Shown here: one piece after another, positions 1 to 64,000 of the stretch | How the letters are laid out: each line of letters starts with the position of its first letter | Position numbering within the stretch: position 1 is the first letter of the stretch | Source: Dehalococcoidia bacterium | GTDB taxonomy: Bacteria; Chloroflexota; Dehalococcoidia; GIF9; AB-539-J10 | Length of the DNA: 64,000 nucleotides | Direction: 5' to 3' | NCBI GenBank assembly: GCA_007129495.1 | Contig: SKVJ01000001.1 | Coordinates: forward strand, 1-64,000 | Translations under genes and position numbers: made by a program | Notes under the pieces: model-generated | Database searches by the model: none | Told to the model about the DNA's origin: nothing | What the model saw: only the letters and a program-made list of their open reading frames with translations

Positions 1-1377
1 AGCCCGTACTACCTGCACTATCCGGCGCTGCACTTGACCGTTGCCTCAACCTCGCTCTTGACCGGCCTATCCCCAAAAGCATCGCTGTTCGTTGGCATAG
101 GAGTCCCACTGACAGTATCGGCGCTTGGTGTGTTTGTCATCTCGCGAAGATTCGGCACCCCACAGACAGCCCTGCTCGCGGCACTGATCGTGCTATTCGC
201 CAGTTATCACCTTCAGTGGGGCACGCAGATTATCCCCACCTCACTAGGCCTTTCTTTCTTCACTCTGAGTATAGTTCTCTGTCTGAGACCGGATTCAGTC
301 CGTCCAGCCGGAATCGCTCTGCTGCTGATGACAGCCATTGCGCTCGTGTTGAGCCACACAGTATCGTCTTTCATCCTTTGGACAAGTCTTCTGGTGCTTC
401 TGGCGATATCGCTCATCATCCGCTTACTCACACGAAAGCAGTTGCCGCCGCCGCTCGGTCCTGGCATTTGCCTGATGATCCTTTTTCTCACCGTGGCGAT
501 GTTCATCCATTGGTCCACAAACCCATACGCGCCAACTGGAGAGTCCTTTCTTGAGCGAATGCTTGTCACAGCTCGCGATTCTATTCTTGGAGATGCAGGG
601 TTCCTCGAGCGCCCGTGGGATGTAACGGTCTCCACCGGTCTCGCACAGGAATTAGTTGCTATATCGAGCTTCGCGATGTTCTACTTTCTGGCCACACAGG
701 GGACCCTGAAGCTGCTGAGGTCGCACCCTTCAGCTATACCTCTGATTGCAACTGCCGGTACGGTGGCAATCCTCAGTTTATTCGTCTTCTCATTCCCGCT
801 GTTCGGCATTCGCACGATACTGCCCCACCGCTGGTTCGCATTCATCTGGGTGTTGGCGGCACCTCTCGCAGCATCAGGGTTAATAAGACTGCTCGAAATT
901 CCCCGGTATTACGCATTCTCGGCCCTGTGTGTCGCTGGTGCAACAGGGATCCTTGCCTTCGCTATGGTGACAGCCCCTGTGTCCAATACGGACAGCCCAA
1001 TCTATGCTTCACGCATGACCCAACGGCTATGTTTCTACGAGAGCGAGCTCTCTGCAGCAGAGTGGTTGTCCACCAAGAGCGATGGTCCGTTCGCCTCAGA
1101 CCTGCAGTTCGGAACCAGGATCCTGCGGGATGGTTGGGGACTGCAACTGATCAACACGAATCTGCTGGAACAAGGCATTTCGGACAAGTATTACCTCTGT
1201 AGACACACCAGCGTCCTGCGCCCAGTACAGAAGCACGGAGGCACAAGCATGGTTCTCGGGGCCAAGCATGCGTTGGAGATGGAAAGCCAACGTCCAGCAG
1301 TCTACAGAAACCTCAGTTCCAGCATCTTTGCTCCAGCATCGAAAGTGGATCAACAGGAACGGACAGATGGTGCATGA
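1..1377 (+). CDS. Polytopic membrane protein of the surface-polysaccharide locus (glycosyltransferase/oligosaccharide-protein type), 5' end outside the window
   Basis: Bases 1-33 are open in the same frame (SPYYLHYPALH) and run into the 34..1377 ORF; many hydrophobic segments; next to a flippase. Confidence 0.6.
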   Translation, partial: SPYYLHYPALHLTVASTSLLTGLSPKASLFVGIGVPLTVSALGVFVISRRFGTPQTALLAALIVLFASYHLQWGTQIIPTSLGLSFFTLSIVLCLRPDSVRPAGIALLLMTAIALVLSHTVSSFILWTSLLVLLAISLIIRLLTRKQLPPPLGPGICLMILFLTVAMFIHWSTNPYAPTGESFLERMLVTARDSILGDAGFLERPWDVTVSTGLAQELVAISSFAMFYFLATQGTLKLLRSHPSAIPLIATAGTVAILSLFVFSFPLFGIRTILPHRWFAFIWVLAAPLAASGLIRLLEIPRYYAFSALCVAGATGILAFAMVTAPVSNTDSPIYASRMTQRLCFYESELSAAEWLSTKSDGPFASDLQFGTRILRDGWGLQLINTNLLEQGISDKYYLCRHTSVLRPVQKHGGTSMVLGAKHALEMESQRPAVYRNLSSSIFAPASKVDQQERTDGA

Positions 1378-2809
1378 CTCGGTCCGTGCCGTCCTTAGCC
1401 TCCTGATTCCGGCGGCGACACATCTGCTCCTTCGGCTGTACGTGGGACGCTCGCTCGGAGAGGAAGCCCTGGGGCTCTACACTCTCACATTCGCCGTGTA
1501 TAGTCTGGCGCTCATCATTGGCACCTTTGGCTCGGGTGCAGGGTTAACTCGATACGTGGCACAGATTGAGAGAAGTGACCTGCGAAAGGCAAGGCTACTT
1601 GCGACAGCCATGATTCACAGCGCTGGGATATCAGTCATTGTCGCCCTGACGTTAGGCCTGATAGCCCGCCCACTCAGTTGCATGCTGTTCGAGATGTGCA
1701 GTCTCTCCACCTTTCTCATCATTGGTGCTGTCGCATTGCCAGGCGCCGTTACGGGCAAAGTCGTGCTTGGCTTCCTGAATGGTGAACGCAGACTAGGTAT
1801 ATACGCAACAATCGTCATCGTCCAGAGTCTCTTCATAGCCCTATGTACGATCCTGATTGTGGAGATGGGTCAAGGCGTGAGCGGAGCCGTTATTGGCCTG
1901 TTTCTGCCAGCGGCCGTAACGGGCGTAGCATCGGTCGCCCTGGTGTACCGCCAAGTCAACTTCGGCTTCAGCCCTCACCGGCAACATCTGTCATTGAGCA
2001 GAGGATGGCTACGTTTCGGATTCTACGTTACACTCATCAATGGCGTGGGTTTACTCCAAGGATATACGGACACACTTATACTTGGAGTCTTTCTTGCAGG
2101 GTCTGATGTGGGTATCTATGCAGCCGCCCTTCTCATGCTTGAGGCAGTCCGGTTTCCGGCTGCGGCAATGCGCATGGCCAGCACGCCAAGGATCGCGACA
2201 CTCTGGAGCGCGGGAGAAATCAGACGCCTAACCGAACTCGTGAACCGCACCGTGGGTATTACTGCGACGATCGTCCTGCCGATAGCGTTCACATGCATGG
2301 CTGCCAGTACGGTACTCCTGCGGGAGTTTCTCGGTCATTCCTTCCAAGCGGCAGCAACGCCACTTATTTTGCTTATGCCGGGAGGAATGTTAATGGGGGT
2401 GTGGACAGGAGTCGGCGCCCTGCTCAGCAGCACAGGACACGTGCGGATTGCCTTCAGGTGTTCGGTGATTTCAGCCGGTGCAAACGTGCTCCTCAACCTG
2501 TCTCTCATCCCTCCATTCGGTCTCGAGGGCGCTGCTCTGGCAACCACTGTGTCATTGTGTCTGGGTTGCACATTACAAGTACGCGAAGTTCAGCGTCGCG
2601 TCGGAATAGAACTGCAGTGGACGCGAGTGGCACTGACCAGTGGTTTGCTTGCCGCGATAGCGGCTGGTATTCTACTAACGGACTCTCAGCCAACTACGCT
2701 TCCAGAGGTCGCAATTTGGTGGGTCGCGGCAAGTGTCGTTTGTGCCCGCATACTCATTTACCGCGAATCGGTAAGCTGGTTTCGTCGCATCAAACATCAC
2801 GCCGCATAA
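1367..2809 (+). CDS. Polysaccharide biosynthesis flippase (Wzx/MATE-like)
   Basis: About 12 hydrophobic segments, oligosaccharide flippase-like pattern; start chosen at MVHDSVRAVLSLLIPAATHLLLR within ORF 1268..2809. Confidence 0.75.
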   Translation: MVHDSVRAVLSLLIPAATHLLLRLYVGRSLGEEALGLYTLTFAVYSLALIIGTFGSGAGLTRYVAQIERSDLRKARLLATAMIHSAGISVIVALTLGLIARPLSCMLFEMCSLSTFLIIGAVALPGAVTGKVVLGFLNGERRLGIYATIVIVQSLFIALCTILIVEMGQGVSGAVIGLFLPAAVTGVASVALVYRQVNFGFSPHRQHLSLSRGWLRFGFYVTLINGVGLLQGYTDTLILGVFLAGSDVGIYAAALLMLEAVRFPAAAMRMASTPRIATLWSAGEIRRLTELVNRTVGITATIVLPIAFTCMAASTVLLREFLGHSFQAAATPLILLMPGGMLMGVWTGVGALLSSTGHVRIAFRCSVISAGANVLLNLSLIPPFGLEGAALATTVSLCLGCTLQVREVQRRVGIELQWTRVALTSGLLAAIAAGILLTDSQPTTLPEVAIWWVAASVVCARILIYRESVSWFRRIKHHAA

Positions 2810-3064
2810 TATCCAGACGTTCGCTGGCCGCGCCGAACCTTTGGGCCCCTGGCTCCGGAAGGCTAGCCATCAACTGTTGGGGAACACTGGTTTGAACGAC
2901 GATAGCCATTCTCCAGCACGTGAATGCACGTATGACTGGAAACATCGCCGCAACTGATGGCCTATACATCAAAGGATTCGTGTGTCAGCCAGTAGCCGCC
3001 GTTGATAACAGCCACAGGCGGGCGCAGTATGCAACGGGTGAAGCGATGGATTGCAGAGACCCAG

Positions 3065-4294
3065 CTATGTTTGTCGATGTCGAGCCCCGATCAACTCCAT
3101 GTACAGTCGCTCCATCTGTAGTGCGTTATAGTTGAAGTCTTCGTGGCCGCGAATGATAGTCGGATTGGTGGTGGCGCAGCGTTGCTGCAACTCCGTGTCA
3201 TTCACCGCCCGCGCGATGGCCTCTGCGAGATCATCGGTATGGTCACCATTAACAAACAAGGCATTGTCACCGTCCCGCAGGTACTGCTGATAGGCTGGTA
3301 CGCGCGAGACAATAGGCACGGAGCCGCAGGCCATGGCCTCCAAAACGCTGGCGCCAAACTGGTCATCCCACGGGATGCATACCGTGGATGCAGCTCTGCT
3401 ATAGAGCGAAGCCATCTCTTCAGGTGTCATTTCACGCTCGATGATTAACACTGCATCTTGTACACACAGTTCACGAATGAGCTTGCGGAGTATCGAAAGG
3501 TAGTTGAGATCGACACCAGCCCCGGTAGCGACAACCAAGTAGACGGCGTAGCCGTTATCATACACCCGTCTAACGGCACGCACGATTCTATCGATTCGAT
3601 AGTGAGGCGCAGCAGTGCGCGGACTGAAGATCACCGAGGCTCCCGAAGGTATCCCTAAGACATCGCAGAACTGTTGCAATGCCTCCCCTGAGCGGGCGTA
3701 GAACACTGTGACATCGATGCCCCAAGGGAAACAGTGAAGATTGCCGCTCGGCACATCATACCCACTCTTCAGAATGTCCCTGAGGTGCGTAGTAGATACT
3801 GTAACCGCATCGGCGCGCGAGACTGCAACGCGAATGAGCCAACGGAGAGGCTGTCCGCAGTGCAACAAGCCGTGTGGTCCCCATCCAGATACTGCAACGG
3901 GGCAGTCCCGGTAAACGTAGGTACAGAGACCCGCGATCATCCCAAACGTATGAAGGTAATGCCCGTGCACAATATCGGGACGCAACGTCCTTAGGCGCCA
4001 TAGAACCTCGGGGAGAGCGGTCCAGAGGAATGCATAGTGCGGCGGCGACATGATGCGCCAGACATGCACGTTTGGCCCAACTGCAACTGCAGAGCCGAGA
4101 GCACGCCAGGTAATGACGTGAACGTCCCACCCGCGGCTTCCAAAGAAATTGGCCCAGCGAATAGTGAAGATGGAACGAATATTCGCCAGATAGACCAGAC
4201 GGCGTGATGCCTGCCCTTTTCTCCACACATCAGGCAACAGAGATGTTTGTGTCACGTTATCTAGTACCACCGTCGCCGATCTTGCTTTCGACAA
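3065..4294 (-). CDS. Glycosyltransferase family 4
   Basis: C-terminal GT4 pattern (FGASVLEAMACGSVPIVSRVPAYQQYLRDGDNALFVNGDHTDDLAEAI). Confidence 0.85.
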   Translation of the reverse strand: MSKARSATVVLDNVTQTSLLPDVWRKGQASRRLVYLANIRSIFTIRWANFFGSRGWDVHVITWRALGSAVAVGPNVHVWRIMSPPHYAFLWTALPEVLWRLRTLRPDIVHGHYLHTFGMIAGLCTYVYRDCPVAVSGWGPHGLLHCGQPLRWLIRVAVSRADAVTVSTTHLRDILKSGYDVPSGNLHCFPWGIDVTVFYARSGEALQQFCDVLGIPSGASVIFSPRTAAPHYRIDRIVRAVRRVYDNGYAVYLVVATGAGVDLNYLSILRKLIRELCVQDAVLIIEREMTPEEMASLYSRAASTVCIPWDDQFGASVLEAMACGSVPIVSRVPAYQQYLRDGDNALFVNGDHTDDLAEAIARAVNDTELQQRCATTNPTIIRGHEDFNYNALQMERLYMELIGARHRQT

Positions 4295-5627
4295 ACTTCA
4301 TCTTGTCTCCCACCGTATGTGGAAGAGCTTGCACTGTCTGAATTCGCACAACCCAGCCTGGACTCAACTCACTGATGGCTTCACGCAGTTTGGCTAGGAC
4401 AGACTGGTGGAACTCTTCGGCAGGAATCACAAGGATCGAGAGTTCCCTGATACTCTCTTGAACTACACGGAACTCCTGCACATGTTGAGACAGGTCGCGA
4501 AACAGAAACACGAAGAACCAACCATGCACCAACTTCCCCTCCGGTGTCACAAGAATATCCGTGCTTCTTCCGCAGATTCGCTTCAACAACGTCCGAGTCC
4601 GGCCACAGGGACAGCTCCCCTGATCCACCTCAGCAAGATCACCAGTGTCATAACGGATCAACGGCATCGCGTAGTTAGTCAGTGTAGTGGCAACAATCCT
4701 CCCAGTTCCTTGCATTAGAGGTCTTCCCTGTTCATCCACTACCTGCAAAAGAGATCGCTCTGTATCGATATGCAACCCCGAGTGGGATTCACATTCGTAG
4801 GCACTGACTCCTCCATCATTAAGCCCGTACCCGTCAAACACGGGGCAGCCAAACGCTCCGCTAATCCTTTCGCGCATCGCTGGCAGGAGAATCTCTGACG
4901 TGGTGAACACAGCTCGTGGTTGCCAGACAGAAATACGGCGGCAGTGCACCCTGTTCGCTAGCACCTGCACAGCACCGGGGTAGCCCCTGATGAACATGGG
5001 TTTCATTCGGTTGATCTGCTCTATATAGAGATCAAGTGACTTGTCAGTCATGTCAAAGGCAGAAAGTTTCACCATGTTTCGCAACGGGTACCCAAGACGT
5101 CGGTGCCATTGTCCATGCTTAGCTCCCAGTGAGCTCCCAGCCAGCACCACAACGCCATCCCCGACCCGGTAGCCGGCATAGCCCCAACCTCGGTACATAA
5201 GCGCCAACCCGATCGCTCGGTCGGATCTGGAAAGGCGATATCGAAGGGGAGTGCCGCTGGTCCCACTGGTGGTACAATCCCGATCACTTGGAAGCCAGCG
5301 ACCGTCTGGAAGGAAGTCCATGCGCTGTCTCGACACATCTTCCCGTGTTACAATCGGCAATTTCGCCACATCAAAGAGTGTTTCAATGTCTTCGGGATCG
5401 ACACCAATATGCGCAGCGGTCCGACGATAATAGGGAACTCTTCGCAATGCGAAACGAATCATGGTTAGAAGGCGGTCGCTCTGAAGAGCATAGCACTCTT
5501 CTGCATTGGCCCACTCCGTTGCGCTCACTCTAGCAAGTGTTGCATGGAAGCCCGGGAACCATACATCATGAGCGGCGAGGGCCGCAGCCTTATGCAAGAA
5601 CGTCATCAATTTGCCATATCGTCGCAC
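4257..5627 (-). CDS. CapK / phenylacetate-CoA ligase-like adenylate-forming enzyme
   Basis: TTSGTSGTPLRYRLS, YGLNDGG and YDTGDLAEVDQGSCPCGRT motifs. Confidence 0.85.
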   Translation of the reverse strand: MRRYGKLMTFLHKAAALAAHDVWFPGFHATLARVSATEWANAEECYALQSDRLLTMIRFALRRVPYYRRTAAHIGVDPEDIETLFDVAKLPIVTREDVSRQRMDFLPDGRWLPSDRDCTTSGTSGTPLRYRLSRSDRAIGLALMYRGWGYAGYRVGDGVVVLAGSSLGAKHGQWHRRLGYPLRNMVKLSAFDMTDKSLDLYIEQINRMKPMFIRGYPGAVQVLANRVHCRRISVWQPRAVFTTSEILLPAMRERISGAFGCPVFDGYGLNDGGVSAYECESHSGLHIDTERSLLQVVDEQGRPLMQGTGRIVATTLTNYAMPLIRYDTGDLAEVDQGSCPCGRTRTLLKRICGRSTDILVTPEGKLVHGWFFVFLFRDLSQHVQEFRVVQESIRELSILVIPAEEFHQSVLAKLREAISELSPGWVVRIQTVQALPHTVGDKMKFVESKIGDGGTR

Positions 5628-5671
5628 ATTGAGCTGTACCTACTGTCTGGAGTCACCACATCATAGGCAGA

Positions 5672-6760
5672 TCAACGCAGAAGTCGGCGTCTGTCCCGTA
5701 CCCAGAATGAGTCTCTCCTGGCCGACGACACGCACACAAAGGCTCCGGCAATGCGAGTCAAGGCGTGTGTGAGATTAATGCACTCTTCCAGAAGCAAGTT
5801 TCTCCTGCGTCTCCATTCTTTCTTGGCTGACGGATCTAGAGCTAAGTTGACCGCACATTGAATGGCTTCCTCGTCATCGACAAAGCATCGAACTAATCCA
5901 TACTGTCTCTCCAAGTAGCGAAAATTGCCCACCAAAGGACCAACAGTGCCGCAGAATACGGAGGGTGTCCCCAGTAACGCAGCTTCTGTGGTCATAGTCC
6001 CTCCATCTCCCGCGTAAACTGCGGCGAATGCAAGAAGATGATGCATTGCTGATGCTCGGCTTAGCATGCGATAGTGCTCCAATTCTTGAGGAAGCGCACT
6101 TTCCGAAGACACAATCACTCGCCCGTGTTCAGCTAGTTTACGGACCAGACGAATCCTTGCGGAATGACTGAATCCAGAATGGCCCAAATCATGTGAAGGG
6201 GTTGGATTGACGAAGCGCACCACCGAAAAGAATTCACCTGGCGACAGACTTGATTCGCGCAACACCTCTTCGTCAGGTGTGAAAAGGTTCGGATGAAGAT
6301 ACGCGAGTTCTTGGAACCCTCGATACCGCACGTGCCTGTTTCCCAATTCAATTTGATACCACGCCGGGGTGAGAATCGCGCTGACAAAGGGCATGTATAG
6401 ATGGCGCGCCAGTTTCGCATGCTCCGTGTCATCCAGACCCACACATGGTCGGCAAAACAGCCAAGCCAGCGGCGCAGACCGAACAGGCGAAACCGCTATG
6501 AAGATGTCGGGGGCAAATCTTACGACAATGCTCGCCAATCTCAAGGTGGAGATGACAAGTCGTATCCCCTTGGCAACCAGAGTTTGCCCCGGTTTTGCAA
6601 GTGAAACGAATGGGATCGCGTACTGTTTCAGTAGATCGGTGGCTACCTCCTTTTCAGTGGCGGCCACCAACACCCGATGGCCTCGTTCCTCCAAGCATAG
6701 AATCACATTTCTGAACAAATGGACATGAGCAGGATGTCCGATATCAAATAGCACCCTCAT
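5672..6760 (-). CDS. DUF354 family protein (GT-B-like)
   Basis: N-terminal MRVLFDIGHPAHVHLFRNVI is characteristic of DUF354; TTEAALLGTPSVFCGT. Confidence 0.8.
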   Translation of the reverse strand: MRVLFDIGHPAHVHLFRNVILCLEERGHRVLVAATEKEVATDLLKQYAIPFVSLAKPGQTLVAKGIRLVISTLRLASIVVRFAPDIFIAVSPVRSAPLAWLFCRPCVGLDDTEHAKLARHLYMPFVSAILTPAWYQIELGNRHVRYRGFQELAYLHPNLFTPDEEVLRESSLSPGEFFSVVRFVNPTPSHDLGHSGFSHSARIRLVRKLAEHGRVIVSSESALPQELEHYRMLSRASAMHHLLAFAAVYAGDGGTMTTEAALLGTPSVFCGTVGPLVGNFRYLERQYGLVRCFVDDEEAIQCAVNLALDPSAKKEWRRRRNLLLEECINLTHALTRIAGAFVCVSSARRDSFWVRDRRRLLR

Positions 6761-6805
6761 ACACTTCGCCCTATCATCGTGTAGGTCACAGGACCAACCG
6801 TCCTC

Positions 6806-7798
6806 CTAGAGACTCACCTTGCAATCTCGCTGTTCACGCCGAAGAACGCCCGTGGAAAGCACCGGACTCGACTGCCCTGACCTCCCACTGTTCGGAATCT
6901 TCCTCTCTTTGGCAGGGACGCCATAGACTGTTGATCCTTTCTTCACATCCTCCACCACAACGGAACCCAGCCCAATCATCGCCCCACTTCCAATTCGAAC
7001 CTTTTCTCGAATCGAGACCCCCCCGGCAACCCAAGTGTAATCACCCAGTTGGGTGCTCCCGGATATCGTCGATAGAGCACAGATGACGCAATGATTGCCT
7101 ATCCACACGTTATGCGATATCTGGCATAGCGAATCAATACGTGTACCGGTACCAATCACCGTGTCGTTTATCGTGCCTCTTGCAATCATCACGCCATTCC
7201 CCAGGACGACACGGTCTCCTATTATCACACCGCCAATATGTGGAAAATCCTCGAGTTCTCCTATCTCGTTCCGTTCCATTCCGAAGCCAGGCGAGCCGAT
7301 GACAGATCCCGATTGAATGGTGCAGTCCATTCCTATGGACACCTTATCGCAGACCGATACGTGGCCTTCGATTACCGTGCCATCACCTATTGCGGCACGA
7401 CCAATACAGGTGAACGGCCCGATGTGGACATTCGGTCCAATAATCGCTTCTTCGTGGATTATCGCTGAAGCATCTATGCCTGTGGGTCGAGGCGTCGTAA
7501 AGAACCGTTTCACGATGCGGATAAAAGCAAGGCGTGGATTGCGGCAGAGGATGCACGTCTTCATGGACGTATTCAGCATTTCAAGGTCGATCCCCTTCGG
7601 TCCAATAACCACACTGGCCTTGCTGTTGTTGATCCGCCCGGATGCCCCATCTAACTGCTTCGAGTAGAAACTGACCGAACGAGCTTTGGCGGTATCTAGG
7701 GGAGCGGCTCTTACTACCATCCTGGTAGCCGAGCCAATGAGTTCGTACGGCATATCCATTGTTTCCGCAAGCTGCTTGATCGAAATCTCACGCGTCAC
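6806..7798 (-). CDS. LpxD-like left-handed beta-helix acyltransferase
   Basis: Hexapeptide repeats; GSPGFGMERNE..FPHIGGVIIGDRVVLGNGVMIARGTINDTVIGTGTRIDSLCQISHNVWIG matches the LpxD core. Confidence 0.8.
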   Translation of the reverse strand: MTREISIKQLAETMDMPYELIGSATRMVVRAAPLDTAKARSVSFYSKQLDGASGRINNSKASVVIGPKGIDLEMLNTSMKTCILCRNPRLAFIRIVKRFFTTPRPTGIDASAIIHEEAIIGPNVHIGPFTCIGRAAIGDGTVIEGHVSVCDKVSIGMDCTIQSGSVIGSPGFGMERNEIGELEDFPHIGGVIIGDRVVLGNGVMIARGTINDTVIGTGTRIDSLCQISHNVWIGNHCVICALSTISGSTQLGDYTWVAGGVSIREKVRIGSGAMIGLGSVVVEDVKKGSTVYGVPAKERKIPNSGRSGQSSPVLSTGVLRREQRDCKVSL

Positions 7799-7840
7799 TG
7801 ATACCTCCGAATGTCCTATGTCGTCATTGCACAGATTCGC

Positions 7841-8467
7841 CTATATCACTCCGCGGGGCAGATCAAATGCCTCCGCATATTCACTACCACACTGATTACC
7901 TCTGGCACGAGCCCATGAAAACACAGCGTCTCGCTCCATGTAAGGCCGACCAAGCATGGTCTGAGAAGTGTAATGTGAGAGTGCCTCCCACTTCCGTTGG
8001 ATATCCGCGGCTGACAGTCGCACAAGGACCCTTGCTGCAAATTCGACCGTATTCCATGGCTGTTCGTATCCCAGAATAGTCGAACTGTTCTTAAATGCTC
8101 TTAGTGATTCCTGCGCTACCGCCATATGGTCCTGATGGACGTCCTCAAGGCATGGCGCCAAAACCAAGTCCGGATTGAACTCTCGCCGTGAACGAACCAA
8201 TACCTCCAGAATTTCCTGTCGATGTCCAGGCATAGTCCGCACTTCATAATCGAACACATGGATGTCTTCCACTCCGAGGACCTGAGCAGCGCCGCGGAAC
8301 TCGCATTCAAGAATCTCGGGGGAGAGTTCGGCAGGAAGAGAGTCTGCGCACCGCGAAAATACAAACCATCGAAACTCGTGCTCACCCGTAGCCTGCAGGC
8401 GAGCAATGAGCCCTCCCGCGCCAATCTCGACATCGTCAGTATGTGGAGACAGAAGGAGAACTCTCAT
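7841..8467 (-). CDS. PIG-L family deacetylase
   Basis: MRVLLLSPHTDDVEIGAGG zinc motif; EDVHQDHMAV second motif. Confidence 0.9.
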   Translation of the reverse strand: MRVLLLSPHTDDVEIGAGGLIARLQATGEHEFRWFVFSRCADSLPAELSPEILECEFRGAAQVLGVEDIHVFDYEVRTMPGHRQEILEVLVRSRREFNPDLVLAPCLEDVHQDHMAVAQESLRAFKNSSTILGYEQPWNTVEFAARVLVRLSAADIQRKWEALSHYTSQTMLGRPYMERDAVFSWARARGNQCGSEYAEAFDLPRGVI

Positions 8468-9237
8468 CTGACTATCTCATAATCAACTGGTCTGCCATGC
8501 AGATGACGGCGAAGTGTCACCCCGATTCGGAACACAAAGCACCGGGCGAGAAGCCCAGATACGTGGACAACATAACTTCCGTACTTTATGTGGGACTTCT
8601 GTCCCTCATGCATCACCTGCGGAGTACAGATCTCAACGATCGAAACACCTAAGACAGTCATTTGCGTTATGAGGTCGTTGCAGTAACCGTAGTACGGATA
8701 CAGCGCATCAAGATTCAGTCGACCGAGGGCTTCACTCGAAATGGCCGTGTAGCCATTCTGAGGATCCGTAATACCTTTGTTACCGGTCGCTATCACAGTC
8801 AGCCAGCGCAGAATCAGATTGCCCAGGATCCGCCAACTTGACATTCCATTACGGTGTCCTCGCACGAGCATGCGCGTGCCCTTCGAGTAATCGGCACGGC
8901 CGTCAACCACCGGACCGATCATTTCCGGCAGCAGGTCGGGGTCCATCTGGTTATCTCCTGCCATGACAACCGCTATATCCATATCATCAGCCAGACATTG
9001 CCGATAGCCGCTGGCGATGGCCGCGCCAACGCCACGATTCCGCACGTGCGAAAGCAGATGAACGCGCGAGCCAGGGGTAACCCAAAGGCTGGCAATCTGC
9101 CCGGTGCGGTCGGTGCTGCCGTCATCTATCACGTACACAGCATCGATATACTCGGGCATGCCTTCAAGGACTGCTCCGATATGCAGCTCCTCGTTGTATG
9201 CAGGCACGACTACTCCGACCTTGCTGGTCTTGTACAT
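8464..9237 (-). CDS. Glycosyltransferase family 2
   Basis: VGVVVPAYNEELHIGAVLEGMPEYIDAVYVIDDGSTDRT; ORF opens at 9270, likely start MYKTSKVG at 9237; 4-nt overlap with the PIG-L gene. Confidence 0.9.
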   Translation of the reverse strand: MYKTSKVGVVVPAYNEELHIGAVLEGMPEYIDAVYVIDDGSTDRTGQIASLWVTPGSRVHLLSHVRNRGVGAAIASGYRQCLADDMDIAVVMAGDNQMDPDLLPEMIGPVVDGRADYSKGTRMLVRGHRNGMSSWRILGNLILRWLTVIATGNKGITDPQNGYTAISSEALGRLNLDALYPYYGYCNDLITQMTVLGVSIVEICTPQVMHEGQKSHIKYGSYVVHVSGLLARCFVFRIGVTLRRHLHGRPVDYEIVR

Positions 9238-9413
9238 GTCAATGCGCAAATACCGGTCCGCACCAGGCACAGGAGGACCCTGGTTTCGTGGCTCCCCCGA
9301 TACTTCGAGTCACGAAACACCCGCACTATACGCTTAGTACATTCGGTAATGATAGCTCGCATGCGACTATGTACAGAATAGCTCTCACATTGCATGGCTC
9401 TACATAGCTGAAT

Positions 9414-9427
9414 GGGACTAAAGTCCT
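9414..9427. promoter_or_regulatory. DosR/DevR-box-like palindrome GGGACTAAAGTCCT
   Basis: 13 of 14 positions match the published DosR core GGGACTWWAGTCCC; intergenic. Confidence 0.45.
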
Positions 9428-9686
9428 GTGACTATTTTCCTGCTTAGGTCTGCAGTACACTGACGTTTCAGAGGCAACGCAGTGACCGGAATGAGCATTA
9501 TCCACTGATATCCCAGTCTTCAGATCCCCCCGCTCAGAACACCCGAAATACAGCCCCCGTTACAACTCCCCACCCCCAGGCTTTCCCTCCAACCACATCG
9601 CTCCACCGCCTATGGATACCACCCGTGCCTGCATATACTGTGTCCAGACCGGTGCTTCAGGGTCACCTCCGGCGCTCGTCGCCGGG

Positions 9687-9716
9687 TTGACAGCTCCGGT
9701 ACGCCGGCACTACCAT
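9687..9716 (+). promoter_or_regulatory. Putative sigma70-type promoter TTGACA-N18-TACCAT
   Basis: Perfect -35 hexamer and 18-bp spacer ahead of the small-ORF/PRC-barrel locus. Confidence 0.4.
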
Positions 9717-9866
9717 GCTGCAAATTCCTATAGCGCGTGACGGAGTGACGCCGGGCGATCCGCGCTCACCCTTCGGGCGACGCACGTGTGGGGGTTTACC
9801 TCACTGCGGAAATGGGAATCTGAGACGGGGCCCGTTGAAGGGAACCTGCAGATGGAGGTGACAGGA

Positions 9867-9920
9867 GTGAAGAAGAACATGACAGCACTCTTCAGGAGAC
9901 CGGCCGGTCTCCTTGTCTGA
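9867..9920 (+). CDS. 17-aa short ORF VKKNMTALFRRPAGLLV behind a GGAGGTGA Shine-Dalgarno
   Basis: Strong SD five nt before GTG; its 3' half contains a perfect 20-bp palindrome. Confidence 0.35.
   Translation: MKKNMTALFRRPAGLLV
9894..9913. repeat. Perfect 20-bp palindrome AGGAGACCGGCCGGTCTCCT
   Basis: Direct reading; 56 bp upstream of the 9970 small ORF. Confidence 0.8.
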
Positions 9921-9969
9921 TAGCTGCCAGGCTTTCATCTGCCGGCATAAGGGAAGGGAGGTTTGAATA

Positions 9970-10128
9970 ATGGAAATTCTTCTGATTATTGGCGCTATCC
10001 TGGTGGTGGTGTTCGTGCTGGGACTGATTTTCCGTTTCATTGTAATGCCGCTGCTCCTGATCTTTCTTGTGGTTGGCCTGGTTCTGCTGCTCGCCTGGGT
10101 CTGGCAACGGGGTCTACTGCCGTTCTAG
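9970..10128 (+). CDS. 52-aa hydrophobic membrane protein (MEILLIIGAILVVVFVLGLIFRFIVMPLLLIFLVVGLVLLLAWVWQRGLLPF)
   Basis: Read directly; GGGAAGGGAGG SD upstream; absent from the ORF track because it is short. Confidence 0.7.
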   Translation: MEILLIIGAILVVVFVLGLIFRFIVMPLLLIFLVVGLVLLLAWVWQRGLLPF

Positions 10129-10192
10129 CAGCATGCTGATGAGAGAATTCACAGGTCGTATGGCCTTGGAGTGATGGTCAAGAGGGAGGAAG

Positions 10193-11023
10193 ATGATGAC
10201 GGAAAGACGCCCCGGTTACGCTAAGGAGAGAAAGCAGACCCATTTCATCCCCACGAAGCGGCTCAAGCACTACGACGTGATCGATGGCAACGACCAGATG
10301 CTGGGCCGGGTGGAGCAGATCATCGTGGATATGTGCTCAGGCCGCGTGGTCTACATGCTGGTGGCCACCGAAGGCATCGCCACGCTCCACGACAGGTGGC
10401 TGGCCATGCCGCCAGGGATCCTCGCATGGCATCCCGAGAAGCTGCGCTTCACCACCCCCATCCTGTCCACCGAACTGGCCGATGCGCCCAGCATACCGAA
10501 GACCGACTGGCCCGACACGGTCATGATCGAACTCGAGAAGCTGGACGAAACAATCTCGTGGCTGGACAGTATCTGTGCCTACTACAACGTGATGCCGTAC
10601 CGCGTGCATCCGCGGCGCGATGAACTGCAGCCGCAGGCGCCCGCACTTGCGGACTTCCTGCCCGTGAGCCACCTGAAGTACTACGACATCACCAATGACG
10701 CCGGCGAGGACCTGGGACAGGTGCAGGAGTTCATCCTGGACATGGTGGAGGGACAGATCGCCTACGTGGTGGTGGCATTCGGCGGCATACTCGGTTTCAC
10801 CGACAAGTGGATTGCGATGCCCTTCAGCGTCCTCACATGGCAGCCCGAGACGCACAAGCTGAAGCTGGACGTGCCACGATCCACGCTGGAGAACGCACCC
10901 GGCATCGAAAAGGACGACTGGCCGGACAAGTTCCTGAGCGACCTCGCCGACGAGGAAGAACACGCCGCGTGGCTGGAGACGGTCTACGTCTACTTCGAGT
11001 GTTCTCCTTACTGGGTATGCTGA
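10193..11023 (+). CDS. PRC-barrel domain protein with two tandem homologous halves
   Basis: LKHYDVIDGNDQMLGRVEQIIVDMCSGRVVYMLVA and LKYYDITNDAGEDLGQVQEFILDMVEGQIAYVVVA are internal repeats with PRC-barrel character. Confidence 0.8.
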   Translation: MMTERRPGYAKERKQTHFIPTKRLKHYDVIDGNDQMLGRVEQIIVDMCSGRVVYMLVATEGIATLHDRWLAMPPGILAWHPEKLRFTTPILSTELADAPSIPKTDWPDTVMIELEKLDETISWLDSICAYYNVMPYRVHPRRDELQPQAPALADFLPVSHLKYYDITNDAGEDLGQVQEFILDMVEGQIAYVVVAFGGILGFTDKWIAMPFSVLTWQPETHKLKLDVPRSTLENAPGIEKDDWPDKFLSDLADEEEHAAWLETVYVYFECSPYWVC

Positions 11024-11039
11024 CCCTCGGCACGAACGC

Positions 11040-11077
11040 AGACAGGGGACGCCCCTCAACGGAGCGCCCCCGTCTTT
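11040..11077 (+). terminator. Putative intrinsic terminator after the PRC-barrel gene
   Basis: GACaGGGGaCGC / GCGCCCCCGTC stem followed by TCTTT. Confidence 0.45.
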
Positions 11078-11100
11078 CACCACATACGAATTCAGATCAA

Positions 11101-11451
11101 TGGTGGAGGCGGGGGAGAGTTGAACTCCCCGTCCAGAAAAGAGTTGCCAGAATCTACTACAGGCTTAGTCGGTCGCCATATTGTCGCCTGACCTTCATCC
11201 ACCGACCGAGTCCGGCCAGGCCATCCGGCTCATCTTTCCCGGGCTTCGCCGGCATTTCACCCGGGGCATCCCGGCATTTCGTCGCTCACTCTCAACCCAC
11301 CGGGAAGAGATCGAGGTGAACGCGCAGCCTTATTTAGGCCGCGACGGGAACTAAGTCGTTCTCGTTTATTTTTTGCCACCTGTTTTATGAGGTGGATGGC
11401 ACCTCAGCCTGCAATCCTGTAGGCTCTTCCCTGTCGAACCCACGCGCCCCC
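11101..11451 (-). ncRNA. ssrA: tmRNA (transfer-messenger RNA)
   Basis: Minus strand starts GGGGGCGCGUGGGUUCGACAGGG and ends GACGGGGAGUUCAACUCUCCCCCGCCUCCACCA; the ends pair as a tRNA-like acceptor; tag frame ends ...KINENDLVPVAA-stop; next to smpB. Confidence 0.95.
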
Positions 11452-11487
11452 GCGCGTATCAGCTAACGTATCAGCCGGCCTCAGGAC

Positions 11488-11949
11488 TCATCTCTTTCGC
11501 GCCTTCATCACGCGATCCAACTCCCTGTCCTGGTCCCGCCGGGCGATAGCCTCCCGCTTATCGTAAAGCTTCTTGCCTCGTCCGACCCCCAGCACAACCT
11601 TAGCGATACCACCCTTAATGTACAGCCGAACGGGAACCAGCGTCAAACTCTTCTGCTTTGTGAGCGCTTCGAGTTCATCGATCTCCTTCTTGTGGAGGAG
11701 CAGCTTGCGGCGCCGGCCAGGCTCGTGGCCGTAGTGGCTTGCCGCATCGTAGGGGGAGATATGTGAGTTAAGCAGCCACACCTCCCCGTTTTCCACCTTT
11801 GCATACGCATCCTTAAGATTGATGCGACCAGCCCGGATCGACTTGATCTCCGAACCCATGAGGACAAGTCCCGCCTCATAGGTATCGCCGATAACATAGT
11901 CATGGTATGCTTTCCGATTAACTGTGATAGTGCGCGATTCTCCACCCAT
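11488..11949 (-). CDS. smpB: SsrA-binding protein SmpB
   Basis: TITVNRKAYHDYVIGDTYEAGLVLMGSEIKSIRAGRINLKDAYAKVENGEVWLLNSHISPY. Confidence 0.97.
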   Translation of the reverse strand: MGGESRTITVNRKAYHDYVIGDTYEAGLVLMGSEIKSIRAGRINLKDAYAKVENGEVWLLNSHISPYDAASHYGHEPGRRRKLLLHKKEIDELEALTKQKSLTLVPVRLYIKGGIAKVVLGVGRGKKLYDKREAIARRDQDRELDRVMKARKR

Positions 11950-11955
11950 ACGCGC

Positions 11956-11961
11956 ATTCTA
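11956..11961 (-). promoter_or_regulatory. -10 element TAGAAT exactly 6 nt before the smpB ATG (leaderless)
   Basis: Minus strand TAGAAT-GCGCGT-ATG; no Shine-Dalgarno. Confidence 0.5.
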
Positions 11962-11996
11962 CCGCACCTGACGATAATGAAGAAGGCCAGCCTTCG

Positions 11997-12503
11997 GTGA
12001 GGCGCTCGGAAATCGCGACGCAGGCGCTGCTTCTTGCTACTCTTGTGGCACTGGTAGTAGGCGTATACAACCTGATCCCGCACCTTCGAGATGAGAACCT
12101 GACTCCCGTGGTGCTGCAACCGACAAGTGAGGAATCGTCCGCGGCGCTGACAGTCCACGTATCCGGAGATGGCACCTATCCGGGGATCTACGCACTGGAT
12201 GCCACGACCTCTCTAGCCGAGGTGCTGCGTCTGGCGTACGCGGGGGAAGGCGAGACACCCCACACTCTATCCATCATAGTCGGTCAATCCCCCGACAGGC
12301 AGACTTCCCAGCGGATAGATCTCAATCACGCTGATGCCTGGCTGCTGACTGCCCTCCCGGGCATCGGCCCTGAGAGGTCGCAGGCGATAGTGGATTACCG
12401 CGAACGGCACGGCCCGTTCGTGAGCACGGAGGACCTGACCCTGGTACCGGGTATCGGCAACACCACATATGAAGCACTCAAGGAGTTCATCACCGTCACG
12501 TAG
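11997..12503 (+). CDS. comEA: Competence protein ComEA (SLBB + helix-hairpin-helix)
   Basis: IDLNHADAWLLTALPGIGPERSQAIVDYRERHGPFVSTEDLTLVPGIGNTTYEALKEFI; followed by comEC. Confidence 0.9.
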   Translation: MRRSEIATQALLLATLVALVVGVYNLIPHLRDENLTPVVLQPTSEESSAALTVHVSGDGTYPGIYALDATTSLAEVLRLAYAGEGETPHTLSIIVGQSPDRQTSQRIDLNHADAWLLTALPGIGPERSQAIVDYRERHGPFVSTEDLTLVPGIGNTTYEALKEFITVT

Positions 12504-12514
12504 CAGCTCCCGCA

Positions 12515-14950
12515 ATGTGGTTACTCGCCTGTGGTAGCGCATTCGTCGCCGGCGTGGCCCTGGGAGCCACCCGGGATCCGGCATGGGCCGTCATCCTGTG
12601 TCCTACCATCGCATTCTCATTCCTGTCGACGTCTCGCTCACGCACAACTGTTCCCCTGTTGATTGCTGCTGTTCTGCTGTTCGGGATGCTCGGTGTACTT
12701 CGTTACGAGCATTCCCTTTCGCAGACAGGTACCTCGCTTGTCTCTCATTACAACGACTCGGGAAAGGTGAGCCTCGAGGCGGTGATCTGTGAGGAGCCTG
12801 ACCATGATGGTCGCTACACACGCGTGTTGCTTGACGACGTCCGGATCGAAGACGGCGGAAGGTTTGTGCCTGTGCACGGAAAGGTGCTCGTTACGACGGC
12901 CGACCCCCGCCCACTGCACTACGGTACTGCAGTGTCGTTCGTTGCGGCCCTCGAATCGCCCATGCCCATAGATGACTTCGACTACTCCGGCTACCTTGCG
13001 CTGCGCGGCATCTATTCCACCGCATTCTGCCCGGGTTTTGAGGTCCTGCCAGCGGACACCAGGCAGCAGCCCAGAGCCTGGCTGATGTCCTTCAACACAA
13101 GATTGGGCAAGGCGATGGCATCGGTTTTGCCCCAGCCAGAGGCATCGCTTGCCCAATCGCTGCTCCTCGGAAGGCGGGCAGGATTGCCGGAATCGCTTGC
13201 CAGCGCATTCGCACGTACGGGAACCGCACACCTTTTGGCCATATCCGGGCTGCATCTCGGGATCATCGTCGCCGCCGCACTGGTTGTGCTGCTGGCAGCG
13301 ATGGGACGCCGGCACTACCTCTACGTCTGGATTGCCCTGCTGGTGCTGTGGTCCTACGCGGTGTTCACCGGACTCAGGCCGCCGGTCGTCAGGGCAGCAA
13401 TCATGGCCAGCACCTTCCTGCTGGCTGAACTGGCGGGGCGACAGAGACACGGTCCTACCGCTCTGGCCGTTGCAGCGGCCGTCATGGTCGGTATCGAACC
13501 GCAGTTGCTCTGGCAGACTTCGTTTCAATTAAGTGTCCTTGCGATGGGTGGACTGATTCTGCTGTACTCACCATTACAGACATCGCTGCAACGGCTCCTG
13601 GCAGCAGGCAACCGCGGATTCCAGGCAGACACCGCCACAGCCAGTCCTGCAGTAGCCATTGTTTCCGCAACCCTTGCTGCCACAATAGCTATATGGCCGG
13701 TCTGCGCCGTCACATTCGGCCAGGTATCACTCCTCGGAGTTCCCGTCTCTCTTCTCACACTGCCGATGTTGCCGTTCGCGCTCGGGTCATCTGCCATAGC
13801 AGGAATAATTGCCCTGCTGTCACCGGCCGCTGCTACACCGTTCTCGTGGCTCGCATGGCTGTTCCTGACCTATATCGTCAAAGTCGTACACGCATTCTCG
13901 TTACTGCCATGGGCGGTAATCGAGCCAACCATCGGAGGAGGTTGGTTCATTGCGGGTTACTTCGCACTACTGAGCGCCGTACCACTAATATGGCATCGGA
14001 TGCGAAACAGCGCAAAGGAAGGGCCGGCACGCTCACCTGAGAAGCCCGATGAGGATGATAGACGCGGCAGGCGGCTACGTTGGGCCATCCCACCCCTGTT
14101 GCTGGCAGCTGTACTCGTATGGTCGGCGGTACTTTCGGCGCCCGATGGCCGTCTTCACGTCATCTTTCTTGACGTCGGGCAGGGCGATTCAGCGCTCGTG
14201 ATATCACCTTCGGGCGTGACAATCCTCATCGATGGAGGGGCCGATGGACGGGACACGTGTCAACTCATCGACAGTCAACTGCCCTTCTGGCGCCGTAACC
14301 TGGATGTAGTAGTGGCGACACATCCGCACGCTGACCACATAGGCGGATTACTCACTGCTGTGGAGCGCTATCAGATTGGTCTCGTACTTGACCCTTGCCT
14401 GGCTTCCACTACGTTGATATCCGAGGAATGGGCCAGACGCCTTTCTGTGAGCGACGTCACTCCCACATGTATCACCGCAGGACACGAGGTCCTCGTCAGA
14501 GATGGAGTGCACCTTGAAATACTGCATCCGGCACGGGTGCCGCTGTCAGGCACGAGCGACGATTCCGACAACAACAGTGTGGTCATACGAATAACGTACG
14601 GAGAGATATCCTTCCTGTTCACAGCCGACATCAGAACAGAAGCTGAACGTCATCTCGTTCATCACCAGTCCGCTGCGCTAAGGAATTGCGTGCTCAAGGT
14701 GCCGCACCATGGCAGCAACAGTTCATCAAGCGCACAATTTCTGGCTGCGGTATTCCCGGCGATGGCAGTAGTGTCCGCAGGCTCCGACAACCTCTACGGA
14801 CATCCTCACGAGGACGTGCTGGAGCGGTTGAGTACGGGCACCGGCCATGTGCTGAACACTGCGGACTACGGCACTATCGAATTCGTCACCGATGGGCGCC
14901 AATTGTGGGTGAAGACAGAAAGGGCCGCACCAGTTTCAGTTCGCGAATGA
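12515..14950 (+). CDS. comEC: DNA internalization channel ComEC/Rec2 with fused metallo-beta-lactamase domain
   Basis: Competence domain (GRRAGLPESLASAFARTGTAHLLAISGLHLGI) plus LDVGQGDSALV / THPHADHIGGLLTA. Confidence 0.95.
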   Translation: MWLLACGSAFVAGVALGATRDPAWAVILCPTIAFSFLSTSRSRTTVPLLIAAVLLFGMLGVLRYEHSLSQTGTSLVSHYNDSGKVSLEAVICEEPDHDGRYTRVLLDDVRIEDGGRFVPVHGKVLVTTADPRPLHYGTAVSFVAALESPMPIDDFDYSGYLALRGIYSTAFCPGFEVLPADTRQQPRAWLMSFNTRLGKAMASVLPQPEASLAQSLLLGRRAGLPESLASAFARTGTAHLLAISGLHLGIIVAAALVVLLAAMGRRHYLYVWIALLVLWSYAVFTGLRPPVVRAAIMASTFLLAELAGRQRHGPTALAVAAAVMVGIEPQLLWQTSFQLSVLAMGGLILLYSPLQTSLQRLLAAGNRGFQADTATASPAVAIVSATLAATIAIWPVCAVTFGQVSLLGVPVSLLTLPMLPFALGSSAIAGIIALLSPAAATPFSWLAWLFLTYIVKVVHAFSLLPWAVIEPTIGGGWFIAGYFALLSAVPLIWHRMRNSAKEGPARSPEKPDEDDRRGRRLRWAIPPLLLAAVLVWSAVLSAPDGRLHVIFLDVGQGDSALVISPSGVTILIDGGADGRDTCQLIDSQLPFWRRNLDVVVATHPHADHIGGLLTAVERYQIGLVLDPCLASTTLISEEWARRLSVSDVTPTCITAGHEVLVRDGVHLEILHPARVPLSGTSDDSDNNSVVIRITYGEISFLFTADIRTEAERHLVHHQSAALRNCVLKVPHHGSNSSSSAQFLAAVFPAMAVVSAGSDNLYGHPHEDVLERLSTGTGHVLNTADYGTIEFVTDGRQLWVKTERAAPVSVRE

Positions 14951-14964
14951 TGCGCAGGATAAGC

Positions 14965-15732
14965 CTATCGCCCCAGCCAGCCACCATCGACAGGGAGGAT
15001 CGTGCCTTGCACGTAGGCAGACGCGTCGGACGCCAGGAACACAGCCGCGCCGGCCATATCCTCCGGTAGTCCCCATCTGCCTGCCGGCACCCGGTCAAGG
15101 ATGAACTTGTTGGTTTGTGGATCCGCCCTCAACTCAGGGTTGATCTCGGTTGCTATGTAGCCTGGCGCGATGGCATTCACATTCACGCCTTTGCCTGCCC
15201 ACTCGTTCGCCAGTGCCTTGGTGAGCTGTCCGATGCCACCCTTACTCGCCGTGTAGCTGGGTATGTGCATCCCACCATGGAACGTCATCATAGATGCTGT
15301 GAAAACTATCTTTCCATAGCCGCGCGATACCATTTCACGGCCAAGCTCACGTGCAAGAATGAAGTGCGATGACAGGTTGACCTCAAGTATCCGGTCCCAC
15401 AGATCATCCGCATGGTTCGCCGCCGGAGTGCGAGCGATGATTCCCGCATTGGAGAAAAGAATATCGATGACCGGGTTCTCAGCCTTGACCCTTGCGGTGA
15501 AGTCAACAGTTTGATTCCGCTGCGAGAAATCACAACGGTATGGGATAAACGAGCGTCCAATGCGGCGGACCTCCTGTTCCACTTCGGAGTCCGGTTCGAG
15601 TGTGGCACTGACGCCGATGATGTCTGCTCCAGCATCGGCAAGTGCGAGCGCGAAGCCCCGTCCGATGCCGCGCTTGCAGCCGGTTACCAGGGCTACCTTT
15701 CCATCAAGCCTGAAGCTGTCGACTATGCTCAT
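14965..15732 (-). CDS. SDR family oxidoreductase (gluconate 5-dehydrogenase/KduD-like)
   Basis: LVTGCKRGIGRGFALALADAGAD, YTASKGGI, VNVNAIAPGYIATEI. Confidence 0.85.
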   Translation of the reverse strand: MSIVDSFRLDGKVALVTGCKRGIGRGFALALADAGADIIGVSATLEPDSEVEQEVRRIGRSFIPYRCDFSQRNQTVDFTARVKAENPVIDILFSNAGIIARTPAANHADDLWDRILEVNLSSHFILARELGREMVSRGYGKIVFTASMMTFHGGMHIPSYTASKGGIGQLTKALANEWAGKGVNVNAIAPGYIATEINPELRADPQTNKFILDRVPAGRWGLPEDMAGAAVFLASDASAYVQGTILPVDGGWLGR

Positions 15733-16123
15733 TTCGGTTCACCTCCAGGACAGCACGGATCTGACCCATTGCATGAATCCACAGGGAGGTCATACTACTT
15801 GACCGGGACTGGCTCACGCCCTTGTGTGAGCCACGACTGTCCTTAGCTTGCCGGGACCACTGTTTGACCTGAACTCGGTCCAACCTGCCCAATCCGGCAG
15901 CCTCTGCACGCGGTTAAGAGCATTCATGCCCGGGCACTGCGAACACGCTCATCTCCGAATTCAACGCCGTGTGCCGGCCGGTCTTGAGATTGAGGCACGT
16001 GGCGTTGACAGGAAGTCTAACAGAAGCGCAGAACGACAGCCATTGCTGTGTCTCACGCCGCGCGGGCAGCTGAACGGCCCCTGCCATCTCCCTACTCAGT
16101 CCGCAACCAGAATCCGCCCTGCG

Positions 16124-17068
16124 TCAGAACGAGCGAATCTCTTCGCGCATGAAGCGGATGTATGAGATGGCGAAGGCAAGTACCGTGAGCGCGATGATAG
16201 TCACCATCTGAGGCCATACGAGAAGCAGACTATCCTGCAATGGAAGAGGGTTCGCCATCCGTCCGGCATAAGAGCTCATGACGAATAACGCAGGATTCAG
16301 TGTTCCGACCTCAGGACTGAGCAGTCCGACCGTTGCCTCGCCGTAGAGTACGGATGGCGAGATGCGGGAAATCGAACCCTCCAGAGAGACATTCCTGGTG
16401 AACTGCTCCATGGTTGAGTTTGCATCCAGAGGAGCAACAACATTGGCGACAGCCCCTGCAATAACCGCGACGAAGAAAAACAACACTATCCATACAGCAA
16501 GCGATGCGAGCATGGAGGTAGCCGTCCGGCGGAAGAACACGGAGAACAGCACCGCAAGTGCCAGCCAGAACCCGGCATATACGATAGTGATGAAAACAAA
16601 CGCGAAGAGTCGAACGACCTCCTCTCCGGTAGGCGGGACACCAACAATACGGATGCCCAGTCCCGCGACAAGGGCTACCACGCCGATTATCATGATCGAC
16701 ATCACGGCGAGTCCGGCAAGGAACTTACCATTGATCACCGAATCACGGTAGATGGGTTGGGACACCAGCCGGCTCAAATTGCCGGAATTTCGTTCATTAT
16801 TGATCGCATCAAAACCGAGAGCGATACCTACGATAGGAATAAACAGAGAAAGGAAGAACAGGAACGAAGGCAGGTTCTCTCCGGACGCAGTGAACGTCTT
16901 AAGAAAGACGAACTCGGAAGTAGGTCCTACTGCACCACGTACGGTCTGGATGGCGATATAGATGGCGAACACAGCGGACAGGAACACCAGGGAAAACAGG
17001 ATAATGAACCTTCTGCTGCTCAGATGATCGGCCAGTTCTTTGCGAAATATGGCATACATACTTATCAA
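16124..17068 (-). CDS. ABC-2 type transporter permease
   Basis: Six hydrophobic segments; FDAINNERNSGNLSRLVSQPIYRDSVINGKFLAG; coupled to an ATPase gene. Confidence 0.85.
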   Translation of the reverse strand: MISMYAIFRKELADHLSSRRFIILFSLVFLSAVFAIYIAIQTVRGAVGPTSEFVFLKTFTASGENLPSFLFFLSLFIPIVGIALGFDAINNERNSGNLSRLVSQPIYRDSVINGKFLAGLAVMSIMIIGVVALVAGLGIRIVGVPPTGEEVVRLFAFVFITIVYAGFWLALAVLFSVFFRRTATSMLASLAVWIVLFFFVAVIAGAVANVVAPLDANSTMEQFTRNVSLEGSISRISPSVLYGEATVGLLSPEVGTLNPALFVMSSYAGRMANPLPLQDSLLLVWPQMVTIIALTVLAFAISYIRFMREEIRSF

Positions 17069-17997
17069 GCCTCTTTCGAGAATCGCTTGTAGATCTTCTC
17101 AAGGTCGTATTCTTCAATCTTCATACCAAGAAGGATGGCGCCGCTATCGACAATCGTGCGGGACAACTGGCCGCGAAGATCGCTCTCAGCCGTCACCACA
17201 AGCATACTATCGACAGTGTCAACCTCCTGGACACCCTTCACCTTACGCAAGGCCGCGATGACAGCAGGCCCGGCACCCTCCACCTCGGCCTCTATCCGGT
17301 AACGTCCTGCGCTGGAAGCGTCGCGTCCAAGGCGCTCTATCGGCCCATCCGCCACCAGGTTACCCTTCGACATTATCCCCACTCGCGAGCACAGCTTCTG
17401 CACCTGAGGGAGGACGTGGGAACAGAATATGACAGTGATTCCTCGTTTGCCCATGTCAGAGATGAGAGTGAGAATAGCATCGATACCGTCAGGATCGATA
17501 CCGGTGGTGGGCTCATCGAGAAACGCAAGCCGTGGTTCTTTCAACCAGATGTCGGCTATGCCAAGCCGCTGCTTCATGCCTCGGGAAAAAGTGTTGACTG
17601 TGTGATCCTTTACTCGCCCAAGCCCCACTGTGCCGAGTATCGAATCGATCCTGTCCTCCAGTTCAACCCGGGGCATATGGTTCAAATTGCCGGTAAACCG
17701 AAGGTTCTCCCTGGCCGTCAGTTCCTCGTAGAAACCGACCCGCTCGGGCAGGTAACCCACCTGACTCTTGACGGCCAGAGGATCACGCGCGGGATCTTTG
17801 CCGCACACCCGGACTGTACCGGACGTCGGCTCGGTGAGTCCCAGGAGCATCAGGAGAGTAGTCGTCTTCCCGGCACCGTTCGCACCGAGGAAGCCAAACA
17901 TCTCACCCTCCGCAATCCTGAGATTAAGGCCGTTTACGGCAGTGAAGCCGTTGTACTGCTTCGTAAGATCCGTGGTCTCTACGATGAGTTGTTCCAC
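17065..17997 (-). CDS. ABC transporter ATP-binding protein
   Basis: Walker A GANGAGKTTTL, signature FSRGMKQRLGIADIWLKEPRLAFLDEPTTGIDPDG. Confidence 0.95.
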   Translation of the reverse strand: MEQLIVETTDLTKQYNGFTAVNGLNLRIAEGEMFGFLGANGAGKTTTLLMLLGLTEPTSGTVRVCGKDPARDPLAVKSQVGYLPERVGFYEELTARENLRFTGNLNHMPRVELEDRIDSILGTVGLGRVKDHTVNTFSRGMKQRLGIADIWLKEPRLAFLDEPTTGIDPDGIDAILTLISDMGKRGITVIFCSHVLPQVQKLCSRVGIMSKGNLVADGPIERLGRDASSAGRYRIEAEVEGAGPAVIAALRKVKGVQEVDTVDSMLVVTAESDLRGQLSRTIVDSGAILLGMKIEEYDLEKIYKRFSKEA

Positions 17998-18000
17998 GCC

Positions 18001-18921
18001 TTACCTCCGTCCAAACTTCCGGAATGCCAGTACGAGTCCACCCGCAACGAGCACAAGGATCCCCGCACCTATGAGACCCCAGGTCGTCGGCGTAGCAACA
18101 GACACTCTTATGGGAACCGAAGGTGGAGCGGATGAAAGCGCGGGCTCACCACCATAGTTCAGCGTTACCATGTAATCACCAGCGACCGTGTTTGCAGGAG
18201 GAGTGATCGTGACCTGAACTTCAGTCTTATCGCCGGGTGGTAGATTCTCGATGGTCGCAGGATCAAATGTGACCTGCCACTCCTCATTGCCAAGACCGGC
18301 GGGTTTGCTGGCGGAAAGGGTCACACGATCCATACGGGCCGTGCCGGTATTGGTGACATTCACTCCAAACGTAGTGGGCTTGCCTGCAGTGGTCTTCGTG
18401 CTCAGTCTTCCGGACAAAGTCTCGGCACTGAGACCATACCTGGCGGTAATGGTTGCCGTCATGGTCACCGCATCCTGGATATCTCCCGACGAGGCCCGAA
18501 GTTCGATGGGATAGTCTCCCGGCTCGGGATAGAGCCAGAACGGAGCTACCGCAACCACTGCAATGGGTTGCTTCACCGAGTAGGGCTCAAGAAACATGGC
18601 CGAGATCTGCCTGTCCAAGGTGCGCGACGATTCAGCGATATATGTCAGCCATCCCGGAGGGCCGGTGACCGCGAGATCAAAGGACTTGCCCATGGGATCT
18701 CCGGATCGATACGTGAACTCCACCTCGAATGTAAACGTGGAATCCGCCGTCCCGGTCATCGCTGGAAACTTTGGATTCACCTGAAACACCGTCGGTATCG
18801 CCGGCGGCGCGGATGCAGTATTCTCGTCTGCAGACACAAGCAACGGCGCCATTGTGGCCCCACTGATCGCGGCGACACAGAGCAGCGCTCCTACGATTCT
18901 CACTAACCTGGGGTTACGCAT
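18001..18921 (-). CDS. Secreted/anchored NEW3-domain protein
   Basis: Signal peptide, two Ig-like/NEW3 segments, C-terminal TM anchor ending in FRKFGRR. Confidence 0.7.
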   Translation of the reverse strand: MRNPRLVRIVGALLCVAAISGATMAPLLVSADENTASAPPAIPTVFQVNPKFPAMTGTADSTFTFEVEFTYRSGDPMGKSFDLAVTGPPGWLTYIAESSRTLDRQISAMFLEPYSVKQPIAVVAVAPFWLYPEPGDYPIELRASSGDIQDAVTMTATITARYGLSAETLSGRLSTKTTAGKPTTFGVNVTNTGTARMDRVTLSASKPAGLGNEEWQVTFDPATIENLPPGDKTEVQVTITPPANTVAGDYMVTLNYGGEPALSSAPPSVPIRVSVATPTTWGLIGAGILVLVAGGLVLAFRKFGRR

Positions 18922-19023
18922 TCGCTATGACCTCCCGAACAATCAACTTTACATCATAGCCCGACGGCGGCTACCATATCAACACACACGAGTAGTAGAG
19001 TAACAGACAATTATCAATTTCTC

Positions 19024-19764
19024 GTGAAGAACGACCCGAACGGAGATTTGATGCCAAGAATAGATGACCGCGATGCCAACGAGTTGCGTCCCGTACGTAT
19101 GACGCTGGGATATCAGCGATTCGCCGAAGGCTCTGTGCTGATTGAACTGGGCAGAACCATTGTCTCGTGCGCAGTGACAATGGAAGAAAGGGTTCCGGGT
19201 TTCCTGAGGGGCAGCGGCGAGGGGTGGGTTACTGCAGAGTACTCAATGTTGCCGCGTTCCACACTGACGCGAACGCCACGAGAGCGCAAAGGTGGACGAA
19301 TCGAGGAAATACAACGGCTCATCGGCAGGAGTCTTAGAGCTGCGACCGATCTCACATTACTGGGAGAGAGGCAGATGATCGTCGACTGTGATGTGATTCA
19401 GGCCGACGGTGGGACACGAACGGCTGCAATAACAGGGGCCTATGTCGCTCTGTACCAGGCATTCCACAATCTCAGGAAGGCGGGCATGACGAAGATGAAT
19501 CCCTTGACTACGATGATAGCTGCAACAAGTGTCGGTATCGTGGATGGTCAGCCTCTCCTCGATCTCCGGTACGAGGAAGATTTCCGAGCACAGGTTGACT
19601 TCAATGTGGTGATGACCGAGCGGAAAGAATTTGTCGAGATACAAGGGACCGCCGAGCATCGGCCCTTCACGAAGGCCGACACTGATGGACTTCTTGCCCT
19701 TGCTCAAACTGGCATCGACAAGCTGTTCCAGGTTCAACATCAGGCACTGAGCACTCTGGTCTGA
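19024..19764 (+). CDS. rph: Ribonuclease PH
   Basis: [53 protein letters not shown]. Confidence 0.97.
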
Positions 19765-19805
19765 TTTCGGAAGGGATCACCTTGACCTGCCAGTCAAAGG
19801 CGAAG

Positions 19806-21080
19806 CTACTCGCGCACCTGTCCTGTACCAAGCGCGACCCACTTGTAGCTGGTGATCTCCTCCAGTGCCATCGGACCTCTGGCGTGGAACTTCTGTGTGC
19901 TGATGCCGATCTCCGCACCCAACCCGAACTGGGATCCATCAGTAAACCGCGTGCTGGCGTTCACGTACACACATGCGGCATCGACCTCAGACTCGAACCG
20001 GCACACCGACGAGTAATCTTCAGTCACTATCGCCTCTGAGTGTCCGGAACCATATTGCGAGATGTGTGCGAGTGCATCATCGAGGGTTCCAACCACCTTG
20101 ACAGCAGCCACAAGCGACAGGAACTCCCTGCCCCAATCCTCTTCAGACGCAGCCATTACCTTCCCGGGCTCAGTTCCTCCGAGTATGGAGAGAGCCTCGG
20201 AGTCGCACCGCATTTCTACTCCGGCGTTCTCCCACAATTCTCGAAGCCGCGGCAGCAAGGATGTGGCCACATCTCTGTGCACCAGAACGCAATCCAGTGC
20301 GTTGCAGACCGTGGGGCGCTGAACTTTCGCATTATTGACGATACGCAGCGCCATCTCCGGATTCGCGCTCCGGTCGATAAATGCGTGGCAGACACCAATT
20401 CCACCGGTGACGACGGGCATCGTCGCGTTCTCCGCGACCAGCTGTATCAGATCAGAACCCCCACGAGGTATCACCAGATCGATATACTTGCGCATCCTGA
20501 GGAGATGTCCCACTAGAGACCTTTCCACCGACTCGACAAACTCGACCGCCCCCTCCGGCACTCCCTGGGAGAGACAGGCATCGCCTGCAAGACGTGCGAG
20601 TTCACGGTTTGAGCGAAGTGCCTCTTTCCCACCACGCAGGAGACAGGCATTCCCCGACTTAAGACACAGACTGGATATATCGATGGTCACGTTCGGTCGA
20701 CTCTCGTAGACGACGGCTATGACTCCAAGTGGCACACGCCGTTTTGACAGCTGCAGGCCGTTAGGCAGCGTGCGGCTCTCAAAAACCTGGCCGATAGGGT
20801 CCGGCAAAGATGCCACCGTCATCACATCAGCAGCCATTGCCCCGAGACGCTCCTGGTTAAGGAGCAGTCGATCCAGCATCGCCTCGTTCAATCCCGAAGC
20901 TCTGGCTTCCTCATAATCCTCGCGGTTTGCTGCGAGCACCTGGCTGGACCGGATCAGAAGAGCCTCAGCAATCGCTCTCAAAGCGCTGTTCTTGACAGAG
21001 GTCGGCAGCAATGCAAGATGTCTCGTCGCATCTCTTGCCCGTTGGGCCTTGTTCTCGAGTTCGCGAACCTCATCCGCCAA
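19806..21080 (-). CDS. proA: Glutamate-5-semialdehyde dehydrogenase
   Basis: VPLGVIAVVYESRPNVTIDISSLCLKSGNACLLRGGKEA; catalytic Cys in QRPTVCNALDC. Confidence 0.97.
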   Translation of the reverse strand: MADEVRELENKAQRARDATRHLALLPTSVKNSALRAIAEALLIRSSQVLAANREDYEEARASGLNEAMLDRLLLNQERLGAMAADVMTVASLPDPIGQVFESRTLPNGLQLSKRRVPLGVIAVVYESRPNVTIDISSLCLKSGNACLLRGGKEALRSNRELARLAGDACLSQGVPEGAVEFVESVERSLVGHLLRMRKYIDLVIPRGGSDLIQLVAENATMPVVTGGIGVCHAFIDRSANPEMALRIVNNAKVQRPTVCNALDCVLVHRDVATSLLPRLRELWENAGVEMRCDSEALSILGGTEPGKVMAASEEDWGREFLSLVAAVKVVGTLDDALAHISQYGSGHSEAIVTEDYSSVCRFESEVDAACVYVNASTRFTDGSQFGLGAEIGISTQKFHARGPMALEEITSYKWVALGTGQVRE

Positions 21081-21092
21081 AGTACCCTCCCT

Positions 21093-22211
21093 TCAGAGCA
21101 CCACCATGTTGTTGCGGTGGATTATCTCGTCACCATACACGTGGTCCAAAACTTCAGCCATGCAATCTGAACGACGACCTCGCACTCTCTCCACATCTGA
21201 CGAATCATAGTTAACGATACCAGACGCTACTCTGCCTCCATCAACAGCAACCACATCCACAATATCACCGCGACTGAATACTCCGGACACACTGACAATG
21301 CCTGCCGGAAGCAGGCTTCCTGCACTCTTCCGGAGGGCCAGAATCGCACCCTCGTCCACGATGACGCGTCCGTGCGTCGCGAGCCCGCTCGCCATCCACC
21401 TCTTCCTGCTCTCTAGCTTACTACTGGATGCCGGAAACAACGTACCGATTCGTTCACCTGCGTCAAGACGCAGCAGGACATCCACTTCGCGTCCGTTGGC
21501 AACGACGACATCGACACCCGAACTGGTCGCGAGACGTGCGGCCTCCACCTTAGTTGCCATGCCGCCCACTCCCTGACCGCTCAGCGTGTTTCCAGCGATC
21601 GATTCGATGACCGTATCTATAGTCTCAACCACGGAAATCAGTTCGGCTTCAGGATACAGTCGGGGATCGGCCTTATACAGGCCTCCAATATCCGTCAGAA
21701 TGACGAGTAGATCCGCATCTACCAGATTTGCAACCATGGCGGAAAGATTATCGTTGTCGCCAAATCGACGTTCTTCCAACTCTTCGACGGCAACCACATC
21801 GTTCTCGTTTACAATGGACACCACCCGCATTTCGCATAATGTGAGCAGAGTGTTTCGCGCATTGAGGTAGCCGCCACGGTCGGTGAGACACGCACGCGTG
21901 AGCAATGCCTGGGCGATCGTTATGTCATGTCTCGAAAACAGCATCTCATACGTGCTCATGAGATGACTCTGACCGATAGATGCAAGAACCTGTTTCAGAG
22001 GTGTGCCACTAAGGCCAGTAGCTGTCCTACGCCTGAGGCGTTCGCGACCGGCCGCCACAGCCCCTGACGTAACCAGAATCACCTCCCTGCCGCGAGAGTG
22101 GAGTTCCGCAATCTGCCCTGCAACGGTTGCCATCACGGCAAGATCGAGGTGATCGTGGCCTGACGTGAGGAGAGTAGTACCGAGCTTGACAATGATCCTA
22201 CGTTGCAACAC
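21093..22211 (-). CDS. proB: Glutamate 5-kinase with PUA domain
   Basis: IIVKLGTTLLTSG, ILVTSGAVAAGRERL; GTG start at 22211 preferred over 22283. Confidence 0.95.
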   Translation of the reverse strand: MLQRRIIVKLGTTLLTSGHDHLDLAVMATVAGQIAELHSRGREVILVTSGAVAAGRERLRRRTATGLSGTPLKQVLASIGQSHLMSTYEMLFSRHDITIAQALLTRACLTDRGGYLNARNTLLTLCEMRVVSIVNENDVVAVEELEERRFGDNDNLSAMVANLVDADLLVILTDIGGLYKADPRLYPEAELISVVETIDTVIESIAGNTLSGQGVGGMATKVEAARLATSSGVDVVVANGREVDVLLRLDAGERIGTLFPASSSKLESRKRWMASGLATHGRVIVDEGAILALRKSAGSLLPAGIVSVSGVFSRGDIVDVVAVDGGRVASGIVNYDSSDVERVRGRRSDCMAEVLDHVYGDEIIHRNNMVVL

Positions 22212-22281
22212 TGGGAAGATTATAGCAGCGCGCTTATGCAACAACCACAAGCATACAATCCTGATATACTCGTGCTCGCGC

Positions 22282-25200
22282 ATGCATCTTCACGGACTCC
22301 TTCCACTCTTGAGAGAAACAGAAGAGTATCGGCGACTACGTACAGGTCTTGCCGATCAAGGCTCATACTACGAGTTCGGACTGTTCGACTCCGCCGTTCC
22401 CTATCTACTCGCGTCCGTACAACAGGATCTGAATGCACCCGTGTGCCTTCTTGTTGCGGATCCGGATCAGGCAGCTGCCTTACGTGAGGAATTGGCGCAA
22501 TGGGTACCACCCGGTACTGAGGTAAAAGGAATCCCGGAGCCGGATTTCCCGTATGCTGATCCCGGGGGCCTTGCCAGTCCTCCCATGATTGCGCGCGCTC
22601 AACTCGCCAGCTATCTGGCACTGCATGAACCGAGGCACTCGGGCCTGGTCATCGTGGCGTCAGTACTCGCATGCATAGGCGCAATGCGCCCGCCCGGAGA
22701 AATAGCCCTTACAACAGTTGAACTCGAGCGCGGGACTTCGATTCGTCCATCCGACCTTCTTCTCAAACTGGAACATATGGGTTACGAGCGAGTAGAGTTC
22801 GCTACACGTACTGGAGAGATGAGTGCGCGCGGAGGTATAGTCGATGTCTTCTCCGCAGCGCACGATGAACCGTTCCGCATAGAGTTCTTCGGAAACGAAG
22901 TCGAAAGCCTCAGATACTTCGACCCAGTCACTCAGAGGACAACCAGGCCGGCCGAGCAGGTGCGGGCAACAACGATGTCAGCGCAAGGTAGCACTGCTTC
23001 GATTCTGGACTATCTTCCCTCAGACACGATCATTGCCCTCAAGGATCCTCAAAGCTTGCGCCTCAGATCGCTGCGTCTGGACGCCGAACTTGCTGAGAGT
23101 ACTACCGCCAATGATAAGAATGGTACCCAAATAGGCACAACGGCAGCGTTTCTTCGCTGGTCCGACATCGAGTCAAAGATAAAGTCGATGCGCCGTCTGT
23201 TCTTACTGCCATGGAAGGATGAGTCAGAAGACACAAAAACGCGGCTATTCATCTCGGCCACATCCTATGCACAGCGCATGCCAGTGCTTTTCGAGGAAGT
23301 CGCTCATGCCCTTGCACAGAAAGAACGTGTTGTTCTCGTGTCATTGCAGGCACAGCGGCTGCAGGAACTGCTTGAAGAGGCAGGCCTCAACGTACCATTG
23401 GTCAGAGAACTCGAAGCTGTTCCTCCACCAGGGTCTCTCATACTTCTTGAGGGGTCCATCGGCCGAGGCTGGGTCCTGAGGGGTCGCCTGAGAGTATTGT
23501 CGGACCTCGAGATATTCGGCTTTGTCAAACAGGCAAGGCGGTTGACAAAGGTCCGGGAACGGCCGGCACCTTTCTCGCTCACTTTCAGTCCCGGAGATCT
23601 GGTTGCCCATGTCGACCACGGCATCGGCAGATTCGTTGGACTTACTACGCTAAGCACGGGAGACATAGAGCATGAGTATCTGGAGATTGCCTACCTTGGT
23701 GGCGATACGCTCTACGTGCCTACAGACCAGATCCATCGTGTCACGCGTTACATTGGCGGCGAGCATGCACCTACTCTGAGCAGACTGGGGTCGGCAGAGT
23801 GGGAATCAGCGAAACAACGGGCACGTCAATCCACCCGCACTCTCGCACGAGAATTGATCGAGCTGTATGCCCGCAGGCAGATGTCTGTCGGCCATTCCTT
23901 CTCACGGGATACCGTGTGGCAACGGGAGATGGAAGCCTCCTTCCCATACATCGAAACACCCGACCAGATGGAAGCAATCGACGCCGTGAAGCATGACATG
24001 GAAAGCACCCGCCCTATGGACAGGCTCATATGTGGCGATGTCGGGTATGGGAAGACTGAGATCGCACTCAGGGCGGCATTCAAGGCGGTCATGGACGGCA
24101 AACAGGTCGCCATCCTCACTCCTACCACCATTCTAGCCCAGCAACATTATGCAACGTTCACCGAGAGACTGGCCGCGTTCCCTGTGCGTACCGAAGTCCT
24201 CAGCAGGTTCTCGACGCCGGACCAGGAAAGCAATACTCTCGGCGGGGTGGCTACCGGTGCGGTCGACATCTGCATTGGAACCCATCGGCTACTCCAGAAG
24301 GACGTGAACTTCAATGACCTCGGGCTGTTGATCGTGGATGAAGAGCAGAGGTTCGGAGTCCTTCAGAAAGAATCCCTTCGTTCCCTGAAAACAGGGCTGG
24401 ATGCATTGACGCTGAGCGCCACGCCGATACCTCGTACCCTCCACATGTCTCTTGCGGGTATCAGGGACATGTGCACGATGGAGACCCCTCCAGAGGAACG
24501 GCTTGCAGTTCGAACACACGTTGGACCGTATAACAGTACTCTCGTGAGGCAGGCGATTCTACGCGAGGTGGATAGGAGTGGACAGGTGTTCTTCGTCCAC
24601 AATCGCATCGCAACGATAGATGCAGTGCTACAAGCGCTCAAAGGGCTCGTGCCGGAGGCACGATTCTCGATAGCGCATGGGCGGATGCGTGAAAATGAGC
24701 TCGAACGGACGATGGCAGCGTTCGCCGCACACGAGATTGACGTCCTCGTGACTACAACCATCATTCAACTGGGTCTCGACATGCCGAATGCCAACACCCT
24801 TATCGTCAACCAGGCGGACAGGCTGGGGTTGACGCAACTCTATCAACTGCGAGGACGCGTGGGGCGCGGGAGGCACCAGGCATATGCATACTTCTTCTTC
24901 GAGCGCAGGAAGGAGCTGACACCTCAAGCCAACAGGCGTCTCGACACCATCTTCGAGGCTAATGAATTGGGCGCCGGCCTGGAGATTGCCCTGAGAGACC
25001 TTGAAATACGGGGCACGGGGAGTCTTCTGGGTACAAGACAGAGTGGGCATATTACCGCCATCGGTTTCGAACTCTATTGCCAGATACTGGCAGAGGAGGT
25101 GCGCCGCCTTCAGGATGGAATCACTGACGATGTACAAGAACCGGTCTCCAAGGTAGCTCCCGCTCTCGACCTCCCCGTCTCCGCCTATATCCCGGAGCAG

Positions 25201-25587
25201 TATGTACCTCAGCCAGCCACAAGGATCACCCTCTACAAGAAGCTGGCTGATGCATCCCGGGACGAACATCTGGCAGCAATCGAGGCGGAGATGAGAGACC
25301 GGTTCGGTCCTCTTCCCGCTACTGTGAAGGAACTCCTTTTCGTCGCCCGAATCAGAATCATGGCTACGGCCGCCAATGTGAAATCGATTACCCGGATGGG
25401 CAGTGACCTCGTCATCATCCCAGAGAGGATGGCTTCTCTTGCCGTGCACCTGGATCTGGGTCCGGGGGTCCGCGCAGGCAACGAGCAGGTACGCATCAGT
25501 ACGGCACGAACAGGAGGGAAGTGGCGGACCCTGCTGGAAATGCTGCTGCGGAACACGAACGAGGGGCGTCAGGACGCCCCTCGTTAA
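22282..25587 (+). CDS. mfd: Transcription-repair coupling factor Mfd
   Basis: CarD-like RID (GDLVAHVDHGIGRFVGL), GDVGYGKTEIALRAAFKAVMDGKQVAILTPTTILAQQHY, DEEQRFGV; start at MHLHGLLPLL. Confidence 0.97.
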   Translation: MHLHGLLPLLRETEEYRRLRTGLADQGSYYEFGLFDSAVPYLLASVQQDLNAPVCLLVADPDQAAALREELAQWVPPGTEVKGIPEPDFPYADPGGLASPPMIARAQLASYLALHEPRHSGLVIVASVLACIGAMRPPGEIALTTVELERGTSIRPSDLLLKLEHMGYERVEFATRTGEMSARGGIVDVFSAAHDEPFRIEFFGNEVESLRYFDPVTQRTTRPAEQVRATTMSAQGSTASILDYLPSDTIIALKDPQSLRLRSLRLDAELAESTTANDKNGTQIGTTAAFLRWSDIESKIKSMRRLFLLPWKDESEDTKTRLFISATSYAQRMPVLFEEVAHALAQKERVVLVSLQAQRLQELLEEAGLNVPLVRELEAVPPPGSLILLEGSIGRGWVLRGRLRVLSDLEIFGFVKQARRLTKVRERPAPFSLTFSPGDLVAHVDHGIGRFVGLTTLSTGDIEHEYLEIAYLGGDTLYVPTDQIHRVTRYIGGEHAPTLSRLGSAEWESAKQRARQSTRTLARELIELYARRQMSVGHSFSRDTVWQREMEASFPYIETPDQMEAIDAVKHDMESTRPMDRLICGDVGYGKTEIALRAAFKAVMDGKQVAILTPTTILAQQHYATFTERLAAFPVRTEVLSRFSTPDQESNTLGGVATGAVDICIGTHRLLQKDVNFNDLGLLIVDEEQRFGVLQKESLRSLKTGLDALTLSATPIPRTLHMSLAGIRDMCTMETPPEERLAVRTHVGPYNSTLVRQAILREVDRSGQVFFVHNRIATIDAVLQALKGLVPEARFSIAHGRMRENELERTMAAFAAHEIDVLVTTTIIQLGLDMPNANTLIVNQADRLGLTQLYQLRGRVGRGRHQAYAYFFFERRKELTPQANRRLDTIFEANELGAGLEIALRDLEIRGTGSLLGTRQSGHITAIGFELYCQILAEEVRRLQDGITDDVQEPVSKVAPALDLPVSAYIPEQYVPQPATRITLYKKLADASRDEHLAAIEAEMRDRFGPLPATVKELLFVARIRIMATAANVKSITRMGSDLVIIPERMASLAVHLDLGPGVRAGNEQVRISTARTGGKWRTLLEMLLRNTNEGRQDAPR
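25558..25585 (+). terminator. 13-bp perfect inverted repeat across the mfd stop codon
   Basis: AACGAGGGGCGTC-AG-GACGCCCCTCGTT, ends inside the TAA; no long T tract. Confidence 0.5.
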
Positions 25588-25613
25588 GCAGACCTCAAAT
25601 CATTCAGATAGCA

Positions 25614-26204
25614 CTACCGCTTCTTCGCCAGCCACGCAGCGCCAAGTGGTAGCCGGTAACCAAAATCAACCAACACTATCGAGGCCATGATGTAGAGCGC
25701 GGTCAGCGCACAGGCAGTGAGCACAACTGCCGCCATCGTCAACCACATCTGACCTCCACCCAGGAAGCTCGCGTCCAGGAGCAGAAAACCCAGGAGCAGT
25801 GTCACAAACAGGAACGAATGAGCCCCGCTCGCACGCAGTGCGCCGAGCGTGTAGATCACCGTGGGCACCGTAAACGCCACCAAGAACCACCCGATGTCGG
25901 TCGTGCTCGGCGTGAAGATGCCATAGTGTATGCCCGCCCAGATGCCTGCAAGCGCCATCCAGAATGCACCGTAGGTGGTAAACGCCGCGAACCCGAAATT
26001 ATTTCCGCTGCCGTATTCTTTCAGCCCGGCGGCTAACTGAGCGAGTCCGCCGAAGAACAGTGCGGTCCAAAGCACGACTCCCGTACCACAGAGCCCGAAG
26101 TTGTGAAACTGAAGCAACAACGTGGTCGTTCCAAAGCCGGCCAATCCAACAACCGCGGGATTACCAAGCCTGGTATCTGTCATAGTCACCCCTTCTCCTA
26201 ACAA
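25614..26204 (-). CDS. satP: GPR1/FUN34/YaaH family acetate transporter
   Basis: LGNPAVVGLAGFGTTTLLLQFHN, GGLAQLAAGLKEYGSGNNFGFAAFTTYGAFW. Confidence 0.93.
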   Translation of the reverse strand: MLGEGVTMTDTRLGNPAVVGLAGFGTTTLLLQFHNFGLCGTGVVLWTALFFGGLAQLAAGLKEYGSGNNFGFAAFTTYGAFWMALAGIWAGIHYGIFTPSTTDIGWFLVAFTVPTVIYTLGALRASGAHSFLFVTLLLGFLLLDASFLGGGQMWLTMAAVVLTACALTALYIMASIVLVDFGYRLPLGAAWLAKKR

Positions 26205-26269
26205 TTACTACGAGACAAACAGATGGCGGGTGCTGGCACCCGCCGTCTGTAATAGTGCAACTGATCGGG

Positions 26270-28240
26270 CTACTTGCTGCCCTGCACGAGATCGTCCACC
26301 ACGGACGGATCGGCAAGGGTACTCGTGTCTCCAAGCTCCTTGATGTCGCCGGCGGCGATCTTCACCAGCACCCGGCGCATGATCTTGCCGCTCCGCGTCT
26401 TTGGGAGACCATCCGCAAATTGGATGACGTCTGGTGCGGCGATGGGACCGATCTCTTTGCGCACGTGAGTCACAAGCTCCTTTTTCAATGCGTCTGACTT
26501 TTCCTCGCCTGCATTGAGCGTCACATACGCATAGATACCCTGTCCCTTAATCTCGTGGGGCATGCCCACAACTGCTGCCTCGGCCACCTTGGCATGCGCT
26601 ACCAAAGCACTCTCCACTTCTGCCGAGCCAATGCGATGGCCGGAGACGTTAATGACATCATCGATGCGGCCCATAAGCCAGTAGAAACCGTCCTCATCTC
26701 TGCGTGCGCCGTCACCTGTGGTATACACGCCAGGAAATCGAACGAAATATGTGTCCTTGAATCGGGTTGGATCGCCGTATACTCCCCGCATCAAACCGGG
26801 CCATGGACGCTTGATTACGAGGTATCCGCCCTCATTTGTCTCGGCCTCACTGCCATCCTCGCGCAGAATTGCAAGCTCGACCCCCGGAAACGGAAAGGAT
26901 GCGGAACCAGGCTTGAGGGGCATGGCGCCGGGAAGGGGCGTGATCAGGATGCCTCCAGTCTCCGTCTGCCACCAGGTATCGACAATGGGACAGCGGGACC
27001 TACCCACAACGGTGTAGTACCACATCCAAGCCTCAGGGTTGATCGGTTCACCCACACTGCCCAGAAGCCGCAGCGAGGACAAGTCACGCTTGTTAACCCA
27101 CTCATCCCCCTCGCGCATAAGTGCTCTCAAGGCAGTGGGTGCGGTGTAGAAGATGTTGACGTCATACTTCTCGACTATCTGCCAGAACCGATCCGGTTTA
27201 GGGAAGGTGGGCACGCCCTCAAACATGAGGCTGGTCGCGCCCGCAGAGAGGGGCCCGTAGACAATGTAACTGTGTCCGGTCACCCAGCCGATGTCCGCTG
27301 TGCACCAGAATGTGTCCTCATCACGATAGTCGAAGACCCACTTAAACGTCTGAGTTGCATACAGGAGATATCCGGCGGTGGTATGCAGCACACCCTTTGG
27401 TTTGCCGGTACTGCCGCTGGTGTAAAGAATGAACAGAGGGTCTTCGGCATCCATCCACTCGGGCTCACACTCGGCGGTGATGTCCGGCGCAGACATTGCT
27501 TCATGCCACCACTGATCGCGTCCTTCAACCATGGATACCTCGCCACCGGCCCGCCTAACAACAAATGACCGCTTGACACCGGGGCACTCCGCCATTGCGG
27601 CATCGGCATTCACCTTGCTTTGGACAACTTTGCCGCTACGGTAATAGCCGTCGCAACAGATTACTGTCTCGGAATCACAATCCTGGATACGGTCGCGCAG
27701 CGCATCCGCACTGAAGCCCCCGAATATGACACTGTGAATGGCACCGATTCGGGCACAGGCAAGCAGCGCAATAGGCAATTCGGGCACCATAGGCAGGTAT
27801 ATGGAAACCCTGTCGCCCTTCTTCACGCCGCTCTTCTTGAGTACGTTAGCGAAGCGGCACACTTCGTAGTGAAGTTCCTGATAGGTGAAGGTCTTGCTTT
27901 CATCGACCGGCTCGCCTTCCCAGATCAGGGCCGCTTTGTTCTTGCGCCATGTCGTCAAATGACGATCGATACAGTTATAGGTGACATTCAGCTTGCCGCC
28001 AACGAACCATTCGTGTTTCGCATTCGCGAAATCCGCTACCAGGACCTTATCCCACTTCTTGAACCAATCGAGCTGCTCGGCTCGCTCAGCCCAGAAACCC
28101 TCATTATCAGCAAGGGACCTATCATATAGCTTCTGGTATTCTTCGAAACTCTTTATCTGGGCCTTTTCACTGAACTCCTTGGATGGTGGGAACACTCTCT
28201 TCTCGTCCATCATGGACATCATGCCTTTGTCAGTACTCAT
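26270..28240 (-). CDS. acs: Acetate--CoA ligase
   Basis: [45 protein letters not shown]. Confidence 0.98.
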
Positions 28241-28561
28241 AGGTACGCCCTCCGAAATGTGTATTTGGAGTCGGGTCAGACGACTAAGTAAGACACATCA
28301 ACATGCCAGCCTATCCCGACCGAGGACTGTAACACGAGATTTTTCATTATGCAATTTCGACAATATGGGAGCCGCCCCCCCGCTGCAAAATCGTATGCTA
28401 GAATGGCCGCATCGTATAGTGAAATCAGGAGATCGCCATTCCCGGAGAATTCTTGACAGTCTGAGCGAGAGCCGTCTACAATCACTGAGCAGTAGCGTTC
28501 CCTCTGCAACTGCAACACTTCTTGAGTTGTGATGCTCCGCAAGTAAGATCTCTGTACTATT

Positions 28562-30175
28562 ATGGCGAAGTATGTATTCGTCACGGGCGGCGTCCTTAGT
28601 TCCGTTGGCAAGGGCGTTTCTGTCGCATCCCTTGGCCGCATCCTGAAGAGCCGCTCTTACATTGTCGGTGCTCAGAAACTTGATCCGTACTTGAACGCGG
28701 ACCCAGGAATGATGTCTCCCGCTCAACACGGTGAGCTTTTCGTTACCAAAGACGGTGCCGCCACGGACCTTGATCTGGGTCACTATGAGAGATTCATCGG
28801 CGTTGAACTGACGCGCTTCTCCAGTGTCACGGCAGGTCAGGTCTATCAGGCCATACTTCAGAAAGAACGCCGTGGTGACTACCTGGGGGGGACGATTCAA
28901 GTTGTTCCCCAACTTACAGATGAGATTAAGCGACTTATCAGGCGGGGGGCCGATGCCAGCGAGGCGGAGATTGCCATCGTCGAGGTTGGCGGGACCGTAG
29001 GAGACATCGAGGGCCAACCATTCCTCGAAGCGATACGCCAGATGCGCAATGAGGAAGGTCGTGACAATGTTCTTTACGTTCACGTTACCTTCCTGCCCTT
29101 TATCGGTGCCACTCGTGAGCTGAAGACCAAGCCAACCCAGCACAGCGTGAACGAATTGCGACGAATCGGAATCCAGCCGGACGTAATCCTGTGCCGGAGC
29201 GACCTTCCGGTTCCTGAATCGATTCGCGACAAGATCTCCCTGTTTTGCGATGTTGAACGTGAGGCAGTTGTTTCTCTTGTTACGAGCGACACCATATACG
29301 AAGTGCCTTTGCTTCTCGAAGACGCTGGGCTGGGCAACTTCTTGTGCGAGCGGCTTGGCCTTACGGGCCGTGAGGCAGACCTCGACGGATGGCGGGCGCT
29401 TGTGGAGCGTCTCAAAGAACCACGCGAGCCTGTGCACATCGCTATAGTGGGGGAACACGTACAGCTTCAGGATGCATACTACTCGGTACGAGAGGCCATA
29501 GTACACGCCGCTCTCGTTCATGACCGTGAGCCGGTGTTCCACTGGATAGACTCAAGAGAGTTACCGTCAGGTAATTTTGCTCACTTGCTCAACGTTCAAG
29601 GTATTGTAGTACCCGGGAGTTCGCATTATTCGAGCATTGATGAACTCATTATGGTGGCGGGTTACGCACGCACGAAGGGAATTCCATTCCTGGGGATTCA
29701 GGCAGGAATGCATTCGATGATCCTGGAATTCGCCCGTAATGCCGCCGGGATTAGCGACGCACACTCAACTGAGTTGGAGCCCTCTTCGGCTAATCCGGTT
29801 GTGGATCGGACCATCGATTCGGATCCGTCCGGACTCAGACGAGGCACCTTTCCGTGCAGAATTGCAGACCGTACGAGGGCCGCCATGGCATTCGAAACCG
29901 GTCTCAGCTATGAACGTCATCGGCACTCTCATGAACTGAACAACCATTTCCGTGCACGCCTCAGGGACCTGGGCCTTCTGTGCTCGGGACTCTCGGCAGA
30001 TGATGAATTCGTGGACTTAGTTGAAGTGAGAGATCATACCTGGATGGTCGGATGTCAGTTCCATCCCGAATTCAAATCGCGGCCGGACCAGCCTCACCCA
30101 CTCTTTGTAGCCTTCGTTGGGGCCGCGAAAGACGTACTGCTCGAGGGCACACAGCCGACACTGCCAATATCCTAG
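28562..30175 (+). CDS. pyrG: CTP synthase; glutaminase domain appears catalytically dead
   Basis: Synthetase domain intact (VTGGVLSSVGKG, DPYLNADPGMMSPAQHGELFVTKDGAATDLDLGHYERF); GATase reads GIQAGMH in place of GICLGMQ. Confidence 0.95.
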   Translation: MAKYVFVTGGVLSSVGKGVSVASLGRILKSRSYIVGAQKLDPYLNADPGMMSPAQHGELFVTKDGAATDLDLGHYERFIGVELTRFSSVTAGQVYQAILQKERRGDYLGGTIQVVPQLTDEIKRLIRRGADASEAEIAIVEVGGTVGDIEGQPFLEAIRQMRNEEGRDNVLYVHVTFLPFIGATRELKTKPTQHSVNELRRIGIQPDVILCRSDLPVPESIRDKISLFCDVEREAVVSLVTSDTIYEVPLLLEDAGLGNFLCERLGLTGREADLDGWRALVERLKEPREPVHIAIVGEHVQLQDAYYSVREAIVHAALVHDREPVFHWIDSRELPSGNFAHLLNVQGIVVPGSSHYSSIDELIMVAGYARTKGIPFLGIQAGMHSMILEFARNAAGISDAHSTELEPSSANPVVDRTIDSDPSGLRRGTFPCRIADRTRAAMAFETGLSYERHRHSHELNNHFRARLRDLGLLCSGLSADDEFVDLVEVRDHTWMVGCQFHPEFKSRPDQPHPLFVAFVGAAKDVLLEGTQPTLPIS

Positions 30176-30184
30176 GAGGTTGCT

Positions 30185-30856
30185 ATGCATCTGTTCCTTG
30201 ATACCGCAAATCTCACGCACATACGCCACGGGGTTGAACTCGGTGTTGTCACCGGCGTAACGACCAACCCAAGCCTGGTGTCGAAAGAAGGTAAGCGAGA
30301 GTACAAAGCCCTTGTCAAAGAGATCTGCGCACTCGTGCCGGGACCGGTATCCACAGAAGTTCTCAGCCTCGAGTCAAGCGGTATGGTGGCGGAAGCGCAC
30401 GAGATTGTCACGTGGGCCGAGAATATCACGGTCAAGATTCCGGCTACCCTCGAGGGATTAAGGGCCACCGCCATACTCGCCAAGGAGAATGTGCCGGTTA
30501 ACATGACCCTCTGCTTCTCGTTGAACCAGGCAATCCTCGGTGCGGAAGCCGGAGCCACATTCATTAGCCCTTTCGTCGGCCGACTGGACGACGTCGGTGA
30601 GGATGGCATGAAGCTCGTGATTGACATCGTAGACTACCTGAGCTATTATGGGTGTTCCACCCAGGTAATTGCAGCCAGCATCAGGCATACCGCTCATTGT
30701 CTTTCTGCAGCTAAGGCTGGCGCTCACATTGCAACCATTCCGTACGTGGTTCTGCTTCAGATGATTGAGCATCCATTGACGGATACTGGGGTGCGGCGAT
30801 TCACAGATGATTGGCAGAAAGGGATGGGCGACGCGTGCATACTGCCACGCAAATAA
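30185..30856 (+). CDS. Transaldolase / fructose-6-phosphate aldolase family
   Basis: MHLFLDTANL, GVTTNPSLVSKE, ITVKIPATLEGL (Schiff-base Lys), FISPFVGRLDD. Confidence 0.93.
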   Translation: MHLFLDTANLTHIRHGVELGVVTGVTTNPSLVSKEGKREYKALVKEICALVPGPVSTEVLSLESSGMVAEAHEIVTWAENITVKIPATLEGLRATAILAKENVPVNMTLCFSLNQAILGAEAGATFISPFVGRLDDVGEDGMKLVIDIVDYLSYYGCSTQVIAASIRHTAHCLSAAKAGAHIATIPYVVLLQMIEHPLTDTGVRRFTDDWQKGMGDACILPRK

Positions 30857-30886
30857 CCCCACATCCACCAAACTCGGGAGAAGATC

Positions 30887-32152
30887 ATGATCACGATGGC
30901 GCAACTGGAGAACAAGAATCGCGATGAGGTCGAGGCGATCGCAAAAGAACAGGGCATGACGGGCTACTCCGTCATGAAGAAAGCCGAACTCATCAATCAT
31001 ATATTGAAGAGTCAGGCAGAACAGCAGGGAAACCTCTTTCTCCAGGGGATTCTCGAGATCATGGCCGATGGATATGGGTTCCTCAGGCAAGAGAGCTTCC
31101 TTCGGGGATCAAGCGACGTGTATGTCTCGAACTCCCAGATTCGCCGCTTCAATCTTCGTGACGGGGACCACGTGTGCGGTCAGGCGCGCCCACCCAAGGA
31201 AGGTGAGAAGTACTACGGCCTTCTTAGAGTCGAAAGCATTAACGGACTCGACCCCGAGACCGCGAAGAAGCGTCCAACTTTCTCCTCGCTGACTCCTTTG
31301 TTCCCGGAGAAGCGGATAGTGCTGGAGACGACTTCAGACGAATTGTCCACAAGGCTGATAGACCTTGTCGCCCCTATCGGACGCGGTCAAAGAGGCCTCA
31401 TCGTATCACCTCCGAAGGCGGGCAAGACCGTCCTTCTTCAAAAGATTGCCAATGGCATCGTCACCAATTATGCGGATATTCACCTGATTGTCTGCCTCAT
31501 CGGGGAGCGCCCCGAAGAGGTGACAGACATGAAGCGATCAGTCAACGGGGAAGTCATCGCCGCCACTTTTGATGAACCTGTAGAAACGCAGACGCGGGTT
31601 GCAGAACTGGCGCTCGAACGCTCCAAGCGTCTTGTGGAGTTAGGCAGAGATGTCGTAGTGCTGCTTGACGGCATCACACGCCTCACAAGAGCATACAACC
31701 TCGCGATGCCGGCAAGCGGCCGCACACTCTCGGGTGGTATCGACTCGGCGGCACTCCATCCACCCAAGCGCTTCTTCGGAACTGCCAGGAACACCGACCA
31801 GGGCGGCAGCCTGACTATTATCGCTACTTGTCTTGTCGACACCGGCAGCCGAATGGATGAACTGATCTACGAAGAGTTCAAGGGTACAGGTAACATGGAG
31901 TTACACTTGGACCGGAAGATGTCGGAGCGCCGCATGTTTCCAGCGATCAATATCATCCCAAGTGGTACGAGACGGGAAGAGTTGCTGCTTGACCCTGAGA
32001 CAGTGCGCCAGGTATGGTTGTTGCGCCGAATGGTCAGCATGCTCAACGATGAATCTCAAAACCTCGGAGAGGCCACAGAGCGTGTCCTGCAGCGGATGGC
32101 GAAGTCGCGGAACAATGCGGAGTTCCTCGCCAATCTCACCAAGGACATATAG
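30887..32152 (+). CDS. rho: Transcription termination factor Rho
   Basis: IGRGQRGLIVSPPKAGKTVLLQKIANGI, LDGITRLTRAYN, full-length colinear. Confidence 0.98.
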   Translation: MITMAQLENKNRDEVEAIAKEQGMTGYSVMKKAELINHILKSQAEQQGNLFLQGILEIMADGYGFLRQESFLRGSSDVYVSNSQIRRFNLRDGDHVCGQARPPKEGEKYYGLLRVESINGLDPETAKKRPTFSSLTPLFPEKRIVLETTSDELSTRLIDLVAPIGRGQRGLIVSPPKAGKTVLLQKIANGIVTNYADIHLIVCLIGERPEEVTDMKRSVNGEVIAATFDEPVETQTRVAELALERSKRLVELGRDVVVLLDGITRLTRAYNLAMPASGRTLSGGIDSAALHPPKRFFGTARNTDQGGSLTIIATCLVDTGSRMDELIYEEFKGTGNMELHLDRKMSERRMFPAINIIPSGTRREELLLDPETVRQVWLLRRMVSMLNDESQNLGEATERVLQRMAKSRNNAEFLANLTKDI

Positions 32153-32203
32153 CCTCCCCGAAGTCTTCTGGCGCCTCCTTGGGCGTGTCGGAACTGATGA
32201 AGA

Positions 32204-32377
32204 ATGGCACGTAAACGACCAAACCGATTTGACCTCATGCGCATCCGCGTCAAGCAGGCGCTCGGTCTCAACGTCATATTGTGCGACAGCTGCAAGTGGA
32301 ACTGGCGCAGTGCATGCCACAGGCGTGAGCGCCCTCAAGCTACCTGGTGCCCCGACTACTCCAAGAAAGGGGGTTGA
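32204..32377 (+). CDS. Small 57-aa putative zinc-binding protein MARKRPNRFDLMRIRVKQALGLNVILCDSCKWNWRSACHRRERPQATWCPDYSKKGG
   Basis: Read directly; CDSC-x7-C-x10-C four-cysteine pattern; fills the gap between rho and the convergent thiolase; absent from the ORF track. Confidence 0.6.
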   Translation: MARKRPNRFDLMRIRVKQALGLNVILCDSCKWNWRSACHRRERPQATWCPDYSKKGG

Positions 32378-33673
32378 TCAGGCTTCGCTCTCGAACACTG
32401 CCGCCATCCCCTGGCCGCCCCCGATACACATACTCACCAGCCCGTACTTAAGACCTCGGTGAGCCATATCGTGCATCAGTGTGACCACCTGCCGCGCTCC
32501 TGTGCAACCGATCGGATGGCCAAGTGAGATACCACTACCGTGGGGATTGGTCTTCTCCATGTCAAGGCTCAGTTCCTGTATACACGCCGCAGCCTGAGCG
32601 GCAAATGCCTCGTTCAGTTCTACCACATCGAGATCTGCAACTGACAGGCCAGCGCGTGAAAGGGCCTTACGAATCGCCGGTATGGGACCGATACCCATGT
32701 ATTTCGGATCCACTCCGCCAGATGCAAACGACTTGATACTCACTACGGGCGTAAGTCCCAATTCATTCGCCTTTTCACGAGTCATCATGACAACCGCGGC
32801 CGCGGCATCATTGATGCCGGATGAATTGCCTGCCGTGACAGTGCCGTTTGGCCGGAAGGCAGGTTTGAGTGCAGCCATCTTCTCCTTGCTGGTATCCAGG
32901 GGACGCTCGTCAGTATCAAACACCAGCGGCGGGCCCTTGCGTTGCGGTAATTCAACCGGGAGGATCTCCTGTTTGAATACACCTGCCGCGATAGCGGCGC
33001 ACGCCCGCTGATGGCTCAATGCTCCAATCTCATCCTGCAGCTCACGGGTAATTCCGTAGAGCGCGGCCACCTCTTCGGCTGTGTTCCCCATGTGAAACCC
33101 ATAGAAGATCTCCCACAACCCGTCGAATACCATCAAGTCACGCAACTCCCCCAGTCCATCGACATCCATTCTGTAACCCCAACGTGCTTTCGGAAGAGCG
33201 TAGGGCGCACAACTCATGTTTTCCATACCACCTGCGACTACAACATCTGCTTCACCAAGCATGATAGGCTGTGCGCCGACCGTGATCGCCTTCAGGCCAG
33301 ATCCACAGACCTTATTAACCGTAAACGCGGGCGTCTCCTTTGGTATCCCAGACCGGATGCAAGCCTGGCGCGCGGCATTCTGTCCAAGCCCAGCCTGCAA
33401 TACGTTGCCCATAACGACTTCGTCAACCTGTACAGGTTGCAATCCGCCATCATATGCATAGAACTGCTGCTCCAGTTCTGTCACACCGGCTTCCTTTACC
33501 CGGTCCGGGCTGACGTCCTGAAACCACTTTCCAGTCTGCGGCCTGAGCCCTGCACGCCTCAAGGCCTCCCGCATGACCAATGACCCCAGATCGATGGCAG
33601 GGATATCTTTGAGGCTGCCACCAAATGCACCAATGGCTGTTCGGCAACCACTTACTATTACGACGTCTCGCAT
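32378..33673 (-). CDS. Acetyl-CoA acetyltransferase (thiolase)
   Basis: VNKVCGSGLKAI, GSGISLGHPIGCTGARQV, CIGGGQGMA; start MRDVVIVSGCRTAIG with GAAAGGAG SD. Confidence 0.96.
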   Translation of the reverse strand: MRDVVIVSGCRTAIGAFGGSLKDIPAIDLGSLVMREALRRAGLRPQTGKWFQDVSPDRVKEAGVTELEQQFYAYDGGLQPVQVDEVVMGNVLQAGLGQNAARQACIRSGIPKETPAFTVNKVCGSGLKAITVGAQPIMLGEADVVVAGGMENMSCAPYALPKARWGYRMDVDGLGELRDLMVFDGLWEIFYGFHMGNTAEEVAALYGITRELQDEIGALSHQRACAAIAAGVFKQEILPVELPQRKGPPLVFDTDERPLDTSKEKMAALKPAFRPNGTVTAGNSSGINDAAAAVVMMTREKANELGLTPVVSIKSFASGGVDPKYMGIGPIPAIRKALSRAGLSVADLDVVELNEAFAAQAAACIQELSLDMEKTNPHGSGISLGHPIGCTGARQVVTLMHDMAHRGLKYGLVSMCIGGGQGMAAVFESEA

Positions 33674-33882
33674 GATTCTCCTTTCTCCACGTTCAATCAA
33701 ACAGACATTGTGCCCGAAATGCGCTGGACAGGCAAACCAATGCCAGACAGCGCACATATGGCAGGGGTTGCACATTGCGCCTCTCCAAGTGGTGTCATAC
33801 AATGGTCTACTCGATCCTGCAGCGGTGTCGCGACCGTTCTGCCTTGCAAGTCGACACATCACAGACATGAGGAGGCCAGACC

Positions 33883-34521
33883 ATGGCATGGAATCGCAGA
33901 GATATCTCAGATGCCGTTCAGAATGGCGATGATCAACAGACGGTAAAACTCGTCAAGGAGGCCATCGACGAGGGAATCCCGGCAACAACGGTGCTGGATG
34001 AGGGGCTGGTTCCCGGCATACAGCAGTTGGGTGCTCTATTTCAAGACGGAGAGGTTTTCCTCCCTGAGGTCCTTATCGCTTGCCGCGCAATGGACAGAGG
34101 AGTGGAAGAGCTCAAGCCCTATCTGTCGGTCGGCGACACTCACAAGAAGGGAAAGGTCGTCCTGGGAACCGTTGAGGGCGACCTGCATGACATCGGTAAG
34201 AACATCGTGCGAATAATGCTGGAGTGTGGGGGATTCGAGGTGATAGATCTGGGAGTCGATGTACCTGCATCTCACTTCGTGGATGCCGTGAAACAGCACT
34301 CCCCTGACATAGTTGGATTGTCGGCTTTGCTCACCATTACCATGATCAACATGAGAGAGGTACTGGATGCCCTGGAGAAGTCAGGACTCAGGGACCGCGT
34401 CAAGGTGATGATTGGTGGGGCTCCGATCACTCGCGAATATGCCGATCAGATCGGAGTCGAAGGTTTCGCCGAGGACTGTGCCGCAGCAGTCGATGAAGCG
34501 ACACGACTTGTCGCGGCGTAG
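33883..34521 (+). CDS. Corrinoid (cobalamin-binding) protein of methyltransferase type
   Basis: GTVEGDLHDIGKNIVRIMLECGGFEVIDLGVDVP = DxHxxG cobalamin-binding motif. Confidence 0.93.
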   Translation: MAWNRRDISDAVQNGDDQQTVKLVKEAIDEGIPATTVLDEGLVPGIQQLGALFQDGEVFLPEVLIACRAMDRGVEELKPYLSVGDTHKKGKVVLGTVEGDLHDIGKNIVRIMLECGGFEVIDLGVDVPASHFVDAVKQHSPDIVGLSALLTITMINMREVLDALEKSGLRDRVKVMIGGAPITREYADQIGVEGFAEDCAAAVDEATRLVAA

Positions 34522-34547
34522 CGGGAAGCGCAAGAAGGAAGCACGTG

Positions 34548-35732
34548 ATGGAAGCATCGCTGAGACAACGGTTCCTGGATATCTGCAGATTCAAGCGCAC
34601 AGGCGATCTCTGTCTCCTTGCACCATGGCTCAACGATTTCTGGATGGAAACACCCGAGGTATGGGTGAAGCAAGGGGCACCCGCCGAACTGATGGACTCG
34701 CGTACGCTGCGCGACTACCTCGAGTTTGAACACATACGCGTTCTACGCGAGATCCAGACCGGCCTATTCATGGACAAACGACTCAACGTGCTGGGCCGGA
34801 ATTACGTCTATGCGATCCCTCCCATTGTCCCGACCTACGAAACGAGGAGGCTCTGTGACGATGAGCACACGATTTCACTTGTAAATGAAGGGGGGCAGGT
34901 GGTTCGCATCGATAAGCGTGACCCGCAGAAGATGCCGATGTATCTGGACCACCCGGTGAAGGATTGGGAGACCTGGCGGGAGTACAAGAAGCGACTGAAC
35001 CCATACGCTCCGGAACGGTTCCCCGCCGACTGGAAGGACTACGCAGCCCGGATGAAGGGCAAGGACGAGCCTCTGTTGCTTAATGTGGGCAGCTTCTTCG
35101 GTTTCCTGCGTGAATGGATGGGCCTGGAACCTCTCTTATATGCGTTTCACGACGATCCGATGTTGATTGAGGACATGATGGATACGCTGTGCGACATGGA
35201 GGTCACCTGCATCACACAAGCCATGAAGGACATCCGAGTGGATGCCGCAGCTTTCTGGGAGGACATGGCTTTCAGATCCGGGCCGCTTATCTCGCCTAAG
35301 ATGTTTCGACAATTCATGATGCCTCGCTACAAGGTGATTACTGACCTGCTTCGTTCCAAAGGAGTCGATATCATCTTTGTCGACAGCGACGGTGGTTTGA
35401 ACCAACTGATACCGCTATGGCTGGAATGTGGTATCAACTTCTTCTGGCCGCTTGAGTGTGCTGCAGGTAATGACGCGGTGTCGCTGCGAAAGCAGTACGG
35501 AAAGGATGCAATTCTCGGAGGGAATATCGACAAGCGAGCCTTGCTAAAAGATAAGAATGTCATTCGCGACGAGGTAATGTCCAAGGTACCATACCTTCTG
35601 GAGACAGGGGGTTACTTCCCCTCGGTTGACCACTTCGTCCCACCGGACGTTCCGTTCGAGAATTACGTCTGCCTCATCAACCTACTGCGCGAGGTTGCGG
35701 GGATGCCTCCCCTTAAGAGGACGCTGGTTTAG
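34548..35732 (+). CDS. Uroporphyrinogen decarboxylase-like (MtaA/CmuA-type) methyltransferase
   Basis: URO-D fold pattern (PLISPKMFRQFMMPRYKVITDLLRSKGVDIIFVDSDGG); adjacent to a corrinoid protein. Confidence 0.8.
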   Translation: MEASLRQRFLDICRFKRTGDLCLLAPWLNDFWMETPEVWVKQGAPAELMDSRTLRDYLEFEHIRVLREIQTGLFMDKRLNVLGRNYVYAIPPIVPTYETRRLCDDEHTISLVNEGGQVVRIDKRDPQKMPMYLDHPVKDWETWREYKKRLNPYAPERFPADWKDYAARMKGKDEPLLLNVGSFFGFLREWMGLEPLLYAFHDDPMLIEDMMDTLCDMEVTCITQAMKDIRVDAAAFWEDMAFRSGPLISPKMFRQFMMPRYKVITDLLRSKGVDIIFVDSDGGLNQLIPLWLECGINFFWPLECAAGNDAVSLRKQYGKDAILGGNIDKRALLKDKNVIRDEVMSKVPYLLETGGYFPSVDHFVPPDVPFENYVCLINLLREVAGMPPLKRTLV

Positions 35733-36612
35733 AGGGAAAACGCTTCAGCGCTTCAAGCATCGCGTACATTCGCGCATAGGCATCGCCAGCCCGATGATCG
35801 GCATGCTCCAGTTGCTGGCCAAGCGACGAAAACTCTTCGATGAGATCCGACCTGTTACGCTCTTCGACGAGATGGGCGAAGTGGGCTGCGCTCTCCTGCA
35901 GGGAAGTCGCAACGGCAGTCGCAGCAGGAAGCGCGGCCAGGAGAGTGCCATACAATTCACTGCCCTCGCAAAGCATACTCTCAGTGAGAGAAATGAGAAC
36001 CTCGAGCGATGTGCCACTCACCTCACGTGCGATCCCGAACTGCCCACTTGCCAGAACAGACCTTGCCACCATGGCCACCACAAGGGCGGGCAGTCCAAGA
36101 ACGACCGACATCACCTCATCATGCGTCTGCGGGTCCATCATTGCCACACGAGCGCCAAGTGGCTCGATGTATCGCCGGACCTTCTCTGAGAGCAGTTCAG
36201 CCGCCTGATTACCCGGCACAAGAATAACATTGTGCCCCGCCAGACCCTCCGCTCCTGAACCGAACATAGGATGAACACCAAGGAAGCGAGCATGCGGCAT
36301 GAACATGTCGGCAGTCCGCTGGGGAGCTACTTTGAGCGAGCTGAGATCGATAACAGCCTGGGACTCGGTCACATGTGGCCCAATATCCCTGATAACTGCT
36401 TCGACTGCATGCATAGGAACGGACATGATAATGAGATCCACACTCCCAACATCCGAGTACCCGGCCACAGCACAACGATCCATAGTGTTCGCCAGTCTCT
36501 GGACGGCCTCGGGTCGCCGACCTATAAGGAGTAGATGGTGGCCTTGCTCATGTAACAGGGTGGCAAACCAGCTTCCCAATTTGCCCGCAGCTCCAATAAT
36601 CGCGATTCTCAC
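35713..36612 (-). CDS. tyrA: Prephenate dehydrogenase
   Basis: MRIAIIGAAGKLGSWFATLLHEQGH, HPMFGSG; last gene of the aro operon. Confidence 0.85.
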   Translation of the reverse strand: MRIAIIGAAGKLGSWFATLLHEQGHHLLLIGRRPEAVQRLANTMDRCAVAGYSDVGSVDLIIMSVPMHAVEAVIRDIGPHVTESQAVIDLSSLKVAPQRTADMFMPHARFLGVHPMFGSGAEGLAGHNVILVPGNQAAELLSEKVRRYIEPLGARVAMMDPQTHDEVMSVVLGLPALVVAMVARSVLASGQFGIAREVSGTSLEVLISLTESMLCEGSELYGTLLAALPAATAVATSLQESAAHFAHLVEERNRSDLIEEFSSLGQQLEHADHRAGDAYARMYAMLEALKRFPSKPASS

Positions 36613-37694
36613 AATGTCTTCCAGATCGGCTTTGCCTTCGGATACGAACCCAGTACTCGCAAGAATATGCAGTACGGCTCAATGCCTTTCAAGGCCACGC
36701 TGCATTGTGGATCGAGTCGATGGCCTTCAAAGTCCAAATAGAAGTTGTACTCCCACGGTTGCTGTCGCGTAGGCCGCGACTCAATCTTGGTAAGATTTAT
36801 CCCCGATTCTGCCAAAACGCGCAAGGCTTCATACAGTGCACCGGGTTCGTGTCGTACAGAAAAGACGATAGAGGTCTTATCGGTTCCAGAAGGCGGGACG
36901 TCACGCTTGGATAGAATGAAGAACCTTGTGTAGTTGTTCTTGCTGTCTTCTATGCCGGTCGCAACAAGCCGCATCCCATAGAGTTCTGCGGCACGAGCAC
37001 CAGCTACCGCACCAGCATCCTGAGTGTGCTGCTCGCTGACCATCTTGACACTGCCCGCAGTGTCATATGCCGGAATCAGTTCACAGTCCAGATGCATCAG
37101 AAAACTGCGACACTGCGCCAATGCCTGTGGATGAGAATACACACGACGAATATCGCCAAGCGTCACGCCGGGCCAGGCAATAAGACAGTGAACAATACGC
37201 AGTGCCGTTTCTCCACATACGCGCACGTCATAGTCGAGGAAGAGATCATACACCCGGCTTATACTACCCTCGGATGAATTCTCGACAGGCACTATGCCGA
37301 ACCTGGTGCGCTCTTCGGCAACAGAAGTGAACACATCGTCGAAACTCTCACACGGGCAGGTAGTAACAGCCCGACCAAAGAACTCCAGCGCAGCTTCCTC
37401 ACTGAACGCCCCCGGCTCTCCCTGAAATGCTACGGTAGTGTGTTGCACCGACTTCGATGCCTCTATGACACGCTCGTAGACACGCGCGACGTCCTGCTCA
37501 TCCACTCCAAACTCACGGGCAAGGGCACGAACGCGCTCGACGACCTGGCGCTCTCTCTCCGCATCCACAATGGGAAGGCCAGCTTCGTTCTTCGTTTCAC
37601 CTATAGACCCTGAGAGCTTCAGTCGATCGGCCAGTAGTCGAACGAGCTCTCTATCCGTATCGTTGATTTGGGCGCGAAGCTCGTCCAGGTTCAT
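36609..37694 (-). CDS. pheA: Bifunctional chorismate mutase / prephenate dehydratase
   Basis: Chorismate mutase N-terminus; VAFQGEPGAFSEEAA, NNYTRFFIL, ESRPTRQQPWEYNFYLDFEGH (ACT). Confidence 0.96.
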   Translation of the reverse strand: MNLDELRAQINDTDRELVRLLADRLKLSGSIGETKNEAGLPIVDAERERQVVERVRALAREFGVDEQDVARVYERVIEASKSVQHTTVAFQGEPGAFSEEAALEFFGRAVTTCPCESFDDVFTSVAEERTRFGIVPVENSSEGSISRVYDLFLDYDVRVCGETALRIVHCLIAWPGVTLGDIRRVYSHPQALAQCRSFLMHLDCELIPAYDTAGSVKMVSEQHTQDAGAVAGARAAELYGMRLVATGIEDSKNNYTRFFILSKRDVPPSGTDKTSIVFSVRHEPGALYEALRVLAESGINLTKIESRPTRQQPWEYNFYLDFEGHRLDPQCSVALKGIEPYCIFLRVLGSYPKAKPIWKTL

Positions 37695-38782
37695 ACTACT
37701 ACCCTCGGCATCAGACCGGCCCGGAGAGCAAGATCGCACACTACGCAGGCAACCACCGCCTCCACCACTACGACCGCACGAGGCACGATACATGTATCAT
37801 GTCGGCCTCGGATGACAAGATCAACTGCCGTCCCCTTGTCCAGGTCCACCGTGGATTGTGCACGACTGATTGACGGCGTAGGCTTGAAACCCACACGGAG
37901 CACCACAGGCATCCCTGTCGACATGCCGCCCAGGATGCCACCCGAGTCATTCCTGGCCGTGACAACACGGCCATCACGAACGGCAAACGGATCATTCCCC
38001 TCCGAACCCCGCACCTGGCACAGAGCGAAACCTGATCCGAATTCGATACCTTTCACCGCTGGTATGGAAAATACGCCGCGCGCGACTTCACCCTCCAGTC
38101 CCGCGAACACGGGTTCACCGATTCCGACAGGCAAACCGAGCACGACACATTCAACGATTCCGCCAACGCTGTCGCCCTGCGCTCTCGCTGCTTCAATAAC
38201 CTTGCCCATCAAGGCCGAACTGGCCTCGTCGCAGCAACCCAAACTGTCCTTTCCGCTCAGCACCCGAATCGATTTCGGATCGCACGGCGGCGCCTCGACC
38301 CCACCAATACCAACGGTATGCGCACATACTTCAACGCCGATTCGCGCAAGTGCGGCCCGTGCCACAGCCCCTGCCATAACGAAGCCAACTGTGATGCGTC
38401 CAGAGAATCGCCCTCCGCCTCGCGGATCGTTATAACCACCGTACTTGATCCCGGCAGGATAGTCAGCATGTCCTGGCCGGGGAGTTCGCATGTATTCACT
38501 GTACTCGTGAGACTCGATATCAGCATTGTCAACCAGCATACAGATCGGAGCGCCGGTAGTGTGGCCTTGATACACGCCGGAGAGGACACGGGCGATGTCC
38601 GCTTCCCTCCGGGGCGTCGCTCCCATCTGATCCCTGGCTCGCCTGCGGTCGAGGTCGTTCTGTATCATGTCGACCTCGAGATTCACGCCGGCTGGGCAAC
38701 CTTCCACCACCACGCCAATACATTTCCCGTGACTCTCACCAAAACTGGTAATGCGGAATAACAGGCCAAGGTTATCACTCAT
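37691..38782 (-). CDS. aroC: Chorismate synthase
   Basis: FRITSFGESHGKCIGVVVEGCPAG, DPRGGGRFSGRIT. Confidence 0.98.
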   Translation of the reverse strand: MSDNLGLLFRITSFGESHGKCIGVVVEGCPAGVNLEVDMIQNDLDRRRARDQMGATPRREADIARVLSGVYQGHTTGAPICMLVDNADIESHEYSEYMRTPRPGHADYPAGIKYGGYNDPRGGGRFSGRITVGFVMAGAVARAALARIGVEVCAHTVGIGGVEAPPCDPKSIRVLSGKDSLGCCDEASSALMGKVIEAARAQGDSVGGIVECVVLGLPVGIGEPVFAGLEGEVARGVFSIPAVKGIEFGSGFALCQVRGSEGNDPFAVRDGRVVTARNDSGGILGGMSTGMPVVLRVGFKPTPSISRAQSTVDLDKGTAVDLVIRGRHDTCIVPRAVVVVEAVVACVVCDLALRAGLMPRVVV

Positions 38783-40037
38783 CTAACTGCACCTTCACTC
38801 CAAGGCTGCTCAAGCTGTCCCAGAAACCAGGAAAGGTCTTCGATACGCATCCGGCATCTTCGACAACGATGTCGCCAATTGCTGCACCGATCACACCAAA
38901 CGCCATAGCGATGCGGTGGTCACCTGCGGACGATATCACGCCACCGCGCACGGCGCCACCCCACACTCTCATTTCGTCAGCCTCGACCTCCACGCGAACG
39001 CCCAGACGAGTCAGCCCCTCAGTCATTGCTGCCACCCGATCGGACTCCTTGTCGCGCGCCCGGGCGATGCCGGTGAGCCGTGTGACGCCCTCAGCGGTGG
39101 CTGCCAGGATACAGGCTACAGGGAGTAAATCTATCGACTCCGCAAGGTCAAATGTGTCTCCTTCCAGTGCCGACTTTCTCGTTGTCACGCCAGTGCTGTC
39201 AACCAGTACCTGCGCGTTGATTCGCTGGAGCAACTCAACCATCATAGTATCGGCCTGAAGGCTCGTGCGGCAGAGACCGAGAACCCGCACCTCTCCTGCC
39301 AGTGCTCCGAGTCCGAGTAGTGCCGCCCCTGTGGACCAGTCGCCCTCCACTGTGTAGCGGGTCGGCATATACGCTCCGGCCGGCACTGCAAACCTGCGCC
39401 CACCTTCAGATACGCAAACTTCAACCCCAAACTCGCGCATACACGACAGCGTCATCTGAACGTACCGCTCGGAAACGACTTCCGACGATACATCAATACG
39501 AAGGCCTTGGTCATACCGGGGTCCCGACAGTAAAATAGCCGAAAGAAACTGCGAACTGACATCCCCCCGCAACCGGACATGCCCCGTCTGCTGTCGACGC
39601 CCGCAGACAATCAACGTCCCGGTAAGTGAATCGAAGTCACACTCAGCACCGAGCTGTCTAATGGCTTCTACCAAAGGCTGCATAGGTCTTCGTGCGAGGG
39701 ACGGAGCGCACCGCAGGATAGTCCGGCCAGGGATGGTCGCAGCCAGAGCCGCCAGGAATCGGAAGGTGGCGCCGGACTCCCGGCACCATAGCGGCGCGGA
39801 ATCAGGACGAAGACACCCACCTCTGATCACAATCCCCTGTTCAGACTCGGACACGCCAGCCCCCAGCCCTCGAACGCAATCTAATACCGCAGTTGAATCA
39901 TCCGATTGAAGTGCCCCTGCTATCAGGCTTTCGCCTTCCGCCATCGCAGCACACAACGCCGCGCGGATCGTATAGCTCTTGGAGCCGGGAGCATGTACAA
40001 CTCCTTCAGCAGCACTCATTGAAACGCGCGCTCTCAC
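38775..40037 (-). CDS. aroA: 3-phosphoshikimate 1-carboxyvinyltransferase (EPSP synthase)
   Basis: VHAPGSKSYTIRAALCAAMAEGES, DHRIAMAFGVIGA; GTG start overlapping the aroK stop as GTGA. Confidence 0.96.
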   Translation of the reverse strand: MRARVSMSAAEGVVHAPGSKSYTIRAALCAAMAEGESLIAGALQSDDSTAVLDCVRGLGAGVSESEQGIVIRGGCLRPDSAPLWCRESGATFRFLAALAATIPGRTILRCAPSLARRPMQPLVEAIRQLGAECDFDSLTGTLIVCGRRQQTGHVRLRGDVSSQFLSAILLSGPRYDQGLRIDVSSEVVSERYVQMTLSCMREFGVEVCVSEGGRRFAVPAGAYMPTRYTVEGDWSTGAALLGLGALAGEVRVLGLCRTSLQADTMMVELLQRINAQVLVDSTGVTTRKSALEGDTFDLAESIDLLPVACILAATAEGVTRLTGIARARDKESDRVAAMTEGLTRLGVRVEVEADEMRVWGGAVRGGVISSAGDHRIAMAFGVIGAAIGDIVVEDAGCVSKTFPGFWDSLSSLGVKVQLDE

Positions 40038-40558
40038 AGTTGTTTCAGCCTCTCCTCTGTTGTCTGAAGTATCTGTTCCACCGTAAGGCCATCCGTCTGC
40101 ACTGTAATGTCGGCTGCTGCGCAATAAGCAGGAAGGCGCTGTTCCATCAACTCCCTCACTCGCGTCTCCTGATCATCGGTATCCAGCAGGGGCCTCACCC
40201 GGCTGCCAGGCCTGAGCCGCTGAATCACGGCACGCGGTGTCACATCCAGAAACACCACGATTGACGATGCCCTGAGGGCAGCAACATTCTCATGCCGCAA
40301 TACAACACCACCACCACAGGAAATAACGCAATCACGCATTTGTGCTGCCTGCTCGACTACTTCAGATTCAATTTCGCGAAACCGTTCCTCGCTTTGCAGT
40401 GCGAATATGTCTGCAACAGTCATTCCGGCCCGCTGTTCGACAAGGACATCCGTCTCCACAAACGACTTCTCCAAGCGTGCGGCAAGACCGCGTCCAATGG
40501 TGGACTTTCCTGCACCCATGAATCCTATCAGGGCAACGTTAGTGTGAGCCATGTCCAA
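40034..40558 (-). CDS. aroK: Shikimate kinase
   Basis: IGFMGAGKSTIGRGLAARLEKSFVETDVLVE; RPLL. Confidence 0.96.
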   Translation of the reverse strand: MDMAHTNVALIGFMGAGKSTIGRGLAARLEKSFVETDVLVEQRAGMTVADIFALQSEERFREIESEVVEQAAQMRDCVISCGGGVVLRHENVAALRASSIVVFLDVTPRAVIQRLRPGSRVRPLLDTDDQETRVRELMEQRLPAYCAAADITVQTDGLTVEQILQTTEERLKQL

Positions 40559-41402
40559 GTTCTCTACACACGATTGAACGCATCACGTCGACCGGTGCTG
40601 CCGTACCTGTCCATAGTTGAAATGCCAGTGCGCCCTGCTGCACCAGCATTTCAACTCCATTCACCACTACTGCTCCACTGGCCGCAGCATCCTTGAGAAG
40701 CCTCGTCTGAGGAGGGTTGTATACGATGTCACAGACCGCCAGGTCGCGCCGCAGGTATCGACGTGGACAAGGTGTTTCGTTCCAGTGTGGATGCATTCCA
40801 CCGGTCGTCGCATTCACCAGCAGGGAAGCTGAGGCCAGTCGTGTCTCAAGTGCCGTATCTGCGAGGACGTCGTGCATAATCCGGGCACCGGTAGCGACAG
40901 CCACATCCTCAGCCAGAGATGCAGCCTTTACAACGTTACGATTCAGTACGGTGAGCCGAGCTCCACGATCAAGCAACGAGAATGCGACTGCGCGTGCCGC
41001 ACCGCCAGCCCCCAGCACGACCACCTCTTTGTCTTTCACTTCGATGCCGTGTAACTCAAGGCCACGCAGAAAGCCGGGTGCATCAGTGTTGTGACCGCAG
41101 AGATAACCATCCTTGCTCACGATCGTATTCACCGCTCCAATTCGCATGGCAGAGGGTTCCACTTGATCGAGAAAGCGCATTATGTCGACTTTGTGCGGCA
41201 CAGTCACATTAAGGCCACGTATCCCAAGAGTACGCATTGCCCTGGCACCTATCTCCGCAGCTCCACGCGGCAATCGAAATGGAACGTAGACGAAATTCAG
41301 TCCGCTGGTTTCGAACGCCACGTTATGCATCATCGGGGACAGCGAATGCTCGATGGGATCACCCACAATGCCACACAATGTTGTAGCGCCAGTAATCCAC
41401 AT
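40539..41402 (-). CDS. aroE: Shikimate dehydrogenase
   Basis: GDPIEHSLSPMMHN, GLNVTVPHK, GHNTDAPGFLRGL, VLGAGGAARAVAF. Confidence 0.97.
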   Translation of the reverse strand: MWITGATTLCGIVGDPIEHSLSPMMHNVAFETSGLNFVYVPFRLPRGAAEIGARAMRTLGIRGLNVTVPHKVDIMRFLDQVEPSAMRIGAVNTIVSKDGYLCGHNTDAPGFLRGLELHGIEVKDKEVVVLGAGGAARAVAFSLLDRGARLTVLNRNVVKAASLAEDVAVATGARIMHDVLADTALETRLASASLLVNATTGGMHPHWNETPCPRRYLRRDLAVCDIVYNPPQTRLLKDAAASGAVVVNGVEMLVQQGALAFQLWTGTAAPVDVMRSIVCRELGHGSH

Positions 41403-41403
41403 G

Positions 41404-42066
41404 CTATATCACTCCCATCGCATCATACACTGCCCGAAGTTGAGCAACGGTAAGCTGACCGGGAGCGGCCTCGTGACCCGCGGCAAGTGAGGCGTAAGTG
41501 AACTCCGCCCCCACAAGAGGTGCCAGGATGCGACTGGTCGTTCCCGGTATTCCCATAGCGAAGGTAACGATGCGGTGTGCGGAATAGTGGCGAGCCAGAC
41601 GCAGCACGGTAACGGTATCTTCCACGTTCCGTGCTGTGGTCACGACCTTACAGATATCCGCACCAAGGTCTTTCTGGCGTTCAACTACCTCAGTAAGAGC
41701 CGGCCATTCATCGGTCTTTTCGAAGTCATGGTGCGAAACGAGCACAGCCGCCCGGCCCTTTATTCCGCGTATGAAGGAACATGCGTCGGGTGCCTGCATC
41801 TCGACATCAACGATTGCGGCACCATCCTCAACCGCCTGCTGGAGGGCGTCCACACGCTCGGTCTCTGTGCCGCAGTAACCGCCTCCTTGGCTTGAGAGGC
41901 GGTTGCATGCGATCCACGGCCTGGGCAATGCCCGTGCCACTTCCGTCCACCCGTCACCTATGAGATCAATTCGAACCTCGTACAGCGATACCAGATCCTT
42001 CACAGCGACCGCGGCATCAATATCGGCCGCCGTCGTAATACATGCGCAGATATCAGGCGACGACAT
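41404..42066 (-). CDS. aroD: 3-dehydroquinate dehydratase, type I
   Basis: VRIDLIGD, VSHHDFEKT, DICKVVTTARN (Schiff-base Lys), TFAMGIPGTTSRIL. Confidence 0.95.
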   Translation of the reverse strand: MSSPDICACITTAADIDAAVAVKDLVSLYEVRIDLIGDGWTEVARALPRPWIACNRLSSQGGGYCGTETERVDALQQAVEDGAAIVDVEMQAPDACSFIRGIKGRAAVLVSHHDFEKTDEWPALTEVVERQKDLGADICKVVTTARNVEDTVTVLRLARHYSAHRIVTFAMGIPGTTSRILAPLVGAEFTYASLAAGHEAAPGQLTVAQLRAVYDAMGVI

Positions 42067-43144
42067 GGGACCTCACCAGAGTCTCTTTCACCAGGTTCAT
42101 AGGCACATCACAATGGATATGAGCCTCGCCTACCTTCAAAGGCAATACAAAGCGCAAGCGACCCTTGGCCACCTTCTTGTCCCGGGTCATCGCACGCAGG
42201 ACAGCATCAACATCCAGGCAGGACGGAATGAAAACCGGCAGTTGCGCCCTCCTAAGCAAAGCCCTCAGGCGCTCGAAATCGGGGGGAGAAATCATCCCAA
42301 GATGTCTGGCAATCTGGCCGGCTGCGACCATGCCGATGGCAACCGCTTCTCCATGAGACAGCGAAAACGCAGATGCCGATTCGATACCGTGACCCACCGT
42401 GTGGCCAAAGTTGAGTATGTTGCGCAGACCAGTGTCCTTCTCATCTTCCTCCACAACCGCAGCCTTGATGCTCGCAGTCGCTGCTACGATCTTCTCGAGA
42501 ACGTTCTCGTCCCGCGCCATCACCCGGCAAATCTCCGACTCAAGGTAGTGGAAGAATGCCTCGTCACGAATCATCGCGCTCTTTATGACCTCCGCAAGTC
42601 CGTTGCAGAACTCGCGCTCAGGAAGGTGCCTCAATACGGACGTGTCGGTAATAACGGACACCGGCTGATGAAATGCGCCGATATTGTTCTTTAATCCACC
42701 GTGGTTCACCGCCACTTTCCCGCCAATGCTGCTGTCAACCTGCGCAAGAAGCGTTGTTGGAACGTGGACAAGTGGCAGCCCCCGAAAATATGTGGCTGCT
42801 ACGAAGCCAGCCAGATCTCCCACAACACCTCCACCAAGTGCAACAAGCGGAGTGGAGCGCTCGGCGCCTATCTCGTTAAGCCTTCCGTACAACTGTGCGG
42901 AGGTCTCGAGGGACTTCTGCTCCTCACCCGCAGGGAGCACCATGAGCACTGGACTGAACCCACCATCCAGGAGGCTTTGCCGAACCTGGTTTCCGAAAAG
43001 GCCGTCAACCGTTTGATCGGTGATGACCACCACGGTGCCTGAGAAGCCGAGCCTCATGAGTTCCTTTGCCACTACGCCAAGCGCGCCTGCGCCGATCGTC
43101 ATGCGGTACAGGCTGCCAGAACACCAGACATGGGTGGTTCTCAT
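42053..43144 (-). CDS. aroB: 3-dehydroquinate synthase
   Basis: LPAGEEQKSLE, ALGGGVVGDLAGFVAATYFRGLPLVHVPTTLLAQVDSSIGGKVAVNH. Confidence 0.97.
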   Translation of the reverse strand: MRTTHVWCSGSLYRMTIGAGALGVVAKELMRLGFSGTVVVITDQTVDGLFGNQVRQSLLDGGFSPVLMVLPAGEEQKSLETSAQLYGRLNEIGAERSTPLVALGGGVVGDLAGFVAATYFRGLPLVHVPTTLLAQVDSSIGGKVAVNHGGLKNNIGAFHQPVSVITDTSVLRHLPEREFCNGLAEVIKSAMIRDEAFFHYLESEICRVMARDENVLEKIVAATASIKAAVVEEDEKDTGLRNILNFGHTVGHGIESASAFSLSHGEAVAIGMVAAGQIARHLGMISPPDFERLRALLRRAQLPVFIPSCLDVDAVLRAMTRDKKVAKGRLRFVLPLKVGEAHIHCDVPMNLVKETLVRSHVVA

Positions 43145-43145
43145 C

Positions 43146-44201
43146 TCAGGTCCTCTTGGCCAGTACATGCAGCCGACGACACGCTTGAATGATCTCCTCG
43201 AGCTCGTCGGGAGTCACCATCTGCGGCCCGTCCACCAACGCCTCAGATGGGTCATAATGGGCTTCAATCATGAGACCATCCGCGCCTGCAGCAACTGCAG
43301 CGCAACTCATGGAGAATATCAGGTCTCGCCGGCCGGTGCTATGACTGGGGTCCACGATGACGGGCAGGTAGGTCTCATTGTGAATCACCGGTACCGCCGC
43401 AAGGTCCAGAGTGTACCTGGTGAAGCTCCTCCCCTTGCCCATCGGAACGATACCCCTTTCACATAGAATTATGTCTTTGTTGCCCTCGGCAGCTATGTAC
43501 TCGCTGAACGAGAGCAGTTCCTCGATGCTTGCTCCAAAATGCCGCTTGAGCAACACCGGCTTCTGTTGTCTTGCGACAGCAACGAGAAGATCCTGGTCAT
43601 ACATGTTGCGCGCGCCGATGTGCATGATGTCGACGTATCGAGCAACCAGTTCAACCATCGATTCTCCCCTTACTTCGGTTACGACCGGCATATCGTACTC
43701 ATCACCCGCTTGCCTGAGCCAGTGCAGCGCCTCTTCCGCACCCTCTGTGCCTGCCGCCCCCAGACCCTGAAACGAATGCACTGAACTTCGCGGTTTGAAG
43801 ACACCGCCTCTGAGCACGTGCGCCCCGGCTCTCTTCACCTCTTCGCCGATACGCATCAGTTGGGCCCGGCTTTCCACAGCACACGGCCCCGCGATAATAA
43901 CAGGTTCGCCGTTTCCAAGGTGCACATCACCAATGGTAACGGTCTTGTGTGCTCCCGGCTCACCGAAGAAGCGAGCGTATTCCCGACTAATGAGCTTGTA
44001 GGGAGTTTCAACCATGTTCGCCTCTTTCACTCCCGGCAAGGTAGCGAGATGGTCGAACGCCAATCTGCGTTCATCGCCGACGGGACCGATGACCGTCATG
44101 AACTCGCCGCGAGACACATCAGCCCGCAGCCCACTTCGTTCGATCTCGCCGACAACTCTCTGGATATCCTCCTCGGTGGCATCCGTCCTCATGATAATCA
44201 T
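43146..44201 (-). CDS. aroF: 3-deoxy-7-phosphoheptulonate synthase with N-terminal ferredoxin-like domain
   Basis: GPCAVESRAQL, LRGGVFKPRSSVHSFQGLG, VIVDPSHSTGRRDL. Confidence 0.96.
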   Translation of the reverse strand: MIIMRTDATEEDIQRVVGEIERSGLRADVSRGEFMTVIGPVGDERRLAFDHLATLPGVKEANMVETPYKLISREYARFFGEPGAHKTVTIGDVHLGNGEPVIIAGPCAVESRAQLMRIGEEVKRAGAHVLRGGVFKPRSSVHSFQGLGAAGTEGAEEALHWLRQAGDEYDMPVVTEVRGESMVELVARYVDIMHIGARNMYDQDLLVAVARQQKPVLLKRHFGASIEELLSFSEYIAAEGNKDIILCERGIVPMGKGRSFTRYTLDLAAVPVIHNETYLPVIVDPSHSTGRRDLIFSMSCAAVAAGADGLMIEAHYDPSEALVDGPQMVTPDELEEIIQACRRLHVLAKRT

Positions 44202-44267
44202 CGCGTTTCCTCCGTTATCGCTTGCCCGGGGCGTTTACGTCCTCACTCCCGTGGCATACAATAAAGA

Positions 44268-44294
44268 AAGGACCCTCCCGCCGGGAGGGTCCTT
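44268..44294 (-). terminator. Intrinsic terminator in the aro operon leader
   Basis: Minus strand AAGGACCCTCCCG-G-CGGGAGGGTCCTT followed by TCTTTATT; 67 nt upstream of aroF ATG. Confidence 0.85.
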
Positions 44295-44323
44295 CTATTG
44301 TCTTCTGCCATCTACCTGTTGTA

Positions 44324-44404
44324 CTACGTTACAAGGCCGCTCCCGGGCGTGAGCGTGTGATAAAAGTAAAACCAATAACCAAAATACGCCCGAAAAGTCT
44401 TCAT
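44324..44404 (-). CDS. Aromatic-rich attenuator leader peptide MKTFRAYFGYWFYFYHTLTPGSGLVT (alternative in-frame ATG at 44422 adds MLRIPT)
   Basis: Read directly on the minus strand; 4 Phe, 4 Tyr and 1 Trp in residues 4-15; lies between a promoter and a terminator upstream of aroF. Confidence 0.85.
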   Translation of the reverse strand: MKTFRAYFGYWFYFYHTLTPGSGLVT

Positions 44405-44433
44405 TGTCGGAATTCGCAGCATCAGGTTAGATG

Positions 44434-44463
44434 ATTGTAGTGAGGCTGCGTCGCAATTGTCAA
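44434..44463 (-). promoter_or_regulatory. Aro operon promoter TTGACA-N18-TACAAT
   Basis: Minus strand -35 at 44463..44458, -10 at 44439..44434, directly upstream of the leader ORF. Confidence 0.8.
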
Positions 44464-44626
44464 GTTCACTACAGCCTACTTCGACAATGCCCGTCCTCAG
44501 TACTATTCAGGCTTCTTGACGGCCACACACCAATCGCATAGGCTATGGTGAATCTCACGCTATGGCTGTGGCAGCCCACAGTTAAGTCTTGCCAGGCAAA
44601 GCGCGTCCCGTGTTACATACTCAGAT

Positions 44627-45556
44627 ATGAGCGCATCATACGAACTCGCCAGGTACAGACCCGAATCCCCGACACTGCTGACACTCGGGGTCTTCGATGG
44701 TGTGCATCGCGGACATCTCTATCTCATTGATACTTTGCGTGCACACGCTCGCACACGCGGGTTACTGCCCGGTATCGTGACATTCACCCCTCACCCTATG
44801 GAAGTACTCCACCCCTGCTTACGTCTACCCCTCCTCACCAGTCTTGAGGAACGTCTGCAACTGCTGAAAGAGAAGGCGGAAACTGCTTTGATCGCTCCAC
44901 TTACGTTCACGCGTGAGCTTAGCGAGTACAGTCCGGATGAGTTCGTCCAAGTACTGTTGGAGCACCTGAACATGGCCGGCCTCGTGCTCGGTCCTGACTT
45001 CGGGATGGGAAAGGACCGTGCCGGCACCGTCCGCACGTTGGAGAGACTGGGTTCCGACCGAGGATTCAGCGTTGAAGTGGTACCTCCCTACAGGATAGGT
45101 GGAGAGATAGTCAGCAGCACTGCCATCCGAGAAGCCCTCTCACAGGGAGATCTCAAAAAGGCTGCTTGCATGCTCGGCCGGAGATTCAGCGTCAGCGGCA
45201 CAGTGATCTCGACGAGCCGTAGAGGAGCATCTCTTGGCTATCCCACCGCCAACCTGATCATCGGCCCTGAACGAGCGTTGCCACGTGACGGGGTTTATGC
45301 TACCATCGCTCACGTACCGAACGGGCGCTTTGGAGCTGTCACCAACATCGGATACCGACCTACCTTCGGCCTCACAGAGCGTGTAGTGGAGACCCACATT
45401 CTCGATTTCGACGGACACATCTACGGAACCCTTCTTAAGATTGAGTTTCTTGCGATGATTAGAGGGGAGATCACCTTTCGGAATCCCGAGGCGCTCGTGG
45501 CACAAATCCATCTGGATGTGAAGGCCGCGCGCCAGGTTCTCGGAGAGTACGGATGA
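44627..45556 (+). CDS. ribF: Bifunctional riboflavin kinase / FAD synthetase
   Basis: TLGVFDGVHRGHLYLI, SSTAIREALSQGDLKKA, GYPTANL, TNIGYRPTFG. Confidence 0.96.
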   Translation: MSASYELARYRPESPTLLTLGVFDGVHRGHLYLIDTLRAHARTRGLLPGIVTFTPHPMEVLHPCLRLPLLTSLEERLQLLKEKAETALIAPLTFTRELSEYSPDEFVQVLLEHLNMAGLVLGPDFGMGKDRAGTVRTLERLGSDRGFSVEVVPPYRIGGEIVSSTAIREALSQGDLKKAACMLGRRFSVSGTVISTSRRGASLGYPTANLIIGPERALPRDGVYATIAHVPNGRFGAVTNIGYRPTFGLTERVVETHILDFDGHIYGTLLKIEFLAMIRGEITFRNPEALVAQIHLDVKAARQVLGEYG

Positions 45557-46797
45557 GCGACATGCCAAGGGTAACCCTACTGCGAGACTTACCACCACCG
45601 AAGCGTGATTTTCTACTGCGTCGCGGTGTCGCCGAGATAATACCAGAAGCGGAGTTCGTCGCACGTCTCAACCGAGGCACACCTGCCCGCCTGAAGGAGG
45701 GGTTCGACCCGAGTTCCCCTGATATCCACCTCGGTCACGTTGTAGGGCTTCGCAAGCTACGGCAACTCCAGGAACTGGGACACAAGGTCATCCTGATCGT
45801 GGGCAATTGGACGGCACGAATAGGTGACCCCAGCGGACAGTCGACCACGAGGCCAATGCTTTCTGAGGCCGAGATCGAACAGAACGCACAGACATACATG
45901 GAACAGTTCTTCAAGGTGGTCGACAAAGACCGCACGGAGGTGCGCTGGCAGACAGAATGGTTTTCCCAGTTTACTCTGGACAGCGTTATCCGGCTGACCG
46001 CGCGATTTACCGTTGCGCAGATACTGGCTCGAGAGGACTTCAGCAAACGCTACGCGTCAGGCAGTCCAATTTCCCTTTGCGAGACCCTTTATCCTCTGCT
46101 TCAGGCATACGATTCCTTCGCTATCGATTCGGATGTTGAATTCGGAGGCATGGACCAGAAGTTCAACTGCCTCCTGGGGCGAGAACTGCAGCAGATGATG
46201 GGCCAGAACCCTCAGCAAGTCTTTTTCACTCCTATCCTTGTTGGTACAGATGGCAAGAGCAAGATGAGCAAGAGCCTGGGAAACTACATCGGCGTGACCG
46301 AGCCTCCCGAGCAGATGTACGGCAAAGTTATGTCGCTTGACGACAGTTTGATATTAGACTACTTTGAACTCGTTACCGATATATCGGACGAGGAACTTAT
46401 CGATTTGAAGCATTCGTTCGGCACAGGCACCGCACATCCAATGCTCGCCAAGAAGAAACTCGCAAGAGAGATAACACAGCAGTTCCACGGTCCTGAGGCT
46501 GCGGTACAGGCAGAGGAACACTTCACTCGCGTACATCAACAGCGCGAGCTGCCCAGCGACATGCCGGAAGTGTTGTTCCAGGGAGTTTCCGAAGAAAACG
46601 GGGGGACCCGAGTTCAACTTGCGCCGGCGCTCGTGACTGGCGGCCACGTGAAAAGCGCCAGTGAACTGAAACGTCTGGTCGCGCAAAATGCAGTAGAGGT
46701 CGACGGACGGCGAATCAGCGAAATGAACGCCCTTGTCCGGGATGGCTCAGTGCTGAAGATTGGAAGGCGAATCTTCGTGCGCGTGAAGATCAAGTAG
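45553..46797 (+). CDS. tyrS: Tyrosyl-tRNA synthetase
   Basis: DIHLGHVVGLRKLRQLQ, KSKMSKSLGNYI, S4 domain at the C-terminus; ATGA overlap with ribF. Confidence 0.97.
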   Translation: MSDMPRVTLLRDLPPPKRDFLLRRGVAEIIPEAEFVARLNRGTPARLKEGFDPSSPDIHLGHVVGLRKLRQLQELGHKVILIVGNWTARIGDPSGQSTTRPMLSEAEIEQNAQTYMEQFFKVVDKDRTEVRWQTEWFSQFTLDSVIRLTARFTVAQILAREDFSKRYASGSPISLCETLYPLLQAYDSFAIDSDVEFGGMDQKFNCLLGRELQQMMGQNPQQVFFTPILVGTDGKSKMSKSLGNYIGVTEPPEQMYGKVMSLDDSLILDYFELVTDISDEELIDLKHSFGTGTAHPMLAKKKLAREITQQFHGPEAAVQAEEHFTRVHQQRELPSDMPEVLFQGVSEENGGTRVQLAPALVTGGHVKSASELKRLVAQNAVEVDGRRISEMNALVRDGSVLKIGRRIFVRVKIK

Positions 46798-47026
46798 CAG
46801 CACCTACGTCCTTAACACATCATGAATATGAGCATCGTATCACCGTGCGATCGATAATTCCGGAACCGCCGCGTTCTCTTCTTGAGACGCTGGAAGCCGA
46901 GCTCAACTGAATTAGGCGCCAACGGTGGAAGCAACTTGCCTCTCTGGATAGACAACTCCCGCAGGGAACTGGGGGATCTGACAGCACTCAGGAAGTGTTG
47001 CGGCGAACACAATAAGGGGGATAGAC

Positions 47027-48604
47027 ATGAGGATCCTTGTAGCTGATCCCATTGCCGACGAAGGAGTTGCGCGACTTCGGCAATGCACCTCGGTGGATGT
47101 CAAGACCAACCTGTCTGTTGAGGATCTCTGCAATGAGGTGCAGAACTACCATGCGCTCGTAGTCAGGAGTCAGACAAGGGTCACCGCCAACATCATCGAT
47201 CGAGGCCGGAATCTACAGGTCATTGGCCGTGCAGGTGTAGGTGTGGACAACATCGATGTCGAGGCCGCTACCCGATGTGGCATCGTTGTCGTCAATGCTC
47301 CGGCTGGCAACACAGTGGCGGCCACCGAGCACACTATGGCTCTCATGCTCGCCCTCGCCCGAAACGTGACGCAGGCCGATGCAGAAATGCGCAAGGGCAC
47401 GTGGGCACGCGGCAAGCTTATGGGCACCGAGTTGAGGAACAAGACGTTGGGTATCGTGGGATTGGGAAACATTGGAACTCAAGTTGCTCTAAGAGCTCAG
47501 GCCTTCGAGATGCGAACCATAGCGTACGACCCCTATATCTCGGCGGAGTATGCTCGCTCGTTCAAAGTGAACCTCGTGTCGCTCGAGGAACTACTAAGTC
47601 AGGCCGACTACATCACTCTCCATCTCCCACTCTCCTCCGCGACGAAGAACCTTATCGGTTCCGTTGAACTGGAACTCATGAAACCTACCGCCCGCCTTAT
47701 CAATTGCGCGCGCGGTGGTGTAGTCGATGAATTCGCTGTTGCCGCCGCACTTGGAGAGGGCAGAATTTCGGGGGCGGCTTTCGATGTATTCAGTGAAGAA
47801 CCCCCGACAAACAGCCCGATTCTGACTGCGCCCAGGTGCATCCTGACACCCCATCTCGGAGCCTCGACAATTGAGGCACAAACCAACGTATCGATCGACA
47901 TCGCCGAACAGGTCATCACAGTTCTTGAGGGGCGAATGAGCAAATACGCAGTCAATGCACCACACGCCTCTCCGGAGATAATACCGTTTGTGCGGATGAG
48001 TGAGACCGTAGGCAGCTTCGCCAGCCAGTTAATGGAAGGTCAAATCCGCAAAGTAAACGTGAGCTATGCGGGAGACTTGCAGCTGAGTGACTTCGAACCA
48101 TTGAAAGCTGGAGTGATCAGCGGCATTCTGCAGCGAGCCACAGAGGACCGCGTCAACCTGGTGAATGCAGAACTGATTGCCCGACAACGCGGCCTCAAGG
48201 TCATCGAGGAGTTCGACCCGGAATGCGTGAACTATTCGAATCTCCTGACCGTTACACTGGAAACCAATAAGGGCAGCACATCGGTGTCAGGTACAGTGCG
48301 GGATGGGCAGACACGTATTGTGCGGATCAATAATTTCTGGATGGATATCGGTCTGACTGAGAATCACTTCCTGCTTTGCGACCACATCGATGGTCCAGGC
48401 CTTGTGGGCGCCATAGGCACAGTGCTTGGACAGGCGGGTATCAACATAAGTTCAATGCACCTGAGCCGACTTGCACCCAGGGGGGAAGCTCTTTTTGTGA
48501 TGGCCCTTGATGAGCCGGTAGGCGACGCGCAGAAGAACGTCATACAGGTGATTCCAAACATCCACACAGTCAGGACTGTGAGCCTTACCGACTGGATTCC
48601 CTAA
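47027..48604 (+). CDS. serA: D-3-phosphoglycerate dehydrogenase (long, ACT-containing form)
   Basis: GRAGVGVDNIDVEAAT, GIVGLGNIGTQVA, TPHLGASTIEAQ, ACT domain. Confidence 0.97.
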   Translation: MRILVADPIADEGVARLRQCTSVDVKTNLSVEDLCNEVQNYHALVVRSQTRVTANIIDRGRNLQVIGRAGVGVDNIDVEAATRCGIVVVNAPAGNTVAATEHTMALMLALARNVTQADAEMRKGTWARGKLMGTELRNKTLGIVGLGNIGTQVALRAQAFEMRTIAYDPYISAEYARSFKVNLVSLEELLSQADYITLHLPLSSATKNLIGSVELELMKPTARLINCARGGVVDEFAVAAALGEGRISGAAFDVFSEEPPTNSPILTAPRCILTPHLGASTIEAQTNVSIDIAEQVITVLEGRMSKYAVNAPHASPEIIPFVRMSETVGSFASQLMEGQIRKVNVSYAGDLQLSDFEPLKAGVISGILQRATEDRVNLVNAELIARQRGLKVIEEFDPECVNYSNLLTVTLETNKGSTSVSGTVRDGQTRIVRINNFWMDIGLTENHFLLCDHIDGPGLVGAIGTVLGQAGINISSMHLSRLAPRGEALFVMALDEPVGDAQKNVIQVIPNIHTVRTVSLTDWIP

Positions 48605-49908
48605 TCGAGCGAATATGCAACGAGTCCCGTGGGGGGCTTAGGGTAGAAGTACGTGGACTTGCGGGGCATCCGCTCATGCTGGTCAGCAATCTTCTTCACC
48701 AGAAACGGATCCGCCGGAGCCAACAGGAAGGCCATCTGGGCCTCGCCTAGCTGGACACTGTGTACCACTGACTCAAGATCAGGGCTATAGGCTACACCCT
48801 CACCATCGGGATTCACCTCAAGAACGTGTCTCATTATCACATGATTAAGAACGCTGACGTTGAAGGAACGGTACTCCCTCGAGTGTTCTCCGGGAACTTC
48901 AGCGCCAATGTCTACCCCCGGTCGCGGCCGTAATTCCGCCACCCACCCCTCTCTCAATCCCACGACACCCATCAGCGCCTTCTCGCCTGCCGGCGCACTG
49001 CGCACTAAGGCTTTCTCGACAGGAACGTAGTCCATGCAAAAGTAATCGCTGAGACGTTTCTCGATGGTCGACGTATCCGGCAATTGCAGTCCAGAGAGCA
49101 CTCTGTAGACCGGCGAGATGAACAGGCCCCTATCGCCAAACGCGGTAAGTGTCATCGGGATATAGTCAAATGTATAGTCTCCAGCACTATCATACCTCTC
49201 CGTTCCTCGGCGCTCCGCCTGATATGAAAGACCGGTCTCGTAACGATGGTGTCCATCGGCGATGTAGATCGGCTCGGATGTGAACGCCTGCTGGAGACGC
49301 ACCAACAACTGCTGATCTCGAATCGTCCACAGTCTGTGATGCTGGACGGGTTCACTCACTTCAAGAGGGACAACTGTATCAACAGCGGCGTCAAGAAGCT
49401 GGGCTATAAGTCCTTCTCTATCCTCATATAGCCCAAGGGGATAACTGAAAGTGGCCCCACACTCGCGCATCAGTTCCAGTCGATCCTGCTTAGCCTTGGC
49501 ACCGGTGAGTTCATGGGGGTACACGCCCTCATACCACGACCGCAGACGTACTGCACCGACGACACCTCTTCGAACATGGCGCTCTCCAAGGTACTCAAAC
49601 GAATGGTCATGCACGTACAGCGCCGGTACGGGATCACGGAAGAGTATCCCTTGACGCATCCATTGCTGAAAGGTAGTTGCTGCTGTCCTATACCGTTCTC
49701 TCTCGCTATATTGGTCATCAAGAGGAAGCGGGTGCTCTATCCGAACCATATTGTGTGGATCTCTAAGATACAGTTCGCGCTGTAGTTCGGGAGTAATGAT
49801 GTCGTAGGGAGGACAGAGAAGTGATGAGAGATCGCCGGCAACGGCAGCGTCGTATCTGATGCCCTGAAACGGGCATACTTCATTGACGGACGAACCACGT
49901 TGCGACAT
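48601..49908 (-). CDS. DUF1015 family protein
   Basis: PFQGIRYD..LLCPPYDIITPELQ, YIADGHHRYETGL. Confidence 0.93.
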   Translation of the reverse strand: MSQRGSSVNEVCPFQGIRYDAAVAGDLSSLLCPPYDIITPELQRELYLRDPHNMVRIEHPLPLDDQYSERERYRTAATTFQQWMRQGILFRDPVPALYVHDHSFEYLGERHVRRGVVGAVRLRSWYEGVYPHELTGAKAKQDRLELMRECGATFSYPLGLYEDREGLIAQLLDAAVDTVVPLEVSEPVQHHRLWTIRDQQLLVRLQQAFTSEPIYIADGHHRYETGLSYQAERRGTERYDSAGDYTFDYIPMTLTAFGDRGLFISPVYRVLSGLQLPDTSTIEKRLSDYFCMDYVPVEKALVRSAPAGEKALMGVVGLREGWVAELRPRPGVDIGAEVPGEHSREYRSFNVSVLNHVIMRHVLEVNPDGEGVAYSPDLESVVHSVQLGEAQMAFLLAPADPFLVKKIADQHERMPRKSTYFYPKPPTGLVAYSLD

Positions 49909-49992
49909 AGTAGTGACTACCCGACCCGGGAACGAGGGGGCTTTCCCCAGTGCATACCGATCACTAAGGACAACAGACTGATCGTCACTACT

Positions 49993-50442
49993 TCACAGCG
50001 ACGTGAGCAACTCGGTAACAACCTGGTTAACTTCCTTGCCATCAGCCTTTCCCTTAACCGTCGGCATCAGATGGGACATGACCCTGCCCTTGTCCTTCGG
50101 TCCCGTTGCATCAACGGCGATGATGGCATCGTGAGCTGCCTGAACGATTTCGTCATGGCTCATAGGCGTGGGAAGGTACTCCTTGATGATGGCGAGTGCC
50201 GCTTCTTCCTGGGAGACCAGATCGGGTCGACTACCAGTGCCAAATGCCTCTATGCTTTCAGCTCGCCTCTTCGCCTCCCGGGAGAAGACCTCGAGCACCT
50301 CGCCCTCATCCAAAGCGCGCAACCTAGCCTTTTCTTCGTTCTTGCACTCGGCAAGGAGAACCCGAAGAATAGACAGCCTGGCCGTGTCTTTTTGCCTGAG
50401 TGCGAGCTTCAGGTCCTCACGGAGACTGTCCTGCAAGCTCAT
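49993..50442 (-). CDS. GatB/YqeY domain-containing protein
   Basis: LQDSLREDLKLALRQKDTARLSILRVLLAECKNEE, YLPTPMSHDEI, KGRVMSHLMPTVKGKADG. Confidence 0.95.
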   Translation of the reverse strand: MSLQDSLREDLKLALRQKDTARLSILRVLLAECKNEEKARLRALDEGEVLEVFSREAKRRAESIEAFGTGSRPDLVSQEEAALAIIKEYLPTPMSHDEIVQAAHDAIIAVDATGPKDKGRVMSHLMPTVKGKADGKEVNQVVTELLTSL

Positions 50443-50450
50443 GGCAGAAA

Positions 50451-50633
50451 CTAGCGCGTGCGCGAACTCTTGCGCTTCTTGACGGCTTCCTTCTTCTTTC
50501 TGACTGCGCTCGGTTTCTCGTAGAATCTACGCCTTCTCACCTCGGCCAGTATCCTGTCAGTCTCAACCTGCTTGCCGAAGCGGCGCAACATACTCTCAAA
50601 ACTTTCGCCGGAACTCAATCTCACATTAGCCAT
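50451..50633 (-). CDS. rpsU: 30S ribosomal protein S21
   Basis: VRLSSGESFESMLRRFGKQVETDRILAEVRRRRFYEKPSAVRKKK. Confidence 0.95.
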   Translation of the reverse strand: MANVRLSSGESFESMLRRFGKQVETDRILAEVRRRRFYEKPSAVRKKKEAVKKRKSSRTR

Positions 50634-50645
50634 AATATGGGCACA

Positions 50646-50675
50646 ATTGTACGTCTATAGCACCGAACATGTCAA
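50646..50675 (-). promoter_or_regulatory. rpsU promoter TTGACA-N18-TACAAT
   Basis: Same hexamers and spacer as the aro promoter; 12 nt between the -10 and ATG. Confidence 0.75.
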
Positions 50676-50871
50676 CAAAAACATCTTCCACTCCGCAACC
50701 AGCCTTAGGCCATGTTGATCAATATCCAGCGTGATCAAGCAACTGGCAGGTTCTCCTGCACACAGTTTGATTCCATCAATCCCATCCAGCATTCGGGTCC
50801 ATCGCCTGTCAAGGAGTCACCCTGCTGTGCCTGTTATCCGAAATGTGGATCAAAGAGACACGGCACCGGAA

Positions 50872-51621
50872 TTACATACCACCGTCGACCCCAATCACTT
50901 GTCCGGTAACATACGAGGCGCGATCACTGCACAGAAACGCGACCAGTTCGGCAACCTCTTCCGGCTCGCCCGGCCGCCGCAGCGCTATCATTTCCAGAAG
51001 TCTGTGACGCACTTCCTCCGGCAGGACAGCAGTCATCTGTGTCTGTATGTACCCCGGGGCGACCGCATTGACGGTAATGCCACGGGATCCGACTTCTTTG
51101 GCAAGGCTCTTAGAGAACGCGATAATGCCACCCTTTGAAGCAGAATAATTGGTCTGGCCCGGATTCCCTATAACACCAGCGATCGAAGAAAGGCTCACGA
51201 TTCTACCCCAGCCGCCACGCATCATCGGTTTCAGCGCATGCTTGGAGCACACAAATGTGCCACGAAGGTTTATGTCCAGTACATCATCCCAAGCCTGTTC
51301 CGACATGCGTAGCAGCAGTGTGTCGCGGGTGATCCCCGCGTTGTTCACAAGTATGTGCAGCGCATCCCATCTGGCAACCACTTCATCGATCATGCGTTTA
51401 ACTGCTTCCCCATCGCGTACATCCGCCTCGACCATCATTGCTTCGGCGTGCATGTTCTCCAGGCTTGAGACCACTTCGCGCGCATCAGCCTCGTTTTGTG
51501 GGTCAACTGCCACATAATTGACGGCAACTCGAGCCCCCATGCTGCCAAGTTTCAAGGCGATGGCGCGGCCCATACCCCGCGATCCACCCGTCACAAGCGC
51601 GACTTTGCCTTCAAGTTCCAT
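50872..51621 (-). CDS. fabG: 3-oxoacyl-ACP reductase
   Basis: ALVTGGSRGMGRAIALKL, VNNAGITRDTLLLRM, YSASKGGIIAFSKSLAKE. Confidence 0.94.
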   Translation of the reverse strand: MELEGKVALVTGGSRGMGRAIALKLGSMGARVAVNYVAVDPQNEADAREVVSSLENMHAEAMMVEADVRDGEAVKRMIDEVVARWDALHILVNNAGITRDTLLLRMSEQAWDDVLDINLRGTFVCSKHALKPMMRGGWGRIVSLSSIAGVIGNPGQTNYSASKGGIIAFSKSLAKEVGSRGITVNAVAPGYIQTQMTAVLPEEVRHRLLEMIALRRPGEPEEVAELVAFLCSDRASYVTGQVIGVDGGM

Positions 51622-51669
51622 AAAGCCTCCGCTCCGGCTTACACCGGTAAGCCTGACGTACCCTTTCCT

Positions 51670-52901
51670 CTAGTCTTTGAACTTCCGGAACACCAGGCAG
51701 CAGTTCTCGCCACCAAGGCCGAAGCTATTCTTGAGACAGATTTCCACGTGTGACTGACGAGCCGTATTCGGCACATAATCGAGATCGCACTCGGGATCAG
51801 GTGTTCTGTAATTGATGGTGGGGTGGATTATGTCGGTCACAACCGTCATGATGCTTGCAATCGATTCCACAGCTCCGGACGCCGTAATCGCATGGCCCAC
51901 CAGTGATTTCGTCGAGTTTACGGCCAGTTTGTATGCATGCTCGCCAAAGGTCAACTTCAAGGCTTGCGTCTCAGTAGGGTCGTTCAGCCGGGTGCTGGTG
52001 CCATGAGCGTTGGCATAAGAAATCTCGGAAGGAGCCACCCTCGCCTGGTCCAAAGCGAATTTCATCGCGTATGCCTCCGGCTCAGAGGATGGAGCGGTCT
52101 GATCAAATGCGTCGAATGACCAACCGGCTCCTGCGAGTTCAACGAGTATATTCGCGTCGCGAGCCTTAGCATGCTCGAGTGACTCGAGGACGACGATACC
52201 GCTTCCCTCTCCGAACACGAATCCACTTCGTTCAGCATCAAACGGTCGGCACGCGATAGCCGGATCTGGTTCTCTGCTAACCGCCCCAAGTATGTCCAGC
52301 CCCGCAATGCCCAGAGGCGACAGGCAAGAGTCCGTGCCACCAGCAATCATTACATCGGCATAACCCAGCTTGATGAAATTCATCGCGGTCCCAATGGCAT
52401 CGGTCCCCGAAGCACAAAGACTGTTGGGACTACTGTTGGGCCCTCTTGCGCGAAACACCATGCCTATCTGCATCGCCGGCGCGCTGGGCCCCGATCTGGC
52501 AACGAACAAGGGATCTACGCGTCGCGATCCCCGGCGCTCCAGCACTTGAGCCTGTCGTACGATGTAATCACTCTCGGACATACAGGCCACGCTGACGCCG
52601 ACTCTCTCGAGTACTTCCCGCTCCATGTCGATGCCAGCCTGTGCCATCGCTTCCTGCGCAGCAGCCAAGCCGTAGTGAACAGCCCTGGGATTACGATCGG
52701 CGATCTTGGGATCCATATGCGCGTAGGCGTCAAATCCCTTGATCTCACCAGCGACTTTCACATAGAAGTTAGTGGCGTCAAAACGCGTGATGGGGCCGAT
52801 GCCGGATACCCCAGCCACGGCATTCTTCCAGAACTCATCGACGGTATGTCCGATCGGATTGACTGTTCCAATGCCGGTGACGACAACTCGAGGTGTACTC
52901 A

Positions 52902-52902
<1 letters not shown>
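51670..52902 (-). CDS. fabF: Beta-ketoacyl-ACP synthase II
   Basis: MSTPRVVVTGIGTVNPIG, LCASGTDAIG, NAHGTSTRLND, KSLVGHAITASGAVE. Confidence 0.94.
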
Positions 52903-53925
<1,023 letters not shown>

Positions 53926-53929
<4 letters not shown>

Positions 53930-54996
53930 GGTGATACTCCCTCCTTACTCAGAAGCTTATCTCGCTGATTGAATGCAGTCAGTTCCTGTTTAAGACTGCT
54001 GACGATATCAACCTCGACCGCCTTTCGAGCGGCATTAATACCATGCACTACATGCTCGGCCTTGCATGCACCATGCGCAATCCTCACTACACCATCGACA
54101 CCCCACAAGATACCTGTCCCTTCTTCCTCGCCTTCATACGACAGTTTCTTGATAGGTAGAACCCTGTCAAAGGCGTATCCTACCAGTCCCTTTACTCGTG
54201 GATACTTACCCATCAGCCAGACCCGAGCCCTATCGCCAATGCTTTCATAGAACTTGAGCAAGACATTGCCAACGAAACCATCACAGACTATGACATTCGC
54301 CTTTCCCATCAGCATGTCATTACCCTCGATGTTTCCGATGAAATTGAGTCCGCTATCTTTCAACAGTGGGAACGCTTCCTTAACCGCTTCACTACCTTTG
54401 CCTTCTTCCCTTCCTGTACTGAGTAACCCAACGGTGGGATTCTGAATGCCGTACACCGTTCGGGCATAGACCGTACCCGCAATGGCGAATGAGAGCAACT
54501 GATGAGGCTTACAATCAACATTGGCGCCCAGATCCATCACCACGATGTTGGGTGCAAAACTGCTGAACCCTCCTCCGACAGTGGGACGTTCCATGCCGTC
54601 AACCATTCCGATATATGTTGCAGCGGCAGCCGCAACAGCGCCTGACGAGCCTGCACTTATGAAAGCATCAGCTTCACCACCTCTTATCAACTTCGCCCCG
54701 ACTACGATGGATGACTGCCGCTTCTGTCTGATAGCAACAGCCGGCGCCTCACCCTCTCTGATGACTTCCGGAGCATGCACGCACCTCATGAGGTCAGCCG
54801 GCACTCTCTGCTTGCTGAGCTCATCCTTGACAATGTCATCCTGGCCCACCAGGATAACCTCTACCCGCCCCTCTCCAGCTGCGATGGCTGCACCCTTGAT
54901 TATCTCGGTAGGAGCATAGTCGCCTCCCATAGCGTCGACGGCTACTCTCACTCTACCAGACAACTCTGACATATTCGTCTCCTTGCTACCCGACAC
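53926..54996 (-). CDS. plsX: Phosphate acyltransferase PlsX
   Basis: RVAVDAMGGDYAPTEIIKGA, SAGSSGAVAAAA, DLGANVDCKP. Confidence 0.96.
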
Positions 54997-55045
54997 TGCC
55001 GATTACACACAGGGACGGAATCCGAAAGGTCGATCGGGCCCACGA

Positions 55046-55471
55046 CTACAAAGAAACGGGAACCCTCACCCGTGCTTCCCCACTTACCACAGCCTCGTCA
55101 GATTGGTTGCAGCATACAAGGGAGCACGTTGCCAATACTATATCACTCTCTTCAACCAAGGATACAACCTCACCGGATACGGTCAGGAAGTCACCGGGAC
55201 GTGCCGGACTTCGGAACTTGACTGAAAGCCGACCTGACTCATCCCACACATCGCCAAACGCACGGACAAGCATTTCGGAGATAAACGCCAGCACAAGCAT
55301 CCCATGTGCGATAGTGCCTTTCAACGGAGTGGTCGCCGCGAACGCCTCATCAATATGAATGGGGTTGTGATCTCCTGACGCCTCTGCGTACCGGTCGATG
55401 TCCTCCTGACTGACCTGCCGCACAAATTCAGGGAGTTTCGCACCCTCGCGAATCGAGATGCCCATAATCAT
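55046..55471 (-). CDS. MaoC-like hot-dog dehydratase (catalytic)
   Basis: DIDRYAEASGDHNPIHIDEAFA hydratase motif. Confidence 0.9.
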   Translation of the reverse strand: MIMGISIREGAKLPEFVRQVSQEDIDRYAEASGDHNPIHIDEAFAATTPLKGTIAHGMLVLAFISEMLVRAFGDVWDESGRLSVKFRSPARPGDFLTVSGEVVSLVEESDIVLATCSLVCCNQSDEAVVSGEARVRVPVSL

Positions 55472-55914
55472 GCCTCCGGAAGCACAATAGTGGACCGGCC
55501 TTTCTGCACCTCTGCCCCTGCTTCATCCACGATACTCAACTCGAGCGTCAACATTCTCATAGAACCTCTCGTGAGTTTCCGATGTACCTTCGCAATGCAT
55601 GTGACATGGGACCCTGCCGCCACCAACTGAGCGTATTCGAATTCCTGAGAAACATGAATGGTTCCTGGCGGTAATGCGATAAGTTCGCCAAGTGAGGCGA
55701 TCGCTCGAGCCGCGACGGCAAGAGGGGGCACATGGCCTCGTCGTTCAGCTCCGACCGCTTGGATATATTGATCGACTTCCGGCTGCTCAAGGGCGTAATG
55801 AACCGGAGGAAACTCGTGTCCGGGGGTCAGTTCATCGTATTCGCTGGGCAATTCGATAACACCTGTTCTCAGATTCAGACCGACTATTCCGTCGCCTCGT
55901 GGGGCCGGGGTCAT
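55468..55914 (-). CDS. FAS1/HadA-type N-terminal dehydratase-domain protein
   Basis: VDQYIQAVGAERRGHVPPLAVAARAI, VHVSQEFEYAQLVAAGSHVTC; coupled to the MaoC gene. Confidence 0.75.
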   Translation of the reverse strand: MTPAPRGDGIVGLNLRTGVIELPSEYDELTPGHEFPPVHYALEQPEVDQYIQAVGAERRGHVPPLAVAARAIASLGELIALPPGTIHVSQEFEYAQLVAAGSHVTCIAKVHRKLTRGSMRMLTLELSIVDEAGAEVQKGRSTIVLPEA

Positions 55915-56024
55915 ACGTTCGAGTTATGATGCCACCGACCTGAAACCGTGTCAATAGCGGCTTGAATCCGACCCTCGACCCGAATAAGATAGGAGACAGC
56001 GCCGCAAAGTTGGTGGTACACATT

Positions 56025-56471
56025 ATGTGGGAATTGGTGCAGCTTCTGCTTCGCAACCAGATGATTACGTCGCCTCTACTTGCATGGGCAGCCGCACAGA
56101 TCATCAAGACGGCGATCGACACTCTACGACGCCGACGATTCAATCTCAACATGCTGCTAGGCCCTGGAGGCATGCCTAGCGCACACTCGGCGCTGGTATC
56201 AGGACTGGCAACTGCAACTGCGTTGAGCCAGGGAGTCGACTCTCCGTCGTTTGCTATAACTGCCGTGCTCGCAGGAATCGTGATGTACGATGCTGCTGGT
56301 GTCCGCCAGGCTGTTGACAGGCAGTCGGAAATACTGACGCACATCCTGACACATGTGCCACGGACACACGATGATTTCGACAGGTTCCTTATGGGGCTGG
56401 TGGGCCATACCCGTGTGCAGGTAATTGGGGGCGCACTTCTCGGCATCGCAATAGCGACACTGCGACATTGA
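56025..56471 (+). CDS. Divergent PAP2 family protein (DUF212)
   Basis: QIIKTAIDTLRRRRFNLNMLLGPGGMPSAHSALVSGLATA, MYDAAGVRQAVDRQSEIL. Confidence 0.9.
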   Translation: MWELVQLLLRNQMITSPLLAWAAAQIIKTAIDTLRRRRFNLNMLLGPGGMPSAHSALVSGLATATALSQGVDSPSFAITAVLAGIVMYDAAGVRQAVDRQSEILTHILTHVPRTHDDFDRFLMGLVGHTRVQVIGGALLGIAIATLRH

Positions 56472-56493
56472 GCATCCTTCCAAAGCAGGTGCT

Positions 56494-56522
56494 TTGAGGT
56501 TGCCCCTGGCTTGCTCTATAAT
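56494..56522 (+). promoter_or_regulatory. Promoter TTGAGG-N17-TATAAT for the rhomboid gene
   Basis: Perfect -10; ATG follows after exactly 6 nt (leaderless geometry). Confidence 0.7.
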
Positions 56523-56528
56523 CCATCA

Positions 56529-57104
56529 ATGCGTCGTTCTACTTCTTCCGGAATAAGCGCAATACTCTTCATTGTCGCCCTCTGTTTCCTGGTATTCGCT
56601 TTCACACTATTTCGCCCTGAACTCATCAGGATACTTGGACTCACTCCAGCCCTTGTGCCACAACAACCATGGACGCTCATCACCGCGATGTTTGTTCATG
56701 CGAATCTTACTCATATCATGTTCAACATGATCAGCCTGTTCTTTCTGGGCACCTTCTTCTTGCGTCTCGTAGGAGAAGCGGATTTCCTCAAGGTCTACTT
56801 CATTGGTGGACTCGCGGGCAATTTCCTTTACCTGCTTCTGGGCCCCGCAATGATTCCGGGCGTGGGTGCTTCTGGGGCCATTTTCACCATCGGAGGCGCG
56901 TTGGCGATTATGGTTCCGAAGATGCCTGTGTTCGTGTTCCCTCTACCGGTACCCGTTCCTCTCGGTGGGGCAATGGTGTTCTTCCTACTCATCGGCTTCG
57001 TGATTCCCGGAATCGCCTGGCAGGCGCATCTTGGAGGTTTCGTTTTCGGTATGCTTGCGGGTCTCTACTACAAGAAGCGAGGAAGACGGCCCCTTCACTA
57101 CTAG
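56529..57104 (+). CDS. Rhomboid family intramembrane serine protease
   Basis: FVHANLTHIMFNMISLFFLG, GASGAIFTIGG (catalytic Ser), QAHLGGFVFG (His). Confidence 0.95.
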   Translation: MRRSTSSGISAILFIVALCFLVFAFTLFRPELIRILGLTPALVPQQPWTLITAMFVHANLTHIMFNMISLFFLGTFFLRLVGEADFLKVYFIGGLAGNFLYLLLGPAMIPGVGASGAIFTIGGALAIMVPKMPVFVFPLPVPVPLGGAMVFFLLIGFVIPGIAWQAHLGGFVFGMLAGLYYKKRGRRPLHY

Positions 57105-57120
57105 ACTCTACAGGTTGCAC

Positions 57121-57879
57121 GTGGCCATTCCAGTCAGTTTCCTGAGCGATCAGTGGCGGCTTGTCGGTGAGCTCCACCTACCAGAGACTTCCGGCCCGTG
57201 GCCCGGCCTGTGTATCTGTCACGGAATTCCCGCCGTGCCCTTCAACCCTGAAGACACAGGCTATCGCCAAGTAGCTGCACGCTTCGCAGCCGCCGGATTC
57301 TCCACTCTCCTTTTCCACTTCAGAGGAGCAGGACTAAGCGAGGGTAACTTCGACATGCTCGGATGGTCGCGAGATCTCAGCGCGGCCATAACGTTTCTGT
57401 CGCATACCGACCATGTGGACATGTCGAAGATCTTCGTCATGGGATTCAGTGGCGGTGCGGCTGCAGGCATCCATCTGGCTGCCCGGGACGAACGGGTAAA
57501 AGGCGTCGTTTCCTGCGCCTCACCTGCTCACTTCCGCGACCTGATTGAAGAGCCGGCACTCAGCGAATGCCTCAGGCGCTGGAGAGAGATAGGTATCATA
57601 CGGGATCCTGGTTTTCCGCCGAATCTGGCGGACTGGGTATCCGGGTTCGTTGAGGTGACTCCAGTCAGGCATGCCGGGCGAATCGCACCACGGCCCCTTC
57701 TCCTCATCCATGGCGCTGCTGATGATGTTGTGCCCCTGTCTCACGCATACGAGCTTTACGATGCAGCCGCGGAACCCAGACACCTCGAGATTCTCACTGA
57801 CGGAGTACACAGGTTAAGGGTGGATGATAGAGCTATCACTATCGCGCTCCGCTGGCTGCGCAAACACGCGTCAGCTTGA
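57121..57879 (+). CDS. Alpha/beta hydrolase
   Basis: GFSGGAAAG nucleophile elbow, LLIHGAADDVVPL, HRL; GTG start. Confidence 0.88.
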   Translation: MAIPVSFLSDQWRLVGELHLPETSGPWPGLCICHGIPAVPFNPEDTGYRQVAARFAAAGFSTLLFHFRGAGLSEGNFDMLGWSRDLSAAITFLSHTDHVDMSKIFVMGFSGGAAAGIHLAARDERVKGVVSCASPAHFRDLIEEPALSECLRRWREIGIIRDPGFPPNLADWVSGFVEVTPVRHAGRIAPRPLLLIHGAADDVVPLSHAYELYDAAAEPRHLEILTDGVHRLRVDDRAITIALRWLRKHASA

Positions 57880-57930
57880 CGCTGCGTTCGCACTGATGCT
57901 AAAATTCAAGGTCTTCTTGGAGGTGCAGAA

Positions 57931-58251
57931 ATTTACGCCATAGTTGAATCCGGTGGAAAACAGTATAAGGTTGCTCCGCGCCAGGTTCTTGATGTCGACA
58001 ACCTGGCAGCAGTTGATGGAGAAACAGTAGAGTTGGATAGAGTGCTTTTCATATCCGATGGTGAATCCAGTAAGGTAGGTTCCCCTACTGTGGATGGCGC
58101 GAAAGTTCTGGCCACATCCAACGGGCCGGTGAAGGGAAAGAAAATAGTCGTCTTCCGATACAAGAATAAGACACGGCAGCGCAGGAAGACAGGCTTCAGA
58201 GCGAAGCAGACACGATTGACAATTGACCGTGTGGTCATGCCTGGAGAGTAA
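57931..58251 (+). CDS. rplU: 50S ribosomal protein L21, apparent ATT start codon
   Basis: (M)YAIVESGGKQYKVAPRQVLDVDNLAAVDGETVELDRVLF...; no in-frame ATG/GTG/TTG before internal Leu-Asp; GGAGGTG SD 5 nt before ATT. Confidence 0.9.
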   Translation: MYAIVESGGKQYKVAPRQVLDVDNLAAVDGETVELDRVLFISDGESSKVGSPTVDGAKVLATSNGPVKGKKIVVFRYKNKTRQRRKTGFRAKQTRLTIDRVVMPGE

Positions 58252-58254
58252 GAT

Positions 58255-58506
58255 ATGGCACATAAGAAAGGCGGCGGCAGCACAAGGTGCGGTCGCGACA
58301 GTAATTCGAAGAGACTGGGAGTGAAACGCTACGGTGGAGAGCTCGTACGCGCAGGGAACATTATCATCCGACAGCGTGGCACGAGTGTGAAACCCGGCAA
58401 TAACGTCGGCATGGGCAGGGACCACACCCTGTTTGCACTCGTGGATGGTTGCGTGAAGTTCGAGCCGGCTTCCAAGTATCAGAAGAAGGTAAGCATATAT
58501 CCATGA
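58255..58506 (+). CDS. rpmA: 50S ribosomal protein L27
   Basis: [29 protein letters not shown]. Confidence 0.98.
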
Positions 58507-58709
58507 AGCCAAAGATACACCCGAAGTACTACGACGACGCCAAGGTCACGTGCTTGTGTGGCAACGTGTTTGCGTGTGGTGCAAGCAAACCGGAAATTCG
58601 TGTTGAGATCTGCAGTGCGTGCCATCCTTTCTATACCGGGCAGCAGAGAATCGTTGACACTATGGGCCGTGTAGAAAGATTCAAGAAGAAATACGGCATC
58701 AAAGAATAG
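58503..58709 (+). CDS. rpmE: 50S ribosomal protein L31 (Cys-containing form)
   Basis: [48 protein letters not shown] overlap with rpmA. Confidence 0.97.
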
Positions 58710-58730
58710 GTGTTCGTTGATTGCCAATAG

Positions 58731-58764
58731 GAGAGGGATGGTGTACGAGAGAGCCATCCCTCTC
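58731..58764 (+). terminator. Hairpin after rpmE
   Basis: GAGAGGGATGG-N12-CCATCCCTCTC, 11 bp perfect; no strong T tract. Confidence 0.55.
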
Positions 58765-58784
58765 TATGCGTTCTCTGGAGCAGT

Positions 58785-59678
58785 GTGATGGCAGGCAGAT
58801 TCCACTACGGCGGACAGGCGCTCATCGAAGGTGTCATGATGCGCGGCCGAACGACCCTCGCAATGGCGTTGCGTCTGCCGAATGGCCAGATCGAGACCAA
58901 AGACAAACCGATCCCGTCGCTTTATACCGGACGATTTCGAAAGGTACCGCTCATACGTGGTGTACTGATACTGCTTGAGACACTTATCATTGGCACTCAG
59001 GCACTTCTCTACTCCGCGGAGAAAGCAGCCACAGGAGAGGACGGCGAGGAACTCCCAAAAGGTGCGTTAATCCTTGCAGTTGCTGGTAGCCTGACCTTCA
59101 GCGTCGCCCTGTTCTTTGTGGCTCCGCTTGTTATCTCGCGGAGTCTCGACGCATACATTGCATCGGATTTGACGAGTAACATACTTGAGGGTGGCATCCG
59201 CATCCTCCTCTTCATCAGCTACGTGGCACTCATCGGGCTGATGCCAGATGTCAGACGAGTGTTCGCCTATCATGGCGCTGAACACAGGGTGATTAACGCG
59301 TACGAAGCCGACATACCCCTTACACCAGAGGCGGTACGGAACTATTCAACTTCCCACGCACGATGTGGCACAAGTTTCATATTCGTGGTGCTGGTAGTAT
59401 CGATTCTCGTACTGGCCCTTCTGGGACGGCCTCCAATTCTGATCGGCATCCTTTCGAGGCTATTGCTATTACCACTCATCGCCGCCGCAAGTTACGAAAT
59501 CATCAAATGGTCCGCAGATCGACAGAACAACCTCCTCGTGAGATTGTTCACGCTGCCGGGACTTACTCTTCAGAAGCTCGTGACACGTCAGCCAGATGAG
59601 GGACAGGTGGAGGCAGCAATCGCCGCATTGCAACTGGTTCTGGATGAGCAGCCTGAACCACGCATCGAGACTACTTAG
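58785..59678 (+). CDS. DUF1385 (YqhQ-like) membrane protein
   Basis: [39 protein letters not shown]. Confidence 0.94.
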
Positions 59679-60013
59679 CCTGTATCATGAGGGTCGAGTC
59701 CGCGCATCTCCCCTGCATCGGCAACGAAGCAGGTACGAGTACCCAGGTGACAGACGGGTCCAATAGGGTCAGCCTGCACCAGAATGGTGTCACTGTCACA
59801 ATCTTTGCTGATACTCCGCACACGTAAGAAATTGCCCGACGTCTCTCCCTTGTGCCAAAGCTCCCGCCGACTACGACTGTAGAACCACACGTCACCACTT
59901 TCAACTGTGCGTCGCAGCGATTCCGTGTTCATGTAGCCTAGCATCAGGACTTCGCCGCTCGTGGCATCCTGAATTATGGCGGGGATTAATCCATTGCCGT
60001 CAAGCTTGAGCAT
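59675..60013 (-). CDS. hisI: Phosphoribosyl-AMP cyclohydrolase
   Basis: [53 protein letters not shown]. Confidence 0.96.
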
Positions 60014-60731
60014 TCATCCTCCGTATAATGATATGGCCTCGCGCAGATCTATAGCTCCGACGTAAATCGCCTTTCCGAGGATTGCGCCGGCTGCTCCAAC
60101 ATCGCGCAGCCTCCTCAGATGTTCGAGCGAAGCGATTCCTCCCGCCGCAATAACCGGCACCTCGATACTTCCAATCAGTCCTTCGAGAGCCTGAAAATTC
60201 GGCTCAGTCATAGTCCCGTCCCTGCGCACATCTGTGTAGATGAATCGAGAGACCCCTGCATCCTGCATGCTCCTGCACAGGTCGGCAACCGGAATCCTGG
60301 TCCCGACAATCCATCCTCGAGTCGTAACGTAGCCATCTCGAGCATCAAGGCTTACCACGATAGCTTCAGGATTCTCTTCAACCAATCCCTTCACTAGAGC
60401 AGTATTCTCGACAGCCACAGTCCCCAGCACAACCTTCTCAACTCCACGAGAGACCAGCCAGTCTGCATCGTCCTTCGTACGTATTCCTCCCCCGACCTCT
60501 ATCCTTCCTGCGGCGGCCGACAGAATTGCCAGAATTGCCTGGTGGTTCACCAGATGTCCCTCAGCCGCACCTTCCAGGTCGACGACATGTATAAGGTCGG
60601 CGCCACATTCACGCCATTTGCCAGCAACGGAAGAGGGATCCAGATCGAATACCTCTTCCCTGGAATAGTCGCCCTGAAACAGACGTACGCAAGCGCCGCG
60701 CCTCAGGTCAATAGCGGGGATTATCTCCATG
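60014..60731 (-). CDS. hisA: HisA isomerase (ProFAR isomerase)
   Basis: MEIIPAIDLRRGACVRLFQGDY, EVGGGIRTKDD, YTDVRRDGTMTEPN. Confidence 0.97.
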
Positions 60732-60858
60732 GAAGCATCAGGCTCAGAATAGTGTATCGGCAAGACCGAACGGCACATTATAAGAGAAGAGGACGACCAC
60801 TGTCATGCTCGACACTGAGGCAAACCCAGTGCATAGAGGGTGCCAGGCACCAATGACT

Positions 60859-61533
60859 TCAGGACCGGGATGTTGTGGAAGCAGATGAGACCGCAGGTAC
60901 TTCACTCAACAGAGTATCAAGCGGTGTGGCATCTTCGATATGGTAGCTACCAACTCGCGTCCTGCGAACCTCCTCTACTGTAGCGCCAACGCCGAGCTTC
61001 TGCCCCAGGTCATGCACAAGACTCCTCACGTAGAACCCCGATGATACCTCGCATTCCAGTGCAAAGTTAGGATAGTCGAAGGCAACAAGACGAACGGAAT
61101 ACACAGTCACCTGAGAAGCGGGGAGATTCACCTCTACTCCTTTACGGGCCAGCTCATACGATCTCTTCCCCTCCAGCTTCTTGGCGGAAAACGCTGGCGG
61201 TACCTGCAACTGTTCTCCCTCGAAACTCTTCAGTGCTCCCTCCACCTCTTCACGAGTGACTGTCCGATTGCAGGTACTCACCACATCCCCGGCGATATCA
61301 TATGTGGTGGTGGTTGTGCCGAAGAGGGCACGCACCAGGTATGTCTTCTTCATGTGCAGAAAAGTCGCCGCCTCTTTTGTGCGCTTGCCGGTCAACAGGA
61401 TAAGCAAACCCGTCGCCAGAGGATCGAGAGTTCCGGTGTGACCAACCTTGGTCTTGAACCGTTTCTTCACCAGAGCCACGACTCTGGCTGAAGTGATACC
61501 TTTTGGTTTGTCGATGAGCAGAGTGACATCCAT
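60859..61533 (-). CDS. truB: tRNA pseudouridine(55) synthase
   Basis: LLIDKPKGITSARVVALVKKRFKTKVGHTGTLDPLATGLL; start chosen at MDVTLLID. Confidence 0.97.
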   Translation of the reverse strand: MDVTLLIDKPKGITSARVVALVKKRFKTKVGHTGTLDPLATGLLILLTGKRTKEAATFLHMKKTYLVRALFGTTTTTYDIAGDVVSTCNRTVTREEVEGALKSFEGEQLQVPPAFSAKKLEGKRSYELARKGVEVNLPASQVTVYSVRLVAFDYPNFALECEVSSGFYVRSLVHDLGQKLGVGATVEEVRRTRVGSYHIEDATPLDTLLSEVPAVSSASTTSRS

Positions 61534-61539
61534 AGGGTA

Positions 61540-61545
61540 AGTATA
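61540..61545 (-). promoter_or_regulatory. -10 element TATACT 6 nt before the truB ATG (leaderless)
   Basis: Minus strand TATACT-TACCCT-ATG. Confidence 0.5.
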
Positions 61546-61578
61546 TCGCATCACATATGAGCGCAGTCCCGCCTCGTG

Positions 61579-63042
61579 CTAGAGAGATCGAGGCGCAAAC
61601 TCAAGCCGCAGCACCTCTCGCGTATCTGCCGTGACTTTGACACGTTCGTCGATGTGCCATCCCACAACCCAGATAATCTGGCTCCGGGAACATACAATCG
61701 GGATACTGTCGCGAAGGCCCGCCGGAATTCTGGCATCGACCATCAAGTCCTGAACCTTCTTCTCTCCCGACATGCCGAGGGGCAAGAACCGATCTCCCGG
61801 CTTGCGTCGGCGAACGAAGAGTTCCTCTCCAGTCCTCGGTAGATCCAGATACGCAACATACGGCTCACCCTTGTCGTCATCCATACGCTCCACATAGCTT
61901 GCCGTCACCAACCATCCGGGCATGACGGTCTGGCCCGGCACAACCAGTGGAACAGGCATCGACGGCGCTTCGATTCGGCAAGTGGATGGCTCGGCTGAGC
62001 GAAAGAAAGCCGTCAGATCTCTTTCGCCCCTCCTCCACACAATGCCGTGCGGAAGATCAACTTGTTTGCCTGGTGACTTCCAAACAAGAGACAGCACTGC
62101 CGTTACATGTTCATACGACACATCGCGTACGCCACCACTCAAGTGCATCAAGGTGTTCAGAATTAGCCTGGATTGGACGGCCGGAGAGGATTCAATGAAT
62201 TCTGCCAGATCAATACGCACGCAATCCGGGCAAAGCGTAACGGTTCGCTCCCAGGCTTCCAGAGCTGCTCCCCACAGGTGATTGTCATCTTCCACAGCTG
62301 ACCCGGCAAGGCGAAGCAGTGCATCATCGAAACGGGGGTTCAGTTGTCGCATGATAGGAAGCAACTCAAGCCTGATCCGATTGCGCAGGTAAGTGACTGA
62401 CTCATTCGAGGCATCGTCTCTGAAGCCCAGATTCACGTCACGGCAATACTCTCTAGCCTCTTCACGTGAGACTGTCAGGAGTGGCCTCACCACCCGCAGA
62501 GTAGGGGGTCCGCTAGCTTCGCGAGACTGTAGGGGGAAATCAGCCACCGGCTCAAGCCCTCGAAGACCATGCACTCCTGACCCACGCAATATGTGCAGCA
62601 TGACAGTTTCGACGGCATCATCGGTGGTATGGCCGGTCATCACCACATCAGCCCCAACCTTCTGGGCCACACTCCGCAAGAAGGAATACCGCACCTCTCT
62701 GGCAGCCTCCTCCACGGAACATCGGCGTGACGCCCGATGGGCCATCACATCGCGAGACTCGACCGTACAAGGGAGACCAAGTGCCTCGGCCTGGACTATT
62801 ACGAAATCTGAATCCTCCTTCGAATCAGCGCCACGCAGCATGTGGTCCAGATGAGCCACATGGACCTTCACTTGAAGCGCACCCGACAGTCGGTGAAGTA
62901 CATGTAGCAGGCAGACGGAATCTGCACCACCGGAAACAGCAACCACCACCATGATTCCTGGTGGAAGTGCACACCGGCTCCGGATGAACTCCTGAACTCT
63001 GTTCTCAAGTCCCCTAATGCGGCCCTGGCTGCCTTCCTTCAT
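61579..63042 (-). CDS. tilS: tRNA(Ile)-lysidine synthase
   Basis: VVAVSGGADSVCLLHVL, HLDHMLRGADSKEDSDFV, GHTTDDAVETVMLHILRGSG. Confidence 0.96.
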   Translation of the reverse strand: MKEGSQGRIRGLENRVQEFIRSRCALPPGIMVVVAVSGGADSVCLLHVLHRLSGALQVKVHVAHLDHMLRGADSKEDSDFVIVQAEALGLPCTVESRDVMAHRASRRCSVEEAAREVRYSFLRSVAQKVGADVVMTGHTTDDAVETVMLHILRGSGVHGLRGLEPVADFPLQSREASGPPTLRVVRPLLTVSREEAREYCRDVNLGFRDDASNESVTYLRNRIRLELLPIMRQLNPRFDDALLRLAGSAVEDDNHLWGAALEAWERTVTLCPDCVRIDLAEFIESSPAVQSRLILNTLMHLSGGVRDVSYEHVTAVLSLVWKSPGKQVDLPHGIVWRRGERDLTAFFRSAEPSTCRIEAPSMPVPLVVPGQTVMPGWLVTASYVERMDDDKGEPYVAYLDLPRTGEELFVRRRKPGDRFLPLGMSGEKKVQDLMVDARIPAGLRDSIPIVCSRSQIIWVVGWHIDERVKVTADTREVLRLEFAPRSL

Positions 63043-63048
63043 GGAGGT

Positions 63049-63678
63049 CTACACTACCTGATAAGATGTATCGTTGAACCGTGAAAGCCGTGCTCCAAAC
63101 CTCCCGAATTCAATGGTGCTGATGCTTCCCGGATCCATGCGGAACTTGACGAGCATGTGTAATGGCAATTCAAGCGCCTTCAGGATGATGGATAACGTCG
63201 TGAAATAGTGGCTTACGACCAGAACGTTCTCGGGAGTCCCATTGCCAACGTAAGAGCTCACAACTCCCCAGGCCCGTTCCTGCAACTCTACGAAACTCTC
63301 GCCACCAGGCAGACGCTCCCTTCCGCCTCTCCACCAATCCAGCAGAAGCTCCGTGAAGGTCTGAGGCATCTCGGTCGTTGAAAGGCCATCGAACTCACCT
63401 ACGTTTACTTCCTTCAACTCCGGATGGAAATTGACGGCCAGTTGATGGTAGCTGGCTATGGCTTCCGCGGTCACAGCCGTGCGCCGTAACGGACTTGCCA
63501 GGATCAGATCAACTGTCTCATCGCGAAAAATCTTCCCCAGGAGGAGTATCTGCCGCCGGCCATGCTCACTCAGTTCAGTATCAACCCCCCCACCCTGGAC
63601 TTTCCGCTCGCTATTCCACACCGTCTCGCCATGTCGAACCAGAATCAGTCTCAAGAAGGAACCTCCATGAACCATCAA
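63049..63678 (-). CDS. Histidine phosphatase family protein
   Basis: LVRHGETVWNSERKVQGG, HGRRQ, VVSHYFTT. Confidence 0.93.
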   Translation of the reverse strand: MMVHGGSFLRLILVRHGETVWNSERKVQGGGVDTELSEHGRRQILLLGKIFRDETVDLILASPLRRTAVTAEAIASYHQLAVNFHPELKEVNVGEFDGLSTTEMPQTFTELLLDWWRGGRERLPGGESFVELQERAWGVVSSYVGNGTPENVLVVSHYFTTLSIILKALELPLHMLVKFRMDPGSISTIEFGRFGARLSRFNDTSYQVV

Positions 63679-63687
63679 ACAGTAACG

Positions 63688-63999
63688 CTAGGATGAATGA
63701 GAGCACTCCTGTACTGATTGGCAATCCTCACCCTGGAAAAGAAGTTCCAGGCGATGAATCGACTTCTCAGGAGCGGAGAAACCAAGCGCTGCCAGGACGT
63801 GATCAGGGCGTGCGCTGCCTTCCTGCCCAATATTCACCAGCATTTCGATACTGCACCAGTCGTCAGGTCTCTGCTCGACAGTAATCGTGCGAACATGAGG
63901 CCTCAAGTCAGTCGATTTCACCTCGTCACCGCGAACGAACTGATGTATCGCAGTTTCAGCCTGCAGAAACGCCCGCGTTGCATCAACCGCCCCCGACAC
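63688..63999 (-). CDS. Hypothetical protein, possibly truncated by the window edge
   Basis: Open frame running to the window end; no family recognised. Confidence 0.4.
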   Translation of the reverse strand: MSGAVDATRAFLQAETAIHQFVRGDEVKSTDLRPHVRTITVEQRPDDWCSIEMLVNIGQEGSARPDHVLAALGFSAPEKSIHRLELLFQGEDCQSVQECSHSS

Positions 64000-64000
64000 A

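Follow-up and report, generated by a model that had tools for sequence, protein, structure and literature searches.

In E. coli, the trp (trpL) and pheA (pheL) operons and pheST are each regulated by an attenuator that responds to a single amino acid, belonging to a terminal branch or a synthetase, by means of stall codons in a leader, alternative 1:2, 2:3 and 3:4 pairings of the transcript, and a U-tract terminator. The DAHP synthase genes aroF, aroG and aroH of this bacterium are controlled by the TyrR and TrpR repressors. Multivalent attenuators precede the enterobacterial thrA (Thr/Ile) and ilvGMEDA (Ile/Val/Leu) genes, in each of which codons for more than one end product of a common pathway stand in the same leader. 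Upstream of aroF itself, a leader peptide with Phe-Tyr-Phe, aroR, has been described in Corynebacterium glutamicum and proposed to act by ribosome-mediated transcription attenuation (PMC11802643, PMC4046766), and the uORFC-13-1 motif of Acholeplasma, which comprises a uORF with Phe codon(s), a promoter and a terminator before aroF, is a candidate attenuator (PMC8632094). According to a 2010 paper, which itself added Firmicutes, demonstrated leader-peptide systems had until then been confined to Proteobacteria and Actinobacteria (PMC2965389). The literature that we searched, covering few subscription papers, contains only a passing mention of leader peptides in Dehalococcoides/Chloroflexi, and there seems to be no earlier account for Chloroflexota.

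The aro locus analyzed here lies in a 64,000-nt stretch of contig SKVJ01000001.1 from a Dehalococcoidia bacterium (the window) and has the anatomy of the E. coli attenuators, with a leader that would sense three amino acids rather than one. It resembles thrA and ilvGMEDA in covering more than one product of a common pathway, although these belong to another pathway and another phylum. Like aroR, it is an aromatic-codon leader in front of a DAHP synthase gene; however, aroR has Phe and Tyr codons only and comes from a different phylum, whereas the Dehalococcoidia leaders contain Phe, Tyr and usually Trp and precede a conserved nine-gene block, the two being likened by description. The Acholeplasma motif, also from another phylum, has at least one Phe reported and no established antiterminator, in contrast to the mixed aromatic run of Dehalococcoidia. 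The original prediction regarded one leader sensing Phe, Tyr and Trp together ahead of DAHP synthase and the whole common pathway as unusual, which is right in part, aroF leaders being represented already by aroR and the Acholeplasma candidate. The kind of attenuator is known already; new are its class-wide occurrence, the mixed run, the whole-operon target, and a duplicated, apparently retuned leader. The features of the locus are as follows.

44434..44463, minus strand: sigma-70-type promoter of the aro operon, TTGACA-N18-TACAAT (11 of 12 matches; site conserved in related loci)
44324..44404, minus strand: leader peptide ORF, MKTFRAYFGYWFYFYHTLTPGSGLVT, stop TAG (from the sequence; aromatic codon run kept in 67 of 67 orthologous upstream regions)
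44386..44392, minus strand: segment 1, CGGGCGT, forming the putative protector 1:2 hairpin with its partner ACGCCCG at 44350..44344 (sequence; swap test)
44333..44350, minus strand: segment 2, serving the 1:2 hairpin as 3' arm and the antiterminator as 5' arm (conserved 2:3 duplex; swap test; double-sided changes)
44281..44294, minus strand: segment 3, 3' arm of the antiterminator, or 5' arm of the terminator plus loop (sequence; 2:3 duplex and double-sided changes in relatives)
44267..44280, minus strand: segment 4, 3' arm of the terminator, followed by the U-rich tail CTTTATT (top terminator-like site; 3:4 swap tests)
43146..44201, minus strand: aroF, DAHP synthase with a ferredoxin-like regulatory domain (PF00793 + PF18152), first gene of the operon (Pfam)
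42053..43168, minus strand: aroB, 3-dehydroquinate synthase (Pfam)
41404..42066, minus strand: aroD, type I 3-dehydroquinase (Pfam)
40539..41402, minus strand: aroE, shikimate dehydrogenase (Pfam)
40034..40558, minus strand: aroK, shikimate kinase (Pfam)
38775..40124, minus strand: aroA, EPSP synthase (Pfam)
37691..38782, minus strand: aroC, chorismate synthase (Pfam)
36609..37793, minus strand: pheA, chorismate mutase-prephenate dehydratase with an ACT domain (Pfam)
35713..36612, minus strand: tyrA, prephenate dehydrogenase, end of the conserved nine-gene block (Pfam; gene-order comparison)

The promoter, the leader ORF and the four segments with their U-rich tail were read from the minus strand exactly as originally predicted. 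Within 14 kb, the promoter is the top promoter-like site and the terminator (44295..44267) the highest-ranked terminator-like site. The leader has 26 codons, and nine of its residues 4-15, the putative stall codons, are aromatic (four Phe, four Tyr and one Trp). A scan of the window for start/stop frames 10-50 codons long gave 2855, and among them nine aromatics in twelve residues occur only in the two readings of the aro leader that start at ATG 44404 and ATG 44422, the runner-up frames reaching six per twelve residues. The second of these ATGs, which the original prediction had noted as a possible in-frame start, is present in the sequence but was rejected as the main start for want of conservation. 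Shine-Dalgarno signals ahead of the leader ATG in the window are weak, and this ATG lies 29 nt after the -10 box, outside the leaderless type. A conserved ORF as short as this one is likely to be overlooked by ordinary annotation.

The aroF-to-tyrA genes were assigned by Pfam domains, from which it follows that its enzymes lead to chorismate and that the branches to Phe and Tyr are included. The description as a complete shikimate operon is too narrow, since pheA and tyrA follow; trpE is absent from the operon. The order aroF-B-D-E-K-A-C-pheA-tyrA is kept in five congeners, one of whose loci ends within tyrA, and also in five genomes of greater distance. Among the latter are Dehalogenimonas lykanthroporepellens BL-DC-9 and Dehalococcoides mccartyi 195, and Dehalococcoides belongs to a different order of the class Dehalococcoidia (Chloroflexota) from the window genome. 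Divergently from the aro operon and sharing its intergenic region, ribF, tyrS (tyrosyl-tRNA synthetase) and serA, named by eye, occupy 44627-48604 on the plus strand; a T-box was not found at tyrS of the window.

Orthologs of aroF, defined by about 64% AroF identity or more, were drawn from relatives, from named genomes and from 393 genomes of the class Dehalococcoidia. An ortholog is present in 51 of the 393, and the main copy could be read in all of these except one partial case; the labels of the named MAGs, whose AroF is 64-70% identical, read Dehalococcoidales, Dehalococcoidia or Chloroflexi/Chloroflexota. After five duplicate or near-identical loci were dropped, 67 non-redundant upstream regions remained, and every one of them has an aromatic-rich leader ORF at the equivalent position, including those of D. 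mccartyi 195, Dehalogenimonas lykanthroporepellens BL-DC-9 and 'Ca. Dehalogenimonas loeffleri' W. By a single rule of at least five aromatics in ten residues, such a leader is found in 70 of 71 orthologous loci vs one of 74 upstream regions of non-orthologous aroF genes, and a chance occurrence of aromatic leaders at any aroF was rejected on this count. Within the first 20 leader residues of the 67 loci, Phe is present in 66, Tyr in 67 and Trp in 49, with all three in 48. Class-wide leader-peptide attenuation in Chloroflexota would thereby include cultured organohalide respirers used in bioremediation, and the aro attenuator is the most visible control element of the Dehalococcoidia aromatic amino acid operon.

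The promoter is conserved together with the leader. A good TTGAC-type site lies directly upstream of the leader in 66 of 67 loci, nearly all with TTGACA, and the form TTGAC(A/G)-N17/18-TANNNT is seen in almost all of the 67. These data bear on the explanation that the terminator belongs to a transcript arriving from upstream, with aroF having its transcription start at some other place. That a terminator exists at all would agree with that and nothing further does: the neighbouring ribF (44627..45556, plus strand) diverges, so that no upstream gene ends here, and the best promoter sits upstream of the terminator and is conserved, which leaves this explanation scarcely credible. As to the attenuator reading, the distance from the -10 box to the leader ATG is 12 nt or less in 22 of the 66 loci with a strong promoter, a spacing from which translation of a leaderless or nearly leaderless mRNA is predicted. 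The leaders of D. mccartyi and most Dehalogenimonas have this leaderless-type spacing. The original aroR report, by Neshat et al. in 2014, is said to call such attenuators leaderless.

The aligned upstream regions of the orthologs keep both the aromatic run and the alternative stems, and the stems co-vary. In all but one locus, segment 2 pairs with the 5' arm of the terminator and usually also with its loop; the exception, L130, has no convincing 2:3 pairing or terminator according to an automatic rule. The terminator loop occurs as AAGC, AGGC, AGAC or CGGC and tracks segment 2 (GCTT/AAGC, GCCT/AGGC, GTCT/AGAC), although the loop need not pair in the 3:4 structure. For the 2:3 helix, an alignment of 34 sequences contains 39 double-sided changes vs 13.9 ± 5.0 in shuffles (0 of 500), a signal that collapses when the helix is slid by one to three columns. 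Comparing cognate with swapped partners, which needs no alignment, gave z = -9.6 for 2:3 over the 67 loci (0 of 20000) and z = -8.5 for 1:2; within the genus of the window alone, 2:3 remains significant (39 of 10000) and 1:2 is borderline (z = -1.7, 547 of 10000), the latter being significant outside this genus. As the loops differ in length, MAFFT puts the terminator out of register when all leaders are aligned together, and 3:4 pairs were therefore counted outward from each loop and tested by partner swapping, with z values of -4.5, -5.8 and -12.8 in three subgroups. The probabilities from swap tests are strong but inexact, related sequences being non-independent. Cognate segments thus outpair swapped ones for all three of the competing stems that had been predicted, with 1:2 borderline within the genus.

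Segment 2 lies inside the leader ORF, and the reading frame in which its core is translated distinguishes constraint on the RNA from constraint on the peptide. Among 31 scored loci, frames 0, 1 and 2 are used 13, 9 and 9 times, giving read-outs such as PGG, PGSG, CAWG and RLGG; since no frame is preferred throughout, the constraint on segment 2 acts at the level of the RNA and not of the peptide, whereas in the aromatic run it is the codons that are constrained. Nascent-peptide arrest of the TnaC type, in which the peptide together with a free aromatic amino acid or other ligand stalls the ribosome, would fit a leader peptide that is rich in aromatics and in parts looks conserved as peptide (TPGSG in the genus). 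However, the conserved PGSG, CAWG and RLGG are segment 2 seen in differing frames, Phe, Tyr and Trp interchange freely within the run, and with the given geometry stalling by an excess of an aromatic amino acid would turn the operon on in excess. Peptide arrest is very improbable and was rejected on the use of all three frames.

A ligand-binding riboswitch or T-box that runs the operon, the small ORF being incidental, deserves even less credence, despite the T-box control of trpE in the same genus. Both were rejected at aroF by Rfam searches: the aro leader matches no Rfam family and has no T-box sequence, and the T-box RF00230 was not found upstream of aroF. What is conserved in the aro leader is an ORF with its codons, together with three short helices that exclude one another. 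The Rfam Trp, Phe, Thr, Leu and His leader families likewise had no match in the window at the gathering threshold, nor in L001, L031, L012, L010 and L042 at E values up to 0.5.

The anatomy of the locus, which is conserved across the Dehalococcoidia, and the co-varying alternative stems indicate that a leader-peptide, ribosome-mediated transcription attenuator very probably governs the aromatic amino acid operon, its function being deduced from comparative sequence data. The trp/phe-type logic of the original prediction is borne out by the conserved aromatic run and the co-varying stems in orthologs; its term 'translation-type attenuator' is a misnomer, as the anatomy is that of transcription attenuation. 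We infer the stalling, the response to Phe/Tyr/Trp and the termination itself as follows. RNA polymerase would start at the promoter and transcribe the leader ORF. When charged tRNA for Phe, Tyr or Trp is scarce, the ribosome would stall in the aromatic run with its front edge just upstream of segment 2, allowing the 2:3 antiterminator to form and transcription to run on into aroF-B-D-E-K-A-C-pheA-tyrA. When all three aromatics are plentiful, the ribosome would reach the stop codon and cover segment 2, leaving 3:4 to pair and transcription to end at the U-tract. In a leader without translation, 1:2 and then 3:4 would tend to form.

The spacing of these elements is consistent with such a sequence of events. 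Over the 67 loci, the end of the aromatic run is separated from segment 2 by a median of 14 nt, roughly what the front half of a ribosome covers, and the leader stop follows segment 2 at a median distance of 10 nt, so that a terminating ribosome overlaps segment 2. The 174-nt leader of the window folds with -59.5 kcal/mol (z = -3.3 vs dinucleotide shuffles). In masked folding of this leader, 6-8 2:3 pairs are expected with the ribosome stalled within the aromatic run vs 0.1 with the ribosome at the stop codon. The ribosome-free leader of the window still favors 2:3 in the nascent fold of a simple model, with 1:2 not clearly preferred, and termination of the untranslated leader is not clearly predicted; in the same model, the ribosome-free leaders of L042 and L158 prefer 1:2.

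A second, stand-alone aroF (L031-L035; L031 at 4048-5118, plus strand, in G000:C69) is present in the window genome and in four congeners, and has its own aromatic leader, promoter and terminator. In a tree, the second copies group together (91/90), and the operon copy L006 stays without a resolved place. The stand-alone leaders are rich in Phe and Trp and poor in Tyr, the F/Y/W counts being 19/22/5 in operon-copy leaders vs 21/6/5 in stand-alone ones (Fisher p = 0.012, for counts that are not independent). These sequences suggest that the leader may have been retuned after aroF duplication. As one combined proposal, a pooled sensor of any aromatic amino acid, isozyme leaders retuned by codon choice after aroF duplication, and about a third of the leaders being leaderless can be put forward only tentatively. 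If the pooled sensor is real, Phe, Tyr and Trp codons would be equivalent within one run and lack of any one aromatic amino acid would open the whole chorismate-Phe-Tyr operon. If the isozyme leaders were retuned, to Tyr-rich in the operon copy and to Phe/Trp-rich and Tyr-poor in the stand-alone copy, attenuators would control the isozymes much as TyrR and TrpR do for the DAHP synthases of E. coli. The leaders offer a natural series for the study of three-amino-acid sensing, of leaderless vs led leader translation, and of leader divergence after isozyme duplication.

A second aroF copy in G274, 59% identical, is the one exception among close copies: it has no leader, and its upstream region resembles coding sequence. 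In the loci L019-L030, mostly from other genera of the window's family, the sole aroF is a distant one (about 47% identity) and no aromatic leader precedes it, and the aroF ortholog with its leader is found in families more distant than these genera; either the gene was replaced in L019-L030 or their family assignment is in question.

A T-box (RF00230; L126 in G000:C53, 2934-3201 on the minus strand, and L123, L124, L125 and L128) precedes trpE in G038 as well as in the genus of the window, the window's genome included, and has GAA-TGG, read by eye, at the expected Trp specifier position. In G037 and G040 (L121, L122), about 255 nt upstream of trpE, there is instead a leader peptide, MVKAYSNITPVRNTNNWWWRNMLLHVREDIA, with three Trp codons (WWW) and a terminator, its ATG lying close behind the -10 box. 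The alternation of T-box vs leader peptide at trpE is a switch of sensing systems within one order, and in the window's genome the branch-specific control (the trpE T-box) and the common-pathway control (the leader peptide) are different devices. Another RNA element, a molybdenum/tungsten cofactor riboswitch (RF01055), is located close to aroF in G038 (L010, 1036-1155, minus strand). The window also contains a tmRNA (RF00023) at 11101-11451 on the minus strand and, at 33883-35732 on the plus strand, a corrinoid-protein-like ORF followed by a uroporphyrinogen-decarboxylase-like methyltransferase ORF, both recognized by eye from their translations.
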